From Pseudomonadota bacterium (GTDB lineage: Bacteria; Pseudomonadota; Alphaproteobacteria; Rhizobiales; Hyphomicrobiaceae): a stretch of DNA of 38,195 bases. Position numbers and translations under genes: made by a program. Shown in pieces: positions 1 through 38,195 of the stretch. The notes beneath the pieces are model-generated. The model did not search any database, was not told where the DNA came from, and saw only the letters and a program-made list of their open reading frames with translations. The stretch lies in contig JAFECH010000006.1 of NCBI GenBank assembly GCA_018242255.1, positions 1-38,195 of the forward strand. The letters run 5' to 3'. Within the stretch, counting starts at the first letter, position 1; each line of letters starts with the position of its first letter.

Positions 1-208
1 CTTGAGGCCCCGCCATGGGCGCAATTTCCTTAGTTATTCCAATTTGGGATTGGTGAGTTTGCGCGCATCCTACACAAATGCCCTTTCCGGTCCAGATGCC
101 CGGAGGGGGCGTGTGCGCGGCCATTGGCCCGAGGGACGGCCAAATAAGGGCTGGGCCGCCCATTTGTTAGCCTGAAAGGGCCGTCCGGTAAGGCCCTCAG
201 GCGAGAGT

Positions 209-949
209 TTACCGCGCCGCAACCCGAACGGGGGCGTTTGCAACCTTTGGCCGTTCCGACCCTGCAATCCGGCCGTCGTCGATGGTGATGATCCGATCGG
301 CGTATTGCAGCGTCCGGTGGTCGTGGGTGACGGCCAGAACGGCCCGCCCGGTATCCTGAGCCACAGCCGCCAGCAATTCCATGACGGCCATGCCGTTCTG
401 GGCGTCGAGCGCCGCCGTCGGCTCGTCGGCCAGAATGACCGAGGGTGAACCGGCGAGCGCCCGGGCAATCGAAACGCGCTGCTTCTCTCCGCCCGACATT
501 TTAGACGGCATGGCATTGATGCGGTGGCCAAGCCCGACCGCTTCGAGCGCTTCGACTGCCTGGCGGCGAGCGTCCGGCCCGTTAAGGTCGCGCAGGTCCA
601 GCGCCAGCATGACATTCTCGACCGCCGAAAGCGTGGGAACGAGGTTGTAGGACTGAAACACGAAGCCGACGTGCTTGCGCCGCAGATTGGCGAGCTGCTC
701 CTTGTTCATGTTCTGCGTATCCATGCCGGAGATCGACAGCTTGCCCTGCGTCGGCGACAGGATGCAGCCGAGGATCGAAAGCAGGGTGGTCTTGCCGGAT
801 CCGGAAGGTCCCATCATCAGCGTCAGCTCGCCGGTATGCAGCTGAAGGTCGACGCCCTTCAGAACCTTGTTTTCGCCTGCGCCCGCGCCCAGCACCTTCA
901 CGATGCCTTCCGCTTCGACGATGACTTTGCTGTTGTTTGGCTCGGTCAT
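209..949 (-). CDS. ABC transporter ATP-binding protein (DevA/MacB/LolD type)
   Basis: This 246-residue cytoplasmic ATPase powers the partner permease encoded just upstream. Visible motifs are Walker A GPSGSGKT (47-54), a Q-loop around Q99, the signature SGGEKQ (152-157), Walker B with VILADEP (171-177) and the H-loop His209. Length and motif spacing fit the MacB/LolD/DevA group, which works with FtsX-like permeases and an HlyD-type adaptor. The ATG is preceded by GGGAGA at good spacing. The gene starts 22 bp after the permease stop, so the two are very probably co-transcribed. The substrate cannot be read from sequence. DevA homologues export glycolipids, while related systems export peptides or lipoproteins. 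Confidence 0.93.
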   Translation of the reverse strand: MTEPNNSKVIVEAEGIVKVLGAGAGENKVLKGVDLQLHTGELTLMMGPSGSGKTTLLSILGCILSPTQGKLSISGMDTQNMNKEQLANLRRKHVGFVFQSYNLVPTLSAVENVMLALDLRDLNGPDARRQAVEALEAVGLGHRINAMPSKMSGGEKQRVSIARALAGSPSVILADEPTAALDAQNGMAVMELLAAVAQDTGRAVLAVTHDHRTLQYADRIITIDDGRIAGSERPKVANAPVRVAAR

Positions 950-971
950 GTTAAGTCTCCCTGGAATTCGG

Positions 972-2186
972 TTAGCGGCTGAACACGACGGCCGGGTCGA
1001 TACGAACGACCTTGATGATGGCGCTGATAGCGGCGAAAATGCACATTCCGATCGTTATCGCAAAAAGTTGGATTGCGAGTGGCGCGGTCATGATGATTGT
1101 GAGTTTGGTATCCTGCGCAAAATGAATGGCAGTCAGCGCCAGTCCCATGCCCAGCACATAGCCGATCAGCCCTGAAAGCACGGCTTGAATGAGAATCACC
1201 TTGACGATGTAGCCCGCACCGGCCCCCAAGGCGCGCAGAGTGGCGAACTCGTTGATATGATCTTTCGTGCTCGAATAAAGCGTCTGGGCGACAATGACAA
1301 TGCCGACGATCAGGCCCAAGAGCTTACCCGCATCGAGGGCGGCGCCCGCGCCGGTCTGCTTCAACCAGTAGTCCTGGCTGCGGGTCCGGAACTCAGCCTG
1401 GGTCAAAACTTCCGTATCGGGAAGGCGAGCGGAGATTTCCTTCCGCACCGTCTCAATGTTGGCGCCGGGCAGCAGCGTGACGCGCTGGTAGCTGGCCTGA
1501 TCCTGGCTGGCGCCGGACAGCTGACGGGCTTCGTCAATCGACGTGAAGACGAATGGCAGCGTGGTAAACGAACGCACGCGCTTGGTGATCGCCACGAGCT
1601 TGACCGCGGTGCCGTTGAGTTCAGCATGATCGCCGAGCTTGTCGACGCCCAGGTCATTGAAGTAGCTGCGATCGATCGCGACCGTGTTCGGAGCTTCGAG
1701 AGCTTCGCGGCTGCCGTTGATGATATTCGCGGGCAGCGCCTTTGGGCTATCGCCCGCCGTTCCGATCAGCAGGACCGTCGTTTCACCGCCGAGCGGTTTG
1801 CGCCAGCGGGCAAACGATACCAGCATGTCTTCTGAATTTTCGACACCGGGAGCCGACAGCGCCAGGTAGCGTTCGCGGCCAGCCAGAAACGAGGGATCGT
1901 CATAGCTCTTGGTGCCGAGGGGTACGACCCAGAGATCGGCCGGCGCCGCGTCGATGATCGTCGCGATCTTGTTGGCCGAACCGAGATAGATGCCGGATTG
2001 GACCGCGACCAGCACGACCGAAAACAGAATGCCGACGACGGTAACAAAGAAGCTCAAGCGATCATGAAACAGATTGCGGTACGCGAGTTTCACGACCATC
2101 GGCACGCGAAATGCGCTGGGACGCTTATCTCGCGCCGCCGCTGTGGGCTTGCGCATTACGACGGGTGCTGTTGCTGCGAGTTCCAT
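972..2186 (-). CDS. ABC transporter permease, FtsX/DevC-like
   Basis: This inner-membrane permease of about 404 residues has the DevC/MacB/FtsX layout. There is one N-terminal membrane segment (in LSFFVTVVGILFSVVLVAV), a periplasmic domain of roughly 220 residues, and three C-terminal membrane segments typical of the FtsX domain. The frame stays open upstream to 2219, but I chose the ATG at 2186 because AGGAGG lies 9 nt before it. The ATPase follows 22 bp downstream. An adaptor of matching family lies at 3879-4964 on the same strand but is separated by a terminator and three small genes. Together they look like a DevBCA-type exporter that may cross both membranes with a TolC-like partner not seen here. 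Confidence 0.9.
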   Translation of the reverse strand: MELAATAPVVMRKPTAAARDKRPSAFRVPMVVKLAYRNLFHDRLSFFVTVVGILFSVVLVAVQSGIYLGSANKIATIIDAAPADLWVVPLGTKSYDDPSFLAGRERYLALSAPGVENSEDMLVSFARWRKPLGGETTVLLIGTAGDSPKALPANIINGSREALEAPNTVAIDRSYFNDLGVDKLGDHAELNGTAVKLVAITKRVRSFTTLPFVFTSIDEARQLSGASQDQASYQRVTLLPGANIETVRKEISARLPDTEVLTQAEFRTRSQDYWLKQTGAGAALDAGKLLGLIVGIVIVAQTLYSSTKDHINEFATLRALGAGAGYIVKVILIQAVLSGLIGYVLGMGLALTAIHFAQDTKLTIIMTAPLAIQLFAITIGMCIFAAISAIIKVVRIDPAVVFSR

Positions 2187-2290
2187 GACCTGTTCCCTCC
2201 TTGGGCGTTGGTCGCACATTGAACGATAGCGTGGCGGTTGGCTGTCTCCCGTGGCACAGAGCTTTCAAAGCCCTCCGCCCGGTGCCGTGC

Positions 2291-2827
2291 TTAGTCGCAA
2301 GGGACGTCGACGAGCGCGCCGATGGTCGGCGAATAGCGTCGGCAGATGTGTGCGGTTGCTGCCGTTTCGGTATCCGCTTTTGCAGTTGGAGCCGGAGCAG
2401 CCGAAACTTCCTTCACGCTGTTCACTGAGGTTTCGGGTTTGGATGGCGCAACCGAACCTGTCGTGGTTGCCGTCGTCTTTTCGACTGTGGCAGTCGTCAC
2501 GGTCTCTGTCGGTAGCCTGCCTTCAAGTTTGGCCGGTTGCACAGTCGCTGTTACCGGCGCTTTGGCAGGGGTCTCTGCGACTTCGGCAGGCGCGGGGCGC
2601 TTGGTCTTTACGATTCTGCGTGGCGCGCTCTCCTGCACTTCGCGACGAGCGGCGCGCGGCCGCTCAACGCGTCGATAATCGCGGCCGCTGTAACTCTCGT
2701 TCGAATGCGCGACGAATGATCCGAGCGGAAAGCCGAAACCGACCCGGACCGCGTCAGCGTTCGCAGCACTCGTCATCGCAGTGCCTGCCAGCAGCGTCGC
2801 TGCGAGGGCGAAGGTAATCTTTGACAT
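2291..2827 (-). CDS. secreted hypothetical protein, Pro/Thr/Ala-rich
   Basis: I do not recognise this 178-residue protein. The start chosen is the ATG at 2827, with AGGAGG just upstream; it opens directly with a signal peptide (MSKITFALAATLLAG, cleavage likely after ANA). The mature part has a basic stretch with RRVERPRAARRE, then a long low-complexity middle rich in Pro, Thr, Ala and Val. A short C-terminal end follows with two cysteines (HICRRYSP and DVPCD). It looks like an extended periplasmic or cell-envelope protein. It sits between a cold-shock-like gene pair and the ABC permease on the same strand, 104 bp before the permease start, so it could be co-transcribed with the exporter. Confidence 0.7.
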   Translation of the reverse strand: MSKITFALAATLLAGTAMTSAANADAVRVGFGFPLGSFVAHSNESYSGRDYRRVERPRAARREVQESAPRRIVKTKRPAPAEVAETPAKAPVTATVQPAKLEGRLPTETVTTATVEKTTATTTGSVAPSKPETSVNSVKEVSAAPAPTAKADTETAATAHICRRYSPTIGALVDVPCD

Positions 2828-2964
2828 GGCAGCCTCCTGGCATTGGATTTGGAAAAGCCGGTTGCGCCGGCGTTGACAGCACAATGCCCTGCTATCGTGG
2901 CTCCCGCTGTTCCGGCAGGAACACGACCAAAGAAAAGAAAATTACGTTATTTCAGATGGTTATG

Positions 2965-3384
2965 TTATGCCGCCAGGGGCAGGTCATCCGCACGGTGCAG
3001 CGGCCGAGCCGTCGATGCATCGAGTGCGAGCAGCATCCGCTGGGCATTGAATCCAAATCGGACATTTAACGGCCGCGCGGCGGCGTCCTGAGCCGCAAAG
3101 GCAAGCAACCGGAAGCCGCGCTCCAGAAACAGCGCTTTGAGGCGCCTGCCGGAGAACGCTTGCAGAAGCGCCCGGAAGCGAAGCGCGACGGCGAGGCGAG
3201 GTGTCCCCATGCTCTCATCATCGAACGCTGCCCAGATCGCATCTTCGATCTCGCGGATCTCGTCCTCGCGCAGACCTCTCAGCAGCGCCAATCCCTGGCC
3301 GCGTTCACGAAGCAGCTCAATGACGAATGCAAGGTCGGAGGCATCAACGACCGGTACATCGGATAAATCAAAATTGGTCCGCAT
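2965..3384 (-). CDS. hypothetical protein, 139 aa
   Basis: I do not recognise a family. The frame is open further upstream, but the ATG at 3384 (MRTNFDLSD) is preceded by AGGAGA and lies just after the stop of the cold-shock-like gene, so it is the likely start. The N-terminal half is acidic and looks helical (DLAFVIELLRERGQGLALLRGL, then DEIREIEDAIWAAFDD). The C-terminal half is basic and hydrophobic with many Arg and Ala (FLERGFRLLAFAAQDAAARP). There is no signal peptide or membrane segment. The 22-bp gap to the preceding gene suggests an operon of two small genes. Function unknown. Confidence 0.6.
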   Translation of the reverse strand: MRTNFDLSDVPVVDASDLAFVIELLRERGQGLALLRGLREDEIREIEDAIWAAFDDESMGTPRLAVALRFRALLQAFSGRRLKALFLERGFRLLAFAAQDAAARPLNVRFGFNAQRMLLALDASTARPLHRADDLPLAA

Positions 3385-3406
3385 GGTGATCTCTCCTGAA
3401 GTCTGA

Positions 3407-3622
3407 TCAGATGACGCCGCCGAATGCGGTCCAGGGCGAGCCCGCCAGCACGATGATGTCGCGCGCTTTGCGTTCGCCGAGCTCGAAATGAACTTCATGC
3501 CCTTCGAGATTTTCGATGCCGTTGCGGATGTCTCCGCCCGCGAAACGGAAGCTGCGGCCATCCTCGCCGCGGATGACGCCGACGCCGATGTCGGCGCGAA
3601 ATTTTTTGATCTCTCCGTACAT
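3407..3622 (-). CDS. small cold-shock-domain-like protein
   Basis: This 71-residue protein follows the pattern of an OB-fold cold-shock domain: GEIKKFRADIGVGVI, a second strand DGRSFRF, then GHEVHFEL and an ending resembling KARDIIVL. The RNP1-like position reads IGVGVI where cold-shock proteins normally have KGFGFI, and the RNP2-like strand lacks the usual VFVH. The aromatic residues that stack on nucleic acid are therefore mostly missing. It may bind RNA weakly, or bind something else. GAGGAGAGAGA lies before the ATG. It is the first gene of a pair with the 139-residue protein at 2965-3384. Confidence 0.72.
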   Translation of the reverse strand: MYGEIKKFRADIGVGVIRGEDGRSFRFAGGDIRNGIENLEGHEVHFELGERKARDIIVLAGSPWTAFGGVI

Positions 3623-3745
3623 CTGTCTCTCTCCTCGAACAGTCTTTGGGGTCGATGGAGAGACGATGCAGAAGTCCCTTGTTTTTCGCTGTTACTGAAG
3701 AAACATGATGTGAGCGGATGAAATTCTTGCGGGGCTTGTTGGGGT

Positions 3746-3811
3746 CAAAACAAAACGCGGCGGGGAGGCGTGCTGACCGGGACCGCATCCCCGTTCCTCA
3801 CACCTCCCCGC
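3746..3811 (-). terminator. Rho-independent terminator after the HlyD-type adaptor gene
   Basis: On the minus strand a perfect 9-bp stem (GCGGGGAGG at 3811-3803 with CCTCCCCGC at 3768-3760) encloses a long, partly structured loop. It is followed by CGCGTTTTGTTTTG, a U-rich tail. It lies 67 bp beyond the adaptor stop codon, so the adaptor is probably transcribed separately from the downstream permease and ATPase. Confidence 0.75.
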
Positions 3812-3878
3812 CATCGGGGACCGGCGGCGGCTTCACCAAGGAGGAAGCGAGCCGCCGCAGGTCTTTCGAAAAAGGCCG

Positions 3879-4964
3879 TTACTTGAAGAAGGCGTCCGCC
3901 CGCATTCCCGGCAGCAGCGGCGGATTGCCAGAGAGATCGATCGTGACTTCGAGAACTTCGACGTCGGTCGGTCGGCGTGCACCGCGAAGCGAGAACTGCG
4001 GAGAGGTCAGGGTAGGTGCAAGCTCGGCGACGGTACCTTCGAACTCCTTGCCGGGGTAGGCGTTGCTCTTCACGGTCACCTTGGCGCCGCGCTTGATCTT
4101 CGAGACGTCGATCTCGTCAACCTCGGCCTTGAGCCGCACGACCGACATATCGCCAAGCACGGCCAGCGATTGCTCAGGCGAGGGCGACACCATCTCTCCG
4201 ACCTTTGCGGACAGTTGCAGAACGGTGCCGGCAACCGGTGCGCGGATTCGGGTTTTTTCCAGCATTGCCTCGGCGACGGCGACATCCGAGCGTGCAGCCT
4301 GAAGTGCCGATTCGAGACGGTTCGGAGCCGGAATATCGGGCTTGGACTGCGCCTTGGCGTAGGCAGACCGTTCCTTCTGCAGTTTGGTCTTTGCTTTCGA
4401 CAGATCGTCCCGCGCTTCCGTGACACGCGCAGCGCTGCCTGTGCCTTGACGCTCGGCCTGCAATTCGTATTCGAGCCCGAACCGCGCATTCGTCAGCGCC
4501 CGTTCGGCATCGAAAACATTGTCTTCGGCCGTGCGAAGATCATCGCGGGCTTTGTCGAGCGGTTGCGCATCGCGTTCACGCTTGCGGGACGCAGCTTCCG
4601 TCTCGGCGGCCTGCAGACGGGCGCGCGCTTCGTCGTCATCGAGGCGGATGAGAAGCTCACCTTCCTCGACTTTGTCGTTCCGCTTCACGTTGACTTCGGC
4701 GATGCGGCCGGGGAGCTGCGCGCCGATGCGAACGAACCCAGACTTCGGCTCGATGCGGCCGGGTGCGGCGGCCACCCAGTCGATCTGCGTTGCGATATCG
4801 TTGTTCGTCTTGATGACGTCGTCGCCACCCGCTTTCGCGTTGAGAAGATCGCTGTTCGTGATGGCGATGGCGCCAAACGCACCAGCGCTTACAGCGACGA
4901 GAAAGAGAAAGGTTTTAACCAGGAAGCCGCCGCGGCGCGGGCGATGGGTTTCTTCAGTGCTCAT
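3879..4964 (-). CDS. HlyD/DevB-type periplasmic adaptor (membrane fusion protein)
   Basis: This 361-residue periplasmic adaptor links an ABC permease to an outer-membrane channel. A short cytoplasmic N-terminus leads to one membrane anchor at about residues 14-36. A biotinyl-lipoyl half follows (GRIEPKSGFVRIGAQLPGRI with KRNDKVEEGELL), then a long charged helical hairpin at about 105-210. After it come the second lipoyl half (IRAPVAGTVLQL, KVGEMVSP) and a beta-barrel region with DVSKIKRGAKVTVK. This order matches DevB/HlyD proteins. The ATG at 4964 has AAGGAGG 8 nt upstream; the frame extends to 4988 but lacks a better start. Its likely partners are the permease and ATPase at 209-2186. Confidence 0.9.
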   Translation of the reverse strand: MSTEETHRPRRGGFLVKTFLFLVAVSAGAFGAIAITNSDLLNAKAGGDDVIKTNNDIATQIDWVAAAPGRIEPKSGFVRIGAQLPGRIAEVNVKRNDKVEEGELLIRLDDDEARARLQAAETEAASRKRERDAQPLDKARDDLRTAEDNVFDAERALTNARFGLEYELQAERQGTGSAARVTEARDDLSKAKTKLQKERSAYAKAQSKPDIPAPNRLESALQAARSDVAVAEAMLEKTRIRAPVAGTVLQLSAKVGEMVSPSPEQSLAVLGDMSVVRLKAEVDEIDVSKIKRGAKVTVKSNAYPGKEFEGTVAELAPTLTSPQFSLRGARRPTDVEVLEVTIDLSGNPPLLPGMRADAFFK

Positions 4965-5129
4965 GTCGTTGTCCTCCTTAAGGGCCAACCCTCGGAGCCG
5001 CGGTGTTGCGGCTGAAGGTCATGAGCAGCAATAGTCACTGTGCGTTGGGTTCGCTGTTTCGGTCGGAACACATGCAAACGACGACGAAGAAAGACGATCT
5101 CATTGCTGATCGTTTCGGCCGCAGGCAGC

Positions 5130-5161
5130 AAAAAAAAAGCTCCGGTGCGTTGCCGGAGCTT
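5130..5161 (-). terminator. strong Rho-independent terminator for the 5200-5478 gene
   Basis: A 9-bp stem (AAGCTCCGG at 5137-5145 with its complement at 5153-5161) with a 7-nt loop is followed, on the minus strand, by an unbroken run of at least 7 T (5136-5130). It lies about 40 bp after the stop of the small secreted protein gene. Confidence 0.92.
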
Positions 5162-5199
5162 CAAAACGGAGGAAGAGGTTTGTTGAGGCGGCGAGTGGC

Positions 5200-5478
5200 T
5201 TACTGGCACATCTCCCGCAGCGTCCAGCCGACGACGCGGCAGCTTTCAGTGCCGTTGGCGTTGATCGTGCACTTGCGGTTTGGCAAGCGCTGGTAATCGC
5301 AATAATAGTTGTTCGAATAGCCGGAAAAGCCGTGCATCGGCTTCTTGAACTGATAGTCGTGAACGAAGAATTCCTTGGCGCTGCCCGCCGCGTTCGCCGC
5401 CGAAACGCTGGCGCCGAACGTCGCTGCGAGAATTGCGAAAGCTGCTGCGACCTGGCGTGTGCTGTTGAATGCCGACAT
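5200..5478 (-). CDS. small secreted Cys-containing hypothetical protein
   Basis: This 92-residue protein has a clear signal peptide (MSAFNSTRQVAAAFAILAA, cleavage likely after SAANA). The mature chain of about 60 residues is rich in Tyr, Phe and Asn and has four cysteines in the pattern C-x8-C-x9-C-x10-C, which suits two periplasmic disulfides. AAGGAGG stands 8 nt before the ATG at 5478, and that start removes a non-signal extension reaching 5523. It has its own terminator and is probably monocistronic. I recognise no named family. Confidence 0.75.
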   Translation of the reverse strand: MSAFNSTRQVAAAFAILAATFGASVSAANAAGSAKEFFVHDYQFKKPMHGFSGYSNNYYCDYQRLPNRKCTINANGTESCRVVGWTLREMCQ

Positions 5479-5593
5479 GTTGAAGTCCTCCTTGTGATGC
5501 GCCTTCGCGCTGGTGTCATTCACTGGAGGCTAAGCTAGGCGAGGGCTGTCTTCGGCGCTGTCCCGAGCGGAACAGGGGGCATGGCGGCGGGTC

Positions 5594-5624
5594 TTGAACC
5601 TGCCAAGTCCTGGACTACTATAAG
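5594..5624 (+). promoter_or_regulatory. candidate sigma-70-type promoter for the glutathione peroxidase gene
   Basis: TTGAAC at 5594-5599 is followed after 16 bp by TACTAT (5616-5621), overlapping an alternative TATAAG (5619-5624). The gene starts at 5664. The hexamers resemble the vegetative consensus, but the spacing is ambiguous. Confidence 0.42.
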
Positions 5625-5663
5625 GAAACCGCAAAAAAGCGCCCTGCATGCAAGAGGTTAAAG

Positions 5664-6245
5664 GTGCGAAAACTCTGGAATACAGGCGTCAACATCTTCT
5701 CGATGATGACCGCCCAAAAAAGCACGGCGCCTAGTGCCCAAGTCGAAGGCTCGGCCTACGATTTCGAATTCAAAAGCATCGACGGCGCGCCGATGAAACT
5801 GTCCGACTGGCGCGGCAAGCCGCTTCTGATCGTCAATTCAGCCTCGTTCTGCGGCTTCACCAAGCAATACGCTCAATTGCAGGAACTCTGGCGGCGGTAC
5901 GAGCAGGATGGTTTAGTGGTCATCGCTGTGCCTTCGAATGATTTTGGCGAGCAGGAGCCGCACTCTGACGGTGAGATCCAGTCGTTCTGCCAGGGCGTGT
6001 TCGGCGTCACGTTCCCAATTGCGTCGAAGCATCCGGTCATCGGCCAGGAGGCGCATCCGTTTTATAAATGGGCGGCAACGGCCATGGGGCCGACAGGCGT
6101 GCCGACGTGGAATTTCCATAAGTACCTTGTCGGACGCGATGGGCAGCTCATCCGGTCATTTTCGACGAAATTGTCGCCGACCTCTCCGGAAATGGTCTCC
6201 TGGATCGAAAAGGCCCTCGCAGAGCCTGCCCCGGCTGTGGCTTAG
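5664..6245 (+). CDS. glutathione peroxidase family protein (thiol peroxidase)
   Basis: This protein reduces hydroperoxides with a catalytic cysteine, most bacterial members using thioredoxin rather than glutathione. The active-site segment is NSASFCGFTKQY with Cys63 in the place of the animal selenocysteine. Q97 (FGEQEP), W149 and N150 (PTWNFHKYL) complete the conserved tetrad, and Cys109 is a candidate resolving residue. Although the cell encodes Sec, this enzyme uses Cys. The start is GTG at 5664 with AAGAGG upstream. It gives an N-terminal extension of about 30 residues before the domain; the ATG codons at 5703/5706 are alternatives. It has its own upstream promoter candidate and converges with the sulfurtransferase gene. 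Confidence 0.92.
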   Translation: MRKLWNTGVNIFSMMTAQKSTAPSAQVEGSAYDFEFKSIDGAPMKLSDWRGKPLLIVNSASFCGFTKQYAQLQELWRRYEQDGLVVIAVPSNDFGEQEPHSDGEIQSFCQGVFGVTFPIASKHPVIGQEAHPFYKWAATAMGPTGVPTWNFHKYLVGRDGQLIRSFSTKLSPTSPEMVSWIEKALAEPAPAVA

Positions 6246-6260
6246 CCGGTCGCCGCGGCA

Positions 6261-6291
6261 ATAAAAAAGGCGCGCGATTTTCACGCGCGCC
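6261..6291 (-). terminator. terminator between convergent gpx and sseA
   Basis: An 8-bp GC stem (GGCGCGCG at 6269-6276 with CGCGCGCC at 6284-6291) is followed on the minus strand by six T (6268-6263). It therefore terminates the sulfurtransferase transcript, and the hairpin also stands 16-46 bp behind the gpx stop on the other strand. Confidence 0.82.
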
Positions 6292-6322
6292 TGTTCTCAA
6301 CTGAAAACCGCGTCGCGGTACG

Positions 6323-7186
6323 TTATTTCGCCGGACCTTTCTCGATAGGAAGGCCGTTCTCCTGGCCCCATTCGGCCCAGCTGCCGTCGTAAACAGCCGC
6401 ATTGGTCTGGCCGACCACGGCGAGCGCGAGCGCCAGCATCGACGCCGTGACGCCCGATCCGCACGTCGTTACCACCGGCTTTGAGACGTCGATCCCGACG
6501 CCGGAGAAAAGCTTTTCGATCTCGGCCGGCGACTTATAGGTCCCGTCCGGGTTCAAGAGTTGCTGCGAAGGAATGTTCTTGGAGCCAGGGATATGCCCCG
6601 TCCTGAGCCCCGGCCGCGGCTCCGGTTCCTTGCCCTCGAAGCGGCCCGCAGGACGGGCATCGACGATCTGTACGCCGTTCTTTTTGAGCAGCGCCTTCAT
6701 GTCTTCGAGGTCGCGCAGGATTTCCGTATTCTGCAGCGGCGAGTAATGGCGTTCCGAACGCTTGGGCGGCGGCCCGTCTTCCAACGGACGTCCCTCTGCC
6801 TTCCACTTGCGCAACCCGCCGTTGAGTACCGCCACGTCGCGATGCCCCATGGCGCGGAAGGTCCACCACACGCGCGCGGCCGAGAAAATGCCTGACGTGT
6901 CGTAGACAACGATGCGGGCACCGTCGCCGATGCCCATCTTCTTCATCCGCGACGCAAATTTCACGGTCGAGGGGAGCATATGCGGCAGCGACGATTTCTC
7001 GTCGGAGAGATCGTCGATATCGAAAAACAACGCGCCGGGAATATGCTCGGCGAGATATTCTTTCTTGGCATCACGTTTTTCGGTCGGCAGATGCCAGCTG
7101 CCATCCAGAATGATCAAATCCGGCGATGAGAGGTGATCGGCGAGCCAATCCGTCTCGACGATCCAATTCTTGGCGGTATCAGGCAA
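6323..7186 (-). CDS. sseA: 3-mercaptopyruvate sulfurtransferase (two-domain rhodanese)
   Basis: This 287-residue enzyme transfers sulfur from 3-mercaptopyruvate or thiosulfate to thiol or cyanide acceptors. It has two rhodanese domains: an inactive N-terminal one (LIILDGSWHLP to LNGGLRKWKAEG) and a catalytic C-terminal one (VQIVDARPAGRFEG to the active site). The active-site loop is CGSGVTA with Cys242. The CG[S/T]GV[T] pattern separates mercaptopyruvate sulfurtransferases from true rhodaneses. The start is TTG at 7186 with AGGA about 6 nt before it; no ATG fits as well. A terminator at 6261-6291 follows. Confidence 0.92.
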   Translation of the reverse strand: MPDTAKNWIVETDWLADHLSSPDLIILDGSWHLPTEKRDAKKEYLAEHIPGALFFDIDDLSDEKSSLPHMLPSTVKFASRMKKMGIGDGARIVVYDTSGIFSAARVWWTFRAMGHRDVAVLNGGLRKWKAEGRPLEDGPPPKRSERHYSPLQNTEILRDLEDMKALLKKNGVQIVDARPAGRFEGKEPEPRPGLRTGHIPGSKNIPSQQLLNPDGTYKSPAEIEKLFSGVGIDVSKPVVTTCGSGVTASMLALALAVVGQTNAAVYDGSWAEWGQENGLPIEKGPAK

Positions 7187-7439
7187 GGAATGTCCTACAG
7201 GTTCGACATGGCGTTATTTTGGGGCTGACTGCACATAGGCAAAACTTGCTGTCCTCGCAAGTTGGCCGCAGCAAAATCAGGCGGGTGGCCAATCGGCCGA
7301 GACTGATGAGTGTGATTCTAACACGGCTGTTTACGCGTTGTTTTCGGCAGGACTTTTCAGTATGACACCCGTTCCGCGGCAGTTTGTGGGTGCACCGCAC
7401 ACCTGCCAGGATGCAAAGAAGCGAAATCGCGATAAAAGG

Positions 7440-7454
7440 CGGTTCGCTGAACCG
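7440..7454. repeat. small hairpin abutting tRNA-Leu
   Basis: CGGTTC (7440-7445), a 3-nt spacer GCT and GAACCG (7449-7454) form a perfect short inverted repeat that ends 2 nt before the 5' end of tRNA-Leu. It could help leader processing or be coincidental. Confidence 0.4.
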
Positions 7455-7456
7455 AT

Positions 7457-7541
7457 GCGGGCGTGGCGGAACTGGTAGACGCACTGGATTTAGGTTCCAG
7501 CGGCGAAAGTCGTGGGGGTTCAAATCCCTCCGCCCGCACCA
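7457..7541 (+). tRNA. tRNA-Leu, anticodon TAG
   Basis: The 85-nt gene folds as a class II tRNA. The acceptor stem is GCGGGCG with CGCCCGC, and A73 is followed by an encoded CCA. The D-arm contains AACTGGTAGACGC. The anticodon stem CTGGA/TCCAG has loop TTTAGGT (anticodon TAG at 7491-7493). There is a long variable arm, and the T-loop is TTCAAAT. It reads CUN leucine codons. Confidence 0.97.
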
Positions 7542-7785
7542 CTTTGCTTGCGCGTGGCCTCCGCTCCGGCGCTGCGCGCGATTGTTTCAGAGGATTACAT
7601 TACGGCTGCGCAAACTTATCCTGGGCACGCTCGGCCGCAGGCGCGAGCGCTTGCGGATTTGGCGATGCGCCTCTAAAGGAAGCCCGGTCGGCTACTACGA
7701 CGCGCAAACGCGAAGGTTTTCCTTAGTTTACGCGTGATTCTCAGCGGGCCGACGCCGGCTTAGGCAGCTCAGAATTGGACGGGGA

Positions 7786-9087
7786 ATGTCTCGAAAATGG
7801 CTCGTCGCCGGAGGCGGCATATCGGGACTTGCAGCCGCTCAGTGCCTGCAGGCAAACGGCCGTGATTATCTTTTGCTCGAACGCTGCCCGGCCGTCGGCG
7901 GTCTGACGCGCACCACCCAAGTCGAGGACTTCTGCTTCGACTACACCGGCCACTTTCTGCATCTCAGGCGCTACCCGTCACCCGCTCAGGTGCCCTACGC
8001 GCATCTGAACGATGACGATTGGGCGACAGTCGACCGCAAGTCCTACTTCTATGCCGGAGAGCGGCTCATCGAGGCCCCGATCCAGTACCATCTCGGCGAA
8101 CTCCCCGATGGTCTGCGGCAGGAGTGCGAAAAATCTTACGACGAGCGGCCGAAAGCCACTGGCGACGGTACCGGCTTCCGTGACTTCATTGTCTCGGGCT
8201 TCGGCCAGGTTGTCGCTGATCGTTTTCTCATTCCGCAAAACGAAAAGACGATGGCGACGCCGCTGAGCCGCCTGTCGATTGGTGCCGTAAAACGCTTCTT
8301 TCCGCCGCCAGACGAGGCCCGCATTCGTGCCGGTTTCGCCAACACGGGCGAGCGCTTCGCCGAATACAACACCACCTTCTGGTATCCGAAACACGGCGGT
8401 ATCGACGTGCTGACGCGCGGGCTCGCGCACGGTCTCACGAACGTCGCGACGACGCAGGAAATCTCGCGCATCGACCTCGATCGCCGAATCGCGACCACAA
8501 GCTCGGGTCTGTCGGTCGCATGGGAAAAAATGTTCCCGAGCATCCCTCTCAAAACGCTCTGCGAGCTAACGGGTGACCCGCAACTGACCGACGCAGCCAG
8601 AAAACTCAGCCACAGTTCGACGATCAGTTTCAATTTCGGCGTGCGCGGCAAGCTGCCAAGCGCGCTTAAGGACGCCCACTGGGTTTACGTTCCCGACCGG
8701 GACATCCCGTTCTATCGTTTCGGCTGCTATTCCAACATTTCGTCGGCGATGGCGTCGCACGGATTGAGCGCCGTCTACGTCGAGGTCGGTGTCCCCGGCG
8801 AAGAGATCGACAAAGTCGATATCGTCAGCAAGACACAGAATGACGTCATTGCGGCGCTGGAAAAACTGGTCTGGGTCAAAAGCGAGGACATCGTCTGCGC
8901 CGTCACGCACGTCATTCGCTGCGCTTACGTTCACCACACGCCTGAACGCGACCAGCTTGTGGAAGAAATTCTCGCGAGGCTGAATACGTTCGGAATTCAT
9001 CCCATCGGCCGCTATGGGCTGTGGGATTATGTGGGCATGGAGGATTCGATCAGCTCGGCGCTGACGACGGTCGAGGCCCAGCTCTGA
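7786..9087 (+). CDS. FAD-dependent oxidoreductase (amine oxidase / UDP-galactopyranose mutase-like fold)
   Basis: This 433-residue protein has an N-terminal Rossmann dinucleotide site (VAGGGISGLAAA, residues 7-18). It continues to the LLLERCPAVGGLTRT segment, as in protoporphyrinogen oxidase-like and UDP-galactopyranose mutase-like flavoproteins. A later WYPKHGGIDVLTRGLA segment is also typical of the superfamily. There is no signal peptide. It ends 13 bp before hpnK, and the hpnK ribosome-binding site overlaps its end, so it is probably the first gene of the lipid head-group operon. It is not the squalene-forming HpnE by overall appearance. Substrate unknown; an activated sugar or polyprenyl/hopanoid lipid would fit the context. 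Confidence 0.8.
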   Translation: MSRKWLVAGGGISGLAAAQCLQANGRDYLLLERCPAVGGLTRTTQVEDFCFDYTGHFLHLRRYPSPAQVPYAHLNDDDWATVDRKSYFYAGERLIEAPIQYHLGELPDGLRQECEKSYDERPKATGDGTGFRDFIVSGFGQVVADRFLIPQNEKTMATPLSRLSIGAVKRFFPPPDEARIRAGFANTGERFAEYNTTFWYPKHGGIDVLTRGLAHGLTNVATTQEISRIDLDRRIATTSSGLSVAWEKMFPSIPLKTLCELTGDPQLTDAARKLSHSSTISFNFGVRGKLPSALKDAHWVYVPDRDIPFYRFGCYSNISSAMASHGLSAVYVEVGVPGEEIDKVDIVSKTQNDVIAALEKLVWVKSEDIVCAVTHVIRCAYVHHTPERDQLVEEILARLNTFGIHPIGRYGLWDYVGMEDSISSALTTVEAQL

Positions 9088-9100
9088 GGGAGATCAGCGT

Positions 9101-9949
9101 TTGAAATCTCTGATCGTAACCGCCGACGATTTCGGGATGTCCGTTCCCGTCAACGAGGCCATCGAGGCATCGCACAAGAACGGCATCCTGTCGGCAACGA
9201 GCCTGATGACGGGCGGGGAAGCCTTTGCCGACGCGGTCGATCGCGCCCGTCAGCTTCCCGATCTCGGCGTCGGGCTGCACATCCATTTGGTCGACAGCCG
9301 CCCCGTCCTGCCGCCGGAGCAGGTGCCCGATCTCGTCGGGCCTGACGGAAATTTCTCCAGTAACCCGGAAGTCTTCGGCTTCAAGTTGTTCTTCTCGCCC
9401 GAGATGCGCCGTCAGGCCGAGGCCGAGATTACCGCCCAGTTCGAGCGCTTCGAAACGACCGGTCTCGTGATGGACCACGTCAACGGTCACCATCATTTCC
9501 ACATGCATCCGGTCGTAACGGATGCCATCGCGAAATTGGCGCCGAAATTCGGCTCGCCGCCGGTGCGCTTTCCCGTCGAGCCGTTCGGCCCGTCGCTGCA
9601 GGCCGGTGGCGACAAGCCGATCCGGCGTTTCTTCAATTGGGCGTTCTACGCCGGACTGACGCACCGAATGCGCAAGAAACTCGAGTCGGCCGAGTTGAAG
9701 CTTAACGATCAAGTTTTCGGCGTCACCGATTCGGGCGGCATGACCGAAGGCCGTATTCTGGCCTATCTCGACAATCTGCCCGACGGCATAACCGAGCTTT
9801 ACGCTCATCCGGCCATGGGCGGAGACGGTCGGCCGCAGTCTTATCCATCCTTTGAGGAATACCAGGGCCTCATAAGTCCGGCCGTCCGCGCCAAAGTTGA
9901 GGCACTTGGGCTGCACCCTCTCACCTTCAAAGCGGCATTTGCGTCCTGA
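9101..9949 (+). CDS. hpnK: HpnK-type YdjC/ChbG carbohydrate deacetylase
   Basis: This 282-residue member of the YdjC family of metal-dependent deacetylases has the metal-site segments TADDFG (7-12), GLHIH (58-62) and NGHHHFHMHP (128-137). In hopanoid clusters HpnK is assigned to removal of the acetyl group from N-acetylglucosaminyl-bacteriohopanetetrol, giving the glucosaminyl form. The start is TTG at 9101, preceded by GGGAGA. The flavoprotein gene ends 13 bp upstream and hpnI begins 94 bp downstream. The adjacent HpnI-like transferase and HpnL-like membrane protein support the hopanoid assignment over general chitooligosaccharide metabolism. Confidence 0.86.
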   Translation: MKSLIVTADDFGMSVPVNEAIEASHKNGILSATSLMTGGEAFADAVDRARQLPDLGVGLHIHLVDSRPVLPPEQVPDLVGPDGNFSSNPEVFGFKLFFSPEMRRQAEAEITAQFERFETTGLVMDHVNGHHHFHMHPVVTDAIAKLAPKFGSPPVRFPVEPFGPSLQAGGDKPIRRFFNWAFYAGLTHRMRKKLESAELKLNDQVFGVTDSGGMTEGRILAYLDNLPDGITELYAHPAMGGDGRPQSYPSFEEYQGLISPAVRAKVEALGLHPLTFKAAFAS

Positions 9950-10043
9950 GGGGTCGAAAGCCGCCGCATTTATGCTACGCCCGTGTTGCTTGATTACGGC
10001 TAGGTCGTAGCCGCGCCAACTATGTCTTGGAGACGCCAGCCGA

Positions 10044-11237
10044 ATGCACTTGCCGATCTTGCTTCTCAATCCCTTCATCATTGGCGGCATCGTTTTGGGT
10101 CTTGCTGCGCTGGCCTACCTGGTCTTGGCGCTTTACTTCACGTGGCGCTTCCGCGAACGCCCGGTTAAGGCCGCCGAAGGCTTCCGCCCGCCGGTGTCCG
10201 TGCTGAAGCCGGTCCACGGCGGCCAGCCGTTTCTATACGACTGCCTTCGGACCTTCTGCGATCAGGACTGGCCTCAATATGAAGTCATCTTCGGCGCCCA
10301 TTCTGAGAACGACCCTGCCGTTGCTGTGGTGAAGCGCTTGATGGCGGAATTCCCGGATCGCGATCTGCGCCTCGTCGTCGATGCAAGCTTGGCCGGCCCC
10401 AATCCGCGCGCCTCGAACCTCGCCAACATCTATCGCGCGGCCCGTTATGATATTTTGCTGGTCGCCGACGCCGATCTGAAGGTCGACCGCAACTGCATCG
10501 CGTCGCTCGCTGCACCTTTCATCGATCCGAAGGTCGGCGCCGTCGCCTCGATTTACAAAGGCTTGCCTTACGGCGGTGCGGCGGCCGCCGATTTCGGCAC
10601 CATGAACATCAGCGATTGGTTCGCGCCGTCCGTGCTCGTCGATGTGGGGCTTCGCGGCATCGACTTCGTCTTCGCGATGGCGAGCGTGCGGCGTGAAGCG
10701 CTCGACTCCTTCGGCGGCTTCAATCACCTCTCGAACTTCTTCCCCGACGATTTTGCGCTCGGCAATCTGGTCGCGCAGCGCGGCTACAAGGTTGAACTGT
10801 CGCCCTACTGTTGCGACACCATCGTCGCCGAGAAAAGCTTCTCCGAACTCTTCCGCCACGAAATTCTGTGGCAGCGCATGGAGCGCTTCTGCCGACCGAG
10901 CGATCACTTCATGTCGGTGATCACGTGGCCGTTGCCGCTTCTTCTTCTGCTTCTATTGCCTTGGCCCACGGTCATCGGATTGTCGATCATCGCGGCTGAA
11001 ATCGTGCTGCGCATCGCACTCCACTATCAAGTCCGGCGCAGCTTTAAGATGAACACGCCGGCGCAGCCCTGGCTCGTGCCGATCCGCGAATGCGTTTGCT
11101 TCTTTGCATGGGCGTTCGGTTTGTTCGGAAATAAGGTGAAGTGGGGCAAGAACATCTTCACCTATGAAGCCTTCCGTAAGCTCATCGCCGACGGCCGTAA
11201 CATCGGCGCCATCGCCGCCACGGTCGGAGAGAAGTGA
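10044..11237 (+). CDS. hpnI: HpnI-like glycosyltransferase (GT21, ceramide-glucosyltransferase-like)
   Basis: This 397-residue membrane glycosyltransferase has an N-terminal membrane segment (about 8-33), a GT-A catalytic domain and C-terminal membrane segments (about 293-330). Catalytic-type motifs are SVLKPVHG (52-59), DAD (142-144) and PDDFALG (234-240). HpnI adds N-acetylglucosamine to bacteriohopanetetrol. The final motif reads HEILWQRMER (272-281), where HpnI relatives typically have HELRW; the Arg before Trp is replaced by Leu. GGAGA precedes the ATG. Its stop overlaps the hpnL start by one base (TGATG), implying translational coupling. A related glycolipid glycosyltransferase is the alternative. 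Confidence 0.85.
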   Translation: MHLPILLLNPFIIGGIVLGLAALAYLVLALYFTWRFRERPVKAAEGFRPPVSVLKPVHGGQPFLYDCLRTFCDQDWPQYEVIFGAHSENDPAVAVVKRLMAEFPDRDLRLVVDASLAGPNPRASNLANIYRAARYDILLVADADLKVDRNCIASLAAPFIDPKVGAVASIYKGLPYGGAAAADFGTMNISDWFAPSVLVDVGLRGIDFVFAMASVRREALDSFGGFNHLSNFFPDDFALGNLVAQRGYKVELSPYCCDTIVAEKSFSELFRHEILWQRMERFCRPSDHFMSVITWPLPLLLLLLLPWPTVIGLSIIAAEIVLRIALHYQVRRSFKMNTPAQPWLVPIRECVCFFAWAFGLFGNKVKWGKNIFTYEAFRKLIADGRNIGAIAATVGEK

Positions 11238-12262
11238 TGAGCGCGGAGGAGATGTCGACACAGACGGGTTCGCGGACGGCCTTGTTCGCCGCTGCGACGT
11301 GCGGTGTGCTCCTCGCCGTCGGCCTCGTCGTCTACTTCGGAATTGGCGAGATCTGGCAGGCGCTGTCGACCGCGGGCTGGAGCGGCATGTTCGCCGTCAT
11401 GTGCGCCTATCTCTTTTCGCTGTGGTTCTGCGCCTGGAGCTGGCGCGTGCTGCTCGTCGAAAAATATCCGCAGAGCCGCGGCCTGATGTTCCTTTGGGCG
11501 CGCTGGATCCGCGACAGCGTCGGCAATCTGCTTGCCATCATTCCCGGCGCAGGCGAGGCCGCAGGCGCGCGCGAGCTGACAAAGCACGGGCTGCGCGTGA
11601 ATGTGGCCGCCGCGACCACGATCGTCGATATGACGACCGAGATGCTGGCCCAGCTCATCTACACCTTCATGGGACTCGGTTTCCTGTTCGCCTATCACCC
11701 GGATGAGCCTGCCGCGTGGTGGGCTGCCGCTGGCTTGTGTATTGCGACCATCGCCGTAATTGGCTTTTTGATCGCGCAGAGGAACGGCTTAATCCTTTTC
11801 CTCGAACAGCTTCCGGCGAAGCTCGGTTTTACCCGCGGCTGGGAAGTCATGTCGGACACGGGCAGCATTCACAGCGCGATCCAGACCATCTATCGCGAAC
11901 GCAGCGCCGTCGCGGCGTCGGTCGGCATTCATTTGCTCGGCTGGCTGGCTGGCGCCGCGGAAACTTGGCTTGCGCTCTATTTCATGGGCCACGAGCTTAC
12001 CGTCGGCGATGTCCTTGCCCTCGAAAGCCTTGTCTTCGCGCTCAGAAGTGTGGCGTTTGTCGTCCCCTGGGCGGCGGGCGTCCAGGAGGGCGGTTACATC
12101 GTCATCGGCGCGCTGTTCGGTCTAGCACCTGACGTGGCGCTCGCACTATCGCTTCTTAAGCGTGCCAAGGAGATCATTGCCGGTGTTCCGGGGCTGATTG
12201 CCTGGCACATCTCGGAAGGCAGGCGCTTCTGGCAGGGGCGCCTCGCTGAATCCCGAAAGTAA
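11237..12262 (+). CDS. hpnL: HpnL-like integral membrane protein (UPF0104/YbhN, MprF flippase-like)
   Basis: This protein of about 341 residues is almost entirely membrane helices and resembles the lysylphosphatidylglycerol-synthase transmembrane domain family. Features include an early WYLLFSL-like helix region (LFSLWFCAWSWRVLL), the conserved GNLLAIIPGAGEAAGA segment, and VVPWAAGVQEGGYIVIGALFG near the end. Family members move or present lipids; HpnL is found with hopanoid head-group genes and is proposed to act in lipid transport. The ATG at 11237 overlaps the hpnI stop by one base. A GTG one codon earlier is the alternative start. Confidence 0.84.
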   Translation: MSAEEMSTQTGSRTALFAAATCGVLLAVGLVVYFGIGEIWQALSTAGWSGMFAVMCAYLFSLWFCAWSWRVLLVEKYPQSRGLMFLWARWIRDSVGNLLAIIPGAGEAAGARELTKHGLRVNVAAATTIVDMTTEMLAQLIYTFMGLGFLFAYHPDEPAAWWAAAGLCIATIAVIGFLIAQRNGLILFLEQLPAKLGFTRGWEVMSDTGSIHSAIQTIYRERSAVAASVGIHLLGWLAGAAETWLALYFMGHELTVGDVLALESLVFALRSVAFVVPWAAGVQEGGYIVIGALFGLAPDVALALSLLKRAKEIIAGVPGLIAWHISEGRRFWQGRLAESRK

Positions 12263-12360
12263 CGGCCAAGACTTCGTTGATCTGCGTGGCAACATCAAAC
12301 CTTCATACGAACCCCGTATCGAGGTAGCCTCAGCACGAATTTGCCAGCCGGATCTGAGTC

Positions 12361-12690
12361 ATGAAACGCCTCGCCCTCGCGGGCCTGCTTGCCCTGACAG
12401 TTGCAGTCCCTGCAGTCGAAGCCCGACGCGCGCCGCGTTGCGACGGGAATTTCCAATTTGTCAGGGGCGGCTGGGTTTCCACGCGTTACTGCCGCGCCGA
12501 TCAGATTGCGCGAGTGGCACGCGAACGCGGCATCCACACGACGGCAGAGGCGTTGCTGGCCCACCCGGCGGACGCTGAAGAAGTCTGCCGCTTTGTCGGC
12601 GCCGACTATCGCGTGCATCCCGCCTGCGAAGAAATCTATACGATCTTCCAGATCGACGCAGGTCGCGACGGCCTGTCGCTGCACTTTTAG
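12361..12690 (+). CDS. small secreted hypothetical protein with four cysteines
   Basis: This 109-residue protein begins with a signal peptide (MKRLALAGLLALTVAVPAVEA). The mature part has four cysteines (RCDGN, RYCRADQ, EVCRFVG and PACEEIY), which suit two disulfides in the periplasm. It also contains the charged helix-like stretch RADQIARVARERG. It lies 98 bp after hpnL and 79 bp before selA on the same strand. I recognise no family, and there is no sequence link to either neighbour. Confidence 0.72.
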   Translation: MKRLALAGLLALTVAVPAVEARRAPRCDGNFQFVRGGWVSTRYCRADQIARVARERGIHTTAEALLAHPADAEEVCRFVGADYRVHPACEEIYTIFQIDAGRDGLSLHF

Positions 12691-12769
12691 GCGTTCGACA
12701 GCAGATCGTTAAGATCGGGCGTGTTTTTTGGCGGCTGCGCATCTTTCCGCGCGCGCGAAACCCGTTAGC

Positions 12770-14209
12770 ATGGCGTGTGACATTCCTCAGCCGCCAGAGG
12801 CCCGCTTGGAACTTTCAAAGGCCGCTCTTCTTCGCGATCTTCCCTCGGTCGATTCCGTTCTGAAAAGCGGCGTTGCCGTCGATCTTTTGCACCGCTTTGG
12901 CCGCGGTGTCGCAACCGACGCCATCCGCGCCGTGTTGGCAGAAACACGCGCCACACTCAAATCTGGAAGCACGACCTTGCCAACGACCGAGAGCCTCGTT
13001 GCGATCGCGTTTGCTCGCCTCGCTGAAGGCGAGCGCTCGACGATGCGTCCGCTATTCAATCTGACGGGAACGGTGCTGCACACGAACCTTGGTCGTGCGC
13101 TTTTGGCGGAAGCCGCCATCGACGCTGCGATTGAAGCGATGCGCGATCCAGTGGCGCTGGAATTCGACCTCGCGACCGGCAAGCGCGGAGAGCGCGACGA
13201 CCATATCAGAGAGCTGCTTTGCGAGCTGACCGGCGCGGAAGATGCCACCATCGTCAATAACAATGCCGCCGCCGTGCTGCTCGCGCTCAATACGCTTGCC
13301 GGAGGTCGCGAAGCCATCGTCTCGCGCGGCGAGCTGATCGAGATCGGCGGAGCCTTTCGCATGCCGGACATCATGTCCCGCGCGGGCGCCAAACTCATCG
13401 AGGTCGGAACGACGAACCGCACGCATGCAAAGGATTATCGCGCCGCGCTCACCGACTCGACCGGCGTTATTCTGAAGGTCCACACTTCGAACTATCGCAT
13501 CCTGGGCTTCACTAAAGAGGTCGCCGCCCCCGAGCTTGCGGAAATTGCTGCCGCGGCAGACGTTCCGCTGATGAATGACCTTGGATCAGGCTCATTGATC
13601 GACCTTTCGGTCTTCGGTATGCATAGCGAACCGACCGTGCGCGAAGCCGTCGCCGAAGGCGCGGGCATCGTTACGTTCTCCGGCGACAAGCTGCTAGGTG
13701 GACCTCAAGCGGGCTTCATCGTCGGCAAACGCGACCTGATTCAGGCGATTAATCGCAACCCGATGAAGCGCGCGCTACGTGTCGACAAGATCCGCCTCGC
13801 CGCCATCGAAGCCACGCTGAAACTCTATCGCGATCCCGACCGCCTGTTCGAACGCTTGCCGACGTTGCGCCTGCTCGCGCGACCGCGCGCCGATATCGAA
13901 GCCCAGGCCTTCCGGCTGCAACCCGATGTTCAATCCGCGGTCGGTTCGGATTTCGCGGTCGAACTTTGCGAATGCAAGAGCCAGATAGGCTCTGGCGCAT
14001 TGCCACTCGATACCGTCGAAAGTGCCGGGCTCGCCATTCGCTCGAAAAGCGGCGGCGCCGCCCTTGAACGTCTTGCGTCGGCGCTGCGCGCTCTGTCGCG
14101 GCCTGTGATCGGCCGCATCGAAGATGGCGCACTCGTTCTCGATGTCCGATGCTTGACCGACGAAGCTGCGTTTCTATCTGTGCTTGGACATCTCAATCGC
14201 CCCGCTTGA
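12770..14209 (+). CDS. selA: L-seryl-tRNA(Sec) selenium transferase
   Basis: SelA is a PLP enzyme that converts Ser-tRNA(Sec) to Sec-tRNA(Sec) using selenophosphate. The protein is 479 residues from the ATG at 12770; a TTG at 12728 would add 14 residues. The PLP lysine lies in [14 protein letters not shown] at Lys307. The family N-terminus (LPSVDSVL) and the segment [16 protein letters not shown] are present. Length compares with 463 in Escherichia coli. selB starts 36 bp downstream on the same strand, giving a selA-selB-selC unit. Confidence 0.97.
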
Positions 14210-14245
14210 TGTAAGCCGGGCCAACCGCAGCCGGCAGGCAACAAC

Positions 14246-16318
14246 ATGATCATCGGCACTGCCGGACACATCGACCACGGCAAGACGGCGCTCGTCAAAG
14301 CGCTGACCGGCGTCGATGGCGATCGCCTGAAAGAAGAAAAGGCACGTGGCATCACCATCGACCTGGGCTTTGCGTACATGCCGGTCGCGGATGGTCGTAT
14401 CATCGGTTTCATCGACGTTCCGGGCCACGAACGCTTCGTGCATACGATGTTCGCCGGTGCGAGCGGCATCGACCTGGCACTCCTTGTCGTTGCGGCCGAC
14501 GACGGCGTCAAACCGCAAACGCTCGAACACTTGGCCATCCTCGATCTCCTCGGGATCGGGAATGGGCTGATCGTCATCACCAAAGCCGATCTGGCGAGTG
14601 CCGATCGCTTGGCTGACGTCACGGCAGAAATCAAAGCCGCCGTTGCCGGAACGGTGCTCGAAGGCGCGGATGTTTTGCCGGTGTCAGCAGCAACCGGGCA
14701 GGGCGTCGACGCATTGCGCAGCCGGCTGATCGCGGCGGCAAACGAAACGCCCGCTCGCTCGTCGGAGGGCGCGTTCCGCCTCGCGGTCGATCGCGTCTTC
14801 ACGCTGTCCGGCATCGGCGTGGTCGTTACCGGCACCGTACTTTCGGGCTTCGTCGGCGTTGGCGCGCAAGTGCAAATCAGTCCATCGGGCTTGTCCGCGC
14901 GCGTGCGTTCGATCCATGCTCAGAACACGCCGGCGGAAATCGGCTGGGCCGGCGATCGCTGTGCGCTCAATCTTGCCGGTCTGGGCGTTACGAAGGAGTC
15001 AATCCGCCGCGGCGACGTCGTTCTCAATCCGGCATTGCACGCGCCAACCGACCGTATCGACGCGGTTCTGCACGTCCTCCCATCGGAAGAGAAAGCAGTC
15101 AGCCAGTGGTTCCCGGTTCGATTGCATCACGCGTCGGCTGAGGTCGGCGCGCGCATCGTTCTTCTCGATGACAAGTCCGTGCAACCCGGTGCAACGGCCG
15201 ACGTGCAACTCGTGCTTGATGCGCCGATCGCCGCCGCCGTGGCCGACCGCTTTGTCATTCGCGATGTCTCGGCGCAGCGCACGATCGGCGGCGGCAAGTT
15301 CATCGATCTGAGGGCGCCCGCCCGCAAACGGCGAACACCGGAGAGACGGGCTCAGCGTGCCGCGCTCGCCATCGACGATATTAAGGCAGCGTTTGCCGCC
15401 CTGCTCGACGCGCCGCCGTTCACCGCCGACCTTTCGACCTTCGCGCGAGATCATGCGCTCTCAGTGGCGCAGGCTGATCGCATTGCTTCCGAACTCGATC
15501 TCGTCGTCATCGATGCCGAAGGCGCGCGCGCGGCGATCTCGCCAGATCGATGGCAATCGTTTGTCGCGGCTCTGATTGAGCGCGTCACGCAGTTTCACGC
15601 CAACAACCCCGACCTCCAGGGCATTGGCCGAGAGCAACTGCGTCTGATGCTTGAGCCGCGACTGAGTACGCCCGTGTTCGCGGCGGCACTCTACAAAATC
15701 GCCGACAAAGGCGAAATCGCGCTCGATGGCGCCTTCGTTCGTCTCGCTGCCCATCAAGTGCGCTTGACGCCGGCCGATGAGGACACTTGGAAAATCATCG
15801 CGCGTCAGCTTGGCGGTAACGAGCGGTTTCGTCCGCCCCGTGTGCGTGACATCGCCAATTCGATCAAAAGCCCCGAGCGCGACGTCCGCCGCTTGATGAA
15901 GCTCGCAAGCCGCCTCGGGAGGGCCGATGAAATCGCGCACGACCATTTTTTCCTGCGGCCGACGGTCCGCGAGATGGTCGCGGTCGCTGCCGACGTGCAA
16001 GCGAAAGCCGAGACCGGCTGGTTCAACGCTGCCGAGTTGCGCGACCGTCTCGATAACGGCCGCAAAGTCGCGATTCAAATTCTCGAATTCTTCGACCGCA
16101 ATGGTGTGACGCTCCGCAAGGGCGATCAGCGCCGAATGAATCAACACCGGCTGGACTTGTTCGGAAGCATCGTGCATGCGTCCGCGACGGCCGATGGAGG
16201 AGAATCGTCCCCGGTGGGGCGTTCGGACTTCAAATCCGAGTGGGGCAGCGAGCCTGCCCTTGGTGGGTTCGACTCCCATTCTCCTCCGCCATCTCTCGCG
16301 AAGAAGCGGCCGTCCTGA
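14246..16318 (+). CDS. selB: selenocysteine-specific elongation factor SelB, with reading frame running through selC
   Basis: SelB is a GTPase that delivers Sec-tRNA(Sec) to UGA codons marked by a SECIS hairpin. The frame encodes 690 residues. G-motifs are GHIDHGKT (7-14), RGITID, DVPGHE and TKAD, followed by EF-Tu-like barrels and C-terminal winged-helix repeats (about 375-640) that bind SECIS RNA. The family-like end is near NQHRLDLFG. No in-frame stop follows; from codon 651 (16196) the frame enters the tRNA-Sec gene and stops at 16316-16318, adding 40 low-complexity residues. Either SelB carries this unusual tail or most transcripts are cut before it is made. Confidence 0.95.
16196..16291 (+). 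tRNA. selC: tRNA-Sec, anticodon TCA
   Basis: This is the 96-nt UGA-reading tRNA. The 8-bp acceptor stem is GGAGGAGA with TCTCCTCC, then G73 and an encoded CCA (16289-16291). The long D-stem is TCCCC/GGGG. The anticodon arm TCGGA/TCCGA has loop CTTCAAA and anticodon TCA at 16230-16232. A long variable arm is closed by GGGCAG/CTGCCC. The T-arm has 5 bp with loop TTCGACT. The 8+5 acceptor/T-stem layout is diagnostic of bacterial tRNA-Sec. The gene lies wholly inside the 3' part of the selB frame, beginning at a codon boundary; the selB stop codon starts 25 nt after CCA. Confidence 0.97.
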
Positions 16319-16330
16319 CGGCGGCGGGTT

Positions 16331-17377
16331 TCAGCGGATGACAATCTGCGGTGCGCCGCTCGCGACCGAACCAATGATACGAGCCATCGGATATCCCGCG
16401 CGTTCGATTTCGCTGCGAATGCTCTCAGCCCTGTCCGCAGCGCACGCGACGAGAAGTCCGCCGGACGTCTGTGGGTCCGTCAGCAGCGCTTGCTGCCATT
16501 TCGGACACTCGCTCGGCAAAAGGACCTCATGACCGTAGCTCGTCCAGTTGCGTCCCGATGCACCGGTGATGAAGCCGCTTTGGGCCAGCGCTTCGGCGTG
16601 TGAAAGAAACGGCAGCTTGTCGAATGCGATCTCGATGCTGACGCCGCTTCCGCGCGCGATTTCGAGCGCGTGTCCAAGAATGCCGAATCCGGTCACATCC
16701 GTGATGGCGTGAACGTCGTCATTCTCGCCGAGCGTCTGACCTACGCGATTGAGCAGCGTCGTTGAGGCCATGAACTCCGCGTAGGCATCGTCCGGCAATT
16801 CGCGCTTCTTGAAAGCGGCTGAGTAAATGCCGACGCCGATGCCTTTTGTCAGGATTAGCGCATCGTCCGGCTTCGCACCAGCATTACGGCGAACGTTCTG
16901 TGGCTTCGCGAGACCGATGATGGCGAGCCCGTAGATCGGTTCCGGCGCGTCGATTGAATGACCACCTGCTACGGGAATGCCGGCTTCCGCGCAAACGGAC
17001 GCGCCGCCCGCCAGAATCTCGCGCACGTCTTCAACGGCGAGTTTCCCAAGCGGCATGCCAAGGATAGCCAGTGCCATGATCGGGCGGCCGCCCATCGCGT
17101 ACACGTCCGAAATCGCGTTGGCGGCAGCAATGCGGCCGAAGTCGCGCGGATCATCCACCATCGGCATGAAGAAGTCTGTCGTCGCAATGATGCATTGGTC
17201 GTCGTCGATCTGCCAGACCGCAGCATCGTCGCCGGTTTCGGTGCCGACGAGAAGTTGCGCGAAAGGGCCCGCCGCGGGCTGCTTGGCGAGAAGCTCTTGC
17301 AGGACCGACGGCGCAAGTTTGCAACCGCAGCCGCCGCCATGCGCGAGATCGGTCAAGCGTTGTGTAGGGCCAGACAT
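16331..17377 (-). CDS. selD: selenide, water dikinase (selenophosphate synthetase)
   Basis: SelD makes selenophosphate from selenide and ATP, the selenium donor for SelA. The 348-residue protein has the catalytic loop GGGCGCK with Cys17 and Lys20, the same positions as in Escherichia coli. Metal-binding and ATP-site segments follow ([38 protein letters not shown]). The catalytic residue is Cys, not Sec, so SelD does not need Sec for its own synthesis. It converges with selB/selC, with only 12 bp between the two stop codons. It lies 148 bp downstream of fdhE on the same strand and may share the formate dehydrogenase transcript. Confidence 0.97.
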
Positions 17378-17525
17378 AGTTCCTGCTGTGTTACGGAGCG
17401 GATTATGTGTCCGATATAGGCAGGCGCGCCTGCAATCGCCATGGCGATTTTTTCAGAACGAATGGTTTTGTAGAAAACCGGGTGGCGGAGCGGTGCTGCT
17501 AACCTTCGTTTGTCGGCGCCGAGCC

Positions 17526-18455
17526 TTAGCCGGCGAGAAGCAATGGATTGGGCGCATGCCGCGCCCAGCCGGCTTCCGAGACCATGATGTCGAGCCCAAG
17601 AGACGCGAGATCGTCGGCGTAGGGATCGACCTTCGTGTCTTTCACTTGGTAGAGCATCTTCGCATACGTGTGGCAGTCGTCGCACGTCTCAGCCTGCACG
17701 GCTGCCGAGCCGCCTTGGATGCCCTTGAGCAACAACGCGCCCGAACTTTCGCAGGTGATGCACACCGCACGCACGTGGTTCCAGGCCGTCGAGCACAGCG
17801 AGCAATAGAGATACCGCGTGCCAGGCGTCGGTCCCGATGCGGTGATCAACCCCGACGCCGGTGTCGAGCCGCAGCAGGGGCAGAGCCCGCGCTGCGGCAG
17901 CAGGCGTAAGCTAGAGGCGTCGAGGCTCGCGGCAAGTCGTGTAAAGTAGACTTGCAACGCGGCTGCAACGTAAAGCGCCTCGCCGACGGCGCCAGCGCTC
18001 AGAGAGCCACGCAAGAAGTTATCCGCCGCGTCCTCGATGGCGTCGACTGACCAACCTCTCATCGCGGAAATGATCGCCGACGCCGGCGCTGGAATGTCCT
18101 GGCCGTCAAGTTCATCGAACAGCACCGCCAGCCCATCACGCCAGGCCGCGTTTCGATGATGCCCATCCGCCGCGAACGGGGGCATACGTGCCGCCACCGA
18201 TTGCTCGATAAGCGACGGGTCGATGCGAGGCATCGGCGGCAATGTCGTTGCGGCTTTGTCCTGCGCGTCCGAAAGAAGCGCCATGAAGCCTAGCCACTTC
18301 GCCATGGGGTGGCCGTTCGCAAGCGCTCTGAGGCGGCTGGCGGTCGCAGAAAAACGTGTTGTCAGATCGGGCAGCAGCAATGGCTCGGGCGTACTAACGC
18401 CGCCAAGCGGACTGCCGACCCATTTGCCAGTTGGTGGCGTGCCGCCCTGCTTCAC
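17526..18455 (-). CDS. fdhE: formate dehydrogenase accessory protein FdhE
   Basis: FdhE is a cytoplasmic maturation protein for Tat-exported respiratory formate dehydrogenases and carries rubredoxin-like metal sites. The 309-residue protein has the paired motifs CPCCGS, YCSLC, CITCES and CDDC in its C-terminal half, as expected. The start is GTG at 18455, preceded by AAGGAG. It begins 9 bp after the fdoI stop, so it is part of the fdo operon. FdhD, the sulfurtransferase also needed for formate dehydrogenase activity, is not in the window. Confidence 0.95.
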   Translation of the reverse strand: MKQGGTPPTGKWVGSPLGGVSTPEPLLLPDLTTRFSATASRLRALANGHPMAKWLGFMALLSDAQDKAATTLPPMPRIDPSLIEQSVAARMPPFAADGHHRNAAWRDGLAVLFDELDGQDIPAPASAIISAMRGWSVDAIEDAADNFLRGSLSAGAVGEALYVAAALQVYFTRLAASLDASSLRLLPQRGLCPCCGSTPASGLITASGPTPGTRYLYCSLCSTAWNHVRAVCITCESSGALLLKGIQGGSAAVQAETCDDCHTYAKMLYQVKDTKVDPYADDLASLGLDIMVSEAGWARHAPNPLLLAG

Positions 18456-18464
18456 GCGAACTCC

Positions 18465-19136
18465 TTACTTGTTCAATCGTCCGTTCGAGTTCGGCCGCGG
18501 ACCTGTCGAGCCAGTCGTCGCGAGTGACCGGAACCATTTCCGATGATGCCGCCACGCCCAGCCCGGCGTTACCCAGCCTTGCGTCATGGCCCGCATCGAA
18601 CCGCGCACCCAGATCGCAGCGTAGACATGCACGATCCAGATGATGATCGCGGCAATGGCAGCTAACGAATGGATAAGCAAGGCCGCCCGCTGCGTCGGGA
18701 TCGACGTATAGGTGCCGAAGTAATATTCCCAAATGACGATGCCGGTGAAGAACAGCACCGGCACGAGAAGCGTCATCGACCAGAACACGAATTTCTGCCC
18801 GGCATTAAAGCGCGCCACTTCCGGAACGCCTTCCTCTTTATTCTCCAGAACTTTGTCGATGGCTTTCATCCAGGCGACGTCGTCGCGGGTCCAGAGATTG
18901 TCGCGCCAGAACTGGATGATGAGCCCGGTATAGCTGACCAGCAGCACGCAGCCGATCCACGGATGCACGGCGCGTGTCCACTGACCACCGCCGAACAGGT
19001 TCGAGAGCCAGTACAGCAGCGGATCGAACATAGACAGGCCCGACAGCATCAAAAGAATGAAACAGGCGGCCGTCAGCCAGTGATTGAGGCGCGTGATCGT
19101 GCTGTTGCGTGTGAGTGTTCCATACGGGCGGCTCAT
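18465..19136 (-). CDS. fdoI: formate dehydrogenase gamma subunit, cytochrome b556
   Basis: This 223-residue integral membrane subunit binds two b haems and passes electrons from the beta subunit to quinone. Four membrane helices are visible at about 17-36, 59-77, 115-137 and 152-177. Histidines H19, H58, H156 and H170 fall at positions equivalent to the functional histidines of Escherichia coli FdnI. The segment [16 protein letters not shown] is characteristic. Its ATG overlaps the fdoH stop by 4 bp (19133-19136), so the two are translationally coupled. fdhE follows after 9 bp. Confidence 0.95.
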
Positions 19137-20080
19137 GTGGGATGCTCCGTTCGCTGCGAACGTCCTCTGGCTTCCGGAAAGCCGTTGGCTTCCAGAACCT
19201 CTTCCGCTTCCTGTTCGTCTTCAGGCTGCACCACGTTCGGACCTGCGATGACCCAGTGGAGGAAACCCGAGACCGCTGCGGCGGCGATGCCGACAAGCGC
19301 AACCGGCTTGATAAGACCTTTCCAAAATTCGACCGTCGAACTGATCTTGGGATTTTCCGGCAGGTCGGCATAAAGCCCTGGCTTATCGGCGTGATGCAGG
19401 ACGTACATTACGTGCGTGCCTTGAACGCCCGGCGGATCATAGAGGCCGGCGTTTTCAAAACCGCGCGATTTCAGTTCGACGATGCGCTCACCCGCCCAGT
19501 CCGTCATGTCCGCTTTGGAGCCGAACATGATTGCGCCGGTCGGGCACGCCTTCACGCAGGCAGGCTCCAGCCCGACCGCCACGCGATCGGAACACAAAGT
19601 GCACTTGTACGACTTGTGATCGACCGGGCTTATGCGCGGAATGTCGAACGGGCAGCCTTTCACGCAATAACCGCAGCCGATGCAGTTTTCGCTGATGAAA
19701 TCGACGATGCCGTTCGCGTATTGAACGATCGCGCCAGGAGCAGGGCAGGCCTTGAGACAGCCCGGATCCTCGCAGTGCATGCAGCCATCCTTGCGGATGA
19801 GCCATTCGAGGTTGCCATCCGGATTTTCGTATTCCGTGAACTTCATCACGGTCCACGTTTTCGGATCGAGGTCGAGCGGGTTGTCGTACGTCCCGTGGAA
19901 CTCGCCGACTGGATCGCGGAGATTGTTCCACTCCATGCACGCCGCTTGGCAAGCCTTGCAGCCGATGCAACGCGTGACGTCGATCAGCTTCGCGACCTGG
20001 TCTTCCCAGCTTCGCGCATCGGGCGGTATCATCGTCGTCGCGGAGCGGCGGATGTAGTCTTGCGATTGAAGATCAGACAT
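19133..20080 (-). CDS. fdoH: formate dehydrogenase beta subunit (four 4Fe-4S clusters)
   Basis: This 315-residue electron-transfer subunit has four ferredoxin-type cysteine groups: [41 protein letters not shown] and CTLCSDRV with ACVKACP. A single C-terminal membrane segment ([17 protein letters not shown]) anchors it on the periplasmic side, as in FdnH/FdoH. The N-terminal DYIRRSATT is not a signal peptide; the subunit is expected to travel with FdoG through Tat. It starts 11 bp after the fdoG stop, with GGAGAAG as ribosome-binding site. Confidence 0.96.
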
Positions 20081-20091
20081 CGGCTTCTCCG

Positions 20092-23000
20092 TCAGACCAA
20101 AGGTCCGCTGACACTTTCGACATTCACAAGGAACGCCTTGAACTCAGGCGTCTGAGTGTTGGCGTCGCCGACCGACGGCGTCAGCGTGTTGGCGCCGTAG
20201 CCCTTTTTTGCCTGTCCGGTGAATCCCCAATGCAGTGGCACCCCGATAACGTGCGTCGGCTTGCCATCGACCATCAGCGGCTTGATCCGCTTGGTGACAT
20301 AGGCTTTGCAAACGATGAAACCGCGCTTTGAGGCCACGCGCACCCAGCCATTCTGCGCAATGCCTTTTTCCTTCGCGAGCGCTTCGCCGATCTCGATGAA
20401 CTCCTGCGGCTGTAGGATCGAGTTGATGCGCGCGTGCTTGGTCCAGAAATGGAAGTGCTCCGTGAGCCGGTACGTCGTCGCCACATAGGGAAACTCTGCC
20501 GGCGTACCGAAATCCGCTCGATCATCCGGGAACACGCGCACCGCGGGGTTCGACTGAACCTTCGGATGCAGCACGTTGATCGCGGGAGATTCGAGCGGCT
20601 CGTAATGCTCCGGGAATGGCCCCTCGACCATCATCTGGCGAGCGAACAACCGGCCGACGCCTTCCGCATTCATGATGAAGGGACCAACCGAATCCGATGG
20701 CTTCACCGTCGGGCCGTAGTCTGGCACGTCGACGCCGACCCACTTCGACCCGTTCCACTGAATGATCGGCTTGGCTGGGTTCCAAGGGTTGCCTGCCGGG
20801 TCCGCACTGGCGCGATTGTAGAGGATGCGCCGGTTGGCAGGCCATGCCCACGCCCAGTTCGGCGCGATGCCCGCTTCGCGCGGATCCGACGCGTCGCGCC
20901 GTGCCATCTGGTTGCCCTGCTCGGTCCAACAGCCCGAGAAGATCCAGCAGCCCGACTCCGTCGTGCCGTCGTCTCGCAGTTGGCCGAAGCCATCGAGCAG
21001 TTCGCCGGCTTTCTTTACGACGGCACCGGATTCATCCTTGAGCTCGACGAGCGCGCGGCCGTTCATGTCCTTCGCCAGCTCATTCGGGTTCGGCTCGACA
21101 GGATTGGTGTAGTCCCACGTCAGGTTCAGGATCGGATCGGGAAAAGCGCCGCCTTCTTTGCGATAAAGCTCGCGCATGCGGTGGAAGATGCCGGACATGA
21201 TCCAGATGTCGGGCTTTGCTTTTCCCGGCGGCTCCGCCGCTTTCCAGTGCCACTGCAGCCAGCGCGCCGAGTTGACCAAGGAGCCTTCCTCTTCCGCAAA
21301 GCAGGTCGTCGGCAGTTGGAAGACTTCCGTCTGGATCTCGGCGGAATCGGCCGGGTTCTGCGGTCCGAAGTTCTCCCAGAAGCGCGACGTCTCCGTATCG
21401 AGCGGATCCATCGTCACGAGGAACTTGAGCTTCGAAAGACCGCGCCGGATCTTGCCGCGATCGGGGAAGGCCTGTTGCGGATTGAAGCCTTGGCAGATGT
21501 AGCCGTTCATCTGCCCTTGGTTCATCATCTCGAAGGCTTTGATGATGTCATACAGCGGAATGTCGAGCTTCGGCAGCCAGTCGTAAGCCCAGTTGTTCTC
21601 CGGCGTGGCGGCCTTGCCGAACATAGATTTCTGGAAGCTGACGAAGAACTTCCTGTAGTTCGACCAGTAGCTCGTTTGCCCCGGTCGCAGCGGTTTATAA
21701 AGCCGCGTCTTCATGTAGTCGTCGAACGTGACCTCGTGATCGGCCGCAAGCGTCATGTAGCCCGGCATGAGGTTCGACAAAAGCCCGACGTCGGTCAGTC
21801 CCTGAATGTTCGAGTGACCGCGCAATGCGTTCATGCCGCCGCCCGCGACGCCGATGTTGCCGAGCAAAAGCTGCACCATCGCCATCGTGCGGATGTTCTG
21901 CGAGCCGATCGAGTGCTGCGTCCAGCCGAGCGCGAACAGGCTCGTCATCGCTTTATCCGGCGCTGCCGTCTCTGCGATCATCTCGCAGATGTGCAGGAAC
22001 TTGTCCTGCGGCGTGCCGCATATGCGCGACACCATCTCCGGTGTGTAGCGCGCGACGTGCGTCTTCAGCAGGTTCATGACGCAACGTGGGTGCTGCCACG
22101 TATCGTCGACCTTCGCGAAGCCTTGATCGTCGAGTTCGTAATCCCAGCTCGATTTGTCGTACTGGCCTTTTTCGGAGTCGTAGCCGCTGAACAGGCCGTC
22201 TTCGAACGCATAACCCTCTTTGATGATCAGACCGGCGTTCGTATAGGCGCGCACGTACTCGTGCAGGATCTTATCCTTTTCGAGCAGATACCGGATCACG
22301 CCCGATAGGAAAGCAATGTCGGTGCCAGGACGGATCGGTGCATAATAGTCCGCGACCGACGCCGTACGCGTGAATCGCGGATCGACGACGACGAGCTTCG
22401 CCGCGTTTTCTATTTTTGCTTCGATGACCCACTTGAAGCCGCACGGATGCGCTTCAGCGGCGTTTCCGCCCATAACGATGACCAAATCGGCATTCTTGAT
22501 ATCCTGCCAAGTATTGGTCATTGCACCGCGACCGAATGTTGGAGCCAGACTGGCCACCGTCGGTCCGTGTCAGACACGTGCTTGGTTATCGAAGACCAGC
22601 ATTCCGAATGAACGGGCAACCTTCCACGTCAGATAAGACGTTTCGGTCGATGAAGCCGAAGCCGCCAGCATGCCGGTCGAGATCCAGCGATTGACGGTGG
22701 TGCCCTCGGCATTCTTGGCGATGAAATTCTTGTCGCGGTCGTCCTTCATGAGACGCGCGATGCGATCGAGCGCCCAATCCCAGGAGACTTCCTCGAATTC
22801 GGTGCCGCCGGGCTTGCGGTACTTCGGCACTTGCAGGCGCGTTGGCGCGTGGACGATGTCCAGCAGTGCCGAACCCTTTGGGCAGAGCGTGCCCCGGTTC
22901 ACCGGATGGTCCGGATCGCCTTCGATGTGAATGATGTCGGAGCGGGCATTCTTGGCACCGTCACCGAGCGTGTAAATCAGGATGCCGCAAGCCACAGAAC

Positions 23001-23163
23001 AGTAGGTGCAGGTGTTCCGTGTTTCCTTCGCATGGGTGAGCTTGAAGGGGCGAACGTTTTCCGCCACTGCCTCACCGCAACTGCCAAACCCAAGGGCACC
23101 CAAGCTCGATGTCGCGAGCGTCGCGCCGGTGAGCTTGATGAAGCCTCTGCGACTGAGATCCAT
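20092..23163 (-). CDS. fdoG: formate dehydrogenase alpha subunit, selenoprotein (Sec at residue 198)
   Basis: This catalytic Mo/W-bis-MGD subunit oxidises formate to CO2 in the periplasm. It has 1023 residues if the TGA at 22572-22570 is read as Sec; otherwise it splits into two frames (23163-22570 and from about 22557 down). The N-terminus has a Tat signal ([14 protein letters not shown]). A 4Fe-4S site uses C52, C55, C59 and C94. The Sec context reads [14 protein letters not shown], exactly where FdnG/FdoG have Sec. A SECIS-like hairpin follows the TGA. The protein continues normally to residue 1023, so this is a selenoprotein, not a pseudogene. GGAG lies before the ATG. It is first in the operon fdoG-fdoH-fdoI-fdhE. 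Confidence 0.96.
22541..22558 (-). promoter_or_regulatory. SECIS-like hairpin downstream of the fdoG UGA
   Basis: On the minus strand, starting 11 nt after the TGA, the RNA reads GGUGGCCAGUCUGGCUCC. An outer GG/CC pair is followed by an unpaired U on the 5' side, then a 5-bp stem GGCCA/UGGCU and the apical loop GUC. This is the layout of the Escherichia coli fdhF SECIS, where SelB recognises the bulged U and a GGUC loop; here the loop is one base shorter. The sequence also encodes protein, as is normal for bacterial SECIS elements. Confidence 0.8.
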
Positions 23164-23658
23164 TTTGGCCGCTCCATCTTCCGCGCCTGCAACTTGTAAC
23201 AGTTCCAGGCGGAGGCCGTAACCCCTACTGAACAGGCTGCGCAGAATTCGCCGCAGTTTTTCAAAGCCTTATCTATAGCGCCATGGAAATAATCGTGCGT
23301 TTTTGATAGACAGCGCCGCTAATGCCATCCGTTGCGGTCACTTCGGCGGCGAGCCTGTGTTTGACGGCCGTGCGACAGCATATTGCCAATCTCCCAGAAA
23401 GGCTGTTTAAGCCTCCGCATAGGCTTCCAGGCGCGTGGTGCTGGCATTCCCGATGGGGCATGGCCAAGGATTCGTGGCTTGCGGTGGTTTAAAAACGTAG
23501 CAATTTCAAAGCAATATCTCTGGGGGCTCACTTCTGTCCGCACGAGTGTTGCGGCAGCCGGTGGCGTTTGGCGCTTTGTGAACCCGCGGGCGGCTTCCTA
23601 AATAGTCGGTCGGCGAGGTCGGGTGCCGCGCTTTGACCTCGAATTCAGGACACGGACA
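23164..23658. other. divergent intergenic region between fdoG and tig
   Basis: These 495 bp separate the leftward formate dehydrogenase operon from rightward trigger factor and must hold both promoters. Short frames here lack ribosome-binding sites or family resemblance. A small hairpin AGGC-TGTTTA-AGCCT style repeat lies near 23400. I could not identify a convincing sigma-54, FNR or sigma-70 site by eye. Confidence 0.5.
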
Positions 23659-25020
23659 ATGCAAGTCACGGAAACGGCACGAGAAGGATTGAAGCGGACG
23701 CTCCAGGTGGTCGTCGGTCAGGCGGAGCTGAGCGAGCGCTTCGCGTCCCGCCTCGACGAAATCAAGGACCGCGTGGAGATCAAAGGTTTCCGCCGCGGCA
23801 AAGTTCCGGTCGCGCACATCAAGAAGCTGTACGGCAAGTCGCTGATGCAGGAAGTGATGGAGCAGACGCTCAACGAAACGAGCGCGCAGGCCATCAAGGA
23901 CCGAAATGAGCGTCCGGCACAGCAGCCGAAGGTCGAGCTTGTCGACTTCAACGAAGAGACGTTCGAGAAAATCGCGAGCGGGAAGGGTGACCTCGCCTAC
24001 AACATGTCGTTCGAAGTTCTGCCGCCTATTCCGTTGGCTGACCTGTCGACGCTGAAGCTCGAAAAGCTCGTTGCCGACGTTGATGACGAAGCCCTCGACA
24101 AGGCGCTTGCGAACCTCGCCGAGCGCAACACGGCTTACGACATCGAAGAGGGCCGCGCCGCCTCGGAAGGCGATCTCGTGACGCTCGACTTCGTCGGCAA
24201 GATCGATGGCGAAGCATTCGAAGGCGGGTCGGCCGAAGGTCAGAGCCTTGTCATCGGCAAGAAGCAGTTCATCCCGGGCTTCGAAGAAGGCGTGACGGGC
24301 ATGAAAGCGGGCGACGAGAAGGTCGTGACCGCAACGTTCCCGGCTGAATATCCGGTTGCTGCTCTCGCGGGCAAGACCGCTGAGTTCGACGTCAAGGTCA
24401 AGGGCGTTTCGAAGTCCCGCACCCCGGCCGTCGACGAAGATTTCGCCAAAGGCGTCGGCGCCGAAAGCCTTGAGCAGCTCCGCGGTTTCATCTCTGAGCA
24501 GATCAAGCGCGAGTATGATCAGGCGTCTCGGCAGAAGCTGAAGCGCGAACTTCTCGACGCGCTCGACGCCGCTCACACGTTCGAGCTGCCACCCTCTCTT
24601 GTTGATTTCGAATTCAACAATATATGGACTCAACTCGAGAACAATCTCAAAGCCACGAACAAGACGTTCGCCGACGAAGGCAAAACCGAAGATGAGGCTC
24701 GTGCCGAGTATCGGAAAATCGCCGAACGCCGGGTACGCCTTGGCCTCGTGATCGGCGAGATCGGCGAGAAGAACAATCTGCAGGTCTCCCAGGACGAATT
24801 GCGCCGGGCGCTGGTCGAACAGGCGCGCCGCTATCCGGGCCAGGAGAAGCAGGTGTACGAATATTACGAGAAGACGCCTGGCGCACTTGCCGAGCTGCGC
24901 GCACCCATCTTCGAGGATAAGGTCATCGACTTCGTCATCGACGAGTCCAAGCCGACCGAGAAGAAAGTGACGCGCGACGAGCTTCTGAAGGCGGTCCAAG
25001 AGGCGACCGAAGAACAGTGA
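23659..25020 (+). CDS. tig: trigger factor, ribosome-associated chaperone and prolyl isomerase
   Basis: Trigger factor binds the ribosome exit tunnel and assists folding of nascent chains. The 453-residue protein shows the three expected domains. The N-terminal domain has the ribosome-binding signature in GFRRGKVP. The FKBP-like isomerase domain contains EGDLVTLDFVGKIDG and GFEEGVTGMKAGDEK. A long helical C-terminal chaperone domain follows. The start is the ATG at 23659 with AGGA upstream; the frame extends to 23623 without a better start. It is followed by clpP and clpX, the common alphaproteobacterial order. Confidence 0.97.
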   Translation: MQVTETAREGLKRTLQVVVGQAELSERFASRLDEIKDRVEIKGFRRGKVPVAHIKKLYGKSLMQEVMEQTLNETSAQAIKDRNERPAQQPKVELVDFNEETFEKIASGKGDLAYNMSFEVLPPIPLADLSTLKLEKLVADVDDEALDKALANLAERNTAYDIEEGRAASEGDLVTLDFVGKIDGEAFEGGSAEGQSLVIGKKQFIPGFEEGVTGMKAGDEKVVTATFPAEYPVAALAGKTAEFDVKVKGVSKSRTPAVDEDFAKGVGAESLEQLRGFISEQIKREYDQASRQKLKRELLDALDAAHTFELPPSLVDFEFNNIWTQLENNLKATNKTFADEGKTEDEARAEYRKIAERRVRLGLVIGEIGEKNNLQVSQDELRRALVEQARRYPGQEKQVYEYYEKTPGALAELRAPIFEDKVIDFVIDESKPTEKKVTRDELLKAVQEATEEQ

Positions 25021-25123
25021 GCCGCGTCGCGGCTCCTGCAATCCAAGACGCCCCTGAATGCGTGCGAGTCAGGTGGGCGAGGCCGAGGGGGTCTGCCCGC
25101 CGAAATGAGGAAAGACGAAGGCG

Positions 25124-25777
25124 ATGCGCGATCCGATCAATACTTTGACCAACACCTTCTGGCCTATGGTCGTCGAGCAGACGACGCGCGGCGAGCGCGG
25201 CTACGACCTGCCGTCGCGACTTCTGAAGGAACGCATCATCTTCGTGACCGGCCCGGTCGAAGATCACATGGCCGCGTCGATCTGCATGCAGCTTCTGTTC
25301 CTGGAGTCCGAGAACCCGAAGAAAGAGATCTCGATGTACATCAACTCGCCGGGCGGTGTCGTCACGGCGGGGATGGCGATCTATGACACGATGCAGTTTG
25401 TGAAGCCGGCGGTTGCCACGCTGTGCATTGGCCAAGCGGCATCAATGGGTTCGTTGCTGCTTTGTGCCGGTGCGAAGGGTTTGCGCTACGCGCTCCCGAA
25501 CGCTCGCGTCATGGTTCACCAGCCGTCGGGCGGATTCTCGGGCCAGGCCTCCGACATCGAGCGCCACGCCGAGGACATCATCAAGATGAAGCGGCGTCTG
25601 AACGAGACCTATGTGAAGCACACAGGTCAGACCTACGAGACGGTTGATAGGACGCTGGACCGCGACTACTTCATGACGGCTGATCAAGCCCGCGATTTCG
25701 GCCTGATCGACAAAGTCCTCGAAAGCCGCGACGAAGTCGAAGGCACCGTCTTCGAAGCCGGCAAAGCTGCCGACTGA
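25124..25777 (+). CDS. clpP: ATP-dependent Clp protease proteolytic subunit
   Basis: ClpP is the serine peptidase chamber of ClpXP/ClpAP. The 217-residue protein has the catalytic triad Ser107 (GQAASMGS), His132 (VMVHQPSGG) and probably Asp181 (LDRDYF). The N-terminal segment [19 protein letters not shown] is a short propeptide-like start. The oxyanion-region INSPGG (73-78) is intact. It lies 103 bp after tig and 349 bp before clpX. Confidence 0.97.
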
Positions 25778-26126
25778 CGCGGTGATTGCTGGTGCAACTC
25801 GACCGTGTTCGGTCGGAACAAGACAGGAGCGGGCGGCAATTCGCCCTCTCATGAGAACAAACGCTGCACATCAGCGTATGAGTTTAGGTAAATGCTCGCA
25901 TTGAACCGCCGGTGTTGCCAGCTCGTTTATCAACTGTGGCAATAGCGCCGCTTGCGAGCTGTGGCCGGGTACGCTCCATTAATCCAATCTTGATCTGCTG
26001 AACGATAGCGTGCTCAGATTGGCTATGGAGTTCACGTCGCCGCAGAATCGGCTCAGCGCCGAGCGTGAAAAGCGGGCCAAAGCAAGAACATCGGGTTGGT
26101 GGGTCTTGCACGGAAGGTGAGAACAA
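25778..26126. other. 349-bp clpP-clpX intergenic region
   Basis: No gene is visible. Just after clpP, CGACCG/CGGTCG (25800-25805 with 25810-25815, loop TGTT) and GGGCG/CGCCC (25831-25835 with 25842-25846) can form two small hairpins without a T-run. The length suggests that clpX also has a promoter of its own, but I could not assign one. Confidence 0.45.
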
Positions 26127-27377
26127 ATGGCTCAAGAGAAGAACACTCTCTACTGCTCTTTCTGCGGCAAGAGCCAGCATGAGGTCCGCAAACTGATTGC
26201 TGGCCCGACGGTATTCATCTGCGATGAATGCGTCGAACTTTGCATGGACATCATCCGCGAGGAGAACAAGAACACCCTCGTCAAATCCCGCGACGGCGTG
26301 CCCACGCCGCAGGAGATTTGCGGCGTGTTGGATAGTTACGTGATCGGCCAGTACCATGCCAAGCGCGTTCTCTCCGTCGCCGTCCACAACCATTACAAGC
26401 GCCTGAACCACGCTTCGAAGAACAACGATGTGGAACTGGCGAAGTCGAACATCCTGCTCGTCGGTCCGACCGGCTCGGGCAAGACGCTGCTTGCGCAGAC
26501 GCTGGCGCGTATCCTGGATGTTCCCTTCACGATGGCAGACGCCACGACGTTGACCGAAGCTGGCTATGTCGGCGAAGACGTCGAGAACATCATCCTGAAG
26601 CTGCTGCAGGCCGCCGATTATAACGTCGAGCGGGCACAGCGCGGCATCGTCTACATCGACGAGGTCGACAAGATCAGCCGTAAGTCTGACAACCCGTCGA
26701 TCACGCGGGACGTGTCGGGCGAAGGCGTGCAGCAGGCACTCCTGAAGATCATGGAAGGCACTGTTGCGTCGGTTCCTCCCCAGGGCGGCCGCAAGCATCC
26801 GCAGCAGGAATTCCTGCAGGTCGACACGACGAACATCCTCTTCATCTGCGGCGGCGCATTTGCTGGCCTGGAGAAGATTATCTCGCGTCGTGGCAAAGGC
26901 TCCTCGATCGGCTTCCAGGCCCGCGTCAGCGGTCCGGACGAACGCCGCACAGGCGAGATCCTGCGTAATGTCGAGCCGGAAGATTTGCTGAAGTTCGGCC
27001 TGATCCCGGAATTCATCGGCCGTCTGCCGGTGATCGCGACGCTGGAAGACCTCGACGAGTCGGCGCTCGTTCAGATCCTGACCGAACCGAAGAACGCGAT
27101 CGTCAAGCAGTACCAGCGCTTGTTCGAGATGGAAGACGTCAAGCTGACGATCACGCTCGATGCCCTGAAGGCGATTTCGCGCAAAGCGATCGAGCGCAAG
27201 ACTGGTGCTCGCGGCTTGCGGTCCATCATGGAGGGCATCCTGCTCGACACGATGTACGACCTGCCGACGCTCAAGGGTGTCGAAGAGGTCGTGATCGGAC
27301 CGGAAATCGTCGAAGGCTCCGCAAAGCCACTGCGGATCTATACGGAACGAGCGGAAGAAAAAGGCTCCACAGCTTGA
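26127..27377 (+). CDS. clpX: ATP-dependent Clp protease ATP-binding subunit ClpX
   Basis: ClpX unfolds tagged substrates and feeds them to ClpP. The 416-residue AAA+ protein has the N-terminal zinc-binding domain (C10, C13, C32, C35), Walker A GPTGSGKT with Lys119, and Walker B in VYIDEVDKI. It also has the ClpP-docking SSIGF loop and the sensor region [18 protein letters not shown] precedes the ATG. A GC-rich hairpin follows the stop. Confidence 0.98.
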
Positions 27378-27401
27378 GCCTTCGCGACAATTAACACTTC
27401 C

Positions 27402-27428
27402 CCCGGGGCGGTGCCCCGGGACTTGTTT
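27402..27428 (+). terminator. candidate terminator after clpX
   Basis: CCCGGGGC (27402-27409), loop GGT and GCCCCGGG (27413-27420) form a very stable hairpin followed by ACTTGTTT. The tail is only moderately U-rich. Confidence 0.55.
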
Positions 27429-27658
27429 GCGGGACGCCGGTCCCCATTTGTTCGGAGGGAGTGGCACCAAGCAACCAGCCGCGTATTTCTCCGATAACCG
27501 GTGTCTAGGGCTTGGGTCTCACCCCGCGCTCGCGCTCACGAGCATGCAGAACCGTTGCCACAAAAAGGGGCGGGATGCGTGGCTCCTAAAGTGGAACGGG
27601 TGTGGAATGTACCGCTAGGATGTGACAGACCTTCGGTGCACGGCGAATAGGTAGTGAA

Positions 27659-30085
27659 ATGAGCGAAGACAAAAAGACCAAGGAAAAGGCCGTCGGAAAA
27701 GAGCTGTTCCCGGTTCTTCCGCTCCGAGACATCGTCGTTTTTCCCTATATGGTCGTCCCCCTCTTTGTCGGACGCGAGAAGTCGATCGCGGCACTTGAAG
27801 AGGTCATGCGCGCTGACAAGCAAATTCTGCTCGCCGCGCAAAAGAACGCCAGCGATGACGATCCGGCACCCGACGCCATTTACGAGATCGGAACGCTCGC
27901 ATCGGTTCTGCAGCTGTTGAAGCTTCCCGACGGGACGGTGAAAGTCCTCGTCGAAGGTAACGCGCGCGCCAAGATCACGCGCTACACGTCGAACGCCAAC
28001 TATTTCGAGGCTGAGGTCGAGCGCGTCGCTGAAGTTCCCGGCGCGAAGGACGAACTCGAAGCGCTGGCGCGTTCTGTCGTGACCCAGTTCGAAAGCTATG
28101 TGAAGCTCAACAAGAAGGTCTCGCCCGAGGTCTTGAGCAACGTTGGCCAGATCGAGGATTACGCCAAGCTCGCCGACACGATCGCGTCTCACCTCGCGGT
28201 GAAAATCTCCGACAAGCAGGACGTGCTCGAAACCGCCAGCATCTCCGAGCGGCTTGAGCGCGTCTACACGCTGATGGAAAGCGAGATCTCGGTTCTCCAG
28301 GTCGAGCGTAAGATCCGTTCGCGCGTCAAGCGCCAGATGGAGAAGACGCAGCGCGAGTACTATCTGAATGAGCAGATGAAGGCCATTCAGAAGGAACTGG
28401 GCGATTCGGACGAGCGCGACGACATCGCCGAGTTCGAAGAAAAGATTGAGAACACCAAGCTGTCGAAGGAAGCCAAGGACAAGGCGCTTGCTGAGCTGAA
28501 GAAGCTCAAGCAGATGTCGCCGATGTCGGCTGAAGCGACGGTGGTGCGCAACTATCTCGACTGGCTGCTGTCGATCCCGTGGGGGATCAAGGGCAAGGTC
28601 AAGAAGGATATCGCAGAGGCCCAGCTGGTTCTCGACCAAGAGCATTATGGCCTCGAGAAGGTCAAGGAACGCATCCTTGAGTACCTCGCCGTGCAGGCGC
28701 GGACGAACAAGCTCAAGGGGCCGATCCTGTGCCTCGTCGGTCCTCCGGGCGTCGGCAAGACGTCTCTGGGCAAGTCGATCGCCAACGCGACCGGCCGTGA
28801 GTTCGTGCGCATGTCGTTGGGCGGCGTCCGCGACGAAGCGGAAATCCGCGGCCATCGTCGGACCTACATCGGCTCGATGCCGGGCAAAGTCATTCAGTCC
28901 ATGAAGAAGGCGAAGCGGACGAACCCGCTCTTCCTCTTGGACGAGATCGACAAGATGGGTCAGGACTTCCGCGGCGACCCTGCGGCAGCTCTGCTCGAAG
29001 TGCTCGATCCCGAACAGAACCAGTCCTTCAACGATCACTATCTTGAGGTCGACTACGATCTCTCGAACGTGATGTTCGTGACGACGGCCAACACGCTGAA
29101 CATCCCGCCGGCCCTGATGGACCGCATGGAGATCATTCGGCTTGCCGGCTACACGGAGGACGAGAAGCTTGAGATCGCCAAGCGCCACTTGATCCCTGAG
29201 CAGTATGGAGCTCATGGCCTCGAGCAGGGCGAGTGGACGGTCGAAGACGATGCGCTGAAGGAAGTCATTCGCCGCTACACGCGCGAAGCTGGTGTGCGTT
29301 CGCTCGAGCGCGAAATCGCCAAGCTAGCTCGTAAGGCCGTGAAGGAAATCCTGACGTCGTCGAAAACCTCGATCGTCGTCACGGCTGAGAACGTTCACGA
29401 CTTCCTCGGCGTGCCGAAGTACCGCTTCGGTGAAGCCGAGCTTGAGGATCAGGTCGGTATCGTCACCGGCTTGGCCTGGACGGAAGTCGGCGGCGAGCTG
29501 CTCACGGTTGAAGGCGTTATGATGCCCGGCAAGGGCAGGATGACCGTCACCGGCAACCTGCGCGACGTGATGAAGGAATCGATCCAGGCCGCGAACGCCT
29601 ACGTGCGCTCGCACTCGGTTGATTTCGGCATCCATCCGTCGCTGTTCGAGAAGCGTGACATCCACGTCCACGTGCCGGAAGGCGCGACGCCGAAGGATGG
29701 ACCTTCTGCGGGCATCGCCATGACGACGGCGATCATCTCGGTTCTGACTGGCATCCCCGTCCGCAAGGACGTCGCGATGACGGGCGAGATCACGCTCCGT
29801 GGTCGCGTGCTGCCGATTGGCGGACTGAAAGAGAAACTGCTCGCGGCACTTCGCGGCGGCATCAAGACGGTCATCATTCCCGAAGAGAACCGCAAGGATC
29901 TCGCGGAAATACCGTCGGAAGTGCAGACCAAGATGGAGATCATCCCGGTCTCGCGCCTCGATGAAGTTCTGAAGGTCGCGCTCGTCCGTGTGCCCGAGCC
30001 CATCACTTGGGACGAAGCTGCGGAAGCTGAGGCTTTGGAAGCTAAAGAAGCGGCAAAAGGCGGTGCGCGTATTACCGCACACTGA
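27659..30085 (+). CDS. lon: ATP-dependent protease Lon
   Basis: Lon degrades misfolded and regulatory proteins in the cytoplasm. The 808-residue protein has the N-terminal substrate-binding domain ([14 protein letters not shown]), the AAA+ domain with Walker A GPPGVGKT (Lys367) and [10 protein letters not shown], and the peptidase domain. The catalytic dyad is Ser683 (DGPSAGIA) and Lys726 (GGLKEK), spaced 43 residues apart as in Escherichia coli. The ATG at 27659 is preceded by AGG. It lies 281 bp after clpX and ends at a strong terminator. Confidence 0.98.
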
Positions 30086-30100
30086 CTTTCGACGAATTAG

Positions 30101-30112
30101 CGTAAATTTACG
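30101..30112. repeat. 12-bp perfect palindrome after lon
   Basis: CGTAAATTTACG lies between the lon stop and its terminator. It is a perfect dyad with an AT-rich centre in GC-rich DNA. It might be a protein-binding site or part of 3' end structure; nothing else supports a function. Confidence 0.4.
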
Positions 30113-30120
30113 TTAAACGA

Positions 30121-30156
30121 TGCCCCTGTGCGGTTGCCGCGCAGGGGCATTTTGTT
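30121..30156 (+). terminator. Rho-independent terminator of lon
   Basis: A 13-bp stem (TGCCCCTGTGCGG at 30121-30133 with CCGCGCAGGGGCA at 30137-30149, one G-U pair) with loop TTG is followed by TTTTGTT. Confidence 0.93.
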
Positions 30157-30212
30157 GTGGGCGTAATGAGCATTAGGATGCGCTTTTGTCCGGAAATACG
30201 GGCGTTTTCCGC

Positions 30213-30241
30213 TTGACGACCGGGGCGATTGAGCGCTTCTA
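30213..30241 (+). promoter_or_regulatory. candidate sigma-70-type promoter for hupB
   Basis: TTGACG (30213-30218) and CTTCTA (30236-30241) are separated by 17 bp and lie about 97 bp upstream of the HU start. The -35 is good; the -10 is weak. Confidence 0.42.
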
Positions 30242-30337
30242 GCCCTTCATGCGCGGCCCGCTACTCCCCGATCTGGCCGCCTCGGGCTTCGAGCCCATGC
30301 GCCGACGCCCACCCTCCCACATTAGAGGAAAGACGAG

Positions 30338-30616
30338 ATGAGCAAGAAAGATTTGATTGATGCCGTTGCCCGAGATTGCGAGCTGACGAAGGAGAAGGCG
30401 AGTGGCGTTGTTGATGCCGTTCTCGCCCACATTCGTGCCGCGATGAAGGACGGCCATGAAGTGCGCATCCCGGATTTCGGTACGTTCAAGGTCGCTGCCC
30501 GTAAGGCGCGCGAAGGCCGCAATCCGGCGACCGGCAAAACGATCCAAATTCCGGCTTCACGCGTGCCGAAGTTCACGCCGGCCAAAGGCCTGAAAGACGC
30601 GCTGAACATCAACTAA
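30338..30616 (+). CDS. hupB: DNA-binding protein HU
   Basis: This 92-residue histone-like protein bends and packages DNA. It begins MSKKDLIDAVARD and has the dimerisation core followed by the conserved GFGTFKV-like segment (here PDFGTFKVAARKAREGRNPATG), whose arm contacts the minor groove. AGAGGAAA precedes the ATG. It has its own promoter candidate and terminator, and stands after lon as in many proteobacteria. An IHF subunit is a less likely alternative given the gene order and N-terminus. Confidence 0.95.
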   Translation: MSKKDLIDAVARDCELTKEKASGVVDAVLAHIRAAMKDGHEVRIPDFGTFKVAARKAREGRNPATGKTIQIPASRVPKFTPAKGLKDALNIN

Positions 30617-30633
30617 GCCGCGTTACACTTTTC

Positions 30634-30669
30634 CACGCGCGCTGCGAGAGCGGCGCGCGTGTTTGTTTT
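30634..30669 (+). terminator. Rho-independent terminator of hupB
   Basis: A 9-bp stem (CACGCGCGC at 30634-30642 with GCGCGCGTG at 30653-30661) and a 10-nt loop are followed by TTTGTTTT. The T-run overlaps the -35 of the tRNA-Val promoter. Confidence 0.88.
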
Positions 30670-30696
30670 GACAGCCTATTGCAGACAGACTAGCAA
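30668..30696 (+). promoter_or_regulatory. promoter of tRNA-Val
   Basis: A consensus -35 TTGACA (30668-30673) is followed after 17 bp by TAGCAA (30691-30696). The tRNA 5' end is only 9 bp beyond the -10 element, so the leader is very short or absent. Confidence 0.65.
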
Positions 30697-30705
30697 AGGC
30701 GCGTC

Positions 30706-30780
30706 GGGCGGTTAGCTCAGTGGTAGAGCGCCTCGTTTACACCGAGGATGTCGGGAGTTCGACCCTCTCACCGCCCACCA
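30706..30780 (+). tRNA. tRNA-Val, anticodon TAC
   Basis: This 75-nt cloverleaf has the acceptor GGGCGGT/ACCGCCC, D-arm TAGCTCAGTGGTAGAGC and anticodon arm CCTCG/CGAGG. The loop is TTTACAC (anticodon at 30738-30740) and the T-loop is TTCGACC. A73 and CCA are encoded. Confidence 0.97.
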
Positions 30781-30977
30781 TGACGTTCGTTCCAGGCGAC
30801 AGGCCTTTGAAACGTCGGCGTTACACATCGCCAATCCCCACGAGAAAAAACTTCCCACGGACAAGGCGTCCGTAAACCTCGCCGTAAACGCGCCGCTGCC
30901 GAGGGTACGCCTTGCTGACGTCGCATATTTATCGTACGTTAGTTCAGTAATACCGAACTTTAGAAGGAAGAAACGCA

Positions 30978-31484
30978 ATGGCTCTATCTTTGTACGACAT
31001 CGCCATCCCGACCTTTCAGAAGCAGCTCTCGGCGCTTGAAGCGTTCCTCGACAAGGCTGCCGCGCAGGCCGAGGCAAAGAAGATCGACTTCGCGGTTTAT
31101 CTCGGCTCGCGTCTCTATCCCGATATGTTCAACTTGACGCGCCAGGTCCAACTCGCGACCGACTTCGCGAAGGCCGCGCCGGCGCGCCTCGCCGGAACCG
31201 AGGTGCCGAGCTTTCCCGACGTCGAGACGACACTGCCGGAACTCAAGGCGCGCATCGCAAAGATCCAGGCGCTTCTGGCCGCTTATAAGCCCGAGCAATT
31301 CGAAGGCTCGGATACGCGCGAGTTGACGCTCAAGGTTGGCGGTCAGGAAGCCACCATGACGGGGCGCGAATACCTGCTCCACGTCGCGTTCCCGAACTTC
31401 TATTTCCACTGCACCACCACCTACGACATCCTGCGCCACAACGGCATCGAGATCGGCAAGCGCGATTTCGTCGGCCGAACTTGA
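30978..31484 (+). CDS. DUF1993 family protein
   Basis: This 168-residue cytoplasmic protein matches the DUF1993 pattern: an N-terminal LYDIAIPTFQKQLSALEAFLDKA, then YLGSRLYPDMFNLTRQVQLATDFAK and a C-terminal FPNFYFHCTTTYDILRHNG. The family looks like a four-helix bundle related to DinB-type folds; no reaction is established. AGAAGGAAG precedes the ATG. The downstream ATPase gene starts 4 bp after its stop, so the two are probably co-transcribed. Confidence 0.88.
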   Translation: MALSLYDIAIPTFQKQLSALEAFLDKAAAQAEAKKIDFAVYLGSRLYPDMFNLTRQVQLATDFAKAAPARLAGTEVPSFPDVETTLPELKARIAKIQALLAAYKPEQFEGSDTRELTLKVGGQEATMTGREYLLHVAFPNFYFHCTTTYDILRHNGIEIGKRDFVGRT

Positions 31485-31488
31485 GCAA

Positions 31489-32049
31489 ATGGCGCAGTCG
31501 GCGAAAATCAGATCACGCCTTGTCGTCATCACGGGAGGACCTGGTTCCGGCAAAAGTTCGCTGGCGGCGGCCTTGGCCGACGCCGGCATCCGAACCATGC
31601 CGGAGGCTGGGCGGGGTATCATTCGTGATCAAGTGGCGATCGGTGGCATGGCACTCCCCTGGGCGGATCGAAAGGCGTTTGCCGATCTCATGTTGAGTTG
31701 GGATCTGCGTTCCTATCGCGAAGCCCAGGCTGCCGCCGAATTGGGAACTGTTTTCTTCGACCGTGGGATCCCGGACGTCATTGGCTATCTGCAACTTTCT
31801 GGCCTGTCGGTACCGCCGCACGCGCAACGCGCTGCCGAAATGTTTCGCTATAGCGATTGCGTCTTTATAGCGCCGCCATGGCCCGAAATTTTCGCCCAAG
31901 ATTCCGAACGCAAGCAGACGGTTGAGGAGGCGGAAGCTACCTACCACACCATGGCAGAGGTTTATGCGGGATTGGGCTATGAATTGGTCACCTTGCCGCG
32001 CCTGCCGCTTGCCGAGCGTATGGCCTTTGTCCTGTCCACTTGCGCCTGA
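31489..32049 (+). CDS. small AAA/P-loop ATPase (NadR/kinase-like)
   Basis: This 186-residue protein has a Walker A motif GGPGSGKSS near the N-terminus and a kinase-like TVFFDRGIPDVIGYL segment. The remainder is of the predicted-ATPase (AAA_28-like) type, resembling NadR-type nucleotide kinases. There are no membrane segments. The start lies 4 bp after the DUF1993 stop, and its ribosome-binding site would lie inside that gene. Substrate unknown; a small-molecule kinase or NTPase is likely. Confidence 0.82.
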   Translation: MAQSAKIRSRLVVITGGPGSGKSSLAAALADAGIRTMPEAGRGIIRDQVAIGGMALPWADRKAFADLMLSWDLRSYREAQAAAELGTVFFDRGIPDVIGYLQLSGLSVPPHAQRAAEMFRYSDCVFIAPPWPEIFAQDSERKQTVEEAEATYHTMAEVYAGLGYELVTLPRLPLAERMAFVLSTCA

Positions 32050-32103
32050 GTTTCAATCGGTTGGCGGCGTCTTGAATACTGCCAAATTCTGTAAACCGGC
32101 CGC

Positions 32104-32132
32104 TTGACTTGGACGGCGCGAACACGTATCTC
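32104..32132 (+). promoter_or_regulatory. candidate promoter of tRNA-Asp
   Basis: TTGACT (32104-32109) and TATCTC (32127-32132) are separated by 17 bp, with the tRNA 5' end 34 bp beyond the -10 element. Confidence 0.5.
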
Positions 32133-32166
32133 GACCGCTCGCATCGATGCTCCGAGCATCTGGATT

Positions 32167-32243
32167 GCGGGAGTAGCTCAGTTGGTTAGAGCGCCGCCCT
32201 GTCACGGCGGAGGCCGCGGGTTCAAGTCCCGTCTCTCGCGCCA
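32167..32243 (+). tRNA. tRNA-Asp, anticodon GTC
   Basis: This 77-nt cloverleaf has the acceptor GCGGGAG with CTCTCGC (one G-U pair), D-arm TAGCTCAGTTGGTTAGAGC and anticodon arm CCGCC/GGCGG. The loop is CTGTCAC (anticodon at 32201-32203) and the T-loop is TTCAAGT. G73 and CCA are encoded. Confidence 0.97.
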
Positions 32244-32284
32244 TTTTATCAGCACCTCAACCGGTTTTCTGATGATGGCTTCGC

Positions 32285-32307
32285 CGGTGGCCGGCTTATA
32301 GCCACCG
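32285..32307. terminator. candidate hairpin between tRNA-Asp and hugZ-like gene
   Basis: CGGTGGC (32285-32291) and GCCACCG (32301-32307) form a 7-bp stem with a 9-nt loop. There is no T-run on either side, so termination is only suggested by its place between convergent units. Confidence 0.3.
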
Positions 32308-32345
32308 CCATGCAAATTGCCGCTCCCCAGCCGATTGATGGCGCC

Positions 32346-33101
32346 TCAGGCGGAACTAGGCGTTTCTTTTGCCAGCGCCACGAGCACCGGCCTCAGTTCG
32401 GCGGCCGACGACAGCGGGCGGTCGAACCATAGCCTGGCAACGCGATCGCCTGAGGCGAGATCCAGCCCCTCAGGGTCGAGCGTCGAAAGTTTCCAGCTGC
32501 CCGGTTCTTCGCCGATCTTCGCCGCATACCGCTCGATCGCAGCGAGATGATCGGCATTCATATGCGAGACGGCGCCGTCTTCCATGTCGGCCAACGCCTC
32601 GACGCCGTTGAGGGACGTCGCAAGATCGGCAGCCTTCATCGCGTAGGCCTTGCCGAAGCCGCCATTCAGCGATGCGCGCGCCGTCTCAAAACGCCAGAAC
32701 GAAAAATCCGGAAAGTCGACGTAAAGCGCCGCCTTGGGATTCCGCCTGAGATAGCGGCTTCGACAAAGCGTCAGTTCGGCGCCCTCAGGAATTTGCGTCG
32801 CGGTGCCGATCAGCGTCATGCGCGGATGGGCGAGCGGGTCGCCCTTGCCGGGCTCGCCGACAAGCAATGAGCATTTCCCGTCTGCCATCAAGTTGGTGCA
32901 ATGAGACGAGAGCCTGGAAATGAGAAAAATCGGCGCGCCATCCATTGCGGTGGCGAGGCTGACGCGGCTCACTGACGGCGATCCGTCGAGAGGATCAAGC
33001 GTTCCGAGCGCGCCGTAGCGGGCGCTGCGGACGAGCGTCTTGCCGAGCCGAATGGCAGTAGCGTCGACGGGCTGCAGGACGTCGAGTTTCTTCTCTTCCA
33101 T
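32346..33101 (-). CDS. HugZ-like pyridoxamine-5'-phosphate-oxidase-fold protein with DUF2470
   Basis: This protein of about 251 residues has an N-terminal split-barrel flavin- or haem-binding domain (AVRLG-like TAIRLGKTLVRSARYGALGTLD, then PIFLISRLSSHCTNL). It has a C-terminal DUF2470-type domain (VSHMNADHLAAIERYA). That order is typical of HugZ-family proteins, some of which degrade haem; others have no known role. The start is the ATG at 33101 with AAGGAA upstream; the frame extends to 33161 without support. It stands alone on the minus strand, divergent from the antiporter. Confidence 0.85.
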   Translation of the reverse strand: MEEKKLDVLQPVDATAIRLGKTLVRSARYGALGTLDPLDGSPSVSRVSLATAMDGAPIFLISRLSSHCTNLMADGKCSLLVGEPGKGDPLAHPRMTLIGTATQIPEGAELTLCRSRYLRRNPKAALYVDFPDFSFWRFETARASLNGGFGKAYAMKAADLATSLNGVEALADMEDGAVSHMNADHLAAIERYAAKIGEEPGSWKLSTLDPEGLDLASGDRVARLWFDRPLSSAAELRPVLVALAKETPSSA

Positions 33102-33251
33102 GGTCGATGTTCCTTGTGTCGGCGGGCACCCGCCCTGGCGCAGGCCCGACCTATGTGTCACCGCGACCGAAACTACACAAATGAGCGATGATCAGCTACA
33201 GGGGGCGCCTTACGTGGCAGGCGCACCGCACGATCGGAGACCTTGAACTGC

Positions 33252-34835
33252 ATGCATCCCGTCCAAGTCTTCGAACTCATTTTTACGATGCTCCTCGCCA
33301 TCCTAGCGCTCCATTGGGTCGCGTTGCGTCTGAAGCTGCCGCCCGCCGTAGCACTTTTAATCGGTGGCGGCGCAATGGCGTTCATTCCGGGGCTCCCGGT
33401 CTTCGAGCTTGATCCCGAACTTGTGCTCGTGCTGTTTCTGCCGCCATTGCTGATGGACGGCGCTTATTTCACGGCTCACGCTGAATTCCGCAGGCACATC
33501 GCCGGCGTTCTTTCTCTTGCCATCGGCGCGGTGATCTTCACGACGCTCGTTGTCGGCGTCGTGACACACTGGCTGTTGCCGAACCTGCCGTGGGCCGCCT
33601 GTTTCGCGCTTGGCGCCATCGTGTCGCCGCCGGACGCCGTCTCGGCGCGTGCCGTTCTGCAAACGGTAAAGCTTCCGCGAACGCTCTCGACGCTGCTCGA
33701 AGGCGAAAGCCTTTTGAATGACGCCACCGGTCTCGTGCTTTTCCGTTTTGCCGTAGCGGCCGTTCTGACGGGCACGTTCTCAATCGAAGCCGCCGCAGGG
33801 CAGTTTTTCATTCTGGCGCTTGGTGGCGTCGCGGTCGGTGCGATCATGGGCGGCGTTTGGATGTTTCTGCTGCGGCGTCTTGGCGACGACTATCTGACCA
33901 TCGCTGGGTCCATTCTGCTGTGCTGGGCTGCCTACCTTGCAGCCGAAGCCGTGCATGTGTCGGGCGTCATCGCAACCGTCACCGCCGGGCTTCTGTTCGG
34001 TTGGTTTCAGCACACCGTGTTTTCAGCCACGGTCCGCTTGCGTGCCAGCGCGTTCTGGCAGGTGATGGATTTCATCTTCGAAGCCTTCATTTTCATTTTG
34101 ATCGGACTATCGCTGCGCGGCGTTCTCGATCGGGTCGGCGGCATTGACGTCGTCGTCGCGCAAATGGCCGTCCCGGTCTTGATCATCGTTCTGGCTATGA
34201 CGGTCGCGAGGTTCGTGTGGATCTTCGGCAGTGATGCAGCGCTTTCGATGCTGCGAAGCCTGGGCGTTAGGCGCGCCCGGCCGCTCGGCGCACCAGCCGC
34301 AACCGTGCTCGGATGGGCAGGTATGCGTGGTGTCGTCACGCTCGCCGTCGCGCTGACGCTGCCCGATACCGTGCCGGGCCGCGACTTCATGCTGGTGACG
34401 GCGTTTGCCGTGATCCTGGTTACGGTGCTCTTGCAGGGGACGACGCTCGGCGCTCTCATCCGCATACTCGGGCTCAAGGAGGATGAGGTACCGCGCACGC
34501 GGCTATCCGCATCACAAGCGGAAGAGGCGATGATCGTGGCTCAGAAGAGAGCCGTGGAAAAGCTGGCGTACGATGGCGACGGCAATCTTGTTCACCCGCA
34601 GTTACTCGAAAGATATACGTGGCGCGCGGCGGCAGCGGCGATGTACACGGGCAACGAAAGCGCGCACAAAGATCGCGTCAACGCGCACTTCGACGTCATC
34701 CTGGCGGCTGTCGCAGCCGGGCGTCGCGAGCTGATGCAGCTGCATCGTGCTGGCGACATCGACGACGAAACATTGCATTCGCTCGAGCGCGATCTCGATA
34801 TCGAGGAAATCGCAGCCTTGGACAGCCGCGTTTAA
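33252..34835 (+). CDS. Na+/H+ antiporter (CPA1/NhaP type)
   Basis: This integral membrane antiporter of about 527 residues exchanges cytoplasmic Na+ or K+ for H+. The first 400 or so residues are successive membrane helices. Family landmarks are LGAIVSPPDAVSARAVLQ, LEGESLLNDATGLVLFRFA and GWAGMRGVVTLAVALTLP. A C-terminal hydrophilic tail of about 110 residues is probably cytoplasmic. I chose the ATG at 33252 with GGAGA 12 nt upstream; a TTG at 33243 is possible but too close to that site. It converges with the repeat-protein gene across a hairpin. Confidence 0.92.
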   Translation: MHPVQVFELIFTMLLAILALHWVALRLKLPPAVALLIGGGAMAFIPGLPVFELDPELVLVLFLPPLLMDGAYFTAHAEFRRHIAGVLSLAIGAVIFTTLVVGVVTHWLLPNLPWAACFALGAIVSPPDAVSARAVLQTVKLPRTLSTLLEGESLLNDATGLVLFRFAVAAVLTGTFSIEAAAGQFFILALGGVAVGAIMGGVWMFLLRRLGDDYLTIAGSILLCWAAYLAAEAVHVSGVIATVTAGLLFGWFQHTVFSATVRLRASAFWQVMDFIFEAFIFILIGLSLRGVLDRVGGIDVVVAQMAVPVLIIVLAMTVARFVWIFGSDAALSMLRSLGVRRARPLGAPAATVLGWAGMRGVVTLAVALTLPDTVPGRDFMLVTAFAVILVTVLLQGTTLGALIRILGLKEDEVPRTRLSASQAEEAMIVAQKRAVEKLAYDGDGNLVHPQLLERYTWRAAAAAMYTGNESAHKDRVNAHFDVILAAVAAGRRELMQLHRAGDIDDETLHSLERDLDIEEIAALDSRV

Positions 34836-34861
34836 ACCTGCGGCTCGGACCCGAAAGATGT

Positions 34862-34893
34862 GTGCCGCCGCCAGTTTTGATGGACGGCGGCAC
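34862..34893. terminator. hairpin between convergent antiporter and repeat-protein genes
   Basis: A perfect 9-bp stem (GTGCCGCCG at 34862-34870 with CGGCGGCAC at 34885-34893) extends inward by CCA/TGG with one bulge. It lies 27 bp after the antiporter stop and 22 bp after the minus-strand gene stop. No long T-run follows on either strand. Confidence 0.5.
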
Positions 34894-34914
34894 GCAATCG
34901 TCAAGCGGCTTATT

Positions 34915-36555
34915 TCACTTCGACATGGGCGATTGTCTGCCCGTTTCGCCGCCACTCGATCCGTTACTCGGGGATGCCGGCGATGATTGCGCCGTAGACA
35001 TGCCGAGCGAATTGAACCTGGCTTTCTGTTCGTCCGAGAGAGACGCGTAGAAGCCATCGACAGCCGGCTGAAGTTCGTTGGTGGCCTGCAATAGCGCATC
35101 GACGCGTTTCTCGACCGCATCCAGGCGCCCGCCAACGGTCGTCGGCATGGTCGAGATGCAACCGCTCTTGGAGATGTCTGCCGCCTTCGTCGATGCAGTC
35201 TTCAGAGCATCGAGCTTGGCGCGCTGGTCATCGTTTAAGGTGATCGAACGTTCGATCTGCTCCGCAGGCAGATCGGCAAACGCCGGTCCGCGGTTTTCGC
35301 ACAGCTTCGCAACATCGACGCCCGCGGCCTTATTGGCCGACTTGCCTTTGGGTTGCGATGCCAGAAGAACCTTATCGAAGCGCCGCTGCTGGTCGTCGCT
35401 CAGCTCGCTATAGAGCTTATCAAGCGACGGACGAACTTCGCCGATCGCGGTTTTCATGGCGCTGAGCCGTTGGGTCACGGCCTCGAGCTTGGCCGGAGGC
35501 GTAAGCGGCGCCTCGGCTGGACAGGCCTGCTTCATGATGTCGGCGCCTTTGGCCAGCGCCGTGTCGAAGTCCCTCAGCGCAGCCCGTTGGTCCTCTGTCG
35601 TAGGCGCGATCGCTTTCTGGATGCGCGCGACCGGCAACTGCGCGACACCGGGAGCCAGGCTGCCGCAAGCGTCCTGCTGCTGCGGCTCGGGAACGGCTGC
35701 CGTCGCGACACTGGTCGAACGCCGGTGCCGCCTATTCACGCCGTAGATATCTCCGTAGTCGTATCCGCCGCCGTAGGTGAAGTAGCCCGGTTCTCCGCCC
35801 GGCCAGAATAGGCTCGATAAAATCCAGTCTGAGTCGTAACCCCAGAACGGATCGTAATAGTCATATGGCCAGAGCGCGAACGAGAAGACATCGCCGTATG
35901 CGTATGGCCAGAACACGGGGCCATACCATCCATAACCCCATCCCCGATGCCAGCGGCCGTAGCGGCCATAGGCATAACGGTTATGCCAAAACCCGTTGCG
36001 GGCGAAATGGTGGCCGTAACCGTGACGCCCGAAGGCGTGTGTCATCCTGCCCGTCGCAGCCAGCGCGCGCCCGTGGCTCGCGAAGTGCCTGTTGCCGCGA
36101 AAGTGCCTGTCTGCGAAGCCGTGGTTTCCGACGCCACGATGTCCATGTGCGAAATGCGATCCGCGGAAATGATTGCCCCGCCCAAAGCCTCTATGGCCAA
36201 AATGGCGGCCTCCGAAGTGTCGCCCGCCGAAGTGTTTGCCGCCAAAGTGTCTGCCACCAAAATGGCGCCCCCCGAAGTGACGTCCTCCAAAGTGCCTGCC
36301 ACCGAAGCCTCCGAAGTGACGCCCGCCGAAGTGGCCTCCTCCGAAGTGTCTGCCGCCAAAGCCTCCGAAGTGGCGTCCTCCGAAGTGGCCTCCTCCGAAA
36401 TGTCCGCCGCCAAAATGTCCGCCACCGAAATGCCCACCGCCGAAGTGGCCTCCATGACCGCTGCGCGCATCAGCTTGGCTGGATAACATCATTGATCCCA
36501 TCGCCAGCAACGAGGCGCTTGCGACGACGGCAAACACACGCACGATGCGAAACAT
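34915..36555 (-). CDS. secreted His/Gly/Phe repeat protein with Spy-like LTxxQ C-terminal region
   Basis: The 546-residue protein starts at the ATG at 36555 (GGAG upstream), which begins directly with a signal peptide (about 1-30, ending SQADA). Residues 35-120 are 16 five-residue units of the form GGHFG, GRHFG or GKHFG, with two short GFG interruptions. A His/Gly/Tyr/Trp-rich stretch follows to about 270 (YGRYGRWHRGWGYGWYG). The C-terminal 240 residues hold helical segments with LTxxQ-like motifs (LSDDQQRRF, LNDDQRAKL, LSDEQKARF), resembling the Spy/CpxP-related proteins of alphaproteobacteria. The histidine density suggests metal binding in the envelope; function is inferred. An EcfG-type promoter is visible upstream. 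Confidence 0.85.
   Translation of the reverse strand: MFRIVRVFAVVASASLLAMGSMMLSSQADARSGHGGHFGGGHFGGGHFGGGHFGGGHFGGRHFGGFGGRHFGGGHFGGRHFGGFGGRHFGGRHFGGRHFGGRHFGGKHFGGRHFGGRHFGHRGFGRGNHFRGSHFAHGHRGVGNHGFADRHFRGNRHFASHGRALAATGRMTHAFGRHGYGHHFARNGFWHNRYAYGRYGRWHRGWGYGWYGPVFWPYAYGDVFSFALWPYDYYDPFWGYDSDWILSSLFWPGGEPGYFTYGGGYDYGDIYGVNRRHRRSTSVATAAVPEPQQQDACGSLAPGVAQLPVARIQKAIAPTTEDQRAALRDFDTALAKGADIMKQACPAEAPLTPPAKLEAVTQRLSAMKTAIGEVRPSLDKLYSELSDDQQRRFDKVLLASQPKGKSANKAAGVDVAKLCENRGPAFADLPAEQIERSITLNDDQRAKLDALKTASTKAADISKSGCISTMPTTVGGRLDAVEKRVDALLQATNELQPAVDGFYASLSDEQKARFNSLGMSTAQSSPASPSNGSSGGETGRQSPMSK
36196..36453 (-). repeat. tandem 15-bp repeats encoding the GGHFG units
   Basis: About 16 copies of a degenerate 15-bp unit, each giving one [GR]HFGG pentapeptide, occur in tandem with two 9-bp interruptions. 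Copies are near-identical, so unequal recombination or slippage could change their number without breaking the frame. Confidence 0.9.
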
Positions 36556-36943
36556 ACTACCGGCTCCATTTGCCCGCGGAGGGAATGATCGAAATAAAGA
36601 TCGCCAACTTCGACGATGCTTGAACACCACCCGTTGCAATACGTTCCCGGGGCTCACCGGCATATCGGCCATTCCGTAATCGTACGGAGGCTGCGCTGCA
36701 TCGCATCACAGCCTCGCTAAATTGCGGGGGGCGCTCTTAGTCCGCATGGAAATACTTTTTACTGACTGATCCTTTGGCATCGCATCTGCGCGGCCAAACG
36801 AAGACGGCAGATTGCCGACGTCGGATGTCTCCTAGACCGAATGGCTAGTCCGAGATTCCAGCGCAAGGTCGATAATCTTAGCGCTCCATTAATGTGCAAT
36901 ATTGATCTTCGTTCGAGCGGGTAACGGGCTCGGTGTTATCTCA
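36556..36943. other. divergent intergenic region between repeat protein and transglutaminase-like peptidase
   Basis: These 388 bp contain the upstream regions of two divergent genes. An EcfG-type promoter match for the minus-strand gene lies at 36623-36647. The remainder shows no supported gene; the minus-strand frame is open to 36672 but precedes the signal-peptide start. I see no clear promoter for the plus-strand gene. Confidence 0.55.
36623..36647 (-). promoter_or_regulatory. candidate EcfG (general stress) promoter of the repeat-protein gene
   Basis: On the minus strand GGAAC (36647-36643) is followed by 17 bp and GTT (36625-36623), matching the alphaproteobacterial EcfG pattern GGAAC-N16/17-[C]GTT. 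It would give a leader of roughly 60 nt before the ATG at 36555. Confidence 0.5.
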
Positions 36944-37606
36944 ATGCGTGTTCTCAAAATCGTTTTCGCCGGATTGATTGCGTCCCTGGTTGCGACGGCA
37001 GCATGGGCCGGTGACGCGCAGCCGCAAGTGCAGCGCGTCATCCAAAATCTCTTCCTGAGCGAATACGGAACTGTTGCTCCTCCGGCCGCATTCGTCCGGT
37101 TCTGCACTGAGACGCCAAGCGAATGCGTTCCACGCATAGCGGGACCGGGCTTTAAGCAATCGGCCAAGCGGCTCGAGCAGCTTGATGAGGTCAACCGCCG
37201 GATCAACCGCGCAATCACGCCGATGACCGACATCGAGCATTACGGCATCGAGGATTATTGGACCATCCCGAAGGACGGCAAAGGCGATTGCGAGGATTAC
37301 GCACTGCTCAAGCGCCATATCCTCATTTCTCTAGGGTGGCCGACAAGCGATCTGCTGATGACGGTCGTACGTATCGAAAACGGAGAAGGGCATGCGGTTT
37401 TGACCGCGAGAACCAAATTCGGCGACCTTGTTCTCGATAACCGCACAGACGACCTGAAGCCTTGGTACCAAACTGGGTACAGCTACAAAATGATTCAGTC
37501 GTCCAATGATCCTAAGATCTGGCGCGATCTCGATCCCGACGACGACGTGATGCCCACTCCGATTGCAGTGCCGCAACTGCTGTATGATCTCACGCACCTG
37601 CGGTAG
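36944..37606 (+). CDS. transglutaminase-like cysteine peptidase (BTLCP, LapG-like)
   Basis: This 220-residue periplasmic protein has a signal peptide (MRVLKIVFAGLIASLVATAA, cleavage after AWA) and one papain-like domain. The catalytic triad is Cys116 (GKGDCEDYALLKR), His150 (GEGHAVL) and Asp165 (LVLDNR). LapG, the best known member, cleaves surface adhesins under control of the c-di-GMP receptor LapD, but alphaproteobacteria carry several paralogues of unknown target. No LapD or LapA homologue is next to it here. The ATG at 36944 has no strong ribosome-binding site; the frame extends to 36902. Confidence 0.88.
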   Translation: MRVLKIVFAGLIASLVATAAWAGDAQPQVQRVIQNLFLSEYGTVAPPAAFVRFCTETPSECVPRIAGPGFKQSAKRLEQLDEVNRRINRAITPMTDIEHYGIEDYWTIPKDGKGDCEDYALLKRHILISLGWPTSDLLMTVVRIENGEGHAVLTARTKFGDLVLDNRTDDLKPWYQTGYSYKMIQSSNDPKIWRDLDPDDDVMPTPIAVPQLLYDLTHLR

Positions 37607-37738
37607 GCATCAGCAGGTTTGTAGCCGGCTCACGACGAGCGCATCCATTTCCCGGGATACGGCGGCCAAGCCAATTGCGAGCTTCCTCGTGGGCGCATAG
37701 AAGATAATCACGCAGCTCACCTGACCGCAGGCCCGCCT

Positions 37739-38195
37739 TTGATCGTCCGCCCGAAAGCCTCCTTCTTCGACATCCTTTTCGCCGTCCGCGGATCTATCGC
37801 CGGCCGTGTCGCATGGCGCTGCCTCTTTATTACGATGCTGGCCTGCATCGTTGTCGTCACCGGCGACTTTCATCTGGAGTCGATGTCTCATCTGGGCACG
37901 GCACCGTTCGGCCTGATCGGCATCGCCATTTCGATCTTCATGAGCTTCAGGAATAGCGCCGCCTACGACCGCTGGTGGGAAGGGCGTAAGCAGTGGGGAG
38001 AGCTTCTCGTTCAGGTCCGGTCTTTGATCCGCGAGTTGTCCGACCTCGACGCCGAAGCTAAGCGCCGCGTCTTCATGCCTTTGATCGCATTCGCCAATGC
38101 ACTCTCGGCGCGCCTTCAAGGCGGGGACGAACTGGCCGCGGCCCGCGCGTGGGACGCGACGGCATCTCCCGGACCAAACGTGACGGACGTTATTC
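37739..38195 (+). CDS. bestrophin/UPF0187 family chloride-channel-like protein, truncated by the window end
   Basis: The frame runs open to the last base. It begins at TTG 37739 with IVRPKASFFDILFAVRGSIAGR, the usual bestrophin-family N-terminus ([M]IVRP). It continues with a membrane helix (CLFITMLACIVVVTG), then PFGLIGIAISIFMSFRNSAAYDRWWEGRKQWGEL. That last segment, with FRNSxAYDRWWEGRKxWG, is the hallmark of the family, whose bacterial members form anion or cation channels. About 152 residues are present, roughly half of the usual length. The ribosome-binding site is weak. It follows the peptidase gene by 132 bp on the same strand. Confidence 0.85.
   Translation, partial: MIVRPKASFFDILFAVRGSIAGRVAWRCLFITMLACIVVVTGDFHLESMSHLGTAPFGLIGIAISIFMSFRNSAAYDRWWEGRKQWGELLVQVRSLIRELSDLDAEAKRRVFMPLIAFANALSARLQGGDELAAARAWDATASPGPNVTDVI

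Follow-up and report, generated by a model that had tools for sequence, protein, structure and literature searches.

The complete nesting of selC, the gene for tRNA-Sec, in the selB frame was reported by Mukai in 2021 (IJMS 22:4605, PMC8124441) across Alphaproteobacteria, Rhizobiales included. SelB and tRNA-Sec are there proposed to be alternative products of one transcript: processing of the tRNA is hypothesized to generate a nonstop selB mRNA and, with it, lowered SelB. In many of the described cases, without this being stated as universal, the next ORF begins within the selB stop. The same account of nested selBC is repeated by two later reviews (PMC9312934, 2022; PMC13188914, 2026), and no experimental follow-up of the nesting was found in the open-access literature searched.

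Partial overlaps of selB and selC are described in Dyella/Luteibacter and in Nitrospirae (PMC8124441): in all of them, as in the locus reported here, the selB frame enters selC, but the stop falls inside the tRNA (nt 46–48 in Dyella/Luteibacter), while here it lies beyond it. A tRNA-Lys gene inside cox1 is known from Armadillidium mitochondria (Doublet et al. 2015, cited in PMC8124441). As summarized in the citing paper, it shares a whole tRNA within a protein frame, the direct orientation and a similar processing idea; it differs in being mitochondrial, in a compact genome, and in involving genes unrelated to selB and selC.

Organization of the locus

The window, i.e. the whole stretch of DNA analysed, spans 38,195 nucleotides (contig JAFECH010000006.1, assembly GCA_018242255.1) and comes from a Hyphomicrobium-like bacterium. 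An entire selC gene is found inside its selB frame: the arrangement is real, conserved, and of a kind already known. A previous sequence-only reading had placed the whole of selC within selB, and these coordinates are confirmed by ARAGORN and by Rfam family RF01852, with both genes on the same strand. Its statement that full nesting was undescribed is wrong, since exactly such nesting, in Rhizobiales and other Alphaproteobacteria, is reported by Mukai (2021; PMC8124441). The features of the locus are the following:

12728..14209, + strand: selA, upstream of selB and on the same strand (TIGR00474, 592.5 bits; cut-off 267.9)
14246..16318, + strand: selB ORF, 690 amino acids, including the nested tRNA, plus stop (TIGR00475, 418.9 bits; cut-off 242.25)
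14246..16165, + strand: SelB core, residues 1–640, with DLFG at its end
16166..16195, + strand: linker, 10 codons, residues barely constrained
16196..16291, + strand: selC, tRNA-Sec with CCA, selB codons 651–682
16292..16318, + strand: 8 further codons past the tRNA, then the TGA stop of selB (16316–16318)
16331..17377, - strand: selD, convergent with selB (TIGR00476, 426.3 bits; cut-off 125)

The window protein passes the curated SelB cut-off. The tRNA, with anticodon TCA, is 96 nt long with its CCA and scores 83 bits against RF01852, where the gathering score is 47. As had been noticed, it begins exactly at selB codon 651, a GGA (14246 + 3x650 = 16196); its CCA is codon 682. It was likewise correctly read that no in-frame stop lies ahead of selC, the first one being the TGA beyond it. 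The same bases had been said to encode a structural RNA and 40 amino acids: this holds for 32 codons, while the other 8 of codons 651–690 lie after selC. No SelB library model extends past residue 631, the last winged helix ending at about 630, and the conserved DLFG occupies residues 637–640; the predicted SelB tail counts 50 residues, 10 from the linker, 32 encoded by the tRNA and 8 after it. Stop triplets are absent from all three forward frames of the window selC, so that an open frame through it is easy to get: the phase and stop tests reported below are stronger evidence than the open frame alone.

Compared to the nested selBC of Mukai (PMC8124441), the locus shares genes, strand and phase, as well as the Gly (GGA) starting the extension and the Pro (CCA) ending its tRNA part; the tRNA, 96 nt in the window, is 96 nt there too (93 without CCA). 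It differs at the selB stop, which in the window overlaps no start: the six bases after the TGA are CGGCGG, and the neighbouring selD is convergent. Hyphomicrobium is not named in the text of that paper, although its figures may name it, and neither phase nor stop position is tested statistically in the text; such tests were made here.

A user of the selenocysteine system is present in the window. The gene for a formate dehydrogenase alpha subunit (20092–23163, minus strand) features an in-frame TGA at 22570–22572, with a SECIS_3 element at 22517–22575, on the minus strand, and is followed by genes for the beta and gamma subunits and for FdhE. Plain ORF calling splits the alpha subunit gene in two at this TGA.

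Survey of selB loci

selB was searched with TIGR00475 in four sets of genomes, overlapping one another and drawn at the level of family (103 genomes), order (397), class (385) and phylum (398). Matches at E 1e-80 were obtained in 29, 25, 54 and 48 genomes, respectively. 36 more loci were added by place, and 80 named loci by a contig search. The latter are the best 80 of 579, ranked by their similarity to an alignment containing many nested relatives, and the proportion of nested loci given below is therefore no population frequency. Of the resulting 225 loci (L009–L233), 211 were kept and 14 dropped: 5 end before SelB residue 620 and 9 are identical to a kept one over the last 900 nt. Two of the 211 (L058, L092) were excluded from the tree. 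The 5' ends of the tRNAs were shifted to a GGA at most 2 nt from the ARAGORN start, equally in all classes; one of the 50 nested tRNAs (L015) lacks a GGA in that range, and its position is the one given by ARAGORN.

selC is nested in 50 of the 211 loci, the selB stop falls inside selC in 9 and before it in 93; for the remaining 59, a same-strand tRNA-Sec is absent downstream, within flanks of mostly 1.5–3 kb. In the genus of the window, selB is present in 13 of the 22 genomes searched, and all 13 are nested: a sequencing error hiding a stop, raised in the sequence-only reading as a possible source of the nesting, is ruled out by this conservation, and so is the case of relatives in which selB always stops before selC. 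Twelve nested loci, with linkers identical at 30 nt, form the clade of the window in the tree; the 13th genome of the genus (L015), also nested, falls in another clade. On the whole tree the state of nesting changes at least 14 times, which indicates that nesting is dispensable rather than essential, and 25 loci with a stop before selC fall in the tree clade of the nested ones.

In three loci (L182, L200, L206; two of the three record titles name Acetobacteraceae) selB enters selC in phase 1 and stops inside the tRNA: this partial overlap is of a second type, unmentioned in the text of Mukai (PMC8124441). In Roseococcus pinisoli (L164) the linker is gone, and the tRNA abuts the conserved DLF end of SelB. 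A locus from a record titled Candidatus Eremiobacteraeota (L158) lies among Dyella in the tree and, as in Dyella, has its stop inside selC; it is likely a misplaced contig of its assembly, or a transfer. Phase-0 partial overlaps are found in two lineages outside the nested clade (L132, L222; one titled Nitrospirae), indicating that the overlap of selB and selC probably arose more than once.

Phase of the tRNA

The tRNA is in phase 0 with SelB in all 50 nested loci. Separate loci with selC within 600 nt distribute over phases 0, 1 and 2 as 33, 25 and 30 (n=88). The same is seen in the 87-leaf clade which includes the nested loci: 49 out of 49 nested loci are in phase 0, while separate ones, with selC at 150 nt or less, are distributed 8, 6 and 9 (n=23). 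The phase is fixed in spite of variable linkers: nested linkers span -3 to 93 nt as measured, or -3 to 90 nt, with 17 different lengths, when the anchor is set to residue 640. Over the 49 nested leaves of the tree at least 21 changes of linker length are required, always by multiples of three; for separate loci within 300 nt (n=84), parsimony gives 33 phase and 67 length changes, not strictly comparable with the 21 of the nested ones.

The tRNA is open in all three frames in 39 of the 50 nested loci and in 34 of the 88 separate ones, and this scarcity of stop triplets in tRNA-Sec means that nesting could be passive. Linker and tRNA together contain no stop in frame +1 for 39 of the 50 nested loci, and none in frame +2 for 29 of them: as a frameshifted reading is mostly still open, phase 0 is not forced by the definition of nested locus.

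Position of the selB stop

In nested loci, the median distance from the tRNA to the first stop is 7 codons in the selB frame, and 35 and 24 codons in the other frames; the corresponding medians for separate loci are 27, 32 and 20. The selB-frame stop is the nearest of the three in 45 out of 50 nested loci and in 27 out of 84 controls; in the clade of the window, in 10 out of 12.

Two points affect the reading of these figures. The selB stop lies within an ATGA in 20 of the 50 nested loci, and overlaps a start, by a wider rule, in 30 of them: a downstream ORF starting at the selB stop opens another frame, and part of the result is inflated accordingly. Yet the selB-frame stop is still the nearest in 17 of the 20 nested loci without an overlapping start codon. 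Moreover, the loci are related by descent, so that raw P values overstate the case; when relatives are collapsed, at three cuts, the selB-frame stop is nearest on average in 31.7 of 35, 18.2 of 20 and, at the coarsest, 7.7 of 8 clusters.

Constraint on the tail residues

Within the clade of the window, the variability of the last 60 SelB codons is 0.15, 0.09 and 0.46 at the three codon positions, while in the linker the positions vary alike (0.40, 0.32, 0.42). Of the 32 codons in the tRNA, 5 vary at the third position, against 2 each at the first and second; the excess may be seen as a faint indication of constraint at the codon level. A comparison of 41 nested with 69 separate tRNAs, all distinct, yields no significant codon-level selection on the residues encoded by the tRNA: third positions hold a share of 0.370 and 0.346 of the diversity, respectively, and 114 of 2000 label shuffles, which ignore relatedness, give as large a difference. 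In the last 32 SelB codons, third-position variability (0.418) is slightly below that of most other windows of codons (0.33–0.59), so that a weak hidden signal may exist there.

Across 25 aligned proteins the tRNA-encoded tail residues are similar, as expected already from conservation of the tRNA by itself. Codon-level conservation of the extra residues, proposed as a check in the sequence-only reading, gives an unclear signal: conservation of the tail follows the tRNA and does not extend to the linker residues. What looks selected is the frame together with its early stop, with no need for the residues to be preserved. With the frame kept and the peptide barely constrained, it is likely that ribosomes do traverse the tRNA; the pattern fits their doing so at a frequency that gives a frameshift or an overlong tail consequences.

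Search for signals of expression

A scan for sigma-70-like promoters between 15700 and 16450 found none (a single consensus type, with 0.1 sites expected by chance): a selC promoter of its own at the end of selB, of this type, has no consensus site there. A pattern scan for terminator-like sites after selC also found none, where 0.7 are expected; as evidence, both negative scans are weak. The structure predicted for the mRNA end has a stability similar to that of shuffled sequences (z -1.05); the minimum-energy structure shows the acceptor stem of the tRNA, the D-type and the anticodon hairpins, with the variable and T arms merged into one hairpin. Being no stabler than shuffles, and with merged arms, it is weak folding evidence.

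A second selC in the genome was also considered: 7 of the 8 other RF01852 matches could be typed by ARAGORN, all as tRNA-Ser, -Leu or -Gly, with one tRNA-Ser exceeding the family cut-off; the eighth, at 33.6 bits, is untyped. The genome contains an alpha-tmRNA (303.5 bits), for the rescue of nonstop ribosomes.

Discussion

The best explanation, for which the odds are judged somewhat better than even, is that an alphaproteobacterial in-frame selC has been inherited, and that one co-transcribed RNA serves either as selB mRNA or as tRNA-Sec precursor. Ribosomes reading to the end would produce SelB with its 50-residue tail; should the tRNA fold and be excised, presumably by RNase P, the selB frame would be left on that molecule without a stop codon, and its product would be directed to ribosome rescue. 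SelB and tRNA-Sec would then be competing outputs of one RNA, a feedback which would hold their ratio and might be of benefit to the cell. The mechanism is that of Mukai (2021); what is new here are the tests that the frame itself is maintained.

The same arrangement might have been inherited without any use, if selB lost its stop once and the frame ran on through a stop-poor tRNA-Sec. Nested tRNAs, that of the window included, are in fact mostly open in all three frames, linker residues are nearly free of constraint, and the state of nesting has switched repeatedly. Such a passive overlap would hardly keep phase 0 in 50 out of 50 loci, through 17 linker lengths, nor place the nearest stop in the selB frame so much more often than in controls, and is regarded as rather unlikely. 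The tail could instead be a working part of SelB, e.g. a basic tail aiding mRNA or tRNA binding, selected as a protein. The similarity of its tRNA-encoded residues, the more variable third positions in the clade of the window and the slightly higher third-position share of nested tRNAs would fit; but the similarity is already demanded by the tRNA, the codon test, which takes no account of relatedness, falls short of significance, the codon positions of the linker vary alike, and 25 loci of the same tree clade stop before selC. A role for the peptide is accordingly seen as very improbable.

Little more probability is given to translational coupling, in which the frame would be kept so that ribosomes reach a next start overlapping the selB stop. 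Such coupling is described by Mukai (PMC8124441), and the ATGA and other start overlaps counted above agree with it. The stop of the window, however, reads TGACGG and faces a convergent selD: as selB here runs into no next start, coupling cannot explain in general why the frame is kept, and the selB-frame stop is nearest also where no start overlaps. Mukai's model of one RNA with two exclusive uses is favoured as the most likely.

Within this model, translation itself may gate the maturation of the tRNA: ribosomes finishing selB would unfold the tRNA, making the two outputs exclusive, and selection would act on the frame, not on the peptide. This extension is put forward tentatively, as a possibility that is doubtful so far. 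If true, selC would be a ribosome-gated tRNA gene setting the ratio of SelB to tRNA-Sec, and the selected trait would be the phase together with a nearby stop.

A complete tRNA within a conserved protein frame points to one RNA with two mutually exclusive uses. Given the evidence that the frame is kept, the 2021 proposal is less a question of annotation and comes closer to describing a selected trait; it may now be tested by simple recoding in laboratory Alphaproteobacteria.
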